Assembly (NCBI RefSeq): GCF_001620055.1
Contig: NZ_LQGY01000040.1
Span: forward strand, 1-64,000
Direction: 5' to 3'
Origin: Agromyces sp. NDB4Y10
Lineage (GTDB): Bacteria; Actinomycetota; Actinomycetes; Actinomycetales; Microbacteriaceae
Length of the DNA stretch: 64,000 bases
Under the pieces are notes generated by a model. The model worked only from the letters and a program-made list of their open reading frames with translations, searched no databases and was not told where the DNA came from. Shown one piece after another: positions 1 through 64,000 of the stretch. The position numbers and the translations under genes are program-made. Numbering within the stretch: position 1 is the first letter of the stretch; each line of letters begins with the position of its first letter.

Positions 1-191
1 CGCACGAACCGGGCACCTCCGCCCCCGCCCGCGAGCACCGCGGCGACGATCGCGGCGGCGACGGCGATGGTGCGGTGGCGGGCGATCAGGGCACGGATGC
101 CGCGTGGTGCGGCGTCCGCGGCGGCCGGGTCCGCGGCCGGCGCTGCGGCCGGCTCCCCGGCCGGCGCCGCGTCATCCGTCTGATCGGTCAC
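1..191 (-). CDS. Membrane-anchored protein of unknown function, N-terminal part only
   Basis: This is the start of a gene that runs off the left edge of the window. The visible part encodes an Ala/Pro/Asp-rich cytoplasmic stretch of about 40 residues, a basic segment (RALIARHRT) and then a hydrophobic, Ala/Val/Ile-rich membrane segment ending in a Gly run, so a single-pass or N-terminally anchored membrane protein is likely. I prefer the GTG at 191 because a good -10 box, TACAAT (199-204, minus strand), lies exactly 7 nt upstream, implying a leaderless transcript. The ATG at 200 lies inside that box. The function cannot be read from this fragment. Confidence 0.6.
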   Translation of the reverse strand, partial: MTDQTDDAAPAGEPAAAPAADPAAADAAPRGIRALIARHRTIAVAAAIVAAVLAGGGGGARFV

Positions 192-262
192 CCGCGGCAT
201 TGTACGGACCCGGTCCGGACGGGGCCCGGGAGCCCCCCGCGCGCGGAACGGCCGGCGCGGGA

Positions 263-1390
263 TCAGCGCGGTGCGCAGAACCCGTCGATGACGGTCCGCA
301 GGACGGCGACGAGCGTGCGAAGCGAATCGGTCGCGACCCACTCCTCGTCGGCGTGCGCGCCGCCGCCGGCCGGGCCCACCAGCACGACCGGGACGCCCCG
401 CTCGGCGATCAGGCCCGCGTCGGTCCACCACGGATCGCCACGGCGGACGGCCGGGGCCCCGGTGGCGCGCTCGACCGCATCGAGGACGACCCGCGCGATC
501 GGCGCGCCGGGGTCGGCCTCCATGGCGGGTCTGGCGACGAGCGGGACGATCCGGGCTGGGCGCGACGGGGCGAGCATGCTGGCGAGTTCGGCTGCCGGAT
601 CGGGCTCGCCCGGCAGGGTACGCCGCTCCACCACGAGCACGCAGCGGTCCGCGACCGTCGCGGCATCCGTCCCTCCCTCGATCGTCGCCACGCGCACGCT
701 GCCGGTGCCGAGCAGCGGATGCCGCGGCCGGGCCGCGAGCTCGGCCCCGAACCCGCGCAGGGCCACCATCCCGTCGAGCGCCCGGTCGATCGCGTCGACG
801 CCGAGCTCGGGCTGCGACCCGTGCGCCGCCGACCCCTCGTACTCGACGCGGTACCAGGCGAACCCGCGATGGGCGAGCGTCACGTCCAGGTCGGTGGGCT
901 CGAGCACGACCGCGCCGTCCGGGCGCGCCGCGTCGAGCTCGGCGAGCAGCTCCTCCATGCCGGCGGAGCCGAACTCCTCATCAGCCGCGAAGCCGAGCAC
1001 CACGTCACCGGCGACGTCGGCGCCCGCGGCGGCGACCATCGCCGCGGCCAGGCCGCCGGCCATGTCGTACGCCCCGCGGCCCACGACGCGATCGCCGTCG
1101 GGCGCGGCATCCGCTCGGCGACCGCCGTCACCCGCACCGCCCACGGTGTCGAGGTGGCCGGCCAGCAGCAGCGTGCGCCCGCCGCCGGCACCCCGTCGCC
1201 GGGCCAGCACGCTGGGGCGCGCGGGGTCGGCGCCGACCAGGCGGACGTCGAAGCCGCGGCCGCCCAGCCAGTGACCGATCGCCTCCGCGATCTCGCGCTC
1301 GCCCGCGCCGCCGTCGACGAGCGCCGGATTGACGGCGTCGATCGCCACCAGTGCTCGCGTGAGCTCGACGACGTCGTCGGTGCGGATCAC
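263..1390 (-). CDS. M20 family metallopeptidase/amidohydrolase (ArgE/DapE-like)
   Basis: This is a probable cytoplasmic zinc hydrolase that removes an acyl group or amino acid from a small amide or peptide, in the ArgE/DapE/carboxypeptidase G2 superfamily. The 375 residues show the family metal ligands in order: GHLDTV (His79, Asp81), GRGAYDMAGG (Asp109) and DEEFGS (Glu138/139). A later GDPWWTDAG segment fits the C-terminal catalytic half. Length is typical for the family. It starts with GTG at 1390. The gene follows the Gfo/Idh/MocA gene by 31 bp on the same strand and may be cotranscribed with it. The substrate is not deducible; acetylornithine, succinyl-diaminopimelate or an N-acyl amino acid are all possible. 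Confidence 0.85.
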   Translation of the reverse strand: MIRTDDVVELTRALVAIDAVNPALVDGGAGEREIAEAIGHWLGGRGFDVRLVGADPARPSVLARRRGAGGGRTLLLAGHLDTVGGAGDGGRRADAAPDGDRVVGRGAYDMAGGLAAAMVAAAGADVAGDVVLGFAADEEFGSAGMEELLAELDAARPDGAVVLEPTDLDVTLAHRGFAWYRVEYEGSAAHGSQPELGVDAIDRALDGMVALRGFGAELAARPRHPLLGTGSVRVATIEGGTDAATVADRCVLVVERRTLPGEPDPAAELASMLAPSRPARIVPLVARPAMEADPGAPIARVVLDAVERATGAPAVRRGDPWWTDAGLIAERGVPVVLVGPAGGGAHADEEWVATDSLRTLVAVLRTVIDGFCAPR

Positions 1391-1421
1391 GGGACGGCCC
1401 CTGGCCCGGTGCCTCGCCGGC

Positions 1422-2411
1422 TCAGTCCTCGTTCGGGTAGCGGAGCCCGATCTCCGCGCGGATGCGGTCCAGCGTGCCCATGATGGCGACCGATTCCTCC
1501 GTCGACAGCACGTCGCCGCCGTCGAGGCGCCCCTCGGCGACGAGCCGCTCGAGCGCGGCCGCCTGGAAGTGCATGCCGCGGCCGTTCACATCGGCCCGGA
1601 ACTCCTCCAGCACCTGCCCGTCGTGCGCGACCACGCGGAAGCTCGTCGCGGAGTACCAGACCGGATCGATGTCGACGCGCGCCTCGGTCCCGAGCACCGT
1701 GGCCGCATTCGGTCCGCGCACGTCGCTCGCCGAGAACGTGGAGGCGATACGGCCGTCCTCGTACCCGAGCTGCACCGCGATCTGCACGTCGGCGCCCGTC
1801 GAGCGGAAGACCGCGGTCGATTGGATGCTGGTCGGATCGCCGAAGAGGTCCCATGCGAACGACACCGGGTAGATGCCGAGGTCGAGGAGCGCGCCGCCGC
1901 CCAGCTCGAGCGCGTTCAGCCGGTGGGCCGGGTCGTCGGGCAGCTTCTGGGTGTGGTCCGCGATCAGCGTGCGCACGTCGCCGAGCGTGCCGGCCGCGAC
2001 GATCTCGCGGATGCGCGTCATGTGCGGCAGGTAGCGGGTCCACATCGCCTCGAGCGCGAGCACGCCCCGCTCGCGGGCGGCATCCGCCACGACCCGGGCC
2101 TCGGCCTGGTTGAGCGTGAAGGGCTTCTCGATGAGCACGTGCTTGCCGGCCTCGATGGCCAGCAGCGCGGTCGCCGCATGCCACGGATGCGGCGTGGCGA
2201 TGTAGATCACGTCGACATCCGGGTCGGTCACGAGCTCCTCGTAGCTCCCGTAGGCGGCCGGGATCCCGCGCTCGGCCGCGAAGGCCTCCGCGTTCGCGAG
2301 GGTCCGGGAGCCCGCCGCGCGCACGTCGAAGCCGTTGCGGAGCAGGTCGTCGGTGAAGGCGCGGGCGATGCCGCCCGGCGCGAGGATGCCCCAGCGCAGT
2401 CCGTCAGTCAT
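1422..2411 (-). CDS. Gfo/Idh/MocA family oxidoreductase
   Basis: This is an NAD(P)-dependent sugar or inositol dehydrogenase-type enzyme. The N-terminus MTDGLRWGILAPGGIARAF holds a Rossmann-type glycine-rich loop (GILAPGGIA), followed by the typical DVDVIYIATPHPWH and the EKPFTLN motif (Lys of the conserved E-K-P) near residues 90-105. The C-terminal alpha/beta domain (TFSASDVRGPNAATVLG) completes the usual layout of about 330 residues. I chose ATG 2411, giving 329 residues, because the nucleotide-binding fold starts there; the longer frame to 2486 adds unrelated sequence. Family known, substrate unknown. Confidence 0.88.
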   Translation of the reverse strand: MTDGLRWGILAPGGIARAFTDDLLRNGFDVRAAGSRTLANAEAFAAERGIPAAYGSYEELVTDPDVDVIYIATPHPWHAATALLAIEAGKHVLIEKPFTLNQAEARVVADAARERGVLALEAMWTRYLPHMTRIREIVAAGTLGDVRTLIADHTQKLPDDPAHRLNALELGGGALLDLGIYPVSFAWDLFGDPTSIQSTAVFRSTGADVQIAVQLGYEDGRIASTFSASDVRGPNAATVLGTEARVDIDPVWYSATSFRVVAHDGQVLEEFRADVNGRGMHFQAAALERLVAEGRLDGGDVLSTEESVAIMGTLDRIRAEIGLRYPNED

Positions 2412-2460
2412 GCGCGCCAGCCTAGCGGCGCCCGTCACCGCAGTACCGCTCATCCGGACC

Positions 2461-2486
2461 GGACCGGACCGGACCGACGGACGCAA
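2461..2486. repeat. Short GGACC tandem repeat
   Basis: About four to five head-to-tail GGACC units lie between two divergent genes, beginning just before 2461. They overlap the start region of the minus-strand oxidoreductase transcript and sit upstream of the plus-strand small gene. No function is evident. Confidence 0.5.
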
Positions 2487-2514
2487 GCCCCTCCCCGGGC
2501 CGGTGCGTGACGCC

Positions 2515-2520
2515 TACGGT
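2515..2520 (+). promoter_or_regulatory. -10 box of a leaderless transcript
   Basis: TACGGT is followed by 7 nt and then the ATG at 2528. There is no Shine-Dalgarno sequence, so the transcript very probably begins at or next to the start codon. No convincing -35 box is visible. Confidence 0.45.
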
Positions 2521-2527
2521 TGGGCCC

Positions 2528-2863
2528 ATGATGCACGTGACCTTCGCGGACAAGGGCCTGCTCGTCGGCGACCGGGTCGCCGACCTCCTCGTCGAGTACT
2601 GCGCCGTCCTCGCGCGCCATGGCGACGCCGACACCGTCCAGCTCAACGCCTACGGCACCGACGGACAGAAGATCGTGGCGAAGTTCGCGCTGAGCGAGGG
2701 AGCCGCCCTGCTCGCGGAGTCGACCGAGACCGACCTCCCCGATCCCGACAACGAGGAGGCCGAGCGGTACCTGCTGGCGAGGATCGACCGCCGCACCTCG
2801 CCTCCGCCGGCGCGACCGGCGCACGACACGGGCGCTGCCGTGTACGACGAGCTCGGGCTGTGA
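2528..2863 (+). CDS. Small conserved-looking protein of unknown function
   Basis: A 111-residue acidic protein starting MMHVTFADKGLLVGD. It has alternating hydrophobic segments compatible with a small alpha/beta fold (VADLLVEYCAVLARHG, DTVQLNAYG, QKIVAKFALSEGAALLAES) and a Pro/Ala-rich hinge (TSPPPARPAHDTG) before a short tail, AAVYDELGL. No signal peptide or membrane segment is visible. The start is set by the -10 box 7 nt upstream; the second ATG at 2531 is equally possible. I do not recognise a family. Upstream is a divergent oxidoreductase gene, downstream a strong hairpin and tRNA-Thr. Confidence 0.7.
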   Translation: MMHVTFADKGLLVGDRVADLLVEYCAVLARHGDADTVQLNAYGTDGQKIVAKFALSEGAALLAESTETDLPDPDNEEAERYLLARIDRRTSPPPARPAHDTGAAVYDELGL

Positions 2864-2914
2864 TCGCGGCCGGGTCCGCGTGGTACCGGCCCGGAGACGA
2901 AAGGCCCTGATGCG

Positions 2915-2945
2915 GCGAAGGCCCGGACATCGTCCGGGCCTTCGC
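2915..2945. terminator. Bidirectional hairpin terminator
   Basis: A perfect 14-bp inverted repeat (2915-2928 with 2932-2945, loop ATC) lies 3 nt beyond the 3' end of tRNA-Thr and 51 bp after the plus-strand small gene. It can end transcripts from both sides, although neither side shows a long T run. Confidence 0.7.
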
Positions 2946-2947
2946 GG

Positions 2948-3023
2948 TGGAGCCGCCTGTGGGAATCGAACCCACGACCTATTCATTACGAGTGAATCGC
3001 TCTGCCGACTGAGCTAAGGCGGC
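2948..3023 (-). tRNA. tRNA-Thr (anticodon CGT)
   Basis: The minus strand folds as a complete cloverleaf. The acceptor stem GCCGCCT pairs with AGGCGGC, the D arm contains TAGCTCAG, the anticodon stem ATTCA/TGAAT encloses loop CTCGTAA with anticodon CGT (reads ACG, Thr), and the T arm is GTGGGTTCGATTCCCAC. The discriminator base is T, and CCA is encoded (2948-2950). Confidence 0.95.
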
Positions 3024-3125
3024 GTGGCCTCCGTTGCACTCGGCACCGGACGGCACGAGAGACCATGTTAGCGGATCTCGAGCGTGCTCATGACCACCGG
3101 CCGTGCTCCCTCATGGGCGAGCCGA

Positions 3126-4652
3126 TCAGCACTCCGGATCGGCTTCGGGTACCCGGCCGTCGAGCAGGTAGGCCTCCACGGTGGTGTCGATGCACGCGTT
3201 CGACTTGCGGTACGCCGTGTGGCCCTCGCCGTCGTAGCTGACGAGCACGCCGCTGTCGAGCTGGTCGGCGAGCGCCACGGCCCACTCGTACGGCGTGGCG
3301 GGGTCGCCGGTGGTGCCGACCACGAGGATCGGGGCGGCGCCCTCGGCCGTGATCGCCGCGCGCTCGGACCGGCTCTGCACGGGCCAGACGGCGCAGCCGA
3401 TGTCGCCGAACCCGAAGTAGGGCCCGATGATCGGCGCCGCCTCGGCCAGCTCGGCGGCTGACTCCCGCATCTCGGCGGGGTCGGCGTCGTAGGTGTAGTC
3501 GAGGCAGTTGATGGCCCGGAACGCCTCGGTCGAGTTGTCGAGGTACGTGCCGTCGGTGTCGCGGCCGTAGTACAGGTCGGCGAACGCCAGCGCCGTGTCG
3601 GCTTCGCCGAGCATGACCGACTCGAACATGTCGCTCAGGTACGACCACGACTCCGCACTGTAGAGCGGGAAGATGATCGCCGTGACGAGGGAGTCGGCGC
3701 CCAGGAAGCGGCCGTCGCTGCCCCGGAGCGGGCTCCGCTCGACGGACGCGAGCAGCCGCGCGACCTCGTCGGCCGCCTCGTCGACGGTGCCCGAGAACGG
3801 GCACTCCGAACCGGAGAGGCAGTCGGCGAGGTAGGCGCGCAGGGCCTGCTCGAAGCCGATCGCCTGGGCCTGCGTCACCTCGTGGTTGCTGGCGGACGGG
3901 TCGATCGCGCCGTCGAGCACGAGTCGTCCGACCCGCTCGGGGTAGAGCCCGGCGTAGGTCGCGCCGAGGAACGTGCCGTAGGAGTACCCGAGGTAGTGCA
4001 GTTGGTCGTCGCCGAGCACCGCCCGCAGCAGGTCGAGGTCGCGCGCGGCGCTCACGGTGTCGACGTTGCCGAGCAGTTCGCCGGTGCCCTCGGCGCACGC
4101 CGCGCCGAACTCCTGCGAGGCGGCGCCGACCTCGGCGATCCACGCGTCGGTGCCGCGCTCCGACACGGGGATGCCGTAGAGGAACTCGTCCATCTGCGCA
4201 TCGTCGAAGCAGGTCACGGCCGTGGACCGCCCGACACCGCGCGGGTCGAAGCCGACGACGTCGTAGCGCTCCTGGACCCGCTTGCCGACGGCGAAGTCGA
4301 TCGAGTCGGCGATGAAGTCGTACCCCGATCCGCCCGGGCCGCCCGGGTTGACCAGCAGCGAGCCGATCGGGTCGCCGCCGCGGGCGGTCTGCCGGACCAG
4401 GGCCAGTTCGGTCTCGCCGGCGCCGGGGTCGCTCCAGTCGAGCGGGGCGGTGGCGGTCGCGCACTGGAACTCGCCGCAGCGCTCCCACTCGAGCACCTGC
4501 GAGTAGAACGGCTCGAGCTCGGCATCGACGGACTCGCCGGTCGGCTCGGACCGCTCCGGCTCGGGCTGCAGGAAGCCGGGCACGGTGCACCCGGTCAGGG
4601 CGAGCAGGCCGGCCGCGAGCAGTCCGGCGATCGTCACGCGCGTGCGGCTCAT
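3126..4652 (-). CDS. Secreted alpha/beta hydrolase lipoprotein, tripeptidyl-aminopeptidase-like
   Basis: This is an extracytoplasmic serine hydrolase of the proline iminopeptidase/tripeptidyl-aminopeptidase (S33-like) family. The 508-residue protein begins with a lipoprotein signal: charged MSRTRV, a hydrophobic core and lipobox LLALTGC with Cys22 as acylation site. The oxyanion-hole motif NPGGPGGSG, DPRGVGRS and the nucleophile elbow GYSYGTFLG (Ser224) follow. A C-terminal TAP-like domain holds the acid/base residues (GTTGDPATPYEWA, then GEGHTAY). The start ATG overlaps the stop of holB by 4 bp (ATGA), so it is translated from the topA-tmk-holB transcript. Likely role: trimming peptides outside the membrane; the substrate is inferred. 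Confidence 0.88.
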   Translation of the reverse strand: MSRTRVTIAGLLAAGLLALTGCTVPGFLQPEPERSEPTGESVDAELEPFYSQVLEWERCGEFQCATATAPLDWSDPGAGETELALVRQTARGGDPIGSLLVNPGGPGGSGYDFIADSIDFAVGKRVQERYDVVGFDPRGVGRSTAVTCFDDAQMDEFLYGIPVSERGTDAWIAEVGAASQEFGAACAEGTGELLGNVDTVSAARDLDLLRAVLGDDQLHYLGYSYGTFLGATYAGLYPERVGRLVLDGAIDPSASNHEVTQAQAIGFEQALRAYLADCLSGSECPFSGTVDEAADEVARLLASVERSPLRGSDGRFLGADSLVTAIIFPLYSAESWSYLSDMFESVMLGEADTALAFADLYYGRDTDGTYLDNSTEAFRAINCLDYTYDADPAEMRESAAELAEAAPIIGPYFGFGDIGCAVWPVQSRSERAAITAEGAAPILVVGTTGDPATPYEWAVALADQLDSGVLVSYDGEGHTAYRKSNACIDTTVEAYLLDGRVPEADPEC

Positions 4653-5824
4653 GGGCGGGCCGCCCGTGCCGGTTCGGGGCGTCGGATCGCCGAGACGAGC
4701 ATCGCCTCGAGGGCGAGCGCGGGCTGGACGTTGGCGTCGATGCGGATGCGAGCCTCCTGGATGGCGTCGAGCGTGGCGAGGGTCCGGGCCGGCGTGGCGG
4801 ATGCCGCGGCGCGGGCGACCTCGTCGGCGATCTCGAGGTTGACGAGCTCGACGCCGGCGCCGAGCTGGGTGACGAGGATGTCGCGGAACAGCGACGCGAG
4901 GTCGACGAGGATGCGGTCGATGCCGTCGCGGAGGGTGCGCGTCGCCCGGCGCTTCTGGTCCTCCTCGAGCGCACGCAGTTGCGCCCGGAGCGCGGCCGGC
5001 ACCGCCTGGCCGGGTGCGACGCCGAGCGACCGCAGCGTGTGCTCGCGCTCCTCGGCGTCGCGGAGCTCGGCGATCGCCTTCGCGTCGTCGCCGGCGATCT
5101 CGAGCAGTCGCGCCGCGGTGATGACGGCACCCGGCGTGGAGCGCACCTGCAGCGCGAGGCGGAGGGTCTCGGCGCGGCGGTCGCGCGCCTCGGCGCTCGT
5201 GGCGAGCCGGTGCGCCATGCCGATGTGGCTCTGCGCCTCGCGCGCCGCCCGCTCGGCGAGCGCGGGGTCGACGCCGTCGCGGCGCACGAGCAGGTCGGCG
5301 ACATCCGCCACGCTCGGCACCTGCAGGCGAACCGACCGCACGCGCGAGCGGATGGTGGGGATGAGATCGGCCTCGCTCGGCGCGCACAGGATCCAGACGG
5401 TGCGCTCCGGCGGCTCCTCGAGTTCCTTCAGCAGCACGTTCGAGGTCTGCTCGGTCATCCGGTCGGCGTCCTCGACGACGATCACCCGGTGATGGCCGAC
5501 GGATGGCGCGTAGTGCGAGCGCTCGACGATCTTGCGCACGTCGGCGACCTTGATGATCACGCCCTCGGTCGCGAGGACGTGGAGGTCGGGATGGCTGCGC
5601 GCCTCGACCTGGATGCCGGTCGCGCGGTCGCCGTCGGGCTCACCGGAGAGGAGCGCCTCGGCGAAGGCGTAGGCGAGGTTGGACCGACCGGATCCGGGAG
5701 GGCCGGTGATGAGCCACGAGTGCGTCATGTCGGCCGAGCTGCGGGAGTCGCGGGCGGCGACCGCGGCGGCGCGCAGCAGCTCGATGGCGGCATCCTGGCC
5801 GGTCAGGTCACTCCACACGCTCAC
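4649..5824 (-). CDS. holB: DNA polymerase III delta' subunit
   Basis: This is the clamp-loader subunit that, with tau/gamma and delta, opens the sliding clamp. In 391 residues the AAA+ features are clear: a P-loop-like GPPGSGRSN (41-49), VIVVEDADRM as Walker B-like strand, LLKELEEPPERTVWILC, and the SRV sensor region IPTIRSRVRSVRL typical of delta'. The P-loop lysine is Arg (GSGRS), in line with delta' being an inactive ATPase. The four zinc-finger cysteines found in many delta' and DnaX proteins are missing: the segment before SHPDLHVL has none. It lies 37 bp downstream of tmk, in the order topA-tmk-holB. Confidence 0.93.
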   Translation of the reverse strand: MSVWSDLTGQDAAIELLRAAAVAARDSRSSADMTHSWLITGPPGSGRSNLAYAFAEALLSGEPDGDRATGIQVEARSHPDLHVLATEGVIIKVADVRKIVERSHYAPSVGHHRVIVVEDADRMTEQTSNVLLKELEEPPERTVWILCAPSEADLIPTIRSRVRSVRLQVPSVADVADLLVRRDGVDPALAERAAREAQSHIGMAHRLATSAEARDRRAETLRLALQVRSTPGAVITAARLLEIAGDDAKAIAELRDAEEREHTLRSLGVAPGQAVPAALRAQLRALEEDQKRRATRTLRDGIDRILVDLASLFRDILVTQLGAGVELVNLEIADEVARAAASATPARTLATLDAIQEARIRIDANVQPALALEAMLVSAIRRPEPARAARP

Positions 5825-5861
5825 GATCCAACGCTACCCTCGACCACCCACGCCGCGCCGG

Positions 5862-6482
5862 TCACCCCAGCCCCTCGACCAGCTTCCGGATGTCGGCGGC
5901 GATCACCTCGACCGGCCGCGAGGCGTCGAGGACCGCGATCCGCGCGGGATCGGCTTCCGCGATCTCGAGGTAGGCGGCCCGGACCCGGTCGTGGAAGGCG
6001 GCCGCCTCCGCCTCGAGCCGGTCGTACCGGGTGCGGGCGGTGTCGAGGCGCTCGCGCGCCGCGCGGGGCGTCAGGTCGAGCAGCAGGGTGAGGTCGGGCA
6101 TGAGGCCCTCGGTCGCCCAGTCGGACAGGCCGCGGATCTCACGGGGATCGAGCACGCGGCCGGCGCCCTGGTACGCCACCGACGAATCCACGTAGCGGTC
6201 CTGGATGACGACCTCGCCTCGCTCGAGCGCGGGCCGTACGACGGTCGCCACGTGATGCGCGCGGTCGGCTGCGTAGAGCAGCGCCTCGGCGCGGGGCGCG
6301 ATGTCGCCGCGGTGGTGCAGGACGATCTCGCGCACGTCCACGCCGACGTCGGTGCCCCCGGGCTCGCGGGTGCGCAGGGTGGTGCGGCCCTGTTCGACGA
6401 GCCACCGCTCGAGCAGCTCGGCCTGCGTCGTCTTGCCCGAGCCGTCACCGCCCTCGAGCGTGATGAAGAGCCCTCGGGTCAC
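5862..6482 (-). CDS. tmk: Thymidylate kinase (dTMP kinase)
   Basis: Phosphorylates dTMP to dTDP for DNA synthesis. The 206 residues contain the P-loop EGGDGSGKTTQ (10-20), the dTMP-binding DR(Y/H) motif region (REPGGTDVG and QDRYVDSSVAYQG) and the LID-like segment RAARERL. It starts with GTG at 6482, which overlaps the stop of topA as GTGA, so the two are translationally coupled. Length matches bacterial Tmk. Confidence 0.96.
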   Translation of the reverse strand: MTRGLFITLEGGDGSGKTTQAELLERWLVEQGRTTLRTREPGGTDVGVDVREIVLHHRGDIAPRAEALLYAADRAHHVATVVRPALERGEVVIQDRYVDSSVAYQGAGRVLDPREIRGLSDWATEGLMPDLTLLLDLTPRAARERLDTARTRYDRLEAEAAAFHDRVRAAYLEIAEADPARIAVLDASRPVEVIAADIRKLVEGLG

Positions 6483-9256
6483 GACGTCGACTTCTTGGCG
6501 CGCGACGTCGTCGAGCGCTTCGCGGCGGGCTTCGCCGTGGACTTCTTGGCGCGCGACGGGGCGGGACCCTTGTCTCGCTTGATCTGCAGCAGCTCGACGG
6601 CACGTTCGAAGGTGATGTCCTCGACGGACTCCGCCCGCGGGATCGTCGCGTTCGTGGTGCCGTCGGTGACGTACGGGCCGAAGCGGCCGTCCTTCACCTT
6701 GATCGGCTTGCCGCTCACCGGGTCCTCGGGGAACTCCTTGAGGGCGCTCGACGCACGGCGCGCGCCGTACTTGGGCTGTGCCAGCAGCTCGAGCGCTCCG
6801 GGCAGGTCGATCTCGAAGATGGCGTCCTCGCTCGGCAGGGTGCGCGTCTCGGATCCCTTCTTCAGGTAGGGGCCGTAGCGACCGTTCTGCGCGGTGATCT
6901 CGTCACCGGACTCGGGGTCGGCACCGACCACGCGGGGCAGGTCGAGGAGCTTCAGCGCGGTCGCGAGGTCGACCTCCTCGACCTGCATGCTCTTGAAGAG
7001 CGAGGCCGTGCGCGGCTTGACCGCCGCCGCCTTCTTCGCCCCCCGCTTCGGCTTGGCCTCGACGACCTCCCCGGTCGCCGGGTCGACGGATGCCTCGGCC
7101 TGCTCCGGCTCGGGCTCGACCTCGGTGACGTACGGCCCGAACCGGCCGTCCTTGACGACGACCTGCTTGCCGTTCTCGGGGTTCACACCGAGCACGCGGT
7201 CGCCCTGGACCGGCGCGTCGATGAGCTCCTGCGCCTTCTCGGCGGTGAGCTCGTCCGGCGCGAGGTCCTCCGGGAGGTTGACGCGGCGCGGCGGCGCGTC
7301 GGGGCCAGCGTCGGCGTCGACGGTCTCGAGGTAGGGCCCGTACTTGCCGATGCGGAGCGTCACGCCGGGCGCGATCTCCACGGAGTTGATCTCGCGCGCG
7401 TCGATCTCGCCGAGGTTGTCGACGACCTGGCGGAGCCCGCGGTGCCGGTCGCTGCCGAAGTAGAACTCGTTCAGCCAGTCGACCCGGTCGGCCTCGCCCG
7501 ACGCGATGCGGTCGAGGTCGTCCTCCATCTCGGCGGTGAAGTCGTACTCGACGAGATCGCCGAAGTGCTCCTCCAGCAGGCGGACGACCGAGAACGCGAC
7601 CCAGCTCGGCACGAGGGCCTGGCCGCGCTGGGTGACGTACCCGCGGTCGAGGATCGTCGAGATGATCGACGCGAAGGTCGACGGGCGGCCGATGCCGAGC
7701 TCCTCGAGCCGCTTCACGAGGCTCGCCTCCGTGTAGCGGGGCGGCGGGCTGGTCTCGTGGCCCTTCGCCTCGAGCTCGGCGAGGCCCACCGACTGGCCCT
7801 CCCTCAGCGGGGGCAGCTTGGCCTCGCCGGGCGTCTCGTCGGCGTTGCGCTCCTCGTCGCGGCTCTCCTCGTACGCGGCGAGGAACCCGCGGAAGGTGAT
7901 GACCGTGCCGCTCGCGGTGAACTCGGCGGTCGTGCCGCCGATGCGCGTCGTCGCCTCGGCCGGCGCCGCGGCATCCGCGTGGGTCGGCCCCACCTCGATG
8001 GTCACCGTCGCGGTCTGCCCCTTGGCGTCGGCCATCTGCGATGCGACGGTGCGCTTCCAGATCAGGTCGTACAGCTTGAATTCGCTGCCGCGCAGGACCC
8101 CCTGCAGCTCGGACGGCGTGCGGAAGACCTCGCCCGACGGGCGGATGGCCTCGTGCGCCTCCTGCGCGTTCTTCGACTTACCCGCGTAGACACGGGGCTT
8201 GTCGGGGATGCTGTCGGCGCCGTAGAGCTTGGTCGCCTGGGTTCGCGCCGCCTGGACGGCCTGCTGCGAGAGCGACACCGAGTCGGTGCGCATATAGGTG
8301 ATGTACCCGTTCTCGTACAGCGACTGCGCCACCCGCATGGTGTCGCGGGCCGAGAGCCGGAGCTTGCGCGCCGATTCCTGCTGCAGCGTCGAGGTCGTGA
8401 ACGGCGCGGCCGGGCGGCGCGAATAGGGCTTCGACTCGACCTTGGCGACGCGACGCGCGACCGTGTCGTCACGCAGCGCGTCGGCGAGCGCGTGCGCCGT
8501 CGGCTCGTCGAGCACGACCGCGGAGCCCTTGAGCCGGCCGAGGTCGTCGAAGTCGCGGCCCGTGGCCACGCGCTCGCCGCCGACGCGCACGAGCTTCGCC
8601 TCGAATCCGGCGTCGTCGCTCGTGAACCGACCGATGAGGTCCCAGTAACCCGCGGCGACGAAGGCGAGCCGCTCGCGCTCGCGGTCGACGACGAGGCGGG
8701 TGGCCGCGGACTGCACGCGACCCGCGGAGAGTCCGGGACCGACCTTCCGCCACAGCACGGGCGAGACCTCGTAGCCGTAGAGCCGGTCGAGGATGCGGCG
8801 GGTCTCCTGCGCGTCGACGAGCGACGTGTCGAGCTCGCGCGTGTGGTCCTTGGCCTTCTGGATGGCGTCCTTCGTGATCTCGTGGAACACCATGCGGCGT
8901 ACGGGCACCTTCGGCTTGAGCTCCTGCAGGAGGTGCCACGCGATGGCCTCGCCCTCGCGGTCCTCATCAGTGGCGAGCAGGAGTTCGTCGGCGTCCTTGA
9001 GCGCGCGCTTGAGCTCGGCGACCGTCTTCTTCTTCGAGTCCGAGACGACGTAGTACGGCTCGAAGCCGTTCTCGACGTCGACCGAGAACTTGCCGAGCGA
9101 GCCCTTCTTGAGCTCCGGCGGGAGGTTCTTCGGCTCGACGAGGTCGCGGATGTGACCGACGGAGGACAGCACCTCGTAGCCCTCGCCCAGGTATTGGGCG
9201 ATCGACTTCATCTTCGTCGGCGACTCCACGATCACGAGCTTCTTCGTGCCTGCCAC
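6479..9256 (-). CDS. topA: DNA topoisomerase I (type IA)
   Basis: Relaxes negative supercoils by single-strand passage. The 925-residue protein has the Toprim domain at its start (KKLVIVESPTK, later ATDEDREGEAIAWH carrying the acidic metal ligands) and the active-site tyrosine Tyr321 in YITYMRTDS, followed by repeated C-terminal Topo-C modules (KDGRFGPYVT recurring). It ends in a Lys/Ala/Ser-rich basic tail, as in other actinobacterial TopA, which lacks zinc fingers. The start is the GTG at 9256, preceded by GAGGAG at good spacing; a longer open frame to 9550 is unsupported. First gene of the topA-tmk-holB-hydrolase operon. Confidence 0.96.
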   Translation of the reverse strand: MAGTKKLVIVESPTKMKSIAQYLGEGYEVLSSVGHIRDLVEPKNLPPELKKGSLGKFSVDVENGFEPYYVVSDSKKKTVAELKRALKDADELLLATDEDREGEAIAWHLLQELKPKVPVRRMVFHEITKDAIQKAKDHTRELDTSLVDAQETRRILDRLYGYEVSPVLWRKVGPGLSAGRVQSAATRLVVDRERERLAFVAAGYWDLIGRFTSDDAGFEAKLVRVGGERVATGRDFDDLGRLKGSAVVLDEPTAHALADALRDDTVARRVAKVESKPYSRRPAAPFTTSTLQQESARKLRLSARDTMRVAQSLYENGYITYMRTDSVSLSQQAVQAARTQATKLYGADSIPDKPRVYAGKSKNAQEAHEAIRPSGEVFRTPSELQGVLRGSEFKLYDLIWKRTVASQMADAKGQTATVTIEVGPTHADAAAPAEATTRIGGTTAEFTASGTVITFRGFLAAYEESRDEERNADETPGEAKLPPLREGQSVGLAELEAKGHETSPPPRYTEASLVKRLEELGIGRPSTFASIISTILDRGYVTQRGQALVPSWVAFSVVRLLEEHFGDLVEYDFTAEMEDDLDRIASGEADRVDWLNEFYFGSDRHRGLRQVVDNLGEIDAREINSVEIAPGVTLRIGKYGPYLETVDADAGPDAPPRRVNLPEDLAPDELTAEKAQELIDAPVQGDRVLGVNPENGKQVVVKDGRFGPYVTEVEPEPEQAEASVDPATGEVVEAKPKRGAKKAAAVKPRTASLFKSMQVEEVDLATALKLLDLPRVVGADPESGDEITAQNGRYGPYLKKGSETRTLPSEDAIFEIDLPGALELLAQPKYGARRASSALKEFPEDPVSGKPIKVKDGRFGPYVTDGTTNATIPRAESVEDITFERAVELLQIKRDKGPAPSRAKKSTAKPAAKRSTTSRAKKSTS

Positions 9257-9453
9257 CGGACTCCTCTTGCTTGAAATTCGAGAACGAGAAAACGCACAAT
9301 GTCGCCGCGCCCCCGAGCGGTGTGCACTGGATCGGCGGATGCCGCCGACAGCCACACCATACACATTCCGACCGTGAGCGCACCCACCGCCGGGGCCGCG
9401 ACGCACGGGCCGTAGGGCCTTGCGCCTGTGCAGGACAGGAGGACAATGGCGGC

Positions 9454-9687
9454 ATGGACACGTCATCCGGCACCTACACCGCGAAGCTGATCGACGGGCC
9501 CCTCGAGGGGAAGACGGTCTCCACCGGCTTCCTCGACTCGGGCGATCCACGGCCGCGGCTCGAACTGCCCGGGGACGGCGGCAAGCGGTACATCTACTCC
9601 CGCGGTGCGGGTCTGGAGTTCGACGCTCCGGACGACGATCGCCCCACGGCCGTGGAGTACCGCTTCATCGAGACCGTCTTCGATTGA
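9454..9687 (+). CDS. Small protein of unknown function
   Basis: A 77-residue protein beginning MDTSSGTYTAKLIDGPLEGK, with AGGAGG 11 nt upstream of the ATG. It reads as a compact beta-rich domain: TAKLIDGPLEGKTVSTGF, then KRYIYSRG and AVEYRFIETVFD. No signal peptide, membrane segment or metal motif. It resembles small beta-barrel proteins next to housekeeping genes, but I do not recognise the family. It is divergent from topA and convergent with prpB, with a hairpin after its stop. Confidence 0.75.
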   Translation: MDTSSGTYTAKLIDGPLEGKTVSTGFLDSGDPRPRLELPGDGGKRYIYSRGAGLEFDAPDDDRPTAVEYRFIETVFD

Positions 9688-9695
9688 TCCCGCGG

Positions 9696-9730
9696 GCCGG
9701 GGCGGCGCGCTCGTCACCAGCCGCCCCGGC
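9696..9730. terminator. Hairpin between convergent genes
   Basis: An 11-bp perfect inverted repeat (GCCGGGGCGGC at 9696-9706 with its complement at 9720-9730) fills the gap between the stop of the small plus-strand gene and the stop of prpB. Confidence 0.6.
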
Positions 9731-9739
9731 TCCCGGTCG

Positions 9740-10639
9740 TCAGCGGGCGACCGTGAAGTTGAAGATCGACGTGTCGAACCGGTTGTAGCCCTCGTAGTCG
9801 ATGAGGTCGTACAGGTCGGCCCGGTGCTGCATCTCCGGCAGCAGGCGGGTGAGGGCACCGGCATCCGTCAACTCGTCGAGCGCACGGCCCGTTGCGCCCA
9901 TCGCGATGCGCAGCATCGAGACCGGCCAGATGACAAGGTTCATGCCGACGTCGGCGAGCTGCTGCACGGTGAACAGGTCGCTCTTGCCGAACTCGGTCAT
10001 GTTCGCCAGCAGCGGCACGTCGACGGCCGCGCGGATGGCGGCGAACTCCTCCAGCGAGGCCATCGCCTCGGGGAAGATGGCGTCGGCGCCCGCGTCGACG
10101 AGTCGCCTGGCGCGATCGACGGCGGCGTCGAGGCCGTCGACCGCGCGGATGTCGGTGCGCGCCATGATGAGGAAGTTCGGGTCGCGCCGCGCGTCGACGG
10201 CGGCGCGGATCCGCTGCAGCGCGGTGTGCTCGTCGACGACCTGCTTGCCGTCGAGGTGGCCGCAGCGCTTGGGGTTGACCTGGTCCTCGATGTGGAGGCC
10301 GGCGAGTCCCGCGTCCTCCATCTCCTGGACGGTGCGGGCGACGTTCATCGGCTCGCCGAAGCCCGTGTCGGCGTCGACGATGGCCGGAAGTTCCGTCATC
10401 CGCGCGATCTGCTTCGCGCGGCCGGCGACCTCGGTCAGCGTCGTCAGCCCGATGTCGGGCAGCCCGAGGTCGGCCGACAGGACCGCTCCCGAGATGTAGA
10501 CCCCCTCGAAGCCCTTCCGCTCGATGAGCCGGGCGGAGAGCGGGTTGAACGCGCCGGGGAAGCGGAGCAGTTCGCCGCCGGCGAGGCGCTCGCGGAAGGC
10601 GGCGCGCTTGTCGGCGGGCGTGGTCTGGGCGTACAGCAT
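9740..10639 (-). CDS. prpB: 2-methylisocitrate lyase
   Basis: Cleaves 2-methylisocitrate to pyruvate and succinate in the 2-methylcitrate cycle. The 299 residues match the isocitrate lyase/PEP mutase superfamily: FPGAFNPLSARL, DADTGFGEP (metal-binding acids), HIEDQVNPKRCGH with catalytic Cys126, and MARTDIRAV. AGGAGG precedes the ATG at 10639. It lies 8 bp downstream of prpD. The KRCGH context and the prpD neighbour favour PrpB over isocitrate lyase or PEP mutase. Confidence 0.95.
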   Translation of the reverse strand: MLYAQTTPADKRAAFRERLAGGELLRFPGAFNPLSARLIERKGFEGVYISGAVLSADLGLPDIGLTTLTEVAGRAKQIARMTELPAIVDADTGFGEPMNVARTVQEMEDAGLAGLHIEDQVNPKRCGHLDGKQVVDEHTALQRIRAAVDARRDPNFLIMARTDIRAVDGLDAAVDRARRLVDAGADAIFPEAMASLEEFAAIRAAVDVPLLANMTEFGKSDLFTVQQLADVGMNLVIWPVSMLRIAMGATGRALDELTDAGALTRLLPEMQHRADLYDLIDYEGYNRFDTSIFNFTVAR

Positions 10640-10647
10640 GGGTCCTC

Positions 10648-12186
10648 CTAGAAGAGGCCGCGCGGGCTCTCGACGTGCGCGAGCACGCCGGGCGCGGCGA
10701 CGATGGTCAGTCGGCCGAGCTCGTCCGGTCCGAGTTCGGGCAGTCGCTGGGCGAGGTCGAGGAAGCGGTCGATCTCGGTCGGCTCGAGCACGTCGGCGGC
10801 GAGGGTGCGGAACTTCTGCACGTACTGCTCGCGCTCGAACGGCCGGGCGCCGAGCGGGTGGGCGTCGGCCACCGCGATCTCGTCGGTGATCGTCTCGCCG
10901 TCGTCGAGCGTGATGACGACGCGACCGCCGAACGCCTTCTCGGCGGTGTCGAGCGAGTGGTAGCGCCGGGTCCACTCCGGGTCCTCGACCGTGGTGACCT
11001 TGCGCCACAGCTCGACGGTATCGGGGCGACCGGCGCGGTCGGGGGCGTAGGAGTCCGCGTGGTGCCAGGCGCCGTCCTGCAGCGCAACCGTGAAGATGTA
11101 CGGGATCGAGTGGTCGAGCGTCTCGCGGGAGGCGGTGGGGTCGTACTTCTGCGGGTCGTTCGCACCCGAGCCGATGACGTAGTGCGTGTGGTGCGAGGTG
11201 TGGATGACGACGCTCGTGATGCGCGACGGGTCGGCGACCAGGTCGGGGTGCGCGTGGTGCAGCTTCCGTGCGAGATCGATCCACGCCTGCGCCTGGTACT
11301 CCGCCGAGTGCTCCTTGGTGTAGGTGTCGAGGATGGCGCGCTTCGCCTCGCCGCGCTCCGGGAGGGGCACCTCGTAGGCGGCGTCGGGCCCGTCGAGCAG
11401 CCACGCGATGACGCCGTCCTCGCCCTCGTAGATCGGCGTGGGGCTGGTCTCTCCGCGCAGTGCCCGGTCCACCGCTTCGACCGCCATCTTGCCGGCGAAG
11501 GCCGGCGCGTGCGCCTTCCAGCTCGAGATCTCGCCCTTGCGCGACTGGCGGGTGGCGGTCGTCGTGTGGAGCGCCTGGCCGATCGCCTGGAAGATCGTCG
11601 GGACGTCGAGCCCGAGCAGCGTGCCGATGCCGGCCGCGGCCGCCGGACCGAGGTGGGCGACGTGGTCGATCTTGTGCTTGTGCAGCGAGATGGCCTTCAC
11701 CAGGTCCACCTGGATCTCGTAGCCCGTTGCCAGCCCGCGAACGAGGTCGCGTCCGGTGAGCCCTCGGGACGCCGCGAGGTGCTGGGCGACGGCGACGATC
11801 GGCGGGATGTTGTCGCCCGGGTGGGAGTAGTCGGCGGCGAGGAAGGTGTCGTGGAAGTCGAGTTCGCGCACGGCGACGCCGTTGGCCCAGGCGGCCCACT
11901 CCGGGCTGGTGCGACGCGCGGGGTCCATTCCGAACACGGTGGCGCCATCGCCGCCGATCGACACGGGGTGCGCGAGCGCCTGGCTGCGCGCCGCCACGAC
12001 CGGGCGACGCGTGAGGGATGCCGCGGCGACGGCGGCGTTGTCGATCACCCGGTTCACGACCATCTCGGCCACGTCGTCGGTCACCTCGACGGGATCGGCC
12101 GCCACCTCGGCGATCTTCCAGGCGAGCTGGTCCGCTCGGGCGAGGTTCTCGTCGCTGCGGTGGACACGCACGTGATGGAGCTGCAC
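10648..12186 (-). CDS. prpD: 2-methylcitrate dehydratase (MmgE/PrpD family)
   Basis: Dehydrates 2-methylcitrate to 2-methylaconitate in propionate breakdown. The 512 residues show PrpD hallmarks: [15 protein letters not shown] near the N-terminus, [21 protein letters not shown] around residues 100-120, [32 protein letters not shown] and [20 protein letters not shown]. Starts with GTG at 12186. It is 41 bp behind the GntR gene and 8 bp ahead of prpB, so one operon is likely. A 2-methylcitrate synthase (prpC) is not in the window. Confidence 0.94.
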
Positions 12187-12227
12187 GGTGGGCCTTTCTG
12201 GTCGGGGATGGGGAGGGGGCGGTCGGG

Positions 12228-12890
12228 TCAGGCGACATCACTCGCGTCCGCCTCGGCCTCCGGAGCCGTGGCGAGCGCGTTCGCGAGGCTGCGGTGGAGG
12301 TGGACGTGGGTGGCGTGGGCTGCGAGCTCGGCGTCGCGCGCGAGGATCGCGTCGACGATGAGGAGGTGCTCGCGGGCCGCCTCGAGGAGGCGGTCGGGAT
12401 TGTGCCGCGAGAGCCTTCGGATGCGCGCCGAGTGCAGCTGCACGCTGCGCAGGGCCGCCCCGAGAAAGCGGTTGGCGGCCGCCTGCTCGATCGCCGCATC
12501 GAGGTCATCGACGATCGCGAAGTACTCCGCCAGTCCCGACTCCCCCTCGGACAGGAGTCGCGGCGCGTCGAGCAGTCGGTCCCGAATGGCCCGGAACGGA
12601 GCCTCCTCGGCGCGCTTCGCCGCGAGGCCGGCCGCGCGCGATTCGAGCGCCTCACGGAGTTCGTAGAGGGCGGCGATGTCCTCCCGCGACACGGCAGTGA
12701 CCACGGTCCCGCGACCGGATGCCACCACGAGGCCGTCGGCGGCGAGCTGTCGCAGCGCCTCGCGCACCGGCGTCCGGCTGACGCCGAGCCGTGTCGACTG
12801 CTCGACCTCCTGCAGCAGGCTTCCCGGCGGGACGGTTCCGTCGAGGATCTCCGACCGCAGGGTCCGGTACGCCCGATCACTGGCTCGCAT
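12228..12890 (-). CDS. GntR family regulator, FCD type, of the prp operon
   Basis: A DNA-binding repressor/activator with an N-terminal winged helix (residues about 5-70; [21 protein letters not shown] is the recognition region) and a C-terminal all-helical FCD ligand-binding domain (about 85-205) with the His/Asp residues expected to hold a metal or carboxylate effector ([30 protein letters not shown]). It is first in the operon with prpD and prpB, so it most likely senses a 2-methylcitrate-cycle intermediate. Two TGTATACA palindromes upstream are its probable operators and imply autoregulation. A GAGGGGG sequence precedes the ATG. Confidence 0.88.
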
Positions 12891-12920
12891 CCGACCCCCT
12901 CTCGCCCGTTCGCCGCCTTA

Positions 12921-12928
12921 TGTATACA
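12921..12928. promoter_or_regulatory. Putative GntR operator 1 overlapping the -10 region
   Basis: The palindrome TGTATACA lies about 31 bp upstream of the GntR start. On the minus strand it reads CGTGTATACATAAGG, so a TATACA/TATACAT -10 element coincides with it, which would allow direct steric repression. FCD-type GntR proteins are known to bind short palindromes of this type. Confidence 0.55.
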
Positions 12929-12985
12929 CGACGGCCGTCGTGGCGGCAACGCGTCCGCAACCCGCCGCGGCAAGACCACACGGCG

Positions 12986-12993
12986 TGTATACA
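12986..12993. promoter_or_regulatory. Putative GntR operator 2
   Basis: A second exact TGTATACA, 65 bp from the first. Two identical AT-containing 8-mers within 75 bp are unlikely by chance in this GC-rich region. The second site falls just past the stop of the Tad gene at 13013. Confidence 0.5.
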
Positions 12994-13012
12994 ACCGTTC
13001 ATCCGTGCTCGC

Positions 13013-13417
13013 TCATCCCTCCCACCCGGGAGGACCGGCGCGAGCCTCCGCCGTGACCTCGGCGAACGGGGCTGCGACCGCGACGGCGACGGATGCCGCT
13101 GGCCCCGCCAGTTTGCAGTGGACGAGCCGCGCGCCGTTCCGCTCCGCGGCGGTCCTCGCGATGCCGCACGGATCGGCCGGCACGACGCCGGACAGCGCAT
13201 CGGCTGCGGCGAGCGCTGCCGCATCGGCGGCGTTCGCCGCGACCTGCGAGGCGACGAATCCGCCGAGGACGGCGATGGACGCGGCGGCGAGCGCCACGAC
13301 CGCGCCGACGATGGCGAGCGCGAGCACCGACGCCGCGCCGCGTTCGGAACCGAGCGGCCCGGGCATCCGGACCCTCGCCCGGCCGGGCGCGACGCCCGGT
13401 TGCCGCACCGCGGTCAC
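13013..13417 (-). CDS. Rv3654c-like TadE/TadG-type pseudopilin-family protein
   Basis: The last gene of the Tad locus. It encodes a small protein (134 residues from the GTG at 13417) with the motif GSERGAASVLALAIVGAVVALAAASIAVLGGF: a prepilin-like segment with a long hydrophobic helix, followed by the periplasmic/external part rich in Ala with two Cys (DPCGIA, VHCKLAG) that could form a disulfide. The chosen GTG overlaps the stop of the TadE gene as GTGA; a GTG at 13438 is an alternative. Family known from the mycobacterial helicase/secretion neighbourhood; probably a minor component of the secretion or pilus machine. Confidence 0.78.
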   Translation of the reverse strand: MTAVRQPGVAPGRARVRMPGPLGSERGAASVLALAIVGAVVALAAASIAVLGGFVASQVAANAADAAALAAADALSGVVPADPCGIARTAAERNGARLVHCKLAGPAASVAVAVAAPFAEVTAEARAGPPGWEG

Positions 13418-13758
13418 AGGCCACCCCGAAGCGCGCACGACGATGCGCGGAGCTCGAGGGCGGCGAGCAGGCCGCCCGCGCTGCCCGTGAGCGTCGCGCA
13501 GACGAACCGGTCGTCCGCACTCGTGGACAGGCGGGCACCGGCGGCGTTCCGCGCGGCGATCGCGGCGGCGTCGCCCGCGGACTCGCCACGGCCGAGTGCG
13601 CGAGCGGCATCGGCCGCGGCATCCGTCAACCGCACCTGCACCGCGGCGACGTGCACCGACGCCATGGCGAGTGCGAGCACCAGTGCGATCGCGGGCAGCG
13701 CGACGGCGAATTCCGCCGTCACGCTGCCGCGCTCCGCGTCAGCCCACCGAGAGCGCAT
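13414..13758 (-). CDS. TadE family minor pseudopilin
   Basis: 114 residues with the classical TadE start (ERGSVTAEFAVALPAIALVLALA), a Glu five residues into the hydrophobic helix after a Gly as in prepilin peptidase substrates. The helix anchors the protein; the rest (LTDAAADAARALGRGES) is the amphipathic external part. I chose ATG 13758, which overlaps the preceding Flp-like gene by 20 bp; a GTG inside the motif would be too short. A single Cys pair (FVCATL, ASSCALR) may form a disulfide. Confidence 0.8.
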   Translation of the reverse strand: MRSRWADAERGSVTAEFAVALPAIALVLALAMASVHVAAVQVRLTDAAADAARALGRGESAGDAAAIAARNAAGARLSTSADDRFVCATLTGSAGGLLAALELRASSCALRGGL

Positions 13759-13993
13759 TCCGCACGAGATCGGTGAGGATGCCGCGCACCTCGTCGCCCC
13801 GCAGGATGACGACGAGGAGGCCGGCGAATCCGACGGCGGCCATCGTCGCGACGGCGTACTCGGCGGTCGCGGCGCCACGCTCGCCCGCGAGGCGGCGTGC
13901 GAGCCGGCGCAGCCCCGTGGGCATCGTCGGACGCGGCGAGGGCTCGCCGCCGGATCGGTTCGCGCGGTCGGCGTGGGTCGGGTCGGGGTGCAT
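13739..13993 (-). CDS. DUF4244/Flp-type small pilin-like protein
   Basis: 84 residues: a hydrophilic N-terminus, a basic patch LRRLARRLAG, then ERGAATAEYAVATMAAVGFAGLLVVIL, the Flp-type processing motif (Gly-x-x-x-x-Glu-Tyr) and single membrane helix, and a short tail. This is the likely major subunit of the Tad/Flp-like apparatus. AGAGGAA precedes the ATG at 13993. The first of three small pilin-type genes downstream of the F-domain protein. Confidence 0.85.
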   Translation of the reverse strand: MHPDPTHADRANRSGGEPSPRPTMPTGLRRLARRLAGERGAATAEYAVATMAAVGFAGLLVVILRGDEVRGILTDLVRNALSVG

Positions 13994-14048
13994 GTGGTTC
14001 CTCTCTTCTGGCCGCGGTCGCGGCGTGATGGCACGAGTCGACGCGCCG

Positions 14049-15062
14049 TCACGCGGCACCGCCGAGGGTGCCTGTGACGACGGAGATCAGGAGCGGCGCG
14101 ACGCCGAGGAGCACGAACGCCGGCAGGACGCAGCAGCCGAGCGGGATCATGAGGCGCACGCCGAGCGCTGCGGCACGCATCGCGCCCTCGGCCCGCGCCG
14201 TGCCGCGCAGCCGGGCCGCCTCGGCGCGAAGCAGGTCGGCCACGGGCGCTCCGGCGCGTTCGGCGAGGGCGAGCACGGGCGCGGCAGCGCGGGTGCCGTC
14301 GATCTCCGGGAGGTGCCGGCGCAGGGCGGCGCCGACGATCTGCTGCGCCCGGTCGAGGGAGGCACCGCTCGACATCGCGACGGCGAGGAGTTCGAGCTCG
14401 AGTCCCGGTGCCGGACGGGCGACCGCGGCGCGCGCGATGAGCGCGGCGTTCCATCGCGCGCCGGCCCAGAGCAGCGCCGACCCCGCCAGGAGGCACGCGA
14501 TGCCGACCGGGTTGCCGAACAGGACGCCCGCCGTGCCGAAGCCGAGCATGGCCCCGAAGCCGAGCGCGATGAGCGGGAGCGCGGCGACGAGCCGGCTGCT
14601 CGCGGCCGGGCCCGCGAGGGCGGCCCGAGCCTCGCGTCGCAGCTGTGCCTCGTCGCGGAGCGCCCCGGCGAGGACTGTGAGGCACAGCGCGAGCGGAGAT
14701 CCGGCCGCCTCGGCGACCGCCCAGGCCGCGGCCAGGACCGACCACGCCGGGCTGGCACTCGGCTGGTCGCGCATCGCCTGCTCGACGGCCGCGGCCACGT
14801 CCGCCCCATCGGCCGCCGCCTCGGCCGCGGCGGCGAGCACCGCACGATCGCCGGCCGACACGGTCCGATCGGCCCATCGGAGACGGCGTCCCGTCGTCTC
14901 CGGATCATCGAGGCGGACGTTGCCCCACGCCGCCGCGGGCGCGAGGCCGGCGCCGAGCAGGGAGGCGAGACGTTCGGCGACGGCGGCGATGCGATCGATG
15001 GCCGCGGCCGGATCGCTGCGCCGGGTGAGCGACTCCGCCAGACGCGCGGCAGCCCTCAGCAC
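14049..15062 (-). CDS. Type II/IV secretion F-domain membrane protein (TadB/TadC-like)
   Basis: The inner-membrane platform of the Tad machine, here a single 337-residue protein instead of separate TadB and TadC. Two membrane-helix clusters (LVAALPLIALGFGAMLGFG...IACLLAGSALLWAG around residues 180-235, and VRLMIPLGCCVLPAFVLLGVAPLLISVV at the end) flank a helical F domain (LDRAQQIVGAALRRH, RAGAPVADLLRAEA). The GTG start at 15062 lies inside the tadA stop (GTGCTGA), so the two are coupled. Matches mycobacterial Rv3657c in position. Confidence 0.85.
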   Translation of the reverse strand: MLRAAARLAESLTRRSDPAAAIDRIAAVAERLASLLGAGLAPAAAWGNVRLDDPETTGRRLRWADRTVSAGDRAVLAAAAEAAADGADVAAAVEQAMRDQPSASPAWSVLAAAWAVAEAAGSPLALCLTVLAGALRDEAQLRREARAALAGPAASSRLVAALPLIALGFGAMLGFGTAGVLFGNPVGIACLLAGSALLWAGARWNAALIARAAVARPAPGLELELLAVAMSSGASLDRAQQIVGAALRRHLPEIDGTRAAAPVLALAERAGAPVADLLRAEAARLRGTARAEGAMRAAALGVRLMIPLGCCVLPAFVLLGVAPLLISVVTGTLGGAA

Positions 15063-16180
15063 GGTTCGACCGCCAGCCGGCCGCCGTCGAGAACGAACCG
15101 ACCCACCTGCGCCACGCGACGACGCCCGTCGACCCGCTCGAGGTGCACGACGAGGTCGAACGCGCTCACCGCCTGGCGGGCGACCGCCTCGGGCGTCATG
15201 CCCGCCGTCGACCCGAGCGCCTCGAGTCGTGAGGGCACGTCGTCGAGCGAGTTGGCGTGGAGCGTGCCGGCCCCGCCGTCGTGCCCCGTGTTCAGCGCCG
15301 CCAGCAGCTCGCGCAGTTCGGGGCCGCGGCACTCCCCCACGACGAGCCGATCGGGGCGCATGCGCAGCGCCTCGCGCAGGAGCACGTCGAGCGCGATGCG
15401 GCCGCTGCCTTCGAGGTTCGGCTGCCTGGCCTCGAGCGCGACGACGTGCGGATGGTCGAGGCGAAGCTCGGCCACGTCCTCGAGGAGCACGATCCGCTCA
15501 CGATGCGGGGCCTCGGCGAGGAGGGCACCGAGGAGCGTCGTCTTGCCGGTGCCACCCGCTCCCGAGACGAGCAGGTTCTTCCGCTCGAGCACGGCGCGAC
15601 GCAGCGCCTGCTCGCGTTCCGCGTCGAGCATGCCCGCCCTCGCCAGTGCGGCGAGCGAGAAGCCGGCCACCCGCGGGATCCGGATCGACAGGAGCGTGCC
15701 GCTCGACGACAGGGGCGGCAGCACGGCGTGCACGCGGATGCCGCGGGCCAGGCGCACGTCGACCGCCGGCGTCGCCTCGTCGACGTGACGACCACCCCGC
15801 GCGATGAGCCGCACGGCGAGCGCGCGGACCTCGGCCTCGGTGGCCGTCCAGCGCGGATCGCGTTCCGCACCGCCGCCCCGGTCGACCCACAGGCCGGCCT
15901 CGCCGTTCACGAAGAGGTCCGTGACGGGCCCGTCGGTCGCGAACTCGGCGAGCGGGCCGAGGGCGTCGAGCTCGTGCGCGGCGACCCCCGCGGCGGGGCG
16001 GAGCCGTCCGCCAGCGGCCGGGCCCGACGACGCCCCCGAGGCATCGGGTGCCGCGTCGGGTTCCGGTTCGACGACGTTGCTCGCCGGGCGCGGGGGCACG
16101 GGATCGGGCTGCTGCACGACCTGGGAGGCCGCGCCGGCCTCGAGCTCCCACGACGGGACGGCGACGAACGGTGTTGGCAT
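15056..16180 (-). CDS. tadA: TadA family secretion ATPase (CpaF-like)
   Basis: The cytoplasmic hexameric motor of the Tad/Flp apparatus, 374 residues. After a Pro/Ala-rich N-terminal 60 residues, an N-terminal domain (TDLFVNGEAGLWVDRGGG) leads to the RecA-like core: Walker A GAGGTGKTTL (207-216), the Asp box LLEDVAEL, Walker B RPDRLVVGECRGPE and the His box GHDGGAGTLHANS. It is the first gene of a compact locus tadA, F-domain protein, DUF4244, TadE and Rv3654c-like, all overlapping or nearly so. ATG start at 16180. Confidence 0.92.
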   Translation of the reverse strand: MPTPFVAVPSWELEAGAASQVVQQPDPVPPRPASNVVEPEPDAAPDASGASSGPAAGGRLRPAAGVAAHELDALGPLAEFATDGPVTDLFVNGEAGLWVDRGGGAERDPRWTATEAEVRALAVRLIARGGRHVDEATPAVDVRLARGIRVHAVLPPLSSSGTLLSIRIPRVAGFSLAALARAGMLDAEREQALRRAVLERKNLLVSGAGGTGKTTLLGALLAEAPHRERIVLLEDVAELRLDHPHVVALEARQPNLEGSGRIALDVLLREALRMRPDRLVVGECRGPELRELLAALNTGHDGGAGTLHANSLDDVPSRLEALGSTAGMTPEAVARQAVSAFDLVVHLERVDGRRRVAQVGRFVLDGGRLAVEPC

Positions 16181-16239
16181 GCCGCCGACGCTAGGCGGCG
16201 AGGTAGGGCCGCCGACCGTCGAGACCCCCGGAGACGAAT

Positions 16240-16275
16240 CGAGCCCTCCGCCACGTCGTTGTGGAGGAGGGCTCG
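16240..16275. terminator. Hairpin in the tadA upstream region
   Basis: CGAGCCCTCC and CCAC pair with GTGG and GGAGGGCTCG around a 6-nt loop (one mismatch), 60 bp upstream of the tadA start. Its position suggests it ends a short minus-strand transcript that begins further right, rather than any annotated gene. Confidence 0.5.
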
Positions 16276-16320
16276 ACCAGGGGCATCAGCAGACACCCGT
16301 TAACGAAGGGGGCGGCACCC

Positions 16321-16367
16321 ATTGGGGGGAACAGGTGCCGCCTCGGCAGCACGACGATTGGGGGGAA
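16321..16367 (+). repeat. Duplicated 11-mer ATTGGGGGGAA
   Basis: ATTGGGGGGAA occurs at 16321-16331 and again at 16357-16367, 36 bp apart. A hexa-G core repeated exactly in a non-coding gap could be a direct-repeat binding site. Nothing else identifies it. Confidence 0.4.
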
Positions 16368-16445
16368 TCGCAGTGCCGCAGGCCACGAAACGACGTTCGG
16401 GCGGTACCCAGTGTATGGGTTGGCGGTTCATGCGCAAGTACTTTT

Positions 16446-16465
16446 TGTCCTCATTTGTGCGGACA
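16446..16465. promoter_or_regulatory. 20-bp palindrome shared with the LAXTG promoter at 58.5 kb
   Basis: TGTCCTCATTTGTGCGGACA: 8-bp arms (7 of 8 matching) around TTTG. The reverse complement of the site at 58493-58512 is identical except for one base. This is the footprint expected of a dimeric regulator; the regulated gene here may be acs, tadA or a small transcript. Confidence 0.6.
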
Positions 16466-16605
16466 CACAGAAATCTCTGCGTGTTCCTCCACCGACGTCG
16501 TTGGAAACCCATGAAATCGAACGTGGAGCACCGAGAACTGCACTGATTCCGCAGCCGTCGCGGATCCGAGCATGGCCGTGCGCCCCGCACGACCCGTCAT
16601 AGCGT

Positions 16606-16622
16606 ACGCCGTCAGACGGCGT
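16606..16622. promoter_or_regulatory. Perfect palindrome upstream of acs
   Basis: ACGCCGTC-A-GACGGCGT, 17 bp, centred about 40 bp upstream of the candidate acs -10 box. A plausible activator or repressor site for the acetyl-CoA synthetase gene. Confidence 0.4.
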
Positions 16623-16653
16623 CACGGCGACACGACACCCGCCGTGCGAGCGG

Positions 16654-16659
16654 TATGGT
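16654..16659 (+). promoter_or_regulatory. Candidate -10 box of acs
   Basis: TATGGT lies about 60 bp upstream of the acs ATG. The sequence 17-18 bp further upstream is only a weak -35 match (around CGACAC). Confidence 0.35.
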
Positions 16660-16719
16660 GCTGTGTGGGGCAGGCGACCCACCTTGAAGATCCATTCGCG
16701 AAGGAGCGATCGCACCACT

Positions 16720-18675
<1,956 letters not shown>

Positions 18676-18682
18676 CGCACGA

Positions 18683-18731
18683 GCAGAGCGGATGCCGCGG
18701 CCGGGACGCACCGCCGCGGCATCCGCTCTGC
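18683..18731 (+). terminator. Strong hairpin terminator after acs
   Basis: 19-bp perfect arms (18683-18701 and 18713-18731) with an 11-nt loop start 7 nt after the acs stop. The stem contains the octamer CGGATGCC that is over-represented in this genome. Confidence 0.7.
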
Positions 18732-18785
18732 TGCGCCTGCGCCCGGCCTCGCACGAATGAGGACACGTGCCGCGCGCGCAGAAAC

Positions 18786-18850
18786 AGGACGAAGCCCGCA
18801 ATGTCGGACGATCGCCGTGCGGCGTCGTCCTGCATTGCGGGCTTCGTCCT
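18786..18850. terminator. Long hairpin between convergent acs and ridA
   Basis: 18-bp arms (AGGACGAAGCCCGCAATG at 18786-18803 and its complement at 18833-18850) with a further inner GGACGA/TCGTCC pairing. T-rich sequence follows on the plus strand (TCTTT) and GTTTC on the minus strand, so it can act in both directions. Confidence 0.7.
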
Positions 18851-18892
18851 TCTTTCCCTCGTCAGGAGACGAGGAGGCCGGAGGCGGGGCGG

Positions 18893-19369
18893 CTAGGCGA
18901 ACTCGACGACGAGCTCCACCTCGACCGGCGCGTCGAGCGGGAGGACCGCGACGCCGACGGCCGAGCGGGCGTGGCGCCCGGCCTCGCCGAACACCTCGCC
19001 CAGCAGTTCGGACGCACCGTTCACGACGCCCGGCTGCCCGGTGAAGTCGGGGGCGGATGCCACGAAGCCGACGAGCTTGACGACCCGGGTGATGCGGTCG
19101 AGCGAGCCGAGCTCGGCGCGCACGGCCGCGAGCGCGTTGAGCGCGCAGAGGCGTGCGTACTCCTTCGCGTCGGCCGCGGCGACGAGCCCCTCGCCCTCGC
19201 CGACCTTGCCCGACGCGGGCAGCGCGCCGTCGACGAACGGCAGCTGGCCGGACGTGTACACGTACGAGCCCGTGACGACGGCCGGCACGTACGCGGCGAC
19301 GGGGGCGGCCACGCCGGGCAGCTCGATGCCGAGCTCGGAGAGGCGGGCCTCAGCGGATGCCGCGGCCAT
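18893..19369 (-). CDS. RidA family (YjgF/UK114) protein
   Basis: 158 residues of the reactive enamine/imine deaminase superfamily, which hydrolyses 2-aminoacrylate and related imines. Visible landmarks are YVPAVVTGSYVYTSGQLPF, the central ALNALAAVRAELGSLDRITRVVKLVGFV, and VLPLDAPVEVELVVEFA at the end. The arginine seen in classical RidA near the C-terminus (CRVCH/R-x-x) is not obvious, and this belongs to the longer RidA-like subgroup, so deaminase activity is uncertain. The ATG shares one base with the stop of the preceding DUF4177 gene. Confidence 0.85.
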   Translation of the reverse strand: MAAASAEARLSELGIELPGVAAPVAAYVPAVVTGSYVYTSGQLPFVDGALPASGKVGEGEGLVAAADAKEYARLCALNALAAVRAELGSLDRITRVVKLVGFVASAPDFTGQPGVVNGASELLGEVFGEAGRHARSAVGVAVLPLDAPVEVELVVEFA

Positions 19370-19596
19370 CAGGCGTCGCCCTCGAACTGCTTGGCGGCCT
19401 GGGCGGCGGCGGCCTGGCCGGCCGATGCCGCGGAGGACGACTCGCCGCCGACCGGGCGCTTGAGGTAGGCCACGAGGCCGCCCTCGGGCCCCTGCACGAC
19501 CTGCACGAGCTCCCAGCCCTCGGCGCCCCAGTTGTTGAGGATCGCAGCGGTGTTGTGGATCAGCAACGGGGTGGTGATGTACTCCCATGCGGGCAT
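19369..19596 (-). CDS. DUF4177 small protein
   Basis: 75 residues, MPAWEYITTPLLIHNT..., with the DUF4177 core NNWGAEGWELVQVVQGPEGGLVAYLKRP and an Ala/Ser/Gln-rich tail. GAGGAG precedes the ATG. It is translated just ahead of the RidA-like gene (overlapping stop/start) and divergent from the penicillin-binding protein gene. This trio is commonly seen together in Microbacteriaceae; the biochemical role is unknown. Confidence 0.85.
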   Translation of the reverse strand: MPAWEYITTPLLIHNTAAILNNWGAEGWELVQVVQGPEGGLVAYLKRPVGGESSSAASAGQAAAAQAAKQFEGDA

Positions 19597-19693
19597 GGCG
19601 TCTCCTCGGTATCGGATCGAGCGGCTATTCTGAGGTTCGAGCCGACGGCGCAGCGGCCGTTCGGCATGCCGGATTTTGCCAGCCTTCCTCAGT

Positions 19694-19699
19694 TAGGCT
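19694..19699 (+). promoter_or_regulatory. -10 box for the penicillin-binding protein gene
   Basis: TAGGCT followed by 7 nt and the ATG at 19707: a leaderless start, which also argues against the longer frame beginning at 19587. Confidence 0.45.
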
Positions 19700-19706
19700 C
19701 CACTCT

Positions 19707-22304
19707 ATGTCTGCCCAAAAACGAACGATGAGCGATGCCGCCGGGGGAATCCTCGGCTTCGTCGGCATGAGCGCGCTGGCGGGCGTGCTGGTCACGGCCG
19801 CCGTCACCCCGGCGCTCGCCGTCACGGGCATGGCCGCCAACAACAGCATCACGATGTTCGAGAACCTGCCGGGGTACCTCGAGATCGACGAGCTCGCCGA
19901 GAAGTCCACGATCTACGCGATGGTCGACGGCCGTCCCTCGGCCATGGCGAGCTTCTTCGACGAGAACCGCGAGGAGGTGGCGTGGGACTACATCTCGCAG
20001 TACCTCAAGGACGCGGCGATCGCGGGTGAGGACCCGCGCTTCTACGACCACGGCGGCGTCGACATCCAGGGCACCGTGCGCGGTGCGCTGAAGACCGTGA
20101 TCGGCGGCGACACGCAGGGCGGATCGTCGATCACGCAGCAGTACGTCAAGAACGTGCTCATCAACAACGGCGTCTCCGAGGCGACGACCGAGGAGGAGAA
20201 GCAGGCCGCGTACGAGGCCGCGACCGAGGTCAGCGCCGAGCGCAAGCTCAAGGAGATCCGCTACGCGATCACCCTCGAGAAGAAGTACTCGAAGGACGAG
20301 ATCCTCCTCGGCTACCTCAACATCGCCCACTTCGGTGGCCGCGTGTACGGCGTGCAGGCCGCCGCACAGTACTACTTCGGCACGAACGCGCGCGACCTGA
20401 CGCTCGCACAGGCCGCGAGCCTCATCGCCATCGTCAACCACCCCGAGAAGTTCCGCCTCGACTACCCGAACAGCGAGGCCAACGGGGCCGCGTCGGTCGA
20501 CGCCGCGGGCAACCCGGTGCCGTACGCCGCCAACAAGGACCGGCGCGACTACATCCTCGGCGAGATGCTGAAGGAGAAGAAGATCACGCAGGAGGAGCAC
20601 GACGCGGCGATCGCCGAGCCGGTCACGCCGGCCATCACCGAGCCGAGCACCGGCTGCGTGTCGGCCAAGGGCCACGCCTTCTTCTGCGACTACGTCGCGT
20701 GGGAGATCAAGAACAAGTTCGACGACGAGTCCACGCCGGATGTCAACGAGGGCCGCGAGATGCTGCAGAAGGGCGGCCTCGACATCTACACGACGCTCGA
20801 CCTCGGTCTGCAGAACGAGGCGATCAACGCGCTGAACGACAACGTGCCGAAGGTGGCCGAGGGTGTCGACATCGGCGGCACCGTCGTGAGCGTCGAGGTC
20901 GGTACGGGCCGCATCCTCGCGATGGCGCAGAACAAGGACTACTCGAACGACCCGGCGGTCCTCGAGTCCGGCCGCAACTACACGGCCGTGAACTACAACT
21001 CCGACATCGACTACGGCGGTTCGAGCGGCTTCCAGCCTGGATCGACGTACAAGGTGTTCACGCTCGCCGAGTGGCTGAAGGAGGGTCACGCCCTCAACGA
21101 GGCCGTGGACTCGCGCCGTCGCGACAACTGGGGCCAGTTCACGAACTCGTGCGAGGGCAACATGTCCGGCGACGGCTGGAACCCCCGTAACGACGGCGGC
21201 GAGGGCGGCGGCTACTGGTCGGCCGTGCAGAACACCGTGAACTCGTACAACACCGGCTTCGTGGCGATGGCCAAGGAGCTCGACCTGTGCGGCATCGCGA
21301 AGACCGCCGAGTCGCTCGGCGTGCACCGTGCCGACTACCAGCCGCTGTCGCAGTTCCCGTCGGCCGTGCTCGGCACGAACGAGGTCGCACCGCTCTCGAT
21401 GGCCACGGCCTTCGCGGGCATCGCCGGCAACGGCGTCGCCTGCACGCCCATCGCGATCGACAAGATCACCGACGCGAAGGGCGAGGAGGTCCAGCCGCCG
21501 AAGTCGGAGTGCACCCAGGCGCTCACGCCCGATGTGGCCGCCGGCACGGCGTACGCCATGCAGCGGGTGATGAGCGAGGGCACCGGTCAGAGCTCGGCCT
21601 ACCGCACCGAGCCGTGGGTCCCGATGATCGGCAAGACCGGTACGACCGACAACGCCGAGGCGACGTGGATGAGCGGCGCATCGTCGAAGGTCTCCACCGT
21701 CGTCGGCGTCTTCAACGTCACGGGTCACGTGAACCTGCGCGACACCTACTTCGACTCCGGCCAGGCGGCGCAGTTGCGCCACCAGATCTGGCCCCGGGTC
21801 ATGTCGTACGCGAACGCCAAGTACGGCGGCGACCCCTTCCCCGAGCCGAAGGGCTCGCTGCTGAACGCCCCGCAGGTGTCGGTTCCCGACGTGATCGGCC
21901 TCTCCCCCGAGGCGGCGCAGCAGGCGCTCGAGTCCGCCGGATTCGGCTGGCGCATGGACGGCGAGGTCGACTCGAGCCAGCCGGCCGGCACCATCGGCGC
22001 CCAGTCGCCGTCGGGCACGGCGGGTCGTGGCGCGATCATCTCGCTGCAGGTCAGCCGCGGCAACGTGGCGGGTGTCCCGAACGTGGTGGGCATGTCCGCC
22101 GACGAGGCCGAGGCCACGCTGTCCGGTGCGGGCTTCCGCGTCGAACGCAAGCAGCAGGATGTCACCGACCAGGCACAGGACGGCATCGTCCTGTCGCAGG
22201 ACCCGAGCGGCAACGCGAAGCCCGGCGACAAGGTGCAGATCGTGATCGGTCGACTGCAGGGCGGCGGGAACGTCGAGCTTCCCGGCAACGGCAACAACGA
22301 CTGA
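19707..22304 (+). CDS. Class A penicillin-binding protein with C-terminal PASTA domains
   Basis: A bifunctional peptidoglycan synthase: glycan polymerisation plus transpeptidation. 865 residues. An N-terminal membrane helix (GILGFVGMSALAGVLVTAAVTPALAV) precedes the glycosyltransferase domain (EDPRFYDHGGVDIQG with the catalytic Glu near residue 108; GGSSITQQYVKN). The transpeptidase follows with the Ser-x-x-Lys motif GSTYK (Ser near 446), SYNTGF (SxN) and GKTGTTD (near 643). Two PASTA repeats (VSVPDVIGLSPEAAQ..., VAGVPNVVGMSADEAE...) occupy the last 140 residues and may bind muropeptides. Coupled by a TGATG overlap to the metallophosphoesterase gene. Confidence 0.95.
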   Translation: MSAQKRTMSDAAGGILGFVGMSALAGVLVTAAVTPALAVTGMAANNSITMFENLPGYLEIDELAEKSTIYAMVDGRPSAMASFFDENREEVAWDYISQYLKDAAIAGEDPRFYDHGGVDIQGTVRGALKTVIGGDTQGGSSITQQYVKNVLINNGVSEATTEEEKQAAYEAATEVSAERKLKEIRYAITLEKKYSKDEILLGYLNIAHFGGRVYGVQAAAQYYFGTNARDLTLAQAASLIAIVNHPEKFRLDYPNSEANGAASVDAAGNPVPYAANKDRRDYILGEMLKEKKITQEEHDAAIAEPVTPAITEPSTGCVSAKGHAFFCDYVAWEIKNKFDDESTPDVNEGREMLQKGGLDIYTTLDLGLQNEAINALNDNVPKVAEGVDIGGTVVSVEVGTGRILAMAQNKDYSNDPAVLESGRNYTAVNYNSDIDYGGSSGFQPGSTYKVFTLAEWLKEGHALNEAVDSRRRDNWGQFTNSCEGNMSGDGWNPRNDGGEGGGYWSAVQNTVNSYNTGFVAMAKELDLCGIAKTAESLGVHRADYQPLSQFPSAVLGTNEVAPLSMATAFAGIAGNGVACTPIAIDKITDAKGEEVQPPKSECTQALTPDVAAGTAYAMQRVMSEGTGQSSAYRTEPWVPMIGKTGTTDNAEATWMSGASSKVSTVVGVFNVTGHVNLRDTYFDSGQAAQLRHQIWPRVMSYANAKYGGDPFPEPKGSLLNAPQVSVPDVIGLSPEAAQQALESAGFGWRMDGEVDSSQPAGTIGAQSPSGTAGRGAIISLQVSRGNVAGVPNVVGMSADEAEATLSGAGFRVERKQQDVTDQAQDGIVLSQDPSGNAKPGDKVQIVIGRLQGGGNVELPGNGNND

Positions 22305-23278
22305 TGGGTCGTTCCCTGGCGCCCGTCGCCCGCATCGCACTGGCGATCGGCGCGGCGGGCGCCGCCGCGTTCGCGTGGGGATCGCTCGTCGAGCGTCGGC
22401 GGTTCACCCTCCGCCAGGTGCAGGTTCCGGTGCTCCCGGAGGGCGCCGAGCCCATCCGAGTGCTCCACATCTCCGACCTGCACATGGCGCCGTGGCAGCG
22501 CGACAAGCAGGAGTGGGTGCGCTCGCTCGCGAACCTGCGTCCCGATCTCGTCGTCGACACGGGCGACAACCTGGGACACCGGCGCGGCATCGAGGGCGTC
22601 AGGCACGCGCTTGCACCGTTCCGGGGCGTGCCGGGCGTCTTCGTGAACGGGTCGAACGACTACTTCGGTCCGGTGATCAAGAACCCGTTCACGTACTTCG
22701 GCGGTCCGTCCGGGCCGGCGTCGAAGGCCGAGCGGCTCGACATCGGCGAACTGCACGACTTCTTCGGCGAGCTCGGCTGGACCGACCTCGACAACACGGC
22801 GGCCGCCCTCGAGGTGCGTGGCACGCACCTGGAGTTCTTCGGCGTGGACGACCCGCATCGCGGGTACGACCGGCTCGACCGGGTCGCGGCGGCGATCGAC
22901 GACCTCCGCGCCGGCGACCCGTTCGCCGATGACGAGTGGCCCGACCGGGAGGGCGGCGTCGAGCGCCGTCCGGCGGTCACGATCGGCGTCGCCCACGCCC
23001 CGTACCGGCGCGTGCTCAACTCGTTCGTGAACCACGGCGCCCAGCTGCTGCTCGCCGGTCACACGCACGGCGGCCAGGTGTGCGTGCCCGGCGTCGGCGC
23101 GCTCGTCACGAACTGCGACATCCCCCGCGAGCAGGTGAGCGGTCTCAGCGTGTGGCGCCACGGGCTCCGCTCTGCGTACCTGAACGTGTCGGCGGGCCTC
23201 GGCACGTCGATCTATGCGCCGGTGCGCTTCGCGTGCCCACCCGAGGCCACGCTGCTCACACTCGTCCCCGCCGCCTGA
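22304..23278 (+). CDS. Membrane-anchored metallophosphoesterase (YkuE-like)
   Basis: A calcineurin-like phosphoesterase of 324 residues with an N-terminal membrane anchor (ARIALAIGAAGAAAFAWGS). Metal ligands follow in order: LHISDLHM, VDTGDN, VNGSNDY, GVAHAPY and LLAGHTHGGQ, the complete two-metal set. The GSND in place of GNHD is a known variant. It follows the penicillin-binding protein with overlapping stop/start codons, so it probably works in cell-envelope metabolism; the substrate is unknown. Confidence 0.92.
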   Translation: MGRSLAPVARIALAIGAAGAAAFAWGSLVERRRFTLRQVQVPVLPEGAEPIRVLHISDLHMAPWQRDKQEWVRSLANLRPDLVVDTGDNLGHRRGIEGVRHALAPFRGVPGVFVNGSNDYFGPVIKNPFTYFGGPSGPASKAERLDIGELHDFFGELGWTDLDNTAAALEVRGTHLEFFGVDDPHRGYDRLDRVAAAIDDLRAGDPFADDEWPDREGGVERRPAVTIGVAHAPYRRVLNSFVNHGAQLLLAGHTHGGQVCVPGVGALVTNCDIPREQVSGLSVWRHGLRSAYLNVSAGLGTSIYAPVRFACPPEATLLTLVPAA

Positions 23279-23375
23279 GGCGCCCGAGCCGCCCGCGCCG
23301 CCCGAGCCGTCCGCACCGTCGGGTGGTCAGGAGCATCCGTTTTCTCGGCTATGCTTGTTGAGGCCTTCGGGCCCC

Positions 23376-23451
<76 letters not shown>

Positions 23452-23480
23452 GGGTGGTCGATGCGAGAGCATCGGCCGAG

Positions 23481-23505
23481 AGGCCCCCTCCATGCGAGGG
23501 GGCCT
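23481..23505. terminator. Terminator after tRNA-Pro
   Basis: AGGCCCCCTC pairs with GAGGGGGCCT around CATGC, 31 bp after the tRNA; TCGTCGTGT follows. It also lies 9 bp beyond the stop of the minus-strand membrane protein gene. Confidence 0.65.
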
Positions 23506-23513
23506 TCGTCGTG

Positions 23514-24716
23514 TCAGGGCGTGCCGTCGATGCGCGCGGCTGCGGCGTCCGTCGGGGTTTCGGCGGTCGCGCGGCGGTGACGGCGTCCGCGTCCGCTCGC
23601 CCAGCGCAGCAGCTGTTCGAGCGGGCCGCGACCGACGTAGCGACGCCACAGCCACGCGAACACCATCGATCCGATCGTCAGCCCGATGAGCAGCGGCCAC
23701 GAGTCGTCGCTGATGAGCCCGTCGGGTCGGCGGTACTTGCCGAGCGAGATGATGACGAGGTGCGCCGTGTAGACGGTGAGGGGCATGGCGCCCATGGCGA
23801 CGATCGGCGAGAGCAGCACGCCGGCGACGCGTCGCACCCGGGGCCGGGCGAGGGTCGTCAGGGTGACGGCGGCGGCGACGATCACGAGGCCGACGGCGGT
23901 GTTGCCGAGGGTCTCGAGCGTGACCCGCACGGGAGCGGCCCACGCGGCCGTCGACGGGTCGAGCGCGGGGTTCCGCGGGTCGGGCAGCGCGTGCGAGAGC
24001 GGCAGGGCGACGGATGCGACCAGCGTGCCGACGAGCGCGGACGCGGCGACGACGCGGGGTGCGGCGACGTCGAGCCGGGCGAGGCCGAGCCCGATCAGCA
24101 TGACGGGTACCCAGATGATGACCGGGTACGCGCCGACGAGGAACCACTCGACGAGGAGGCCGAGCGGCTGGTCGGCGAGCGCGACGGTCTCGGGGTCCCG
24201 TTCGGCGATCGTCGCGATGGCGGGCGTCATCGTGAGCAGGGCGGCGCCGAGCCCGACGGCGACGCGTCCGGGGAGGAACAGCAGGGGCAGCATGAGGAGG
24301 AACGCGACGCCGTACACGTCGAGGATGACGAACACGAGCGGGGCGAACACCGCGACGACGATGAGTCCCAGCGCGATGAGCAGCAGCGCGCGGATGGCGA
24401 TCTGCCGGCGCAGCGCCCACCGGGCGGCGCGCTCCACGACCGGCCGGGTGGCGCCGGTGAGCAGGCCGAGGCCGATGCCGGCGGTGAGCGCGAACAGCAG
24501 TCGGGGGCGCTCGTCGGCGAGCGCGATGAGTTCCGCGGCGTCGACGGGGACGTCCGCGGGGGCGAGGTGCGCGACGAACATGCCGATGAGGGCGATGCCG
24601 CGGGCCGCGTCGACACCATCGACCCGGTCGGGCAGACCGGCGCGTCCCGCCGTGCGGGTGCCTCCGCGGGCGGGGGGCCCGGGCGGCGGCGTCGTGGGCG
24701 GAGTGGGCCGGCTCAT
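23514..24716 (-). CDS. Multi-pass membrane protein of the DUF418/HGSNAT-like acyltransferase type
   Basis: 400 residues. After a Pro-rich N-terminus the protein has the signature DRVDGVDAARGIALIGMFVAHLAP, in which an Arg-Gly-x-Ala turn and an intramembrane His are shared with DUF1624/HGSNAT and YeiB-type acyltransferases. About ten hydrophobic helices follow, with a second His-containing helix, VYTAHLVIISLG. A basic tail (RGRRHRRATAE) is cytoplasmic. The gene overlaps the glycosyltransferase gene by 4 bp (ATGA), so it may modify the same cell-surface glycan. Acyl donor and acceptor unknown. Confidence 0.75.
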   Translation of the reverse strand: MSRPTPPTTPPPGPPARGGTRTAGRAGLPDRVDGVDAARGIALIGMFVAHLAPADVPVDAAELIALADERPRLLFALTAGIGLGLLTGATRPVVERAARWALRRQIAIRALLLIALGLIVVAVFAPLVFVILDVYGVAFLLMLPLLFLPGRVAVGLGAALLTMTPAIATIAERDPETVALADQPLGLLVEWFLVGAYPVIIWVPVMLIGLGLARLDVAAPRVVAASALVGTLVASVALPLSHALPDPRNPALDPSTAAWAAPVRVTLETLGNTAVGLVIVAAAVTLTTLARPRVRRVAGVLLSPIVAMGAMPLTVYTAHLVIISLGKYRRPDGLISDDSWPLLIGLTIGSMVFAWLWRRYVGRGPLEQLLRWASGRGRRHRRATAETPTDAAAARIDGTP

Positions 24717-26275
24717 TCGGGGAGGCAGACGGTGTAGAGGCCGCTCTGCAGCCGGATGTCGCACCGGGGCGGCGGCTCGCCGAACCAGATGCGGGGCAGG
24801 TCGGCGGTGACGTCGACGGCGTCGGTGAGCCCCACTCGGGCGCCGGCGAGCACGCCGACGCTCACGGCCGGACCCCACACGGTCGCGACGCGGTCGTAGC
24901 CGAGTTCGGCGATGTTACTCGCGGCGGCGCGCTGGTCGGCGAGGGTCTCCCCTGTCGGTCGCGACTGCGTGCCGACGCCGGCGACGCGGCCGCCGATCGA
25001 CCACGCGAGCACCACGACGGCGATGACGGATGCCGCGGCGGCGGCGATCCGCGCGGGGCGGACCCGCCGTGGGGCGGCCTCGTCGGGGGCCGAACGGTCG
25101 CGCGTGCCGAGCAGCACCCGGACCGCGGGCACGACGGCGGCCGCGAGCACCGGGAGGAACGCCAGGACCGCGGGGGCCGGATGCCGCACCCAGGCGGGGG
25201 TGTGCCGGGAGACGAGCCACCAGGCGAGGAACGTCGCGAGCGCGAGCCCCGCGGCGAGCACGATCGTGGTGTACTCGGCGGCGGGCTGCGGCATCCGCCT
25301 GCGGGCGCGCACGATGACCACGGCGCCGGCGACGACCGCGACGACGCCCAGGAAGGCGACGAGCAGGGCGGGCAGGTTCCAGGAGCCGGCGAGGGTCGCG
25401 AGCTTGTCGAGCGGCGACGTGGCGTACCCCTGCTGGCCGCCGGATCGGAGGAACCAGCTGAACTCGCGCAGCAGTTGCCAGTACGCGGCCGGGCCGAGCG
25501 CGACCAGCTTGCCGAGCTCGAACAGCACGGTGGGGACGACGGCCGCGCCGGCGGCGGCGAGCACCCGCGGAATGGTGCGGCGCAGGCGCGCCCCCCACGG
25601 CCCGGGCGCGTCGAGCAGCACGGCGAGCGCGAACGCGGGCGCGGCGAGCAGGGCGATGAACTTCACCTGGATCGCGAGGCCCAGGAGGAGCCCGGCCAAC
25701 CAGGGGCGGCGGTGCACGAACAGCAGGGCGGCGGCGAGGAACGCGGCCGCGGTGACCTCGCCGAGGATGTCGGCAGGTGTCTGGATGGGCGAGGGCATCG
25801 CCCCGGTCTCGAACGCGAGCGGCACGGCGACCGCGACGAGCGCCGCCCAGCGACCGCCGAGGCGGTGCCCGACGAGCGCGAGCACGGCGAGGAGCCCGGC
25901 GTAGCCGAGGGTGGCGACGGCGCGGCCCGCGAGGACCGGGTCGACACCGAGCGCGACGAGCCCGGCGATGGGCAGGAGCATGACGGGCCCGGTGGAGATG
26001 CGCACGTCGAACGGGGCGAGTTCGCTGCCCGAGAGGGTGCCGTCGCTGGTGTACCCGAGTCCCTGCACGAGGTTGATGGGCACGGTGAGGTTGAAGGCCT
26101 CGTCCTCCCAGAGCCGTACGGTCCCGATGCCGTTCGCGAGCACGACGACGTTCGCCGCGGCGAGGAGGCCCACGGCGAGCCAGAAGGCGATGTCGACGGC
26201 GAGGCGGCGTCCGCCGGCGACGCGCCCGCCGCGGCCGCCGCGGCCGACGTCGGTCCCGGCGGGCGCCGCCGTCAT
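24713..26275 (-). CDS. GT39-like polyprenyl-phosphate-dependent glycosyltransferase
   Basis: 520 residues with about eleven membrane helices. The first external loop contains NGIGTVRLWEDEAFN, the acidic (D/E-x-D/E-like) motif used as catalytic base in GT-C enzymes. Repeated helices and basic loops (VRARRRM, LGTRDRSAPDEAAPRR) follow, and a C-terminal extracellular portion ends PPRCDIRLQSGLYTVCLPE with two Cys. It is translated after the GT2 gene (4-bp overlap): a GT2 making a polyprenyl-phosphate sugar feeding a GT-C enzyme is a common pairing. Acceptor unknown. Confidence 0.75.
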   Translation of the reverse strand: MTAAPAGTDVGRGGRGGRVAGGRRLAVDIAFWLAVGLLAAANVVVLANGIGTVRLWEDEAFNLTVPINLVQGLGYTSDGTLSGSELAPFDVRISTGPVMLLPIAGLVALGVDPVLAGRAVATLGYAGLLAVLALVGHRLGGRWAALVAVAVPLAFETGAMPSPIQTPADILGEVTAAAFLAAALLFVHRRPWLAGLLLGLAIQVKFIALLAAPAFALAVLLDAPGPWGARLRRTIPRVLAAAGAAVVPTVLFELGKLVALGPAAYWQLLREFSWFLRSGGQQGYATSPLDKLATLAGSWNLPALLVAFLGVVAVVAGAVVIVRARRRMPQPAAEYTTIVLAAGLALATFLAWWLVSRHTPAWVRHPAPAVLAFLPVLAAAVVPAVRVLLGTRDRSAPDEAAPRRVRPARIAAAAASVIAVVVLAWSIGGRVAGVGTQSRPTGETLADQRAAASNIAELGYDRVATVWGPAVSVGVLAGARVGLTDAVDVTADLPRIWFGEPPPRCDIRLQSGLYTVCLPE

Positions 26276-27036
26276 CCGGCCGCCCGGGGACGCAGGGAGA
26301 CCCGCCACAGCTCGGCGGCGGCGTCGCGGGCGAACCGGCGCAGCCGCTTCGGCGGCAGCAGCGGCGGCCGGTCGACGCCCCACATCGTCCCCGTCGGGTT
26401 GGAGCCGCGGCGCGGCAGGCTCGCGACCTCGAGGTAGCGCACCCGGAACCCGCGGCGAGCCTCGGCGAGCGAGAAGTGCACGTGCGGCACGAGCGCATCG
26501 TCGGGCACGAGCTCGAGCAGCTCGGCGAGCGGCCCCGGGCGGTAGACGCGGAGGGGCGTGTTCACGTCGGGCACGCGGCGGCCGGCGGCGAAGCCGACGA
26601 CCACGCCGACGATGCCGGTGAGCACGCGGCGGAACCACGGGTCCTCGCGGCCGCGGCGGACGCCGTGGACGACGTCGGCGCGCGTGGCGACCGCGGCGCG
26701 CACGGCGCGGGCCAGGTCGATCCCGTGGAACTGCCCGTCGCCGTCGACGTGCACGATCAGGTCGGGGTGGAGCGCGAGTCCGGCGCGGTAGGCGGCGAGG
26801 GCGGTGGGACCGTGTCCGCGGTTCGCCTCGGCCTCGATCACGGTGAGGCCCGGGAGGTCGGCGGCGAGTTCGCGCAGCACCGGCACCGTGGCATCCGTCG
26901 ACCGGTCGTCGACCACGACGAGGTCGAGTCGGCCCGCCAACGGTGACAGGGCCGCATGGAGTTCACGCAGGAACTCCGGCAGACCCTCCGCCTCGTTGTA
27001 GGCGGGCATCACGACGGCGAGATGGTCCAGGTCCAC
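26272..27036 (-). CDS. GT2 family glycosyltransferase (polyprenyl-phosphate sugar synthase type)
   Basis: 254 residues with the GT-A fold: VVMPAYNEAEGLPEFL, LVVVDDRSTDAT, ANRGHGPTALAAYRAG and the metal-binding IVHVDGDGQFHG, as in dolichyl-phosphate mannose synthase-like enzymes. No C-terminal membrane helices are present, although one short hydrophobic stretch occurs (VLTGIVGVVVGFAAG). Starts with GTG 27036 behind GGGGAGG. First gene of a three-gene operon with the GT39-like and acyltransferase-like proteins. Confidence 0.88.
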   Translation of the reverse strand: MDLDHLAVVMPAYNEAEGLPEFLRELHAALSPLAGRLDLVVVDDRSTDATVPVLRELAADLPGLTVIEAEANRGHGPTALAAYRAGLALHPDLIVHVDGDGQFHGIDLARAVRAAVATRADVVHGVRRGREDPWFRRVLTGIVGVVVGFAAGRRVPDVNTPLRVYRPGPLAELLELVPDDALVPHVHFSLAEARRGFRVRYLEVASLPRRGSNPTGTMWGVDRPPLLPPKRLRRFARDAAAELWRVSLRPRAAG

Positions 27037-27086
27037 GCGGCCTCCCCTGCGGCTGGGCTGCGCGGAAGGGGCGCAGGCTCGTGGAG

Positions 27087-27092
27087 TAGCGT
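27087..27092 (+). promoter_or_regulatory. -10 box for gtrA-like gene
   Basis: TAGCGT followed by 7 nt and the GTG at 27100, another leaderless arrangement. Confidence 0.4.
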
Positions 27093-27099
27093 AGTCGAG

Positions 27100-27576
27100 G
27101 TGTCCCAGCATGCTCGATGGCGTCGTCTCGCCGGTCTCGGCGCACGCTTCCTGACGGTCGGCGCGGTGAGCACCCTCATCGAGATCGTCGTGTTCAACCT
27201 GCTGTACCTGGTGGCTGGGGTCGACGTGGTGACGTCGAAGGTCGTCGCGTCGCTGGTCGCCCTCGTGAACGCGTACCTCGGCAACCGCGAGTGGACCTTC
27301 CGCGACCGCGGCGGCCACACCCGCACGGTCGAGATCGTCCTGTTCGTGGTGGTGAACGCGGTGTGCACGGCGCTCGGCGCGCTCATCGTGTGGGGCGGTG
27401 TGATCGTCGCCTCCGAGCTGCTCGGCCGCGAGGCGGGCCCGTTCGCCGTCAACCTCGTGAACCTCGGCAGCATCGTCGTGGTGGTCGTGGTGCGGTTCCT
27501 GCTGTACCACTACGTCGTCTTCCGCGGGGTGCGGCGCCCGCGGGCCGAGCGCGTCGAACGGCTCGACGCCCGCTGA
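27100..27576 (+). CDS. GtrA family membrane protein
   Basis: 158 residues with four membrane helices (FLTVGAVSTLIEIVVFNLLYL, VASLVALVNAYLGNREWTF, IVLFVVVNAVCTALGALIVW, NLVNLGSIVVVVVVRFLLYHYVVF). The N-R-x-W-T-F element is diagnostic for GtrA, which helps move polyprenyl-linked sugars across the membrane or anchors glycosyltransferases. It is divergent from the GT2 gene with a short shared upstream region, which supports a joint function. Confidence 0.9.
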   Translation: MSQHARWRRLAGLGARFLTVGAVSTLIEIVVFNLLYLVAGVDVVTSKVVASLVALVNAYLGNREWTFRDRGGHTRTVEIVLFVVVNAVCTALGALIVWGGVIVASELLGREAGPFAVNLVNLGSIVVVVVVRFLLYHYVVFRGVRRPRAERVERLDAR

Positions 27577-27609
27577 CGGCGGCGTCATCCTCCCGAAACG
27601 GATGCCGCC

Positions 27610-27615
27610 TAGGCT
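27610..27615 (+). promoter_or_regulatory. -10 box for vanZ-like gene
   Basis: TAGGCT followed by 6 nt and the ATG at 27622: a leaderless start. Confidence 0.4.
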
Positions 27616-27621
27616 GAGCCG

Positions 27622-28125
27622 ATGACGTCCGAGGCGAGTCTGCGCAGGCCCGCCTCGATCCTGCTCGCGATGCACCTCGTGGCCCTCGCGGTGATCGGCG
27701 GGTTTCCGACCCCGGTCGATCGAGGTGCGAGTCCGTTCATCGGCTGGTTCGTGCGCTCGGTGCAGGCGGCGGGTGCGCCGTGGTTCTCGTACGACTGGGT
27801 CGAGTTCTCGGCGAACGTGGCGCTGTTCGTGCCGCTCGGCGTGCTCGGGGTGATGGTCGTGGGGCGTCGCCGCTGGTGGCTGGCGGTGGCGGGCGGCGTG
27901 GCGACGAGCGTGGTGATCGAGGCCGCGCAGTGGATGCTGCTTCCCGAACGCTTCCCGACGCCGTGGGACGTGGTTGCGAATACGCTCGGCGCCGCCGTGG
28001 GCGCGGCACTGGGGTACGTGGTGCTGGCGCTGCGGGCGGCCGGCGCGCGGACCGGCCGGTTCGGGGCGAGCCCCGACCGGCCGGTGCCGGAGCAGCCCGG
28101 TCAGGGGCGCCCGAGCCCGTGGTAG
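27622..28125 (+). CDS. VanZ family membrane protein
   Basis: 167 residues with four membrane helices and the VanZ-type pattern SYDWVEFSANVALFVPLGVL, VIEAAQWMLLPERFPTPWDVVANTLGAAVGAALGY (the acidic and Asn residues in helices 2 and 4 are typical). A charged tail of 30 residues follows. VanZ-like proteins occur near cell-envelope loci; the general function is not known. The end overlaps the end of the convergent ugd gene by 25 bp. Confidence 0.85.
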   Translation: MTSEASLRRPASILLAMHLVALAVIGGFPTPVDRGASPFIGWFVRSVQAAGAPWFSYDWVEFSANVALFVPLGVLGVMVVGRRRWWLAVAGGVATSVVIEAAQWMLLPERFPTPWDVVANTLGAAVGAALGYVVLALRAAGARTGRFGASPDRPVPEQPGQGRPSPW

Positions 28126-29402
28126 CGCCATCCGGCCGCTCGCCAGGCTGCCGCGTCGAGCACGTTGCGCCCGTCGATGAGCACCGGGGCGTCGACGAGC
28201 TCGGCGGTGGCCGCCGGGTCGAGGTTGCGGTACTCGCGCCATTCGGTGACGAGCACGACGAGCTCGGCGCCGCGCAGCGCCTCGGTGGTGTCGTCGACGT
28301 AGTCGAGCTGCGGATGCCGCAGCCGGGCGTTCTCGATGCCCTCGGGGTCGGTCGCCACGACGTGCGCACCGAGGCCCTTGAGCTGCACGGCCACGTCGAG
28401 CGCCGGTGAGTCGCGCACGTCGTCGGACTCGGGCTTGAACGTGACGCCGAGCACGGCGATGCGCCGCTGGTTGACGGTGCCGCCGAGCAGCTCGTGGGCG
28501 AGGTCGACGACCCGCTGACGACGCCGCAGGTTGATCGCGTCGACCTCGCGGAGGAATGCGACGGATTCGGCGAGGCCGAGCTCTTCGGCGCGTGCGGTGA
28601 ACGCGCGGATGTCCTTGGGGAGGCATCCGCCGCCGAAGCCGACGCCGGCGTTGAGGAACCGTCGGCCGATGCGGGCGTCGTGGCCGAGCGCGTCGGCCAG
28701 CTGCGTGACATCCGCGCCGGTGACCTCGGCGATCTCGGCCATGGCGTTGATGAAGCTGATCTTCGTGGCGAGGAACGCGTTGGCGGCGACCTTCACGAGC
28801 TCGGACGTGGCGTAGTCGGTGACCACGCGGGGCGTGCCGGCGGTGATGGCCGTGCGGTAGACGTCGTCGAGCACGGATGCCGCGCGCTCGTCGGCCACGC
28901 CGTACACGAGCCGGTCGGGCTCGATGGTGTCCTTCACGGCGTAGCCCTCGCGGAGGAACTCGGGGTTCCAGGCGAGGCTCGCGTGCGGGGCCGCCTCGAC
29001 GAGGCGATCGGCGAGACGGGCCGCGGTGCCGACCGGCACGGTGGACTTGCCGACGACGAGCGAGCCCTCCCGGAGGTGCGGGATGAGCGCCTCGAACGCC
29101 GCGTCGACGAACGTGAGGTCGGCGGCGTCGCGACCGTGCGCCTGCGGCGTGCCGACGGCGATGAAGTGCACCTCGGCGTCCGCGGCATCCGCGATGTCGG
29201 TGCTGAACCGCAGGCGGCCGCTGTCGGTCGCGGACCGGAGGATCTCGGGCAGGCCCGGTTCGAAGAACGGGGGCCGTGCCGCGGACAGGTCGGCGATCTT
29301 GCGCTCGTCGACGTCGATGCCGACGACGTCGTGGCCGAGTTCGGCCATCGCGGAGGCGTGCACGGCCCCGAGGTAGCCGCATCCGATGACGGAGATCCTC
29401 AT
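28101..29402 (-). CDS. ugd: UDP-glucose 6-dehydrogenase
   Basis: Oxidises UDP-glucose twice to UDP-glucuronate with NAD. 433 residues: the N-terminal Rossmann motif VIGCGYLGAVHA, VGTPQAH, STVPVGTA, NPEFLREGYA, the substrate-binding TSELVKVAANAFLATKISF, the catalytic cysteine in GFGGGCLPKD and the C-terminal GVTFKPESDDVRDSPA. It lies 52 bp downstream of galU, so the two enzymes convert glucose-1-phosphate to UDP-glucuronate for surface polysaccharides. The other family members (GDP-mannose or UDP-ManNAc dehydrogenases) are less likely given galU. Confidence 0.93.
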   Translation of the reverse strand: MRISVIGCGYLGAVHASAMAELGHDVVGIDVDERKIADLSAARPPFFEPGLPEILRSATDSGRLRFSTDIADAADAEVHFIAVGTPQAHGRDAADLTFVDAAFEALIPHLREGSLVVGKSTVPVGTAARLADRLVEAAPHASLAWNPEFLREGYAVKDTIEPDRLVYGVADERAASVLDDVYRTAITAGTPRVVTDYATSELVKVAANAFLATKISFINAMAEIAEVTGADVTQLADALGHDARIGRRFLNAGVGFGGGCLPKDIRAFTARAEELGLAESVAFLREVDAINLRRRQRVVDLAHELLGGTVNQRRIAVLGVTFKPESDDVRDSPALDVAVQLKGLGAHVVATDPEGIENARLRHPQLDYVDDTTEALRGAELVVLVTEWREYRNLDPAATAELVDAPVLIDGRNVLDAAAWRAAGWRYHGLGRP

Positions 29403-29454
29403 GCGACGCGTCCTTCCGGGTTGGGGTCGAGCTGGTTCCGGAGCACGGCGACGG

Positions 29455-30336
<882 letters not shown>

Positions 30337-30431
30337 GTGTTCGGTGATTCCCCCGGGTGGTGCAGCGGGTCGTCCGCTGCGGATCGTCTTGACTGCACGC
30401 CGGATCGACCGGTCATGCGCGCGCAGACCTT

Positions 30432-30467
30432 CGAAGGGCCCGCATCCTCTCGGATGCGGGCCCTTCG
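30432..30467. terminator. Terminator after the LAXTG protein gene
   Basis: 16-bp perfect arms CGAAGGGCCCGCATCC and complement around TCTC, 32 bp beyond the stop of the minus-strand surface-protein gene and upstream of galU. Confidence 0.75.
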
Positions 30468-30498
30468 TCGGGTCACACGCGGTTCGCGGTGCCCGTGA

Positions 30499-31011
30499 TC
30501 AGGCGTTCGAACGACCGCGGCGAACCGTGGTCATCACGGCGATCAGCGCAGCGCCCAGGGCGAGCGCGCCACCGCCGATCCAGAGCGCGAGCACCGGCAG
30601 GTCGAATCCGGTGCTGGCGAGGTCGTCGCCCGAACCGGAGCCGCCGCCGGCGGTGTCGGCCGGGGCGATCGTCAGCGTCGCGGTGGCGACGGACTGCCCG
30701 GCGGTGACCGTGATGGTGTAGGTGCCCGGCTGCGTGGCCGAGGCCTGGTAGGTCACCGAACCCGACGCGTCGGTCGGCTTCGAGGCCGTGGCGGCCTTGA
30801 GGACGGCGAGCGTGACGGCGTCGGGCGCCGTGGCGGTCGACGGCGTGTTGGCCGGCAGACCGGTGAACGTGAGGCTCACGGCCTCACCCGGAGCGGCCGT
30901 CACGGACGGCCCCTGACCGGTGTAGCCGGCCTCGCCTGCCTGAGCGGCAGCGGGCACGGCGATGGCGGCGAGCACCGCGAGGGCCGCGGTGGCGATGGCC
31001 TTGCGAATCAT
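30499..31011 (-). CDS. LAXTG-anchored secreted protein
   Basis: 170 residues: a Sec signal peptide (MIRKAIATAALAVLAAIAVPAAAQAG), a beta-rich domain of about 95 residues resembling an immunoglobulin-like fold (VSLTFTGLPANTP, GSVTYQASATQPGTYTITVTAG), a Gly/Ser linker, then the sorting signal LASTG, a hydrophobic helix and the basic end RRGRSNA. LAXTG is the pattern recognised by class E sortases of high-G+C actinobacteria, so the protein is probably attached covalently to the wall. No sortase lies in this window. GAGGGGG precedes the ATG. A -10 box TATGGT overlaps the end of the DUF4012 gene. Confidence 0.85.
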   Translation of the reverse strand: MIRKAIATAALAVLAAIAVPAAAQAGEAGYTGQGPSVTAAPGEAVSLTFTGLPANTPSTATAPDAVTLAVLKAATASKPTDASGSVTYQASATQPGTYTITVTAGQSVATATLTIAPADTAGGGSGSGDDLASTGFDLPVLALWIGGGALALGAALIAVMTTVRRGRSNA

Positions 31012-31105
31012 GTGTAGGGTCCCCCTCTGATTTGCGATTCGGCGATTTGCCTGTTTACCAGCGGCAAACGAACGTGCCGCCTCCCTCCCCGATGACGGCA
31101 CCTAC

Positions 31106-32953
31106 TCACCATAGGGCGTCCTCACAGGAAAGCGCTAGTTCCCCCGTTTCGATGACGTGAATCGTAGGTGTCGATTCGATAACGGTGTCCCCCTTTCCGG
31201 GGACCTCGGCGAGGAAGCCGAACCTGAAGGTTCGGCTCTCCCCCGGGGAAAGTTCGACATCGACGCCACTCAGCGTGTACCCCGAATCGACGGTGGGATG
31301 ATACGGAATACGCTCTCCGCTTGAGGAGACGCCCAAGTTGTACGATCCCGGCGGACCGTAGACGTGCACCGACGTGCGGATGTTGCCTGGTGCGACACCG
31401 AACGCACCGCCTCCCGTCACGTACGCGGGAAGCGCGGTGGCCGCATCCGGCGGGGCCGTGTTGGTCAGCGTGACCTCCACGGCGGCGTTGCGACGGCCGT
31501 CCTGCCGACAGGTGACGCTCCCCGCGGCGAGCTGCACGTCGAGGTGCGCGTCCATCTTCGAGCCGGTCATGTCGTTGAGGTAGACGCCGAGCGTCATCCG
31601 GTCGTCGGTCGACGTCGGGCGCAGCCCGGCGAGCGTGGTCTGCTCGAGCACCGCCTGCTCGTCGGGCACCGCCGACCAGATGAGCACGCGACGCTCGGAC
31701 CCGGCCCGGGCGAGCGCGGTGATGAGCGCCCCGGGATCGGCGCCCTGCTTGACGGCATCCATCACCGAGACGGTGGCGGCGGCGAAGAACAGGTCCTGTT
31801 CCGCGGGGTCGGGGTACCGCGCGTACACGTCGGAGAGCAGGAGGCGCACCGCGTTGTCGGCGTCGAGCACGTCGCCGGTCGGCAGCGTGATCGGTCCGGT
31901 CGCGCGCAGCAGGTAGCTCAGCGTCACGGGGTCGAGTGCGACCACGGCCGACGGCGTCTGCCCGGTCTCGCGCTTCCACATCTCGGAGGCGATGGTCGCC
32001 GCCATGGGGAAGTCGGGGGTGAACGTCACGTTCTGGATGTACCGGGCGGTGTTGTCGCCCCAGAGGGCACGGGTGTCGGTCGGCAGTTCGACGACGGGCG
32101 GATCGTAGCGCGGGAAGTCCTGCGAGGAGCGCTGCGCGACGAGGTCGAAGCCGCCGCCCTCGGTGCGGACGACGGCGAGCGCGCCGGGGATGCCACCCAG
32201 CGAGCGCAGCTCGGCGTTGTTCTGGAACAGCAGCAGGATGTCGCGCTGGCCCTCTGCGCCGAGGAGCGCCGGCCCCAGGGTTAGCGCACGCGACAGGGCG
32301 TCGAGCGACTGGTCCGTCTCGGTGAGCAGCCCCGTGAGCTCGGCCCGCGCGTCGGCCAGCGGGCCGATCACGTCGGCGTCGGCGACGCCGGGCTGCGTCA
32401 TCGCCTCACGAGCGGCGGCCACCTCCTCCGCCGCACCCGCGACGACCGGCTGTACGTCGATGAGCGGCTGCAGCTCGATGCGTCCGCCGGCCGGGGAGAA
32501 CATCGACGGGTCGAGCCCCGCAGCCTGCTCGGCCAGTGGCACGACCGCACCCGACGCCACACGGTCGACGGATGCCGCAGCTTCACGCATCACCGTCAGG
32601 TTCGCGCCCAGAGACGGAACGAACTCGGCGACCCGCCAGACCGGGTCGCTCGTCAACTCGGCAGCGGATGCCGCGTGCTCCGCGAGTGCCTCCGCGTCGC
32701 GCTGCGCGGTCTCGAAGTCCTGTGCGACCAGCGCGGCCTTCGCCGACTCCGCCAGCGGGACAGCGCGCACCAGCTCGCCCGACGCCTGGAGCCCGCGAAC
32801 GACGACCCACACGCATGCCACCACCGCCGCGAGCGCGACGAGGAAGACGCCGAGCACGATGAACTTGGCCCGGCGCGGGCGTGATCGCTTGGGCCGTCGC
32901 CGGCGAGCCGGTGCAGCCGGTGCGCTCCGCATGAGTTTCTCGAGATCGCTCAC
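31106..32953 (-). CDS. DUF4012 domain membrane protein of the polysaccharide locus
   Basis: 615 residues. A basic cytoplasmic N-terminus (RRRRPKRSRPRRAK), one membrane helix (FIVLGVFLVALAAVVACVWVVV), then a large extracellular DUF4012 region: a helical stretch (AESAKAALVAQDFETAQRDAEALAEHAASAAEL) and the core LGPALLGAEGQRDILLLFQNNAELRSLGGIPGA. The start is GTG at 32953; MRSAPAAP is a possible alternative. DUF4012 proteins are usually coded in exopolysaccharide clusters, and this one closes the minus-strand cluster 12 bp after fcl, but their function is not established. Confidence 0.88.
   Translation of the reverse strand: MSDLEKLMRSAPAAPARRRRPKRSRPRRAKFIVLGVFLVALAAVVACVWVVVRGLQASGELVRAVPLAESAKAALVAQDFETAQRDAEALAEHAASAAELTSDPVWRVAEFVPSLGANLTVMREAAASVDRVASGAVVPLAEQAAGLDPSMFSPAGGRIELQPLIDVQPVVAGAAEEVAAAREAMTQPGVADADVIGPLADARAELTGLLTETDQSLDALSRALTLGPALLGAEGQRDILLLFQNNAELRSLGGIPGALAVVRTEGGGFDLVAQRSSQDFPRYDPPVVELPTDTRALWGDNTARYIQNVTFTPDFPMAATIASEMWKRETGQTPSAVVALDPVTLSYLLRATGPITLPTGDVLDADNAVRLLLSDVYARYPDPAEQDLFFAAATVSVMDAVKQGADPGALITALARAGSERRVLIWSAVPDEQAVLEQTTLAGLRPTSTDDRMTLGVYLNDMTGSKMDAHLDVQLAAGSVTCRQDGRRNAAVEVTLTNTAPPDAATALPAYVTGGGAFGVAPGNIRTSVHVYGPPGSYNLGVSSSGERIPYHPTVDSGYTLSGVDVELSPGESRTFRFGFLAEVPGKGDTVIESTPTIHVIETGELALSCEDALW
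31108..31126 (-). promoter_or_regulatory. Promoter with TGTGAGGAC half-site for the LAXTG gene
   Basis: On the minus strand TGTGAGGAC is followed by GCCC and TATGGT. The LAXTG gene at 57.8 kb has TGTGAGGACACC followed by TAGGCT, the same half-site at nearly the same distance from its -10 box. Confidence 0.45.
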
Positions 32954-32965
32954 TGCTTGTTGCCC

Positions 32966-33937
32966 CTACCCGCGCAGTGCGCCCGCGTGCTCTCGATACC
33001 AGTCGACCGTTGAACGAAGCCCGTCTTCGAGACTGATCCCAGCCGTCCACCCGGAGTCGGTCAGCTTGGTGACATCGAGCAGTTTCTGGGGGGTGCCGTC
33101 GGGTTTGCTCGTATCCCACTCAGTCAGACCCTCGAAGCCGATCACCGCGGCGACAGTCTCAGCGATCTCGCGGATGGTGACATCCTGACCAGTCCCCACG
33201 TTGACATGCTGCGCACCGTCGTAATGCTCCAGTAGATGAAGGCACGCGTCGGCCATGTCATCGACGTGGAGGAACTCGCGGCGCGGGGTTCCAGTGCCCC
33301 AATTCGTAACGGTGTCAGCCCCCGAAGCCGCCGCCTCGTCGTATCGCCGGATCAGAGCCGGAAGCACGTGCGACCCGGTGGGTGAGAAGTTGTCGCCGGG
33401 GCCGTAGAGATTGGTCGGCATCGCAGAGATCCACGGCAAGCCGTGCTGACGGCGGATCGACTGCACTTGAAGGATGCCCGCGATCTTCGCGATGGCGTAT
33501 GCGTCGTTTGTCGGCTCCAGGTGCCCCGTGAGCAGACTGTCCTCGGTAATCGGCTGCGGGGCGAACTTCGGATAGATGCAGGAGGAGCCCAAGAAGAGGA
33601 GCCGCTCCACGCCGACCTCGAGTGCGGCGTCCATGACATTGAGCTGGATCTGGAGATTGATGCTCAGGAAGTCATGCGGGTAGGTGCTGTTGGCGAGGAT
33701 TCCGCCCACCTTCGCTGCCGCAAGGACCGCGTATCTGGGTCGAGTCTCACGAAAGAACGCGAACACGGCACCACGGTCGGTCAGATCGAGTTCGGACGAG
33801 GTCCGCCCGACCACGTCGGTGAATCCTTCGGACCGGAGCTTCCTCGCGACGGCGGAGCCGACGAGACCACGGTGTCCTGCAACGTAGAACCTCGCATCGC
33901 GGTCAAGCGGCTGCGGGGTGTACGAGTCCCCACTCAT
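32966..33937 (-). CDS. fcl: GDP-L-fucose synthase
   Basis: A 3,5-epimerase/4-reductase that turns GDP-4-keto-6-deoxy-mannose into GDP-L-fucose. 323 residues from the ATG at 33937, which overlaps the gmd stop as ATGA. Short-chain dehydrogenase features: [33 protein letters not shown] and the catalytic Tyr/Lys in [14 protein letters not shown] and the HVDDMADA segment are typical. Follows gmd, completing the fucose branch. Confidence 0.94.
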
Positions 33938-34965
33938 GCTGCACTCTTCCATGATGAAAGCTTCACTGTGTCGATCCACGGGCGGCCCGCGTGATCGAGC
34001 GCCTCGACGTCGGCTTCAACCATGAGCTTTGCGAGTTGGAGACCATCGATGGTGGGCACCCAGCCGAGCTTCTCCCTTGCCTTCGTCGCGTCGCCGATCA
34101 GGGCGTCGACTTCAGTCGGACGAAGGTATCTTTCGTCGAACCGGACGTGGTCCCTCCACTTGAGTCCAACATGGCCGAACGAGGTCTCGAGGAAGTCTTG
34201 AACGGTGTACCCGACCCCGGTTGCCAGAACGAAGTCCTCCGGTTCGTCGACTTGCAGCATTCGCCACATCCCCTCGACGTACTCAGCCGCGTACCCCCAG
34301 TCCCGGATCGCCTCGAGGTTGCCCATATAGACGAATTCCTGGCGCCCTGCCGCGATCGCGGCGACGGCCCGGGTGATTTTCCGAGTAACAAATGTCTCGC
34401 CGCGGCGGGGAGACTCGTGATTGAAGAGGATGCCATTGACGGCGAACATGTCGTACGCCTCGCGATAGTTCTTCGTGATCCAGTAGCTGTAGAGCTTGGC
34501 AGCCGCATACGGCGACCGCGGGTAGAACGGCGTCTGCTCATCCTGAGGCGGCGGCGTCGCCCCGAAGAGCTCGCTTGAAGATGCTTGATAGAAGCGGGGG
34601 CGGATCCCTGCAAGGCGTACGGCCTCCAGGAGCCGAATCGTTCCTGTGCCCGTCGTATCAGCGGTGTGCTCCGGCTCATCGAACGAGACACGCACGTGCG
34701 ACTGGGCGGCAAGGTTGTACACCTCGTCCGGGTTGATCTCGTTGAGCAAGGTAACGAGGCGCGCCCCGTCGCTCAGATCTCCGTAGTGAAGGAAGAGCCT
34801 CGCACTCGGATCGTGAGGATCGACGTATAGGTGATCGATGCGCGATGTGTTGAACGTGGATGCACGACGGATCAGGCCGTGGACTTCGTAGCCCTTGGCG
34901 AGCAGGAGCTCTGCGAGATACGAACCGTCCTGCCCGGTGATCCCGGTTATCAGTGCCTTCTTCAA
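33934..34965 (-). CDS. gmd: GDP-mannose 4,6-dehydratase
   Basis: First step of GDP-L-fucose (or GDP-rhamnose) synthesis. 343 residues with the NADP-binding [38 protein letters not shown], the SSSELFG and [13 protein letters not shown] (Tyr/Lys) motifs and [17 protein letters not shown]. The start is an unusual TTG at 34965, supported by GAGGAG just upstream and by where the fold begins. The preceding gene ends inside it (TTGA overlap). With fcl it defines the locus as fucose-containing. A GDP-mannose pyrophosphorylase is not present in the window. Confidence 0.94.
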
Positions 34966-36302
34966 AATTCTCCTCGGGTCATGGCGTGGTGAGTTTCTTG
35001 ACTTCTCTTCGGTCGTCCGGGCCCGTCCGGGTCGGCCAGGCGCTCGATCAGCGAGGCGAATCCCTCGATCGCCGTCGACTCGGTGAGGACCGACTCTTGA
35101 TAGGCCAACCCGTTCTTCCCCAGTTGCGCGCACAGATCCGGTCGATCCCGTAGCCGACGCGAACCCTCGATCAGGCTGGCGGGGTCGCCTGCTGGCACTT
35201 GGATTCCCGCCCCTGACGCCGCGATCTCGAAGGCGGTGATGCTCTCGCTGTCGGTTGCCGCAATCACCGGTACTCCTGTGCTGAAGTAACTCGTCAGCTT
35301 GCTCGGGACCGCCATCTCGCGAACGCCCGGCTTCTCATTCACTAGGAGAGCATCAGCGGCACGGAGGACTGCTCCGAACTCCTCGGTCGGCAACGGCGAA
35401 ATGAACTGGATACGTCCAACTCCGTTGGCTTGTGCCTTGATCGCCTCCGCCTCGCTGCCGTCGCCGAGAACTACGAATCGCAACCGGGGCTCCCTGGCGT
35501 CGGCGAGCCTCGCTGCTTCCACCACGTTTCCGAGGGCCTGCTTCACGCCGATATTGCCTGCATGAACGACGACGAACTCGTCGTCACTCCACCCGAATCT
35601 GCGACGGGTGCTCGCCCGAGTGTCGCCGTTGGCGGGGGGCACATGCGTCCAGTTCCGGACGACATGCGCACGTTCCGGTTCTACTCCCAAGGATTCGATC
35701 GCCTGCGCACGGAATCGCTCATGGATGACGACCACCCGGTCCGCGCGGCGAAGGAGCCAAGACTCGATGCGTCGGACGACCTTTTCCACCAGGGAGCCGC
35801 CTTGCCCGGTTTCGGCCAAGCCGAGTGAGTAGAAGTCCTGAACCCACACGACCACCGGGCGACGTCGAAGGGTCGCGCGCAGCATCGCGATCGCCGATGA
35901 GAACAGTGCAGGCGAGACGAGAACCAGCACGTCGAAGCGCCGCCATCTGCTACTCAACAGACGGGCGCCGAACGTCACCTCCGACAGGAGTCGTCGAAGT
36001 GGCTTCGGCGAGCTCGGAATGTAGTGCCGCACTCTACGCAGGCCCACGCCGGCATCAACCTCATCGACGGCCCACCGACCGTACCCGTCAGCGACGCGCC
36101 ATGCCGGGTAGTGCGGTACCGCAACGATCCCTCGAACCCTGAACCCCCGGCGCACGAGCCCTCGGCACAGCCCCGCGGTGTAGGGGGCGATGCCCGTGGG
36201 CTCCGGAGCATAGTTCAAGCCGAGCACGAGGACCCGAGGGCCCGACTGGCGCACCGGTTGCCATGGGGTTTCGCTGGTCAGTAAGCCCACTTCTCGCGTC
36301 AT
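34962..36302 (-). CDS. GT4 family glycosyltransferase (WbuB-like)
   Basis: 446 residues with the GT-B fold. The N-terminal half starts after a 22-residue leader with [22 protein letters not shown] and continues with [12 protein letters not shown] and [12 protein letters not shown]. The C-terminal donor domain has [22 protein letters not shown] and the E-x7-E region ([22 protein letters not shown]...[12 protein letters not shown]). It probably adds a hexose, fucose or acetylated amino sugar to the lipid-linked repeat unit. Overlaps its neighbours by 4 bp on both sides. Confidence 0.88.
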
Positions 36303-36865
36303 ACCGCAGCCTCTCGGATCTTCGCAATGTGTCGGACAGCGTCATGGTCGGTCAATCGGTCTCCCACGCGGCGCGCCGGATTCCCCGCGACAATCGCGAA
36401 GTCCGGCACGTCTCGTGTCACTACGGAACCCGCGGCGATGATGGCGCCGTCTCCGATCCGAACACCGGAGAGAACGATTGCTCCATAGCCGATCCAGACG
36501 TCGTCACCGATCGTCACCTCATCGCGCAATGTCGACGGGCGTTCGCCGATCCAGGTCGATTTGGTGATCGGGACCCCCACCTCGTCGATCGCATGGTCAT
36601 CGCGGCCGACGATCGCAACCGAGGCCGCCATGAGCACATGTCGGCCGATCTCCCCGCTGACTTCGATCGTGCAGTTTCGTCCGATATGGGTTCCGGCGCC
36701 GACGCGCAAGCGATGGAGCGAGCGCACCATCGCGCCGCGCCCCACGTGAACGCCATCCTCCAGCACGACGTTTCCGTGCACTGACGACAGGCGCTGCCAA
36801 CGCTGCCACAGTGCTCGCAGCGCAGCTCGACCCGGCAGACCTTGGAATCTCCCTCGATCAGACAT
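36299..36865 (-). CDS. Hexapeptide-repeat acyltransferase (WcaF/maltose acetyltransferase-like)
   Basis: 188 residues forming a left-handed beta-helix: repeats such as VVLEDGVHVGRGAMVRS, IGRNCTIEVSG, VTIGDDVWIGYGAIVLSGVRIGDGAIIAAGSVVTRDV, then PDFAIVAGNPARRVG. The catalytic His is in the DDHAID loop. The likely role is O- or N-acetylation of a sugar in the exopolysaccharide. ATG 36865 overlaps the previous gene by 8 bp; the longer frame to 37048 is a shadow of that gene. Confidence 0.88.
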   Translation of the reverse strand: MSDRGRFQGLPGRAALRALWQRWQRLSSVHGNVVLEDGVHVGRGAMVRSLHRLRVGAGTHIGRNCTIEVSGEIGRHVLMAASVAIVGRDDHAIDEVGVPITKSTWIGERPSTLRDEVTIGDDVWIGYGAIVLSGVRIGDGAIIAAGSVVTRDVPDFAIVAGNPARRVGDRLTDHDAVRHIAKIREAAV

Positions 36866-37994
36866 GAGCTGCCCCCTGCACCGCGGACCGGGATGACTGG
36901 ATCGCCGCCGTGAAGCCGTCCGCCATGGCATCCGCGGAGTAACTTCTCCGAACCGTCTCCACCAACTGATTTCGACGCTTCGCCCACGACTCGCGCTGGC
37001 TATTGACGGAGTCGATGGCGGCCGCCAGCGCAGAAGGCGAGTCGGCATGGAAAGTGACTCCGGTCACTTCGGAGAGGAGCTCGATTTCGGGCGCATGCGG
37101 TTCGTCGTCGGCAACGATCATCGGAACACCGAACCCCAATGACTGAGTGAGGCTCAAGCCGGCGTAACCAGGCGAGACGGAAGCGACGGTTCTGGAGTAG
37201 AGCCCTCGCAGAGCGTCATAGTCCCCGACGTGGCCAAGGAAGTCCACACGCGAGTCGATGCGCAGGTCGCGCGCGCGTCGCTCCAGATACGGGCGCTCCG
37301 GGCCGTCGCCGACGATGGTGAGCCGAGGCGGCTGTCCCTGCCCCTCCCACTCCGACAAGAACTGTGAATAGGCGATGAGAAGCAACTCGGGCTTCTTCTC
37401 GCGAACAAGTCGGCCGACATAGAGAAGCCGATCTCGCGCCGACTCGTCGCCTTCAGAGCCCAGCCAATCCGACGGATAGATACCGTTGGCCGCTACCCAG
37501 ACGGGCACGTCGGGATCCTCCTTGCGCACAATGGCGCTGTCCCGCCACGTGTACGAGATGACGCCTGCGGCAAGGCGGCGCATGAAACGACGCAGCGGAA
37601 CTGTGCGAGCAGCCGCGCCTTTTCGGGGAAGAATGTGCCCCCAGACGAGGACACGCTGACCCCGAATGCGGCCAAGTACGAGAAGTGCCCAGGCGCTGAG
37701 TGATCTCGGATTCAGATCCGTGACGACGGTTCGGCGACCGCGAGCCGCAGCGAGCGCGCCGTGCTGCCATAGCAGACGTCTCCCGGCGATCGCGCGGTTC
37801 CGTAGGAGCCCGATTCCCAGTTCGCTGCTCGATCCGCTCGTGACCGTCGTCACGAGGTGCTCGGAACCAGCGAAGAAATCTACGCCGGGTTCCCCTATCC
37901 GACGCCGCACGCCGTGCAGGAAGTGCTCCCGATACTCCGGGAGCACCGCCACAATGACGGCGCACTCAGCCAGCTGACTCTGCTCGCTCATCAT
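36858..37994 (-). CDS. GT4 family glycosyltransferase
   Basis: 378 residues, GT-B fold. The C-terminal half is typical: RDRLLYVGRLVREKKPELLLIAYSQF, LTIVGDGPERPYLERRA, VDFLGHVGDYDALRGLYSRTVASVSPGYAGLSLTQSLGFGVPMIVADDEPHAPEIELL, where the E-x7-E equivalent lies. Two adjacent ATG codons begin the gene. A second group 1 transferase of the locus; the sugar is unknown. A 95-bp gap separates it from the upstream pyruvyltransferase gene. Confidence 0.85.
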   Translation of the reverse strand: MMSEQSQLAECAVIVAVLPEYREHFLHGVRRRIGEPGVDFFAGSEHLVTTVTSGSSSELGIGLLRNRAIAGRRLLWQHGALAAARGRRTVVTDLNPRSLSAWALLVLGRIRGQRVLVWGHILPRKGAAARTVPLRRFMRRLAAGVISYTWRDSAIVRKEDPDVPVWVAANGIYPSDWLGSEGDESARDRLLYVGRLVREKKPELLLIAYSQFLSEWEGQGQPPRLTIVGDGPERPYLERRARDLRIDSRVDFLGHVGDYDALRGLYSRTVASVSPGYAGLSLTQSLGFGVPMIVADDEPHAPEIELLSEVTGVTFHADSPSALAAAIDSVNSQRESWAKRRNQLVETVRRSYSADAMADGFTAAIQSSRSAVQGAAHV

Positions 37995-38089
37995 CCCATC
38001 CCCTCGACGACGTATCGCTGACTCGCCTGATCCCTGGGCTCGCCGCGCTGGCTGTCAAGGCGCGCCCTGATATCGACACGACATCCCGG

Positions 38090-39184
38090 TTATCCACGGA
38101 GGCACCCCTCGAGATCGTCGCCGAGTCGATTGAGCCGGGCACGAGCTTCGGTGAAGGCGCGCTCGAGGGCGTCGATGTCCCGGTCCTCTCGACGAAGGAG
38201 CGTCGACCCATCGATGCCTTTTGCCAGTACGCCATCCGTGTTCACGTGGATGAGTCGGAGGGGGAACTCGGTTCCCAGCGTCGAGGCGATCTTGTGCGTT
38301 CCATCCCCGGCGAACGTGATCGGCACGGCGCCTGATCGTGAAGCAAGCAGGATGGAGTGCAGCCGGTTACTCACCACAACGGCGCTTTCCCTATAGACCT
38401 CGAGCACCCGCGACTCCTGATGCGCGTGCGGCTCGTCCAGCCAATCCACGAGCCCGACTCCTAGCGCCGTTGCGAGAGCACGATGACCTTCCGCATCGCG
38501 CTTCACCTGAGTGACGAATACCATCTGGAGGTTCTGTTCGGACGCCGAGTCACGGAGCTCTTCAAGCAGGGCCAAGCTCACAGGACGGTCCGAACGGAGC
38601 GAGACAGCCAGATACCGGCCAGCGTCTTCTACGGGTCTCTCGAAGGGGTGGAGCATCGCGAGGTCGGGCTCCCGCCGGAGCGGCAAACCGATCTCCGCAG
38701 ACGACACGTCATCCCGCACGGCCACTAGGTCGAACCGCCTGAGGCTGGAGCGCTCAAGTCGGCCGACGCTCTTCGAGTCGACGCGATATGCGCGGCCGGC
38801 GGCAACGACCTTTCCGCCCGTCGCCCGAGCAACCCGTACGTTCGCGTGATTGACCAGTGCCTTCGCCATCGCGCCCGCACCGCCCGTAGCGATGTAGGGC
38901 CCGGGCGAGAATACGAGAGACGCGCGTCCGAGGAGTGCGTCCCGCAGGAATCGAGCTTGGAACTCTAGCGAATTGGATGTCAGTCGAGTGGTTGTCGGAA
39001 GGCGATAGGCCTCCACATACGACGCCGGCATGGTTCCCGTGAATACGACGAGTCGAAAACCCGCGTCCGTGAGTCGGGTGAGTAGCGCCCGTCGAATCTC
39101 GATGTCGCCCAAGTTGTCCGCCTGGGCCGCGATGCTGCAATAGACCGTTCGCGCAGACACGGTCAGTCTTCGCTTAATGCTCAT
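38090..39184 (-). CDS. Polysaccharide pyruvyl transferase family protein
   Basis: 364 residues of the CsaB/PS_pyruv_trans family, which transfers pyruvate from phosphoenolpyruvate as a ketal onto sugar residues. Motifs seen: QADNLGDIEIRRALL near the N-terminus (the NxGD element), VAVRDDVSSAEIGLPLRREPDLA, YLAVSLRS, and VVVSNRLHSILLASRSGAVPITFAGDGTHK, the conserved N-R-x-H segment. It overlaps the flippase gene by 11 bp. A pyruvylated, and hence acidic, polymer is implied. Confidence 0.88.
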   Translation of the reverse strand: MSIKRRLTVSARTVYCSIAAQADNLGDIEIRRALLTRLTDAGFRLVVFTGTMPASYVEAYRLPTTTRLTSNSLEFQARFLRDALLGRASLVFSPGPYIATGGAGAMAKALVNHANVRVARATGGKVVAAGRAYRVDSKSVGRLERSSLRRFDLVAVRDDVSSAEIGLPLRREPDLAMLHPFERPVEDAGRYLAVSLRSDRPVSLALLEELRDSASEQNLQMVFVTQVKRDAEGHRALATALGVGLVDWLDEPHAHQESRVLEVYRESAVVVSNRLHSILLASRSGAVPITFAGDGTHKIASTLGTEFPLRLIHVNTDGVLAKGIDGSTLLRREDRDIDALERAFTEARARLNRLGDDLEGCLRG

Positions 39185-40406
39185 AGCGGGCGCTCCTGAC
39201 CACGTGGACGGCGAGACGGATCGTCAACGCGATTGCCTGAATCGCAAAGGAGAGAATCAGGCCCCATGCCGCGCCAAGGGCGCCCCCTGCGACCGACCCG
39301 ACTGCGACGAGGACGATGCATGCAAGACTCATCGTCACCGCAGCGCCGGCGACATACCGGGTCTGCCCGATCCCCTGAAGGATTGCCGCCGCCACCGACG
39401 CGAGGGCCGCGAAGACTAGTCCCACAACGACGACCTGGATCACAGGAACAGAGGGGACGTACTGATTCCCGAGCAGGAGGGGGACGGCCCACGGTACTGC
39501 CAGTGCAACTCCGACGTACAGGATCGACATGGCGGCCACCAGACCACCTGCAGCCGACAGCAAAGGAACGACGTTCCGGCCGGACCTGGTCGACGCCTCC
39601 GGGAGAATCGCGGAGGCGAGCGAGGTGGGGATCAATCGAAGCGGGACCGTCAGCCTGCTCGCAACGGCATAGAAGCCAGCCTGCGCGCCCCCGGCGACTG
39701 CGGAGACGATCACGACGTCGATGTTCCGGACCTGGGTGCCCAATGTGTTCAGCCAATACGGCCAAGTACTCCGCAGTACCTCCGATGCTGGAATCCGCGC
39801 GTCAGGCTCAGTGAGACGAGCATGCACCCAGCGGCGTGCGAAGGCGGATGAGAGAACCGCCGCCACGGCGAGTGCCACGCTGTATCCCAACAGCGGTTCA
39901 GTCCCAGCGATACTGAGCCCGACGAACAACAAGACGGTTGCCACCCGGCGCACGACGAGAGCAAGGGAGGAAACGTCTGCACGACGATCGGCAACCGCGA
40001 TCCCCATCCATGCGTCGGCGTTTCGCTCGGCGGCAGCCCAGACAGCCAACGGGAGGATGAGGAGATACTCGGCCTCGATGAGGGCGAGCAAGGCAAGCGC
40101 AAGCGCCGATGCGCCTGCTAGTCCAGCAGAAAGCCGGTTGTTCAGGCGGAGCGCTGCTGCCACGAGTCCACTGCTCGGGTGAGCGCTGCGCTCCCGGATC
40201 GCGAATGTGGAAATGCCCAGGTCAGCGGCAGCCTGCGCCACCATCAAGACGCCGAGGGCAACGGAGAAGATCCCGAATTCAAATGGACTCACGAGACGCG
40301 CCAGCAGGATCAGCGACACGGCTTGGAGGAGGGCAGCAACCACCCGGCCGCCGCTCACCCAGGCGAATTGTCCGAACACCCGACGATTCGACACGCTAGC
40401 TCGCAC
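39174..40406 (-). CDS. wzx: Wzx-type polysaccharide flippase
   Basis: 410 residues, about twelve membrane helices (MATE/MOP superfamily), starting NRRVFGQFAWVSGGRVVAALLQAVSLILLARLVSPFEFGIFSVALG, typical of O-antigen and capsule flippases, with charged residues within helices (RSTWPYWLNTLGTQVRNIDVVIVSAVAGG). Carries the undecaprenyl-linked repeat unit to the outside for the polymerase. Start is GTG 40406; the GTG at 40394 has better spacing from GAGGGG and may be the real one. Confidence 0.9.
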   Translation of the reverse strand: MRASVSNRRVFGQFAWVSGGRVVAALLQAVSLILLARLVSPFEFGIFSVALGVLMVAQAAADLGISTFAIRERSAHPSSGLVAAALRLNNRLSAGLAGASALALALLALIEAEYLLILPLAVWAAAERNADAWMGIAVADRRADVSSLALVVRRVATVLLFVGLSIAGTEPLLGYSVALAVAAVLSSAFARRWVHARLTEPDARIPASEVLRSTWPYWLNTLGTQVRNIDVVIVSAVAGGAQAGFYAVASRLTVPLRLIPTSLASAILPEASTRSGRNVVPLLSAAGGLVAAMSILYVGVALAVPWAVPLLLGNQYVPSVPVIQVVVVGLVFAALASVAAAILQGIGQTRYVAGAAVTMSLACIVLVAVGSVAGGALGAAWGLILSFAIQAIALTIRLAVHVVRSARYEH

Positions 40407-40466
40407 CCCTCGACCGCAGCGGACCGCGCGATTCGGGGACAGCTCCCAAGCACACTGTCTCGCCCA

Positions 40467-41948
40467 TCAGTACGCTCCATCGCTTCCGAGCACGGCCTTC
40501 GCCGTCCGCCAGAGGATCACGAGGTCTCCCGTCATGGACCAGTTCTCGACGTAGTAGAGGTCGAGGCGCACGGTGTCCTCCCACGACAGGTTCGAGCGGC
40601 CGCTGACCTGCCAGAGGCCGGTGATGCCGGGCTTCACGAGGAAGCGGCGGTGCACGTGGGAGTCGTACACGTCGGTCTCGCGAGGCAGCGGCGGCCGCGG
40701 GCCCACGAGCGACATCGAGCCGCCGAGCACGTTGAACAACTGGGGCAGCTCGTCGAGGCTGAACCGGCGGATGAATCGGCCGATCGGGGTGACCCGCGGG
40801 TCGTCCTTCATCTTGAACATCACCGCGTTGCCGGCGTCGCGCTGCGCCGCCTGCAGTTCGGCGAGGCGAGCTTCGGCGTCGATCACCATCGAGCGGAACT
40901 TGAGCATTTCGAACGGGCGGCCGTTGATGCCGACCCGACGCTGCCGGAAGAGCACCGGGCCCGGCGACGAGAACTTGACGATCGCCGCGATGGCGACGAG
41001 CAGCGGCGAGAGCAGCAGCACCAGTCCCCCGGCGACCAACAGGTCGAAGGCGCGCTTCGCGACGAGCTTGCGCCCTTCGAACTTCGGCGTCTCGACGTGG
41101 ATCAGCGGCAGGCCGGCGACCGGGCGCGTGTGGATCCGCGGGCCGCCGATGTCGATGAGGCTCGGTGCGACGACGAGGTGCTCGGCGCCGGGGTTCAGCC
41201 CCCAGGACAGCTGCTTCACCTGGTCCGGGCCGAGCTCGTCGGCGCTGGTGATGACGACCGTGTCGGCGCCGAGGTCGCGCATCACCGCGAGCGCATTCGT
41301 CGTCCCCGACCACGCCGGCACCTCGAGGTCAGGAAGCCGGCCGCCGGTGACCCCGGTCGGCACGCACGCGCCCATGACGCGGTAGCCCGCTTCGGGGTTG
41401 CGCTTCAGTTCGCGGGCGATCGTGATCGCCGACGACGTCGAGCCGACGAGCAGCACCCGAGACACGAACCGACCCGCGCGACGCTGCACGCCCAGCCACT
41501 GCCGCCACATCCAGCGCGAGAACACGAGCACCATGAGCCCCAGCGGGAACGCGATGAGGATGTACCCGCGAGCGAGGTCGACCTTGAACAGGAACGCGAC
41601 GATCGCGACGATCCCGAACCAGCGGATCGTGGCATCCGCCACACCTCGGTACTCCTGCGTGCCCACCCCGAGGTTGCGGTGCTCACGGGTGTCGAAGAGC
41701 TCGAGGGCGACCATCCACCCGAGGATGATGACCACCGACACGAGCGTGTAGCTGACGGCGATGTCGCCGCGCGACCCGCTGAAGCCCATGGCCGAGCTGT
41801 CGAGCCCGAGCCACGCGATCTGCACGCCGAAGACCACCCACGAGAGCACCAGCAGGTCCGTGATCGCGACGCGACGCGCGAGTCGGATCGACCACTGGCT
41901 CGTCGGCACCCTGGTCATCAGGTACGTCGACGCGATCGCGCTCACCAT
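40467..41948 (-). CDS. Polyprenyl-phosphate sugar phosphotransferase (WbaP/CpsE-like)
   Basis: Starts repeat-unit synthesis by placing a sugar-1-phosphate on undecaprenyl phosphate. 493 residues: an N-terminal membrane region of about five helices, a central CoA-binding-like nucleotide fold (SRVLLVGSTSSAITIARELKRN), and the C-terminal sugar transferase domain with KRAFDLLVAGGLVLLL (the re-entrant helix), VLFRQRRVGINGRPFEMLKFRSM, RRFSLDELPQLFNVLGGSMSLVGPRPPLP and VKPGITGLWQVSGRSNLSW. Starts with ATG behind GGGGGAG and overlaps the preceding gene by 7 bp. Confidence 0.94.
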   Translation of the reverse strand: MVSAIASTYLMTRVPTSQWSIRLARRVAITDLLVLSWVVFGVQIAWLGLDSSAMGFSGSRGDIAVSYTLVSVVIILGWMVALELFDTREHRNLGVGTQEYRGVADATIRWFGIVAIVAFLFKVDLARGYILIAFPLGLMVLVFSRWMWRQWLGVQRRAGRFVSRVLLVGSTSSAITIARELKRNPEAGYRVMGACVPTGVTGGRLPDLEVPAWSGTTNALAVMRDLGADTVVITSADELGPDQVKQLSWGLNPGAEHLVVAPSLIDIGGPRIHTRPVAGLPLIHVETPKFEGRKLVAKRAFDLLVAGGLVLLLSPLLVAIAAIVKFSSPGPVLFRQRRVGINGRPFEMLKFRSMVIDAEARLAELQAAQRDAGNAVMFKMKDDPRVTPIGRFIRRFSLDELPQLFNVLGGSMSLVGPRPPLPRETDVYDSHVHRRFLVKPGITGLWQVSGRSNLSWEDTVRLDLYYVENWSMTGDLVILWRTAKAVLGSDGAY

Positions 41949-42907
41949 GTCGCTCCCCCGTCCGATGAGCGCAGCACCTGAGCGCCGGTCCACAGCCAGA
42001 GGCCGCCGCCCGAGTCGACCGCGATCGTCGACGCACCCGGCGCGGCATCCGTCGTCACGCACTCGCCGAGCGCGCCCGGGCTCGTGGCTCCCGACGCGAG
42101 CACACCCGCCTGCACGCCGTCGACGCAGTCGCCCTGCCCCGCGACGAGCAGACGGATGCCGCTGCCCGCGTCGCCGGCACTCATCGCCAGCGCGATCGCA
42201 CCGGGCACCGGAGCGGTCGCCGCCCACGTCGCACCGCCGTCCGCGGTCGTCGCGACGGTCGAGTCCCCGCAGAGCACGGCCGCCGACGCGGCATCCGCTG
42301 CACTCACCTGCGCCGGTGCGGCGCACGGTGCCGACCGGGTGCCGGATGGCGCGACCACCTCGGCCCCGTCGAGTCGCCACGCGGAGTCGAAGCTCGGGCC
42401 CGGGGCCCAGTCGGCGCCCTGCACGAACGTGCGGAACGCCACCGCATCGCAGTCGTCGACGGTCGCGGCGAGTACCGACGCCTCCACCTCGGAGATGACC
42501 GTGATGGCCGCCGGCGCACTCGCGTCGGCGAGCTGGGCCGGCGCCCAGGTGGCCCCGCCGTCGGTCGTCACCTCGACGACGCCGCGCGCGGTCGGGCACG
42601 CGCCCATCGCCGCACGGTACGCGACCCGATCGTCGAACGCCGCGAGGACCACCGAGACCGGCGCGACGGCCGCCACGGCGGTGGGGGTGGGAACCGGCGT
42701 CGGCGCGACCTCCGTGGGCGTGCTCTCGGGCAGCACCGGCAGTTGGGCGGGCGACCCGGCCGCGGATGCCGGAACCACCGACGGTCGCGACGCGTCCATC
42801 GCGTACCAGATGAGCGCAGCATCCGCCGCGAGGAGCAGCACGAGGCCGATGATCGGCCACCAACCGGTGCCCTGGCGGATGGAAGGACGAGACGACCTAC
42901 GCGGCAC
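41942..42907 (-). CDS. Membrane-anchored extracellular protein with Asp-box-like repeats
   Basis: 321 residues. A short basic N-terminus, one membrane helix (PIIGLVLLLAADAALIWYAM), a Pro/Thr/Val-rich stalk (ESTPTEVAPTPVPTPTAVAAVAP) and an extracellular domain. In that domain three segments end in DGGATW (TTDGGATWAPAQL, TADGGATWAATAP, SSDGGATW), the Asp-box turn of beta-propellers such as sialidases and YCF48-like proteins. Only part of a propeller is present. Six Cys occur in the domain. The gene lies between the phosphatase and the sugar transferase, overlapping both; a role in polymer export or sensing is only inferred. Confidence 0.8.
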   Translation of the reverse strand: MPRRSSRPSIRQGTGWWPIIGLVLLLAADAALIWYAMDASRPSVVPASAAGSPAQLPVLPESTPTEVAPTPVPTPTAVAAVAPVSVVLAAFDDRVAYRAAMGACPTARGVVEVTTDGGATWAPAQLADASAPAAITVISEVEASVLAATVDDCDAVAFRTFVQGADWAPGPSFDSAWRLDGAEVVAPSGTRSAPCAAPAQVSAADAASAAVLCGDSTVATTADGGATWAATAPVPGAIALAMSAGDAGSGIRLLVAGQGDCVDGVQAGVLASGATSPGALGECVTTDAAPGASTIAVDSGGGLWLWTGAQVLRSSDGGATW

Positions 42908-43499
42908 CGCGACCTCCCGAAGCAGTCGCGGCGAGCGCCCGGGCCACACCGTCGACGGCGACGGTGATCAGGCGCTCCGCCTCGGCATACACCTCGGGTG
43001 AGCGGCGATAGGGATCGACGACGTCGTCGTCCTGCGGAGTCGCGGGGGGTTCGGCGAGGCCGCGCGACAGTGCGATCTCCTCGACGCGAGCCGCCGGGTC
43101 GTCGGAGGCGAACGTGAACGACGGATCGACGGTGCGCGCCCGCGCGACGAAGTCGGCGATGCGCGCGAACTCGCGGAGCGTGAAGGTGCGCCGCGACGCG
43201 CGCGGCACGAGCTGCAGCACCCGGGCACGGTGTTCGCGGGCGGCGACGAGGATCAGGTCGGACGCCTGCACGAGGTCCGCGGTGAGCTGGCGACCCGCGT
43301 GCGCGTCCGGATCGACACCGGCACGCCGCGACATCGCGGCCGCCTCCGGGGTCATCGGGCTGTCCACCAACGCGTGCGTCCCCGCGCTCGTCACCTCGGC
43401 GTCGATGCCCGCCTCCGCGAGTCGCGCCGCGAGCAGCTGGGCCGCGAACGGCGACCGGCAGACGTTGCCCGTGCAGACGGAGAGGACATGGAACGTCAT
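42897..43499 (-). CDS. Low-molecular-weight protein-tyrosine phosphatase
   Basis: Dephosphorylates the Wzc-type kinase, a cycle needed for polysaccharide chain growth. 200 residues: the active-site loop VCTGNVCRS (nucleophile Cys9, Arg15) at the very start and the general-acid DP motif in DVVDPYRR near residue 160. An insertion (residues about 100-150) makes it longer than the 150-residue E. coli Wzb. Overlaps the kinase stop by 4 bp (ATGA), so the pair are made together. Confidence 0.92.
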   Translation of the reverse strand: MTFHVLSVCTGNVCRSPFAAQLLAARLAEAGIDAEVTSAGTHALVDSPMTPEAAAMSRRAGVDPDAHAGRQLTADLVQASDLILVAAREHRARVLQLVPRASRRTFTLREFARIADFVARARTVDPSFTFASDDPAARVEEIALSRGLAEPPATPQDDDVVDPYRRSPEVYAEAERLITVAVDGVARALAATASGGRGAA

Positions 43500-44899
43500 G
43501 GAGCCGTCACCGCCGGCGCCTCGGAGGCGTACCCGTAGCCGTAGCCGTACCCGTAGCGGCCGTACCCGTAGGCGTCCGGACCCTTGGTCGGCAGCATCGT
43601 GATCACCACGCCGGACACCGGCGCGTCGACGTTCGCGAGGGCCGCCATGGCGCCCTTCAGCTGACCCCGGTGCGTCCGGCCGGCGGCCACCACGACGATC
43701 GTGCCGCCGACGTTGCGCGCGAGGATCGCGGCATCCGTCACCGGGAGCAGCGGCGGGCAGTCGAAGAGCACGACATCGAACGACCGGTTCGCCTCGGCGA
43801 TCAGCTCGACCATGGCGGTCGAGCCGAGCAGCTCGCTCGGGTTCGGCGGGATGGCGCCGGCGGGCAGCACGAACATGCTGTTGCGACCCCAGCGCTGCAC
43901 GACGTCCTGCAGGTCGGCGCGGCCGATCAGCACGTCGGAGAGTCCCACGGCACCCTCGAGACCGAGGTAGTCGGCCTGCTTGGGACGGCGCAGGTCGGCG
44001 TCGACGAGCAGCACCCGAGCACCGGCATCCGCCAGGGCGATCGCGAGATTCGCGGTCGTCGTGGACTTGCCCTCGGACTCGACCGAGCTCGTGACCACGA
44101 ACGCGCGGTTGGTGCGGTCGGCGTCGAGGAAGTAGAGGTTCGTGCGCAGGGTGCGGAACGACTCGGCGCGCGGCGACTGCGGGTCGGCGTGCACGATGAG
44201 CGGGCGTTCGTTGGCCTTCGGGTCGAAGACGATGCCGCCGATGATGGGCGTCTCCGTGACGAGCTCCACGTCGCGCTCGTTGCGGATGCGGGTGTCCAGG
44301 GTCTCGCGGAGGACCGCGAGGCCGATGCCCAGAGCGAGGCCGACCAGCCCGCCGAGCGCGACGTTGAGCGGCACGTTGGGGCTCACCGGTGTCTGGGGCA
44401 CGGCGGCGTGCTGCACGAGCGTCAAGCGCACGGGACTGGTCGGCTCGCCCTCGGGGGTCTGCGACGCCTCGATGGACTCGACCACCTCGGTGAGGCTCTC
44501 GCTCACGGCCGTCGCGATCTCGGCGGCGAGCGCGGGGTCGACATCCGTGACGGTGATCTCGATGAGGGTCGTGTCGAGCGGAGCGGTGGCCGTCACCTGC
44601 TCGGCGAGCTGCTCACCGGTGAGGTCGAGGCTCAGCTGGTCGATCACCGGCAGCAGCACGATCGGGGTGGTGACGAGGTCGGCGTAGGTCTTCACGCGCT
44701 GCTGGGTGAAGGTGTTGCCCTGCTGCAGCTCGGTGACCGTGGTGCCGTTCGACGTCGACACGAAGACCTTGGCCGACGAGCTGAACTTCGGCGTGGTGAC
44801 GATGGAGTAGGCCGCGCCGGCGCCGATTCCGAGGAGCGCGAGCACCGAGATGAGCACCCACGATCCGCGAAGGATGCGCAGATAGTCCCGCAGCTCCAT
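43496..44899 (-). CDS. BY-kinase/Wzz fusion: polysaccharide co-polymerase tyrosine kinase (Wzc-like)
   Basis: 467 residues. Wzz-type chain-length domain: helix 1 (WVLISVLALLGIGAGAAYSIV), an extracellular region, and helix 2 (NVALGGLVGLALGIGLAVL). The cytoplasmic kinase follows with SVESEGKSTTTANLA (Walker A near residue 277), LLVDADLRRP (Walker A') and VVLFDCPPLLPVTDA (Walker B). The Tyr-rich tail (seven Tyr in DAYGYGRYGYGYGYGY) is the autophosphorylation cluster. The start could be GTG 44908; I prefer ATG 44899 because the spacing from GAGGGG is better. First gene of the exopolysaccharide operon. Confidence 0.93.
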   Translation of the reverse strand: MELRDYLRILRGSWVLISVLALLGIGAGAAYSIVTTPKFSSSAKVFVSTSNGTTVTELQQGNTFTQQRVKTYADLVTTPIVLLPVIDQLSLDLTGEQLAEQVTATAPLDTTLIEITVTDVDPALAAEIATAVSESLTEVVESIEASQTPEGEPTSPVRLTLVQHAAVPQTPVSPNVPLNVALGGLVGLALGIGLAVLRETLDTRIRNERDVELVTETPIIGGIVFDPKANERPLIVHADPQSPRAESFRTLRTNLYFLDADRTNRAFVVTSSVESEGKSTTTANLAIALADAGARVLLVDADLRRPKQADYLGLEGAVGLSDVLIGRADLQDVVQRWGRNSMFVLPAGAIPPNPSELLGSTAMVELIAEANRSFDVVLFDCPPLLPVTDAAILARNVGGTIVVVAAGRTHRGQLKGAMAALANVDAPVSGVVITMLPTKGPDAYGYGRYGYGYGYGYASEAPAVTAP

Positions 44900-45087
44900 G
44901 TGTGCCACCCCTCATGTCCGCAGACAACGAAAAACGTCGGTCGGCGCTCCCCCCTTGCGCCGCCGACGTCCCCCAATGGTGCCATACGGGCAAAACCTGA
45001 ACTGACGCCGGGAGAACTCGCCGACCTGCCCGCGGCCCACGCTTGCACACTCCGAGAGGAGACGCATGTCCGCATTTCGTGGGACTC

Positions 45088-45109
45088 TTGTCCCCCCTTC
45101 CGGGGACAA
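45088..45109. promoter_or_regulatory. Palindrome TTGTCCCC-6-GGGGACAA
   Basis: 8-bp perfect arms with a 6-nt spacer, 189 bp upstream of the kinase start. An almost identical 18-mer (GTCCCCCTTTCCGGGGAC, 31187-31204) lies inside the DUF4012 gene. It may bind a regulator of the operon. Confidence 0.4.
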
Positions 45110-45223
45110 TTTCGCCTGATATCGCCGCGAATTGGCCCCCGAACGAGGGGCGAGTAACGGTTCGATAACGACGGCGGCATGCATCGGCGCGGCGGCGTGT
45201 CCCCCGCCCCGGAGCCACCTCGC

Positions 45224-45229
45224 TACAGT
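45224..45229 (+). promoter_or_regulatory. -10 box of the CPBP protease gene
   Basis: TACAGT followed by 6 nt and the ATG at 45236: leaderless. Confidence 0.4.
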
Positions 45230-45235
45230 GGCGAC

Positions 45236-45940
45236 ATGTCCCCCATTTCGCCACCGCGCGCGACACGGTCGACCGAGCTGGCGATCGCCGCCATCGCCGT
45301 GGTGGCGGCACTGGTGCTGACCCTCGCGTTCGCCGACCTCACGCGCCGCGTCATCATGCCGACGTGGGTGCAGGTCTCGGGCGCGTACCTCGCGGTATGG
45401 GTGCCGCTCGGCGCGGCCGTCGCCGTGTCAGCGCGGCGGAACCCGGTGCGGTGGCGCCGCCTGCTCCGTATCACGCCGCTCGACGTGCTCCTCGGCATCG
45501 GCATCGGCCTGCTCGCCCGCGCCACGGCGACCCTGATCCAGGCCGGCCTCACGGGCGTCATGCCGGGAGGCGGCATCCGCCTCGAACTCGACCCGGTCAC
45601 CTGGTGGGTGGGCCTGCTCATCGCACCGGTGCTGCTCGCGCCGCTCGTCGAGGAGCTGTTCTTCCGCGGACTCACCCAACCCGCCGTCACCGACGCCGCC
45701 CGCGCGGCCGGCAGCCGACCCCGCGCCGCCGCGGCCACCGGCGTGGTGGTCGCCGCCGCCGTGTTCGCGCTCCTGCACACGCTCGACGCCGCCACCCCGT
45801 CGGGTGCCTGGACCGTGGGGCTCAGCACCTTCGTCCTCGGCTGCGCGGTCGGCGCGCTCGTCGCGACCACCGGTCGTCTCGGGGGTGCGATCGTCGCGCA
45901 CGCCGTGTTCAACCTGACCCTCGTGCTGCTGCTGATGTGA
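45236..45940 (+). CDS. CPBP family intramembrane metalloprotease
   Basis: 234 residues with about seven helices and the three motifs of the CAAX/Abi protease family: EELFFRG (near residue 139), FALLHTLDA (second motif with His) and HAVFN at the end (third). Known relatives process prenylated proteins or act as bacteriocin-immunity-type proteases; the substrate here is unknown. The start codon is set by the leaderless -10 box; an upstream GTG-type extension to 45179 is not supported. Confidence 0.9.
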   Translation: MSPISPPRATRSTELAIAAIAVVAALVLTLAFADLTRRVIMPTWVQVSGAYLAVWVPLGAAVAVSARRNPVRWRRLLRITPLDVLLGIGIGLLARATATLIQAGLTGVMPGGGIRLELDPVTWWVGLLIAPVLLAPLVEELFFRGLTQPAVTDAARAAGSRPRAAAATGVVVAAAVFALLHTLDAATPSGAWTVGLSTFVLGCAVGALVATTGRLGGAIVAHAVFNLTLVLLLM

Positions 45941-46236
45941 CTGCGGGAGCGCGAAGCTAGAGCGTCCCAGCCAGTGAGGTATGGCGCAAGATTGTCGCAG
46001 TCGGGTTCGACGAAGCGTGAAGTGTTTCGCGCCGATGACCGCAGGGACTCGTTCCGGAGCGTTCGCGCGCGTGGACCATCCAGCGAGAACAAGGCTGCGA
46101 TGCGTTTCGAACGTACGGCACAGGCCTTGAGCACGGGCAGATGGTCTGTGTGATCGCCGAGCTCGTCATGGCGAGCTGGAGCTGAAGAGACCTTGCGCTG
46201 CGCCCCCATTGTAGGGTGGTCGCTCATGGGGGAACT
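45941..46236 (+). other. Intergenic region before the polymerase gene
   Basis: 296 bp of noticeably lower G+C than the rest of the window. No supported gene on either strand. At its end a -10 box TAGGGT (46212-46217) and a 4-codon frame, ATG GGG GAA CTG TGA (46226-46240), overlap the next gene's start. Confidence 0.45.
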
Positions 46237-47646
46237 GTGAGTAGCGGCTATGCCTTCTGGCCCGCGATGACCATCTTTGTGGTCGTCGTCGCGGTTGCCG
46301 CGGGAACAGGGTTCCGCCGAGGTTCGATGCTCAGCCCATTTGTTCTGGTGCTGCTCACCCTCCTATCGATCTTCGGTATTCGCCCGCTCCTCATGCCTGC
46401 CCAACCCGAGTCCTTCAATTTCTACGGGTACAACACGACCGCGGGCTTCGAAGCCGCCGCGCTGATGGGATTCGTTGGGACTCTCTCGTTCGTGATGGGA
46501 TACGCGTTTCGGCGATTGACCCTCTCCAGACGACGTGCGGCAGGAATGATCGAGCTGGCCTCCCCCTGGGAGATTCCACCCGAGTGGGCGCCAGGCCGAT
46601 CGATGCGGATTGCTTGGGGTTTGTTTGGCGGCTGGTTCCTCATGATGATCGTGATCGGAGGCGGCGTTGGGTTCCTTGCTGAGATCTTCGGCGGGCGATC
46701 CCCCGAGGTGATGGCGAACCTAGCGGGTGTCCCCGCCGTGGTTTCAGCGCTGCCTGTGATCGGCTGCTTGACCATCGCCGTGGTGCGATTCAGACACGAG
46801 CGCTACCTGAGGTACTCGAGCGTCCAGAACTTCAGCTACTGGTTGATCGCAGCGCTTTCCGTCGTTCCCCCGTCAGCGATCGGCACACGACGATTCTTGA
46901 TCCCCTCCCTCCTAATGGCGGTCCTCGGGGCGCTCGCCAACTCATGGCACAGCCGCATCAAGCCGAGCTGGGTGATCGGCGGCGTAGTCGGTTTCTTCGC
47001 CCTCGCGATCGTCCCATTCATCCGTTCGTCAGGCAGCCGGGCCCCAGGCACCGACCTCCTGGGCGCGATGCGTGCGTATTTCGGAGAACAAGGGGTCGGC
47101 GGCATCCTCGATGGATTCTTCCTGTCCTACGACACCGAGATGTTCAACTATGTCTCGTACCTGTCGCAGTCAATGGGAACCAGAATCGAGTTCGGCTTCG
47201 GCAGAGGCACGGTCGGCGAGGTCTTGGCCCTCCCTATCCCCGCTGCGCTCAGCCCTTTCGAGCGATGGAATGACGTCCTGCTTCTTCAGATGTTCGGCAC
47301 GGTCTGCGACTACCAGCAGGCATGCCCTGTCCCGAGCATCATCGGGGTTCTATATTCGGACTTCGCGTGGGCAGGGGTCATTGGAGGGATGGTCCTCTTG
47401 GGTATCTGGTCGGCCCGGTTCGAGGGAAGCCTGATCACGGCGACCGGCACCCGTCTCGGCGCCCTGCTGCTCGCCGCCGGTTGGACGATCCTCTTCACGC
47501 GCGGCAACTCGATGGCCCAGGTATGGCTTGCATTCCAGGTCTTCGTCGTGTGGTGGGTGCTCGACAGATTCCTGCTACGGCCGACGCGAGGAGCCTCGGC
47601 CACACACGAGCCCGCTCCTCCGAATCGTACGCAGAGCCGGGTGTGA
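46237..47646 (+). CDS. Wzy-like polysaccharide polymerase (O-antigen polymerase type)
   Basis: 469 residues, about eleven to twelve membrane helices with a large external loop (DLLGAMRAYFGEQGVGGILDGFFLSYDTEMFNYVSYLSQSMGTRIEFGFGRGTVGEVLALPIP...WNDVLLL). This matches the Wzy layout: very low sequence conservation, many helices, one big loop with Arg and charged residues (RSSGSRAPGTD). The neighbouring Wzx/Wzc genes support polymerisation of the repeat unit. G+C lower than flanks. The start is taken as GTG 46237 with GGGGGA just upstream; GTG 46216 is the alternative. Confidence 0.75.
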   Translation: MSSGYAFWPAMTIFVVVVAVAAGTGFRRGSMLSPFVLVLLTLLSIFGIRPLLMPAQPESFNFYGYNTTAGFEAAALMGFVGTLSFVMGYAFRRLTLSRRRAAGMIELASPWEIPPEWAPGRSMRIAWGLFGGWFLMMIVIGGGVGFLAEIFGGRSPEVMANLAGVPAVVSALPVIGCLTIAVVRFRHERYLRYSSVQNFSYWLIAALSVVPPSAIGTRRFLIPSLLMAVLGALANSWHSRIKPSWVIGGVVGFFALAIVPFIRSSGSRAPGTDLLGAMRAYFGEQGVGGILDGFFLSYDTEMFNYVSYLSQSMGTRIEFGFGRGTVGEVLALPIPAALSPFERWNDVLLLQMFGTVCDYQQACPVPSIIGVLYSDFAWAGVIGGMVLLGIWSARFEGSLITATGTRLGALLLAAGWTILFTRGNSMAQVWLAFQVFVVWWVLDRFLLRPTRGASATHEPAPPNRTQSRV

Positions 47647-47999
47647 GCCGCACCGACCGCGGCGCTTCCCGTGGGAGGGCGATCTCTGCGCAAGTGCCTG
47701 CCTCCGCGAACGGCAAAGCGGTCGTAGGAGACGGGTATCACGCTCCCACCCATCCGGTCGACCGCGGTTAAAGGGCCGCCGTCTGTCAATCGCTGATGCC
47801 GAGCACCAAGCAGACACCTCTGCGATCGCTCTCCATGGCGGTGAGATTGCCCAGCGCCTGCGGGCGGTAGCTCGATCGTGCAGTCATCACAGACGCACCG
47901 TGTTGACTCGGTATCGGCCGGCGGTCGTCCCTCGAGCCGTGAATGCCTCCGAACCGACCTGCGCGCCGTGGATGCCTCCGAACCGACCTACGCGCCTCG
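47647..47999. other. Intergenic region between the polymerase gene and tdk
   Basis: 353 bp without a supportable gene on either strand. Apart from a 29-bp-period direct repeat at its right end I see nothing recognisable. It is the right border of the low-G+C segment. Confidence 0.5.
47941..47996. repeat. Tandem direct repeat, two units of about 27 bp
   Basis: ATGCCTCCGAACCGACCT recurs 29 bp apart (47943-47960 and 47972-47989), followed by RCGCGCC in both units; 25 of 27 positions match. It ends 3 bp before the tdk stop and may be a local duplication at the junction of the acquired segment. Confidence 0.6.
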
Positions 48000-48614
48000 T
48001 CAGTGACGGCCGTTCAGCACCCCGCCGCTCTCCTGCAGGTAGCAGACGCCGCACAGCGACTCGTACGTCACCTCGACGCCGTCGATCGCGACCTGGTCGC
48101 CGTCGAAGATGTACCGCCCGTCGACCCGCCGCCCGTTGAAGATCGCCTTGCGGCCGCACCGGCAGATCGTCTTCAACTCCTCGAGGCTGTGCGCGACCTC
48201 GAGCAGCCGCCGGCTCCCCCGGAAGGCGGCCGTCTGGAAGTCGGTGCGGATGCCGTACGCGAGGACCGGGATGTCGTCGAGCAGGGCGATGCGCAGCAGG
48301 TCGTCGACCTGGTCGCCGGTGAGGAACTGCGCCTCGTCGACGAGCAAGCAGCTCACGTCACGGCCGTGCGCCTCGATGACGGGCGTGCGATACCGCTGGA
48401 ACACCTCGAGCACCTGGTCGTCGGGCCCGATCGTGAAGTCGACCTCGCGCACGACGCCGAGCCGCGACACGATGTCGCGGTCGCCCTTCGTGTCGACCGC
48501 CGGCTTCGCCAGCAGCACCCGGTGCCCGCGCTCCTCGTAGTTGAAGGCGGCCTGCAGCAGCGCGGTCGACTTGCCGGAGTTCATCGCCCCGTACCGGAAG
48601 TACAGCTTCGCCAT
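48000..48614 (-). CDS. tdk: Thymidine kinase
   Basis: Salvage enzyme, thymidine to dTMP. 204 residues, type II fold: P-loop GAMNSGKST (9-17), VDEAQFLTGDQVDDL (catalytic Glu near 95), the lasso region, and the zinc site CRCGRKA...ESLCGVCYLQ. ATG directly follows the TAG of the response regulator gene, so it is the last gene of that operon. The link to a signalling operon is unusual. Confidence 0.95.
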   Translation of the reverse strand: MAKLYFRYGAMNSGKSTALLQAAFNYEERGHRVLLAKPAVDTKGDRDIVSRLGVVREVDFTIGPDDQVLEVFQRYRTPVIEAHGRDVSCLLVDEAQFLTGDQVDDLLRIALLDDIPVLAYGIRTDFQTAAFRGSRRLLEVAHSLEELKTICRCGRKAIFNGRRVDGRYIFDGDQVAIDGVEVTYESLCGVCYLQESGGVLNGRH

Positions 48615-49325
48615 CTATTCGAGGATCCCGTCCTCCGCCGCGCGACGGATGAGTTCGGAGCGTCGACCGGCCGGACGGCCGACCTTCGCGTACTTGTCGC
48701 GCGCGCGGCGCAGGTAGGTCTTCGCGGTCTCGTACCCGATCTCCATGCGACGGGCCACCTCGTTGGTCGACAGGCCCTGCACGTACAACGTCACGGCGCG
48801 CTGCTCGGCGGCGCTCAGCGCAGCGTCGGCGACCTCGGCACCGGTGGGGGGCGCGGATGCCGCAGCCGACTGCTCGTCGCGAACCCGCGGCCGCTTCGGC
48901 ACGCGCTCACCGCGCGCCACCCGACGCACCACGTCGATGACCTCGCGCACCGGGAGCGTCTTCGGCACGAACGCCACCGCACCGGCGGCGAGGGAGCGCT
49001 CGCGCGACTCGGCGTCGTCGAGCGCGGTCACGACGACGACCTCGCAGCCCGCGGCGCGGCACGCGCGGATGCGGGACTCGATCGACACCGACTCGGGCAG
49101 CTGGAGGTCCATCAGGACGATGTCGACCGGGAACGCCTCGTCGCGGATCAGGTCGATCCAGCGGGTCGCACGGATCGCCACCTCGACATCGGGGGCGTTC
49201 TCGGCGATCCAGAACGCGATGCCGTCGACGATGACGGCATGGTCGTCGAGGATGCCCACCCGAACGAGCGGGCGAGCCTCGCGCTCGTCGCCCGGTTCGC
49301 GCCGGACATCATCATCAGGCGTCAT
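48615..49325 (-). CDS. LuxR-family two-component response regulator
   Basis: 236 residues. Receiver domain: VGILDDHAVIVDG (acidic pocket Asp27/28), VDIVLMDLQLP (phosphorylation site Asp73), VVVTALDD and the conserved Lys in FVPKTLP. A linker rich in Ala and basic residues leads to a LuxR helix-turn-helix (LSAAEQRAVTLYVQGLSTNEVARRMEIGYETAKTYLRRARDKYAKVG). Its start overlaps the sensor gene by 11 bp. Confidence 0.9.
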   Translation of the reverse strand: MTPDDDVRREPGDEREARPLVRVGILDDHAVIVDGIAFWIAENAPDVEVAIRATRWIDLIRDEAFPVDIVLMDLQLPESVSIESRIRACRAAGCEVVVVTALDDAESRERSLAAGAVAFVPKTLPVREVIDVVRRVARGERVPKRPRVRDEQSAAASAPPTGAEVADAALSAAEQRAVTLYVQGLSTNEVARRMEIGYETAKTYLRRARDKYAKVGRPAGRRSELIRRAAEDGILE

Positions 49326-50457
49326 GTCGGAACTCCACACGGATATTCTCCCCCGTGGAGGACACCTCGCCGCGCAGCCCGACGGCGCGTGCCACGGCCA
49401 CGAACCGGTCGATGTCGCGACGCCCGAGCGCGCCCGCCCCGGGGCGTGCCGTCACCGTGATCCGCGACTCCCCCTTGGTCGGCGTGGCGAACGCGATCGT
49501 GATCGCCGCGGCCCGGCGCTCGTCGGCCAACCACACGATGAGGGCGGTGATGGCCGCGCGCTGCTCGACGCGCAGTCGGGCCGCCGCGGCCGCCTCGTCA
49601 TGGACCGTGACGGGCACGCCGCGCATGGCCGTGGTCGACGAGGCGAGCTCGTCGAGCCAGGTGGATTCGATGCCCGCCCGGAGCGCGCGGCGGAGGGCGT
49701 CGGCGAGCTCGCGCGCGCGGTCGGCATCCGCCACGGAGATCCGGTCGGCGGTCATGACCTGGGCGAGGAACGGGAGCACCTCGCGGCTCAGGACCGAGAC
49801 GCGGCCCTGCTGCACCGACCGGGCGATGCCCGTGCGGAGCGCGGCCTCGTTCTCGAGCGCCACCGCGTTGGTGCGCCGCTGCCACGCGAGCGTCTCGGAG
49901 ACCACCGACGCGGAGTAGGCCGCCGCCGCCGCCGCCGGCGCGAAGACCGCCACCGCGTTGAGCAGTGCGAACGACAGCGCGGGCGCAGCCGTGACCGCCG
50001 GACCGGCCGAGCCGAGGCCGAGGATCGCCACGACGACGGCGCCGAGCGTGCCGGCGACCAGCAGCGCCACCCACGAGCAGAACGGGGCCAGCGCGAGCAG
50101 CAGCAACCCCACCGAGAGCGGACCGAAGTCGTCGTACAGGTACCGGTCACGTCCGATCGTGCTCACGTACTCGGCGACCGCACCGCCCAACGCGAGCAGG
50201 ACCACGAGTCCGAGCCGTTCCAGCGTGAAGGGCGCGCGAGCGGGCAGTGCCGACACCCACGCCACGAGTCCCGCCACGGCCACCAGCGCGATGGCGAGGA
50301 TGGCGGCGGCCGGCGAGTTGATCTCCTCACGGTGCCACCAGGTCAGGGCGATCGCCATCGTGGTCGTGCCGATGGCGCCGGCACCGACCAGCGGGACCGC
50401 GGCGATGCCGCCCAGGGGGTCGACCTCCTGCTGCGTCATCCGGATCGTGCCCCTCAT
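49315..50457 (-). CDS. Membrane sensor-like protein without a recognisable kinase core
   Basis: 380 residues. Six or so membrane helices (AIGTTTMAIALTWW ... LSFALLNAVAVFAPAAAAAAYSA), a basic helix (LAWQRRTNAVALENEAAL) and a cytoplasmic part (TADRISVADADRARELADALRRAL; LRVEQRAAITALIVWLADERRAAAITIAFATPTKGESRITVTARPGAG). The position and length suggest a degenerate HATPase domain, but no phospho-accepting His, N box or G box is visible. It could modulate the neighbouring kinase. Starts at an ATGA overlap. Confidence 0.65.
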   Translation of the reverse strand: MRGTIRMTQQEVDPLGGIAAVPLVGAGAIGTTTMAIALTWWHREEINSPAAAILAIALVAVAGLVAWVSALPARAPFTLERLGLVVLLALGGAVAEYVSTIGRDRYLYDDFGPLSVGLLLLALAPFCSWVALLVAGTLGAVVVAILGLGSAGPAVTAAPALSFALLNAVAVFAPAAAAAAYSASVVSETLAWQRRTNAVALENEAALRTGIARSVQQGRVSVLSREVLPFLAQVMTADRISVADADRARELADALRRALRAGIESTWLDELASSTTAMRGVPVTVHDEAAAAARLRVEQRAAITALIVWLADERRAAAITIAFATPTKGESRITVTARPGAGALGRRDIDRFVAVARAVGLRGEVSSTGENIRVEFRHDA

Positions 50458-51821
50458 CGGCCGACCCCCTCGACCGGAACGCTGAGGAGCACGGTGGTGC
50501 CCACGCCGGGACGCGACCACACCTGGACGGTGCCGCCCTCCTGCTCGATCCGCCCGCGGATCGAGGTGCGCAGGCCGATGCGATCCGGCGGCACCCCCGC
50601 GACGTCGAATCCGGCACCGCCGTCGACGACGGCGACGGTCAGCTCGGAGTCCCCCGGCCCCACGGCGACCTCGACCTCGTCGACGCCCGCGTGCCGCACC
50701 ACGTTCATCAGGCACTGCGCCACGGCCGCCTCGAGCGCCTCCCGGCGTGCCGGGTCGATCCGGCGCAGCGCCGACGGATCCCCCGACAGGTGCACTTCGA
50801 GGCCGGCGTGCCGCGCGACGTCGATGGCATCGGCCAGCGGTGCCGGCCCGGTGTCGGCCTCGGCGTCGACCGTGCCGGCCGCGTCGGCGGCCGTCGCAGT
50901 CAGCGTCGATGCAGCGAGCGGCGAGCGACCGCGCGCGGCGTCGGCCCGGGCGCTCGATGCGGGACGGCGGGTGCCCTGCCCCACCTCGTCATCCGCCTCG
51001 TGGTCGGCGTGGTCGATGGCCCAGTCCCGCCCGACGATGAGCGCGAGGTCGTGACGGATGTCGGAACGCAGCCGTTCCGCGATCGGCCCCGACCCGGCGG
51101 TCGCCACGGCGATGAGGTGGCTGAGCGCGGTGTCGTGCAGGCGTGCGATGGCGCGGAGCTCGTAGTCGTGCCGGATGGCGAGTTCGCGGGTCTGCTGCGT
51201 CGCCCGGTAGAGGCCCGCTTCCTGCCTCGCGGCGCTCCGTCGGGAGATGCCGTCGAAGGTGCGCACGATGGTCATGATCACCAATGCGGCGGCGGCGGTC
51301 ACGTTCGGCACCCAGACGCCGGCGCCGGACCAGTCGACGGCGGCCGCATCGTTCAGCGCGACCGCGAGGAGTGTGGCCGCCTCGCCGATGCCCCAGCCGA
51401 GCGCCGCCCACGTGATGGCGATGCGAGAGCCGAAGCCGGCGCCGCCGAGCAGCACGAGGGCCACCCGGGGCAGCGCCAGCATGGCGTTGTTCGTGCTCTC
51501 GAAGTCGCTGCCCGGCTGCATGATGAGCTCGGTCAACGCGAACGCCACCCCGCCGCCCACCACGAGCGTGACGACCGTGAGCGTGACATTGGGCCACCGC
51601 ATCAGCGCCGCCTGCGCCGCCGCCTGCGCGGCCAGGAGCAGCAGCACGAGCATGGCCGAGGCACGCGGCTCGGGCAGGCCCCACGCCCGACCGTCGACGA
51701 CGGAGGCTGCCGCGATGGCCATCGCGGCGAGCAGGCACACCGCGGCGGCGCTGTGGCCGGCGCGGGTGAGCGCTCGACCCAAGGACGCTCCCGCGAGATG
51801 CTCGGGAAGGCCCAGGGTCAT
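50454..51821 (-). CDS. Two-component sensor histidine kinase (NarL-type partner)
   Basis: 455 residues. Six membrane helices (AAVCLLAAMAIAAASVV ... VTAAAALVIMTIVRTF) followed by a dimerisation segment with ARLHDTALSHLIAVATAG, in which the His of LHDT is the likely phospho-acceptor as in HisKA_3 kinases. A linker of about 80 residues, low complexity and acidic/Ala-rich, leads to the ATPase: LNVVRHAG (N box), VVDGGAGFD (G1), GLRTSIRGRIEQEGG (G2) and VGTTVLLSVP. The partner is the response regulator two genes on. The stimulus is not evident. Confidence 0.85.
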   Translation of the reverse strand: MTLGLPEHLAGASLGRALTRAGHSAAAVCLLAAMAIAAASVVDGRAWGLPEPRASAMLVLLLLAAQAAAQAALMRWPNVTLTVVTLVVGGGVAFALTELIMQPGSDFESTNNAMLALPRVALVLLGGAGFGSRIAITWAALGWGIGEAATLLAVALNDAAAVDWSGAGVWVPNVTAAAALVIMTIVRTFDGISRRSAARQEAGLYRATQQTRELAIRHDYELRAIARLHDTALSHLIAVATAGSGPIAERLRSDIRHDLALIVGRDWAIDHADHEADDEVGQGTRRPASSARADAARGRSPLAASTLTATAADAAGTVDAEADTGPAPLADAIDVARHAGLEVHLSGDPSALRRIDPARREALEAAVAQCLMNVVRHAGVDEVEVAVGPGDSELTVAVVDGGAGFDVAGVPPDRIGLRTSIRGRIEQEGGTVQVWSRPGVGTTVLLSVPVEGVGR

Positions 51822-51878
51822 CGTGCTCCCATCCGCCGGCGGGTGTTCGCGTCCTGCCTTGAAGGATTATCCCAGTTG

Positions 51879-53981
51879 TCAGAACAGCATGGTGGGTGAT
51901 GCCGCCGCAAGGCCGGAGGAGGGGGCGGCGGTTCGCCTCGGGGCCGTCGATGCCACCCCGCCCGTCACGACGTCTTCACGGCCGCGCTCGAGCCGGTGCG
52001 CGCGGAGCAACGGCCGCATCCGCTCGGCCAGCCAGGCACGGTACTCCTTCGGCGCATAGGCGCTCGCCCCCGGGTACATGGCGCGATAGCGGTCGACGAG
52101 ATCCGGGTGCTCGCGCGCGAGCCACGAGAAGAACCACGGCTTGACCGACCCCCGCAGGTGCAGCGCCGAGTAGACGAGCCTCGTGGCGCCGGCCGCCTTC
52201 GCCCGGCGGACCGCCTCATCGAGGTGGGCTCGCGTGTCGGTCAGGTACGGCAGGATCGGCATCAGGAACACCGAGCAGTCGAAGCCCGCCTCACGCGCCG
52301 CCGTGACCGTCGCCAGCCGTGCCGCAGTCGTCGGCGTGCCCGGCTCGATCGACCGCTGCACCTCGTCGTCGTACACGGCGATCGACATCGCCAGGTCGAT
52401 GGGCACATGCTCGCGCGCCGCCTGCAGCAGCGGCAGGTCGCGCCGCAGCAGCGTGCCCTTGGTGAGGATGCTGAACGGCGTGCCGCTCGATGCGAGCCCG
52501 TCGATGATGCCCGGCATGAGCGAGTACCGCCCCTCGGCACGCTGGTAGGGGTCGGTGTTGGTGCCGAGCGCGACCGGTTCGTGCTGCCACGACGGCCGCA
52601 CGAGCTCGCGCTGCAGCACCTCGGCGACGTTGACCTTGACGATGATCTCGCGATCGAAGTCATCGCCCGCGTCGAGGTCGAGGTACTCGTGCGTCGGCCG
52701 GGCGAAGCAGTTATGGCTCACGACTCCGTTCGCGATGAAGTCGCCAGTACTCGTCGTGATGTCGAGCAGGTCGAGTTCCGCCCCGAGCGGTTCGACGGAC
52801 ATCACCCTCAGGTCGGCATGGGTCTTGACGGTCGATCCGATGATCCCGCGCTTCCGCGAGATGGCAGGCTGCGTCATCCCGAAGAAGCGCTGGCGTGACG
52901 GTAGGCCTCCTCGAAGCCGGACCGAGTACACCCCGTTCGGCGCGGGCCCCCCCAGGACGGCATCGAAGCCGAGCTCGGCCAACGCGAGGACGGTCGCCTC
53001 CAGCATCGTCTGGTTGCTGTTCGAGATCTGGACGATCCCGCGCGAGTTGGATCCCTCCGCGTCGAAGATGCCGGCCAGAAAGCCGGCGCGCCACGCGGCT
53101 GAGGGATCGGCCGGCCAGGCGATCAGGGCGCTGATCTGCTGGTAGTGCTGCCGACTGCTGGTTCGGATCGCGCGCATCGGCCGGCGATTCGTCGCCCCTG
53201 TGGAGAACACGAACTCGGTGGTCCTCACGCCGAAGTGGCTGAGATACGCCCCGGTGCGCTCGAGCGCCTCGTCATCGCAGAGCGCGAGGCGGAATCGGTA
53301 TGCCCGGTACGTCTTGTCGCTCTTGCCGGTTCGCGGATAGTCGCGTTCCAACATCATTCCGTCACCGCGCACCATGCCGGTCAGGTATCCCAGCCGGTAC
53401 TCGTCTGAAACGTGATCCGCGAATTGCGGCGAGGGGCCCACCCCGAACCCGATGAGCGAGTTCCCGGTGGTCAGGTGCGGTCGCCGATCAGTCCCGTTCA
53501 TTGCGCCGGTCACGTACTTCCAGCCGCGTTCAGTGAGGAATCGGTGATCGCCGCTCGCCACGATCGTCGTCCCGTCCGCGAGGCGGATGCGGTAGGCGGG
53601 CTTGCGCGTCGACCACTTCGCCAGCACGGTCGATGGGGTGTACTTGCGGTATCGACCCACACGAGTCGTTCCCACCAGGACGTCGCCGACCTCGACATCG
53701 CGCAGCGGTCGGTTCGATCCGTCGGCGAGGGTGATCGACGTGTCGGGGTCCAGGCAGTAGGCGCATGCGTGCTGGCAGCCCCGGTAGGGGTTGATGGTCC
53801 AGCCGAACGGCACGTAGGACTGGCCGGGCACCTTGTTCAGCGCCGACTTGGCCAGCACCTCGTGGAACGTGACCCCGGCGAACTCCGGCGTCTGCACCGA
53901 CCTCACCAGGTTGTTCAGGCGCGCGAGGCCCGGCAGCGTGCCCTGCTGCTCGACGCCGAGCTCCTGCGTGTTCCACCTCAC
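51879..53981 (-). CDS. Rv2578c-type radical SAM protein interrupted by an intein
   Basis: 700 residues as translated. Host sequence: GQSYVPFGWTINPYRGCQHACAY, then, after a 349-residue insertion, CFARPTHEYLDLDAG. The joined product would carry the [4Fe-4S]-binding Cys-x3-Cys-x2-Cys (CQHACAYC), followed by EPVALGTNTDPYQ and DYxxTRAHLDEAV-like radical SAM barrel features; unspliced, the third cysteine is the first residue of the intein. Mature length 351 residues, as expected for the family. The start is GTG 53981 (VRWNTQELG); GTG 53999 falls within a LexA box. Function unproven; related to DNA repair genes by regulation. C-terminal 40 residues look poorly conserved. Confidence 0.9.
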   Translation of the reverse strand: MRWNTQELGVEQQGTLPGLARLNNLVRSVQTPEFAGVTFHEVLAKSALNKVPGQSYVPFGWTINPYRGCQHACAYCLDPDTSITLADGSNRPLRDVEVGDVLVGTTRVGRYRKYTPSTVLAKWSTRKPAYRIRLADGTTIVASGDHRFLTERGWKYVTGAMNGTDRRPHLTTGNSLIGFGVGPSPQFADHVSDEYRLGYLTGMVRGDGMMLERDYPRTGKSDKTYRAYRFRLALCDDEALERTGAYLSHFGVRTTEFVFSTGATNRRPMRAIRTSSRQHYQQISALIAWPADPSAAWRAGFLAGIFDAEGSNSRGIVQISNSNQTMLEATVLALAELGFDAVLGGPAPNGVYSVRLRGGLPSRQRFFGMTQPAISRKRGIIGSTVKTHADLRVMSVEPLGAELDLLDITTSTGDFIANGVVSHNCFARPTHEYLDLDAGDDFDREIIVKVNVAEVLQRELVRPSWQHEPVALGTNTDPYQRAEGRYSLMPGIIDGLASSGTPFSILTKGTLLRRDLPLLQAAREHVPIDLAMSIAVYDDEVQRSIEPGTPTTAARLATVTAAREAGFDCSVFLMPILPYLTDTRAHLDEAVRRAKAAGATRLVYSALHLRGSVKPWFFSWLAREHPDLVDRYRAMYPGASAYAPKEYRAWLAERMRPLLRAHRLERGREDVVTGGVASTAPRRTAAPSSGLAAASPTMLF
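52710..53756 (-). mobile_element. Intein with LAGLIDADG homing endonuclease
   Basis: 349 residues from Cys1 (CLDPDTSITLADG, block A) to the terminal His-Asn (LDLLDITTSTGDFIANGVVSHN, blocks F/G), with Cys as +1 residue. Block B is GTTIVASGDHRFLTERG. Two LAGLIDADG-like helices, YLTGMVRGDG (acid Asp) and FLAGIFDAEGS (acid Asp/Glu), mark a two-motif homing endonuclease. All splice-junction residues (Cys1, block B His, penultimate His, Asn, Cys+1) are present, so protein splicing is likely functional. Confidence 0.92.
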
Positions 53982-53990
53982 CCAGCTATT

Positions 53991-54004
53991 CGAACACACG
54001 TTCG
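53991..54004. promoter_or_regulatory. LexA (SOS) box
   Basis: CGAACACACGTTCG fits the Gram-positive LexA consensus CGAAC-N4-GTTCG exactly and lies 10 bp upstream of the preferred start of the radical SAM gene. It is embedded in a larger TTCGAA-6-TTCGAA palindrome (53989-54006). Confidence 0.8.
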
Positions 54005-54015
54005 AACCGAGGGCA

Positions 54016-54052
54016 AGCGGATGCCGCGGCGCGCCGTGCTACGGCATCCGCT
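54016..54052. terminator. Hairpin between the ABC-F gene and the radical SAM gene
   Basis: AGCGGATGCCG pairs with CGGCATCCGCT (11 bp, 15-nt loop), 9 bp beyond the ABC-F stop codon on the minus strand. It contains the over-represented octamer. Confidence 0.6.
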
Positions 54053-54060
54053 CGAGTGTC

Positions 54061-55818
54061 CTACGTCGCGGCGAGCGCCCCGACCGGATGCGGGCGGAGC
54101 GCGAGCTCCTCCCCCTCCCACCGGCGACGAAGCCACCGGTCGTGACTCGCCACGAGCACCGCGCCGGGATACGCGCCGAGCGCCTCCTCCAGTTCGCCGG
54201 CCAGGGCCAGCGACAGGTGGTTCGTCGGCTCGTCGAGCAGGAACACGTGCGGCGGCGCGGCGATCACCAGCGCGAGCGCGAGCCGCCGCTGCTGCCCCAC
54301 CGACAACCGGCCCACGGGCCGATCGAGGTCGCGCGAGCCGATGAGCCCCAGGTCGGCGAGCGGCACGCGCTCGGCGCGCCGCTCCCCCAGCGCCCGCGCG
54401 TACAGCGCCCTCGGCGTGGCATCCGGATCGGCGAACCGCACGTCCTGCTCGAGCAGGCCGACGCGCAGCCCGCGGCGCCGGCGCACCGTGCCGCGATCCG
54501 GCGCGAGACGCCCCGCGAGCAGGGCGAGCAGGGTGGACTTGCCGGCGCCGTTCGCGCCCGTGATGAGCAGCCGCGTGAGCGGTCCGACCTGCAGCGCATC
54601 GAGCTCGAGACGCCCGTCGACCGCCACGCCCGACACCTGCAGCAGCTGCCCGTCGTCGCCCTCGAGCGCGTGCGACCCCGACGGGATGCCCGCGAACGCC
54701 ATCGGCGACGGCGGCCGGGCCACCTGCGTGCGCTCCAGCTCCGCGAGGCGCAGCTCGGCGTTCCGCACCCGCCGCGAGACCGCCTGCTCGACGTTCTCGC
54801 GCTTGAAGTGCTTCAGGAACTTGTCGTTGTCGCGCGCCGCACGACCGTGCGCGACGTCGCGGGCGCGCTCGGCGACCACGACCCGCAGCCGCCGCAACTC
54901 GGACTGCTCCTCGTCGTGCTGCCGCGCCCAGCGTGCGCGTTCCTCCGCGCGCACCGCCAGGTACTCGCTGAACGACCCGCCGAACACCGTGCCGACGGAT
55001 GCCGCGAGCACCGCCTCACGCGACCCGGCGCCCGCCGGGGCCGCCCCGGTTCGCGCGAGTGCCGCAGCACCCGCCCGCCCCGGATCCAGGTCGAGCAGGC
55101 CCGTCGCCACGCGGTCGAGGAACGCCCGGTCGTGACTGGCGAACACGACCGGTCCGCGCCACGCAAGGAGGCGCTCCTCGAGGAACCCGGCGGCGTCGTC
55201 GTCGAGGTGGTTCGTGGGCTCGTCGAGCAGGAGCGCATCCGGCGACGACAGTAGCAGCGCCGCGAGCGCGAACCGGCTGCGCTGACCGCCGGACAGCTCG
55301 CCGATGCGCCGGTCGCGACCGAGCCCGGCGAGCCCGAGTCCGTCGAGCAACTCGTCGCGGCGCCGCTCGACCGACCACACGTCGGCGCGCTCGGCCGCCT
55401 CGAGGGCGACGGCGTACCGGTCGGCCGCACGGGCGGCTGCGGCATCCGTCGACTCGGACTCGGGCGCCGACAGCGCCGAAGCCGCGGCGTCGAGTTCGAC
55501 CTCGATCGCCCGCACGTCGGCGACGGATGCCTCGAGCACCTCGTCGACGCGGTCCGCCGGGTCGAACGGCAGCTCCTGGAAGAGCAGGCCCGTGCGCGGC
55601 GGCCGGGCGATGCGCCCGCCGACGACGGCGCCCGGGAGGACGTCGCCCGCGATGACGCGCAGCAGGGTGGACTTGCCCGCGCCGTTCTCGCCGATGAGCC
55701 CCAGGCGACGGCCCGGGGCGACGGTGAGATCGAGGTCGGACAGCACACGACGATCGCCGAACGCGACCGAGAGGCCGTCGACGCGGAGGTGGGATGAGTG
55801 GGAATGGGTGACTGACAT
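54061..55818 (-). CDS. ABC-F type ATPase (two nucleotide-binding domains, no membrane part)
   Basis: 585 residues from the ATG at 55818. Domain 1: GLIGENGAGKSTLL (43-56), GELSGGQRSRFALAALLLSSPDALLLDEPTNHLD. The linker has ERARWARQHDEEQSELRRLRVVVAERARDVAHGRAARDNDKFLKHFKREN, the long helical hairpin typical of ABC-F proteins. Domain 2: LITGANGAGKSTLLALLAG, RLSVGQQRRLALALVIAAPPHVFLLDEPTNHLS. ABC-F proteins act on the ribosome (antibiotic protection or translation factors such as EttA). The gene has a long structured leader. An open frame back to 55995 would add 59 residues. Confidence 0.9.
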   Translation of the reverse strand: MSVTHSHSSHLRVDGLSVAFGDRRVLSDLDLTVAPGRRLGLIGENGAGKSTLLRVIAGDVLPGAVVGGRIARPPRTGLLFQELPFDPADRVDEVLEASVADVRAIEVELDAAASALSAPESESTDAAAARAADRYAVALEAAERADVWSVERRRDELLDGLGLAGLGRDRRIGELSGGQRSRFALAALLLSSPDALLLDEPTNHLDDDAAGFLEERLLAWRGPVVFASHDRAFLDRVATGLLDLDPGRAGAAALARTGAAPAGAGSREAVLAASVGTVFGGSFSEYLAVRAEERARWARQHDEEQSELRRLRVVVAERARDVAHGRAARDNDKFLKHFKRENVEQAVSRRVRNAELRLAELERTQVARPPSPMAFAGIPSGSHALEGDDGQLLQVSGVAVDGRLELDALQVGPLTRLLITGANGAGKSTLLALLAGRLAPDRGTVRRRRGLRVGLLEQDVRFADPDATPRALYARALGERRAERVPLADLGLIGSRDLDRPVGRLSVGQQRRLALALVIAAPPHVFLLDEPTNHLSLALAGELEEALGAYPGAVLVASHDRWLRRRWEGEELALRPHPVGALAAT

Positions 55819-56032
55819 GAGGCGGAGCCCCTTCGCGAGGAGGCTCCCGGGCCGTCGGCGTGCGAACGCGCGCTTCAGCGGGCGCGGACGACGCGTCGGA
55901 CACGGCCCGACGTCACGCGTGGACGGCGACGACGGCCCGGGAGCGGGTGATGGATCCCGCCGGGCATCTGCCGTCGCCTGGGTGCGCGCGAACACTGTCG
56001 CGATCAGTGGAAGGAGCGCACCCCGGTGTCAA
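55819..56032 (-). promoter_or_regulatory. Promoter and structured leader of the ABC-F gene
   Basis: On the minus strand TTGACA (56027-56032) is followed by 18 nt and ACTGAT (56003-56008), then 7 nt and GTG 55995. A 30-codon Arg-rich frame starts at ATG 55967 (MPGGIHHPLPGRRRR..., stop before the ABC-F start). Two pairings are possible: a 15-bp arm pair GCTCCCGGGCCGTCG (55930-55944 with 55843-55857), and a hairpin 55824-55847 that buries the AAGGGG ribosome site of the ABC-F ATG. They share arm 55843-55847, so they are mutually exclusive, as in attenuators of antibiotic-resistance ABC-F genes. Confidence 0.6.
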
Positions 56033-56100
56033 CGGCGCCTCGGGCGCGGGACGATGGGATGTGCTCACTTCATAGCGGGGTCGACTGTAGCAGACCCGCG

Positions 56101-56205
56101 CGGGTTGGTCGAGGTTTGGCTTGGGGGGGTCTCGATACGGGCGCTTCGCGTCCTACTCGACCAGCGGGCGCTTCGCGTCCTACTCGACCAGCGGGGCGCT
56201 GCGCG
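56101..56205. repeat. REP-like intergenic element with 27-bp direct repeats
   Basis: GGGCGCTTCGCGTCCTACTC followed by GACCAGC occurs twice, 27 bp apart (from 56138 and 56165), and a degenerate third copy follows (GGGGCGCTGCGCGCTACTTG). Upstream, GGTTGGTCGAGG (56103-56114) is inverted relative to CTCGACCAG. Similar motifs (CTCGATACG...CTACTCGACCAGC) are the common dispersed repeat of Microbacteriaceae genomes. It fills the space between the ABC-F promoter and the mqo stop codon. Confidence 0.6.
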
Positions 56206-57705
56206 CTACTTGGCGACGAGCGCCGTGCTCGGGGTGAGCTGCAGCACGGCCGCGGTGCGCGCGAGCGATTCCGCCGCCGCCTCCGGGTCGTCGGAGAGGT
56301 TCGTGCCGAGCGACGGGATCATCTCGCGCAGCTTCGGCTCCCACTCGCCCATGCGGTCGGGGAAGCACTTGCCCATGACCTCGAGCATGATCGGCACCGA
56401 CACCGAGGCCCCCGGCGACGCACCCAGCAGGCCGGCGATCGTGCCGTCGGCGCCCGAGATCACCTCGGTGCCGAACTGCAGGATGCCGCCCTTCTCCGGG
56501 TCCTTCTTCATGACCTGCACGCGCTGGCCGGCCGTGATGAGCTCCCAGTCCTCGGTCTTCGCCGTGGGCATGAACTCGCGCAGCGCCGCCATCTTCTTCT
56601 CGCGCGAGGCGAGCAGCTCGGAGATGAGGTACTTCACGAGGTCGAAGTTGCGCAGGCCCACCTGCAGCATCGGCCCGAGGTTGTGGGTGCGGATGGAGAA
56701 CGGCAGGTCGAACCACGTGCTCGTCTTGAGGAACTTCGGCGTGAAGCCCGCGTAGGGCCCGAACAGCAGCGACGTCTCACCGTCGACCACTCGGGTGTCG
56801 AGGTGCGGCACCGACATCGGCGGGGCGCCGACGGCGGCCTTGCCGTAGACCTTCGCCTGGTGCTGCGCCACGAGCTTCGGGTTGGTGGTCCGGAGGAACT
56901 GGCCCGAGATCGGGAAGCCGCCGTAGCCGCGGATCTCGGGGATGCCCGAGTGCTGCAGGAGCGCGAGCGCCCCGCCCCCCGCGCCGACGAACACGAACCG
57001 CGCGCGCACGGTGTGCACGTTGCCGCCCACGAGGTTGCGGACGCGGATCCGCCACGTGCCGTCCTCCTGGCGCTTCAGCCACGTCACCTGGTGATCGGTG
57101 CGGATCGACGCCCCGCGCGACTCGAGGTCGCGCATGAGCTGCACGGTGAGTGCGCCGTAGTCGACGTCCGTTCCGGACTCGATGCGGGTCGCCGCGACCT
57201 TCGCCTTGGGGTTGCGCTTCTTGGCGAGCAACGGCGCCCACTCGGCGATCGTGTCGAGGTCCTCCGTGTACTCCATGCCGGCGAACAGCGGCTGGCCCTC
57301 GAGCGCCTTGACGCGCTTCTTCAGGTATTCGACGTTGGCCTTGCCGCGCACGAACGTCATGTGCGGGGTGGAGTTGATGAAGCTGCGAGGCTCGGGCAGC
57401 GAGCCGTCTTCGACGAGGTGGGCCCAGTACTGCCGGCTCACCTGGAACTGCTCGTTGATCTGCACGGCCTTCGCGGCGCTCACGCTGCCGTCGGGCGCCT
57501 CAGGCATGTAGTTCAACTCGCACAGCGCCGCGTGGCCGGTGCCCGCGTTGTTCCAGGGGTTCGACGACTCCTGCGCCACGCGACCCAGCCGCTCGTAGAC
57601 GCGGATGCTCCAATCGGGCTGCAGCCTCGAGAGCAGGGAGCCGAGCGTAGCGCTCATGATGCCCCCGCCGATCAGCACGACGTCGACGGTCTCCTCGGAA
57701 GTCAC
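56206..57705 (-). CDS. mqo: Malate:quinone oxidoreductase
   Basis: Oxidises malate to oxaloacetate and reduces the membrane quinone pool, bypassing NAD-dependent malate dehydrogenase. 499 residues: FAD-binding DVVLIGGGIMSATLGSLL at residues 7-24, the typical SNPWNNAGTGHAALCELNYMPE, NLGPMLQVGLRNFDLVKYL, QRVQVMKKDPEKGGILQFGTEV and GLLGASPGASVSVPIMLEV. Start is GTG 57705 because a -10 box TACACT (57713-57718) stands exactly 7 nt upstream (leaderless). No close operon neighbour. Confidence 0.96.
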   Translation of the reverse strand: MTSEETVDVVLIGGGIMSATLGSLLSRLQPDWSIRVYERLGRVAQESSNPWNNAGTGHAALCELNYMPEAPDGSVSAAKAVQINEQFQVSRQYWAHLVEDGSLPEPRSFINSTPHMTFVRGKANVEYLKKRVKALEGQPLFAGMEYTEDLDTIAEWAPLLAKKRNPKAKVAATRIESGTDVDYGALTVQLMRDLESRGASIRTDHQVTWLKRQEDGTWRIRVRNLVGGNVHTVRARFVFVGAGGGALALLQHSGIPEIRGYGGFPISGQFLRTTNPKLVAQHQAKVYGKAAVGAPPMSVPHLDTRVVDGETSLLFGPYAGFTPKFLKTSTWFDLPFSIRTHNLGPMLQVGLRNFDLVKYLISELLASREKKMAALREFMPTAKTEDWELITAGQRVQVMKKDPEKGGILQFGTEVISGADGTIAGLLGASPGASVSVPIMLEVMGKCFPDRMGEWEPKLREMIPSLGTNLSDDPEAAAESLARTAAVLQLTPSTALVAK

Positions 57706-57712
57706 GGGTTCC

Positions 57713-57718
57713 AGTGTA
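57713..57718 (-). promoter_or_regulatory. -10 box of mqo
   Basis: TACACT followed by GGAACCC and the GTG start at 57705. Fixes the start against the longer frame to 58005. Confidence 0.5.
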
Positions 57719-57780
57719 AGTGGGCGCGGATGTGTGCTTCGACCAGGTGGTCGTCCGTGACGAACGGATGCCGCACAACG

Positions 57781-57823
57781 GCCGACCGGCCCGCCCCGCG
57801 CGATGCGGGACGGGCCGGTCGGC
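57781..57823. terminator. Hairpin terminator after the first LAXTG gene
   Basis: 19-nt arms with one mismatch (57781-57799 with 57805-57823), loop GCGAT. The arms contain CGGCCCG and CCCGC, as does the hairpin behind the neighbouring paralogue at 58560, so both genes carry the same terminator type. Confidence 0.7.
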
Positions 57824-57838
57824 CGTGATGCGGACGGA

Positions 57839-58381
57839 TCAGCGACGCTTCGCCGCCGCGATGCGCGGCGCGGCGATCGCGCCACCGAGCGCCATCGCGC
57901 CGAGGCCGGCGAAGAGCAGCCAGCCGTTGTCGAAGCCGGTCTCGGCGAGCTGCTCGCCGCCGCCCTTCGGCGCCTCGGAGTGCTTGCCGCCACCGTCACC
58001 GCCACCGGCCGGGTCGGTGTGGACCGGCGTCGTCGGCGGGGTCGTGTGGGTCTGCTCCTTCTCGTACGCGAACGAGTAGTGGCTGACGTCCTTCGTCGAC
58101 GAGTGCGTGATCTCGAGGGACTTCACGGGCGGGTCCACGGTGACGTACTCGGGCCCGAGACCCTGGTTCGCCGAGCCTGCCTTCACGCAGTACTCGGTGA
58201 TGAGGTATCCCTCGGGGGCCGTGATGGTCACCGACGAGACGTCGCCCTGGGTGTCGATCTTGCCCGAGTCCAGGCCGGCGCAGACCTGGTCGTTCTGAGC
58301 GGCGTAGGCGGGCGCGGTGGAGAATGCGACCGCCCCGCCGGCGAGCAGCAGGGCAGCAGCGAACAGACGGGTTGACTTCAT
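57839..58381 (-). CDS. LAXTG-anchored surface protein, paralogue 1
   Basis: 180 residues: signal peptide MKSTRLFAAALLLAGGAVAFSTAPAYA, a domain of about 90 residues with two Cys (VCAGLDSG, TEYCVKAGSANQGLGPEYVTVDPP), a Gly/Pro-rich linker, then LAETG with a hydrophobic helix and the basic tail IAAAKRR. LAETG is a class E sortase-type signal. It is a tandem paralogue of the gene at 58606. A palindrome and a TAGGCT -10 box lie about 100 bp upstream, giving a 5' leader of about 100 nt. Confidence 0.85.
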   Translation of the reverse strand: MKSTRLFAAALLLAGGAVAFSTAPAYAAQNDQVCAGLDSGKIDTQGDVSSVTITAPEGYLITEYCVKAGSANQGLGPEYVTVDPPVKSLEITHSSTKDVSHYSFAYEKEQTHTTPPTTPVHTDPAGGGDGGGKHSEAPKGGGEQLAETGFDNGWLLFAGLGAMALGGAIAAPRIAAAKRR

Positions 58382-58484
58382 GAGGGGCTCCTGGCGGGTG
58401 ACGGGTACTCGGATTTGTCGGCCAGTGGGCAGGGTGAGACCGGCGGCTGGGGAGTCCGCCGATCACCATTGGACGGTTGCGCTC

Positions 58485-58490
58485 AGCCTA
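58485..58490 (-). promoter_or_regulatory. -10 box of LAXTG paralogue 1
   Basis: TAGGCT on the minus strand directly after the 20-bp palindrome. Paralogue 2 has an identical TAGGCT followed by GAGC at 59379-59384, without the palindrome. Confidence 0.45.
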
Positions 58491-58492
58491 GG

Positions 58493-58512
58493 TGTCCTCA
58501 CAAATGAGGACA
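58493..58512. promoter_or_regulatory. 20-bp perfect palindrome overlapping the promoter of LAXTG paralogue 1
   Basis: TGTCCTCACAAATGAGGACA: perfect 8-bp arms around CAAA, ending 2 bp from the -10 box. It matches the palindrome at 16446 at 19 of 20 positions when read in the opposite orientation. Its position over the -35 region suggests repression by a dimeric regulator. Confidence 0.7.
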
Positions 58513-58559
58513 GCCCCCAGAAAGGGAGGCAGACCGCCGCTTGCCGGTCGCGGATGCGA

Positions 58560-58592
58560 AACGGCCCGCCCCGCGGAGCGGGACGGGCCGTT
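58560..58592. terminator. Hairpin terminator after LAXTG paralogue 2
   Basis: AACGGCCCG and CCCGC pair with GCGGG and CGGGCCGTT around GGA (one unpaired base on each side), 14 bp after the stop of the 58606 gene. Confidence 0.7.
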
Positions 58593-58605
58593 GTGAGAAG
58601 TCGGG

Positions 58606-59265
58606 TCAGCGACGCTTGGCCGCGACGATGCGCGTGGCTGCGAGGCCGCCGCCCAGGACGATCGCGCCGAAGCCCGCGAAGAGGAGCCAGCCGTTCTCGA
58701 AGCCGGTCGCCGCCAGCTGCGCCTTCGTCTCGGTGGCCTCGCCGCCGCCGACCGGGTCGGTCTCGCCGTCACCGCCGCCGATCGGGTCGGTCTCCCCGTC
58801 GATCGGCTCGCCGACGACCGGCTCGCCGTCGCCGTCGCCGCCGCCCACGGGGTCGCCGTCACCGTCGCCGCCACCCACCGGGTCGCCGCCACCCGCCGGG
58901 TCGCCGTCGCCCGGCGTCGCCGGCGGCATGGTCTCGGTGACCTCGACGTACGCGACCGAGTAGTGGCTGATGTCCTTGCCGGAGCTGTGGCGGAAGGTGA
59001 CCGACTCGGCGTAGGGGTCGAGCGTGATCAGCTCGGGCCCGAGGCCCTGCTTGGCCGAACCGGCCTTCACGCAGATCTGGGCGATCAGCTGCCCCTCGGG
59101 GGCGACCGCGGTCCACTCCTTCTCGCCGTTCGCGGAGAGGTGGCCGGTGTCGAATTCGGGGCAGACGTTGGTGCCGTCGGGGGTGGCGTAGGCCGGGGCG
59201 GCGGTGAATGCGACGGCGCCGGCAGCGAGGATCAGGGCAGCAGCGAACGCACGGGGTGACTTCAT
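58606..59265 (-). CDS. LAXTG-anchored surface protein, paralogue 2
   Basis: 219 residues: signal peptide MKSPRAFAAALILAAGAVAF..., two-Cys domain (NVCPEFDTG, AQICVKAGSAKQGLGPELITLDPYAES), a low-complexity repeat linker (GGGDPVGGGDGDGDPVGGG..., acid-rich) and the LAATG sorting signal with helix and tail RIVAAKRR. It shares the domain layout, the CVKAGSA-Q-GLGPE segment and the end with paralogue 1, so the two arose by tandem duplication. Their separate promoters (TAGGCT boxes) allow independent control. The longer acidic linker here probably extends the domain away from the wall. Confidence 0.85.
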   Translation of the reverse strand: MKSPRAFAAALILAAGAVAFTAAPAYATPDGTNVCPEFDTGHLSANGEKEWTAVAPEGQLIAQICVKAGSAKQGLGPELITLDPYAESVTFRHSSGKDISHYSVAYVEVTETMPPATPGDGDPAGGGDPVGGGDGDGDPVGGGDGDGEPVVGEPIDGETDPIGGGDGETDPVGGGEATETKAQLAATGFENGWLLFAGFGAIVLGGGLAATRIVAAKRR

Positions 59266-59460
59266 GGAAGGGGGCTCCTGGGGGGAAGTGGGTGTTCGGT
59301 TACGGAGTCGACCGGGCGCGTGGGCAGGGTCGAACGGCGGGTGGGAAGGCCGCCGATCACCACGTCAGGGTCATGCTCAGCCTAGGGCTCGCGCGAAGCG
59401 GAGAGATATGCCCTGAACGGAGTCCGACCGGGCGTCTCGATCACGATTCGGTCACGGCAC

Positions 59461-59512
59461 GCGAACGCCCCGGGCGCGGCATCCGTCTGCCTCGCCCGGG
59501 GCGTGAGTTCGC
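59461..59512. terminator. Terminator of asd
   Basis: ACGCCCCGGGCG pairs with CGCCCGGGGCGT (12 bp), flanked by GCGAAC/GTTCGC, just beyond the asd stop at 59519. Confidence 0.7.
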
Positions 59513-59518
59513 GGGTCG

Positions 59519-60601
<1,083 letters not shown>

Positions 60602-60685
60602 TCAGGAGTTCGTCCGGGCGTCCGCCGAGAGCGGGGCGCTCGGTCCTGATCTGGCAGCCTTCTCCTCAAATCCGGCAGTCGTTCG

Positions 60686-60722
60686 ACGGATGCCGCGCGG
60701 GACGCCGCGTCGCGGCATCCGT
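60686..60722. terminator. Hairpin between lysC and asd
   Basis: ACGGATGCCGCG pairs with CGCGGCATCCGT (12 bp) around a 13-nt loop, 7 bp after the lysC stop. It may terminate part of the lysC transcripts or separate the two genes. Confidence 0.6.
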
Positions 60723-60728
60723 TCGCGA

Positions 60729-62003
60729 CTAGCGGCCCGTGCCCGCGTAGACGACCGCGTCGGCGTCGCCGTCGAGCTCGAACGCGGTGTGCACCGCGCG
60801 CGCGGCCGCGTTCACCGAGTCGGCGCGCGTGACGACCGAGATGCGGATCTCGGACGTCGAGATCATCTCGATGTTGATGCCCGCGTCGTACAGTGCCTCG
60901 AACAGCTTCGCCGAGATGCCCGCCGCCGAGCGCATCGCGGCGCCGACCAGCGACAGCTTGCCGATCTGGTCGTCGTACTGGAGCGACTCGAAGCCGAGCG
61001 ACTCCTGCGCCTCGGACAGCGCCTTCAGCGACCGCTCGCCGTCGGACTTCGGGACGGTGAACGAGATGTCGGTGCGACCCGTCGCCGCGGCCGAGACGTT
61101 CTGCACGATCATGTCGACGTTCGCGTTCGTGTTCGCGACGATCTTGAAGATCTTCGCCGCGGCCCCCGGCACGTCGGGCACGCCGACGACCGTGATCTTG
61201 ACCTGGCCCAGGTCGACCGCCACACCGGCGATGACGGACTCTTCCACAGCTTCTCCTTCGGGAAGGCGCTCGGGGTCGTAGACGACGGTCCCCTCGCTGT
61301 TGTTGAACGACGAGCGCACGTGCAGGGTCACCCCGTGACGGCGCGCGTACTCGACGGCCCTGATGTGCAGCACCTTGGCACCGGACGACGCGAGCTCGAG
61401 CATCTCCTCGCTCGTGATGCGGTCGAGCTTGCGTGCCTTCTTCACCACGCGAGGGTCGGACGTGAACACGCCGTCGACGTCGGTGTAGATCTCGCACACG
61501 TCGGCGTCGAGCGCCGCCGCCAGCGCCACCGCGGTCGTGTCGCTGCCGCCACGGCCGAGGGTGGTGATGTCGCGCGTGTCGCGGTTGAAGCCCTGGAACC
61601 CGGCGACGATGACGACCGCGCCCTCGTCGAGCGCCTCGCGCAGGCGGACCGGGGTGACGTCGACGATGCGGGCGGCGCCGTGCGTGGCATCCGTGATCAT
61701 GCCCGCCTGGCTGCCCGTGAACGAGCGCGCCTCGTGGCCCATGCTCTTGATCGCCATCGCGAGCAGCGCCATCGAGATGCGCTCGCCCGCCGACAGCAGC
61801 ATGTCGAGCTCGCGGGGTGCCGGGAGCGGCGTGACCTCGTTGGCCAGGTCGAGCAGCTCGTCGGTCGTGTCGCCCATCGCGGAGACCGCGACGACGACAT
61901 CGTTGCCCGCCTTGCGGGTCTCGACGATGCGCTTCGCGACCCGCTTGATGCTCTCCGCATCGGCGACGGACGATCCGCCGTATTTCTGCACGATCAAGCT
62001 CAC
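60729..62003 (-). CDS. lysC: Aspartate kinase
   Basis: Phosphorylates aspartate, the first step of the lysine, threonine, methionine and diaminopimelate pathway. 424 residues: [15 protein letters not shown] (residues 4-18), [46 protein letters not shown], then two ACT domains (about 265-424) that bind feedback inhibitors ([62 protein letters not shown]). Starts with GTG 62003 behind GGGAG. An internal start for the beta subunit, as in other actinobacteria, would lie in the second half; I did not resolve it. Confidence 0.96.
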
Positions 62004-62063
62004 GTGGGCGCTCCCGGGGGTGTGTCTGGGCCGGGGAGATGATCACCCGGCGCCGGAACGTCC

Positions 62064-62069
62064 ATCATA
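62064..62069 (-). promoter_or_regulatory. Candidate -10 box of lysC
   Basis: TATGAT on the minus strand, 60 bp upstream of the lysC GTG. The -35 region is not conserved. Confidence 0.4.
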
Positions 62070-62133
62070 CGGCGGGCCGCATTCTCGCCCTGCCATGTGA
62101 CGACCGGCCCCGGACCGCGCGCGTCGGCGGGAG

Positions 62134-62139
62134 TAGAGT
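62134..62139 (+). promoter_or_regulatory. -10 box of the small membrane protein gene
   Basis: TAGAGT followed by 6 nt and the ATG at 62146; leaderless. Confidence 0.4.
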
Positions 62140-62145
62140 GCGGCC

Positions 62146-62640
62146 ATGGCGGAGGCGCTCGAGGGCTGGACCGACTTCAACGTCGCGATGGTCGGTGCGG
62201 CCGCGGCGCTCGCGGGCCTGCTCATCGTCGCGATGTCGGTGAACATCAGCGCGATCATGTCGTCGCCCGAGCTCACCGCCCGCGCCGGGGCGTCGATCGC
62301 AGGGCTGGCCCTCGCGATCGTCGCATCCGCCGTCGGCCTCATGCCCGGCGGCTCGACGGCGGTCTACGCAATCGCCGTCCTGGTGGCCGCCGTCGGGGCC
62401 GGGGCCTTCCAGGTGGCGGCGATCCGTGCCATCCGTCGCGGCGGTCGCGACAGCGTCGGCGAGCGGATCGTGCGGGGCGCGATCGGCATGGTGGCGGTGG
62501 CGGCGTTCGCCGTCGGAGCGGTGCTCGTGCTGGCGGGGCCGATCGATGCGGGACTCGTCGTGATCGGCTTCGGCGCCGTGATCGCCGTGATCGCGTCGAT
62601 CCTCATGGCGTGGGTGGTGCTCGTGGAGGTCCTCCGCTGA
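62146..62640 (+). CDS. Small multi-pass membrane protein of unknown function
   Basis: 164 residues with five predicted membrane helices (NVAMVGAAAALAGLLIVAMSVNI, GASIAGLALAIVASAVGLM, STAVYAIAVLVAAVGAGAFQVAA, GAIGMVAVAAFAVGAVLVLAG, LVVIGFGAVIAVIASILMAWVVLV) and a basic loop RAIRRGGRDSVGERIVRG in the middle. No known motif. Leaderless start; the gene is divergent from lysC and convergent with the NTF2-like gene. Confidence 0.75.
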   Translation: MAEALEGWTDFNVAMVGAAAALAGLLIVAMSVNISAIMSSPELTARAGASIAGLALAIVASAVGLMPGGSTAVYAIAVLVAAVGAGAFQVAAIRAIRRGGRDSVGERIVRGAIGMVAVAAFAVGAVLVLAGPIDAGLVVIGFGAVIAVIASILMAWVVLVEVLR

Positions 62641-62676
62641 CGTGCGTGGCGAGGGGCGGCTCGCGCCGCCGCCGGT

Positions 62677-63030
62677 TCAGCGGTCGCGCTCCATGTACCA
62701 CTCGGTGAAGCGCGTCGCCCGACCGTCGGGCGCGAGCCGGATGACCCAGAGGTTGTCGTAGAGCTTCGAGTCCGGGTAGTCGGTGCGGCCTTGGACGATC
62801 ACGAGATCGTCGGTCTCGGTGAGGACCTCCCAGTCGAACTCCCAGTCGTCGGGCTCGTCCTTGGAGTCGAGCCACCCGGCGATGATCGCCTCGCGACCCC
62901 GCAGGGCATCGGGATCGTCGGGACTGAACTCGTACACCGCGTCATCCGTGAAGATCGCCGCGATGTCGTCGGGATCGTTGGTCTCCCACGCTCGGACGTA
63001 GCCTTCGACCCAGTCGCTGCCTGCGCTCAT
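62677..63030 (-). CDS. NTF2/SnoaL-like small domain protein
   Basis: 117 residues. The start MSAGSDWVEGYVRAWETNDPDDIAAIFTDDAVYEFSPDDPDALRGREAIIAGWL is the typical SnoaL/NTF2-like pattern (helix-turn-FTDDAVY-beta hairpin), and RFTEWYMERDR closes it. Such domains form cone-shaped barrels that bind small molecules or act as isomerases. No catalytic pair is clear. The ATG 63030 starts at the fold; the frame to 63066 adds nothing. Convergent with the membrane protein gene, separated from recR by 51 bp. Confidence 0.85.
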   Translation of the reverse strand: MSAGSDWVEGYVRAWETNDPDDIAAIFTDDAVYEFSPDDPDALRGREAIIAGWLDSKDEPDDWEFDWEVLTETDDLVIVQGRTDYPDSKLYDNLWVIRLAPDGRATRFTEWYMERDR

Positions 63031-63081
63031 GTGGTCCGTTCTATCGGCGCGGCATCCGGTCGTCAATGGGTGGCGCGGGCG

Positions 63082-63678
63082 TCAGCCGACGACGCGCCGA
63101 CCCTCGAACGCTCGGCCCAGGGTGACCTCGTCGGCGTACTCGAGGTCGCCGCCGACGGGCAGGCCCGAGGCGAGGCGCGTCACGCGGATCTCGAGGGTCG
63201 TGAGGAGCCGGCTGAGATACGTGGCCGTGGCCTCGCCCTCGAGGTTGGGGTCGGTGGCGATGATGACCTCGGTGACGGTGCCGTCGGCGAGGCGCTGCAT
63301 GAGCTGTCGGATGCGGAGCTCGTCGGGCCCGATGCCGTCGATCGGGCTGATCGCGCCGCCGAGCACGTGGTAGAGGCCGCGGAACTCGCGCGTGCGCTCG
63401 ATCGCCACGACGTCCTTCGCCTCCTCGACCACGCAGATGAGCGACGCATCACGGCGCGGGTCGCGGCAGATGGAGCACGTGGACTGCTCGGCCACGTTGC
63501 CGCAGATCTCGCAGAACTTCACCTTGTCGCGCACCTCGAGCAGGATCTCGGCGAGCCGCGACACGTCGAACTGCTCGGTCTGCACGATGTGGAACGCGAT
63601 GCGCTGCGCCGACTTCGGACCGATGCCCGGCAGCCGGCCGAGCTCGTCGATCAGCTCTTGGACGATGCCCTCGTACAC
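63082..63678 (-). CDS. recR: Recombination protein RecR
   Basis: RecFOR-pathway clamp loader for RecA on gaps. 198 residues: helix-hairpin-helix ([20 protein letters not shown]), zinc motif [16 protein letters not shown] (residues 56-71), Toprim domain ([19 protein letters not shown]...[18 protein letters not shown]) and the C-terminal Walker-like end. GTG start at 63678, 3 bp after the dnaX stop: a coupled pair in most bacteria; the small YbaB gene often found between them is absent here. Confidence 0.95.
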
Positions 63679-63681
63679 GCG

Positions 63682-64000
63682 CTAGCTCCGCTCGCCGAAT
63701 CGAGCGGGCGGCGCCTCGACCTCTTCGAGGAAGGTCGCGCCGAGCAGGTCGCGCACCACCGCCTCGCCGTAGCGCTGGATGGGAGCGCCACCCGAGGACG
63801 CACGCGGCGGGGTCGCGGCGCGCGCCGGTCGGGCCGCCGGCGCGGACGGCTCGGGGGCCGGGGGCGGTGCTGCGTCGAACGGCGGCTCGTCGTCGGCCGG
63901 AGGCGCATCGGCGTCATCGGGCGGCGGGACGTCGTCGATCGGTGCGGCATCGACGCCGGGCCGTTCGGCGCCCGCGGTCGCCGAACGACGATCGGGCGTT
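63682..64000 (-). CDS. dnaX: DNA polymerase III tau/gamma subunit, C-terminal part
   Basis: A gene entering from the right edge. The visible end is a Pro/Ala/Asp-rich linker (PPPDDADAPPADDEPPFDAAPP) followed by APIQRYGEAVVRDLLGATFLEEVEAPPARFGERS, the typical end of DnaX in this group. The immediate recR neighbour supports the call. The ATPase and clamp-loader parts lie outside the window. Confidence 0.8.
   Translation of the reverse strand, partial: TPDRRSATAGAERPGVDAAPIDDVPPPDDADAPPADDEPPFDAAPPPAPEPSAPAARPARAATPPRASSGGAPIQRYGEAVVRDLLGATFLEEVEAPPARFGERS

Follow-up and report, generated by a model that had tools for sequence, protein, structure and literature searches.

An intein that interrupts the iron-sulfur cluster motif of a radical SAM protein raises the question of whether it is a working selfish element, a relic in a dead gene or a device that regulates its host. 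Such an intein is found in the window (the whole 64,000-nucleotide stretch of DNA analysed here), in a gene of the Rv2578c family that is present as a single copy in the genome of this Agromyces, a soil actinobacterium. The locus comprises the following features.

51879–53981, minus strand: gene of the Rv2578c radical SAM family, interrupted in frame by the intein; 700 codons and a stop, starting with GTG at 53981
53757–53981, minus strand: N-extein; 75 residues, C-terminal end NPYRGCQHACAY, with cluster cysteines 1 and 2 (C69 and C73)
53763–53765, minus strand: codon of Cys-3 (C73, the second cluster cysteine), candidate redox-trap partner of Cys1
53754–53756, minus strand: codon of the catalytic Cys1 of the intein (C76 of the precursor)
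52710–53756, minus strand: intein; 1047 nt or 349 residues, C1 to N349, precursor residues 76–424
52872–53405, minus strand: LAGLIDADG homing endonuclease part, about intein residues 118–295 with limits taken from the structure model; contains D132 and E234
52707–52709, minus strand: codon of Cys+1 (the third cluster cysteine)
51882–52709, minus strand: C-extein, the remainder of the radical SAM domain (PF04055); 276 residues (425–700)
53990–54005, no strand assigned: perfect LexA/SOS box TCGAACACACGTTCGA, separated by 8 nt from the downstream start codon (GTG, 53981)

The precursor reads NPYRGCQHACAY/CLDPDT at the N-side junction and VVSHN/CFARPTHEY at the C-side junction (a slash marks the point of insertion), and the intein lies between Tyr75 and the third cluster cysteine. 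The Cx3Cx2C motif is split just before this cysteine, which is the +1 residue, exactly where the first-pass annotation had placed the junction; its coordinates for the intein, 52710–53756 on the minus strand, are likewise exact, and its change from a 700- to a 351-residue product is right (700 − 349 = 351) given translation from the GTG at 53981. The residues of a class 1 intein that it had claimed are all present, namely C1, the block B His (H71), H348-N349 and C+1. Block B consists of S68-G-D-H71, with Ser at the textbook Thr position, so that it does not read TxxH; this Ser is common to 98 of 99 full-length relatives. Against the NCBIfam model NF038136 the whole precursor scores 763.5 bits (cut-off 700, residues 1–664 aligned), a value that chance would not produce, and the earlier statement that inteins of this kind are already known in actinobacteria is correct. 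The window intein is a member of an already curated class and, on its own, is ordinary for that class.

The AlphaFold2 model of the intein alone has a mean pLDDT of 94.0. Its best matches in the PDB, PI-PfuI and PI-SceI, extend over the whole length with TM scores on the query of 0.31–0.38, the two domains being set differently, and the endonuclease part resembles I-DmoI (TM on the target about 0.65–0.75). Both LAGLIDADG acids, D132 and E234, are intact on their two helices within this endonuclease fold, in agreement with the full homing endonuclease described earlier, and the Pfam match to PF14528 corresponds to the second endonuclease repeat. The window intein has Cys at position 160 and Asn at 237, where most full inteins have Ala and Cys; each of these states occurs in 2 of 99 full inteins, the window intein included.

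In the precursor the third cluster ligand would be out of place until the intein is excised. Excision would proceed by the steps of established intein chemistry: an acyl shift at Cys1, transfer to Cys+1, cyclisation of Asn349 and a further acyl shift that would join Tyr75 to the cluster cysteine. The product would have CQHACAY joined to CFARPTHEY and the Cx3Cx2C motif restored, and the earlier claim that splicing would be needed to rebuild the motif fits an intein that parts it ahead of the third cysteine. Splicing in vivo and DNA cutting by the endonuclease are predicted.

We compared 119 distinct inteins from the Rv2578c-family site, 99 full and 20 mini; some loci represent the same gene collected twice, and distinct counts are used where relevant. 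C1, the block B His (H71), the block F Asp (D332), H348 and N349 are found in 99/99 full and 20/20 mini-inteins, and D132 and E234 are each retained in 98 of the 99 full inteins. The first-pass annotation would have been contradicted by intein-free homologues without the junction cysteine. None was found, the cysteine being present in 123/123 intein-free rows, but the extraction pattern required the host cysteines, and their presence in all rows is therefore not an independent count. The pattern failed at 10 of 234 loci, and among those inspected there was no alternative residue at the junction: three (L088, L102 and L109) are one frame-broken copy in an Agromyces genome (G027), L086 and L215 have broken frames, L104 spans the gene of L086, L107 retains no more than a degraded remnant, the sequences of L089 and L108 are fragmentary, and L142 carries a prophage-type insertion. 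L142 (G545:C28:161700-173000), from another family of the order, is split by an element of about 8.7 kb within the HACVY codons, adjoining the intein site; the element encodes a serine recombinase, with phage relatives at about 40% identity. In L088 (G027:C1:92400-96000), from a single-contig genome, the reading frame is interrupted within the endonuclease part; sequencing error, decay and the beginning of a split intein would all account for this. Five of six full-to-full pairs have a dN/dS of 0.11–0.23 in the endonuclease part, and the sixth, whose members are almost identical, has 0.056; this purifying selection, like the recent transfer in another genus described below, is indirect evidence for the predicted cutting of the empty allele.

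A match to the host family was obtained in 59 of 60 Agromyces genomes, in 56 of them above the family cut-off. The 57 distinct rows usable for a tree comprise 37 intein-free alleles (one of them, L087, a diverged second copy), 15 with a full intein and 5 with a mini-intein; broken or partial copies from three genomes (G027, G031 and G050) were left out. The extein tree requires at least 16 changes of intein presence, as compared with a mean of 16.6 for shuffled labels, so that carriers are no more tightly clustered than this, and the distribution within the genus is patchy. The five mini-inteins differ in length (154–196 residues). Three are nearest to a full intein, with 90–94% identity over the shared part, and the remaining two, L065 and L071, are each other's closest relatives, followed by the full intein L066, and retain different remnants. 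Because lengths, nearest relatives and remnants differ, the endonuclease has been lost repeatedly. In one genus (g209 of f38), all 12 sampled genomes among the matches listed have a span of 1395–1398 bp that fits a mini-intein, and four of the 12 sequences were inspected; here an endonuclease-free intein is apparently fixed across the genus (e.g. L255, L266, L276 and L277).

Distances between inteins and between exteins are correlated (Mantel r 0.67, with none of 2000 permutations as high), and 44 of the 46 close pairs have an intein-to-extein dS ratio no lower than 0.75 (median over pairs 1.67), from which it follows that much of the inheritance is vertical. Each of the two alignments nevertheless rejects the tree of the other (AU p 9e-5 and 1e-3), and one pair, from Microbacterium sp. 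MYb45 and M. oxydans (L163/L164), has an intein dS of 0.023 against an extein dS of 0.249, the mark of one recent transfer of the intein in Microbacterium; the second-lowest ratio is 0.48. With tree conflict and a single low-dS pair among 46, transfer is real, not rampant. Phages and plasmids were considered as carriers and rejected, since 50,697 phage and 72,556 plasmid records held no close copy of the window intein at E 1e-5; the matches numbered one and three, with best identities of 26% and 30%. The phage Samy was likewise rejected as a rival for the intein site: a sequence matching its att repeat with 1–2 mismatches was located 139 nt upstream of that site in each of 10 loci. A short contig in a Stenotrophomonas assembly (L190, JACEFY010000027.1) carries an actinobacterial-looking copy of the gene and is possibly a contaminant.

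Relatives of the intein were found in other hosts. A profile built from 39 Rv2578c-family inteins, using intein residues only (A2), was scored against 97 loci, of which 56 (49 distinct) reached 101–540 bits; all of these have a Cx3-6Cxx/ junction, and they belong to several radical-SAM-type families. Below them are L297 (100 bits), the SNF2-type intein L304 (93), L299 (79) and the remainder, at 56 bits or less, a ceiling that also applies to generic actinobacterial inteins (the best 30 loci of a longer PF14890 list from 198 genomes; the eight that were scanned have DnaB, DnaE, GyrB and SufB as hosts). In a tree of 56 inteins, the 14 generic ones are set apart (SH-aLRT 98), and the SNF2 row falls among the radical SAM rows. 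After removal of four rows, namely the SNF2 row and three outgroup rows that were long or gappy, 41 radical SAM inteins, counting the DUF1848 host as a putative radical SAM protein, were separated from 11 others with supports of 100/100 and in 100% of 200 bootstrap trees, in an unrooted tree whose outgroup is one phylum plus one viral row and in which both QueE rows form long branches joined to each other. The inteins of PA0069-family proteins nest among those of the Rv2578c family (inner supports are mixed), which suggests one jump between the two families; the direction and number of jumps between families are an inference.

A search of viral contigs with the intein sequence gave 24 relatives. 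The 17 strongest (L280–L296, 15 distinct) lie before the third cysteine of a radical-SAM-type motif, and the seven weakest are off the motif (two endonuclease pieces, one in a DnaB-like host and four others). The 15 distinct viral precursors match PF04055 in 11 cases (six below the gathering score), DUF5131 in two and DUF1848 in one, with no host domain in L284; L296 is a QueE (221.5 bits, cut-off 206.1), and the DUF5131 protein L289 weakly matches the radical SAM mobile pair A model (53.1 bits, cut-off 355). The two endonuclease pieces, L297 and L299, belong to the lineage, lack a splicing domain and follow a TKIEW start that, by eye, seems to resemble DUF5131 proteins. A viral outgroup search seeded with the DnaB-type intein L301 returned only L301. 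The Virus Rctr197k protein (L304, KX853510.1:17420-24472) is annotated as radical SAM-like, but was not counted as such because Pfam finds only Hint and a sub-threshold SNF2 match (21.7 bits, cut-off 24.9); the label may derive from its intein. Among Actinomycetota, 35 of 346 genomes matched the intein at E 1e-10. Their hosts include six proteins assigned by sequence to the PA0069 family, two of which were scanned and scored 448.5 and 468.7 bits (cut-off 360), a QueE (L329, 309.2 bits) and a DUF5131-like protein, L328, which scores 66.9 bits on the mobile pair A model (cut-off 355). A few weak matches are in other hosts, L338 and L339, which share a C-extein and presumably represent an anaerobic ribonucleotide reductase, and L340.

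These data suggest that the lineage inserts before the third cysteine of Rv2578c, PA0069, QueE, DUF5131 (related to mobile pair A), DUF1848, SPASM-type and other radical SAM or radical-SAM-like proteins. We favour, with some reserve, a single lineage in bacteria and viruses that targets the radical SAM cluster motif rather than one gene and whose inteins carry a Cys-3/Cys1 pair, so that oxygen-sensitive splicing could be built in across the superfamily; the position of the SNF2 protein inside the group and the 7 of 24 viral relatives off the motif count against it. This motif-specialised lineage is what is new relative to the first-pass annotation.

Upstream of the gene, the sequence TCGAACACACGTTCGA agrees without mismatch with the LexA/SOS consensus, and a further in-frame GTG, at 53999, lies within it. 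It is the only exact match in the window, where up to two mismatches give nine matches against 3.85 expected, and one of two in the 3.3-Mb genome, where a reversed control pattern gives none. The other exact box (L235, G000:C22, around 45544–45559) is upstream of an ImuA' open reading frame (NF058630, 177.5 bits). With one mismatch allowed, the genome contains 61 matches as compared with six for the control pattern, and inexact matches are therefore not evidence by themselves. The box at this locus is exact and its position conserved; in loci taken as Streptomyces, the best match is often weaker (three mismatches). According to a study in Streptomyces venezuelae, the radical SAM gene vnz_31145 is bound by LexA and rises 19.97-fold with mitomycin C (PMC9380542). 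This gene is probably an orthologue, or at least a member of the same family as the Rv2578c host gene, and LexA probably controls the host gene in this species. A 2026 paper calls the link of Rv2578c-family members in Streptomyces to the DNA-damage response speculative (PMC12924846). The conserved box and the pairing with imuA' in this genome argue that the family takes part in that response.

The box had been singled out earlier because it was combined with an intein, and the two could be read as one functional unit, in which DNA damage would induce the precursor and splicing or homing would be timed to repair. The perfect box only 8 nt from the start and the genome's sole other exact box, upstream of imuA', favour such a unit, and RecA inteins likewise sit in an SOS gene. 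The combination nevertheless turns out not to be special. In 236 distinct loci surveyed with up to two mismatches in the expected 130-nt window, the box was found in 198, including 100/118 intein-free alleles as against 79/98 with a full and 19/20 with a mini-intein, and a control window inside the gene contained it in 1 of the 234 loci having such a window. Since alleles without an intein have the box as often and in as good a position, it belongs to the host gene, and we regard the functional unit as highly improbable. That the intein fails to splice and the gene is a pseudogene is scarcely credible. Relatives do include broken copies, with the frame lost within the intein in G027 and near the intein start in L215, but the window frame is open through 700 codons with its splicing residues complete, and the extein dN/dS is 0.11 in L001/L078, the sole pair computed with the window allele.

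A redox gate is a further alternative to consider, in which a disulfide between Cys-3 and Cys1 would block the first splicing step under oxidising conditions, so that an oxygen-sensitive enzyme would mature in a reduced cell. MoaA is a radical SAM enzyme. In the MoaA intein of Pyrococcus abyssi, a Cys-3/Cys1 disulfide is described as controlling activity (PMC3922620) and as stopping the splicing of an oxygen-labile enzyme under oxidising conditions (PMC10663303). The redox pair there is Cys-3 and Cys1, whereas the first-pass annotation had stressed Cys+1. The window protein has both cysteines (C73 and C76), Cys-3 occurs at the junction of each of the 49 distinct high-scoring inteins, and Cys1 is missing from one alone, the QueE intein L329, which has Ser. 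Cys-3 is, however, also found in intein-free alleles (the extraction pattern required it), and because it is retained anyway as a cluster ligand it cannot be taken as a sign of selection for a switch; members of the lineage have the pair because the site always puts a cysteine at −3. The patchy presence of the intein among close relatives also speaks against a switch that is needed. The AlphaFold model of the precursor is poor at the junction (pLDDT below 50 for residues 68–72). On balance a redox gate in this protein appears unlikely.

From the computed anatomy, conservation, lineage, patchy distribution, recurrent endonuclease loss and single recent transfer, we hold with high confidence that the insertion is a complete class 1 intein, able to splice and with its LAGLIDADG endonuclease intact, a selfish element of a motif-specialised lineage that has moved among alleles and, in the longer term, among radical SAM families. 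It would persist as a selfish element in a LexA-box gene because the DNA at its site encodes a cluster cysteine that does not vary. To our knowledge, the field describes inteins as bound to a single site of a single gene family; the members of this lineage instead have in common a short cofactor motif, found in distantly related proteins of a superfamily. If the lineage is real, oxygen-sensitive splicing could be inherent to the inteins of a whole enzyme superfamily, and its members provide a natural series for asking whether redox trapping as in MoaA is a general property or a side effect of the insertion point. No inteins at radical SAM cysteines besides that of MoaA were found in the literature searched, which includes PMC3322345, PMC3655853, PMC11437467 and PMC11208441 and mostly excludes subscription journals.

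Compared with the NF038136 class, the window protein has the same host family and the same order of parts and differs in nothing essential. The actinobacterial DnaB, SufB and RecA inteins likewise combine a Hint domain with a LAGLIDADG endonuclease; of their hosts, SufB serves iron-sulfur assembly and RecA the SOS response. The DnaB and SufB inteins are in other hosts and score 56 bits or less on profile A2 (best 30 generic loci), and those of DnaB, DnaE and SufB are on the far side of the 100/100 branch from the radical SAM inteins. The P. abyssi MoaA intein, compared here through its description in two reviews (PMC3922620, PMC10663303), shares with the window intein the N-extein Cys-3 and the catalytic Cys1, but belongs to another enzyme family and another domain of life.
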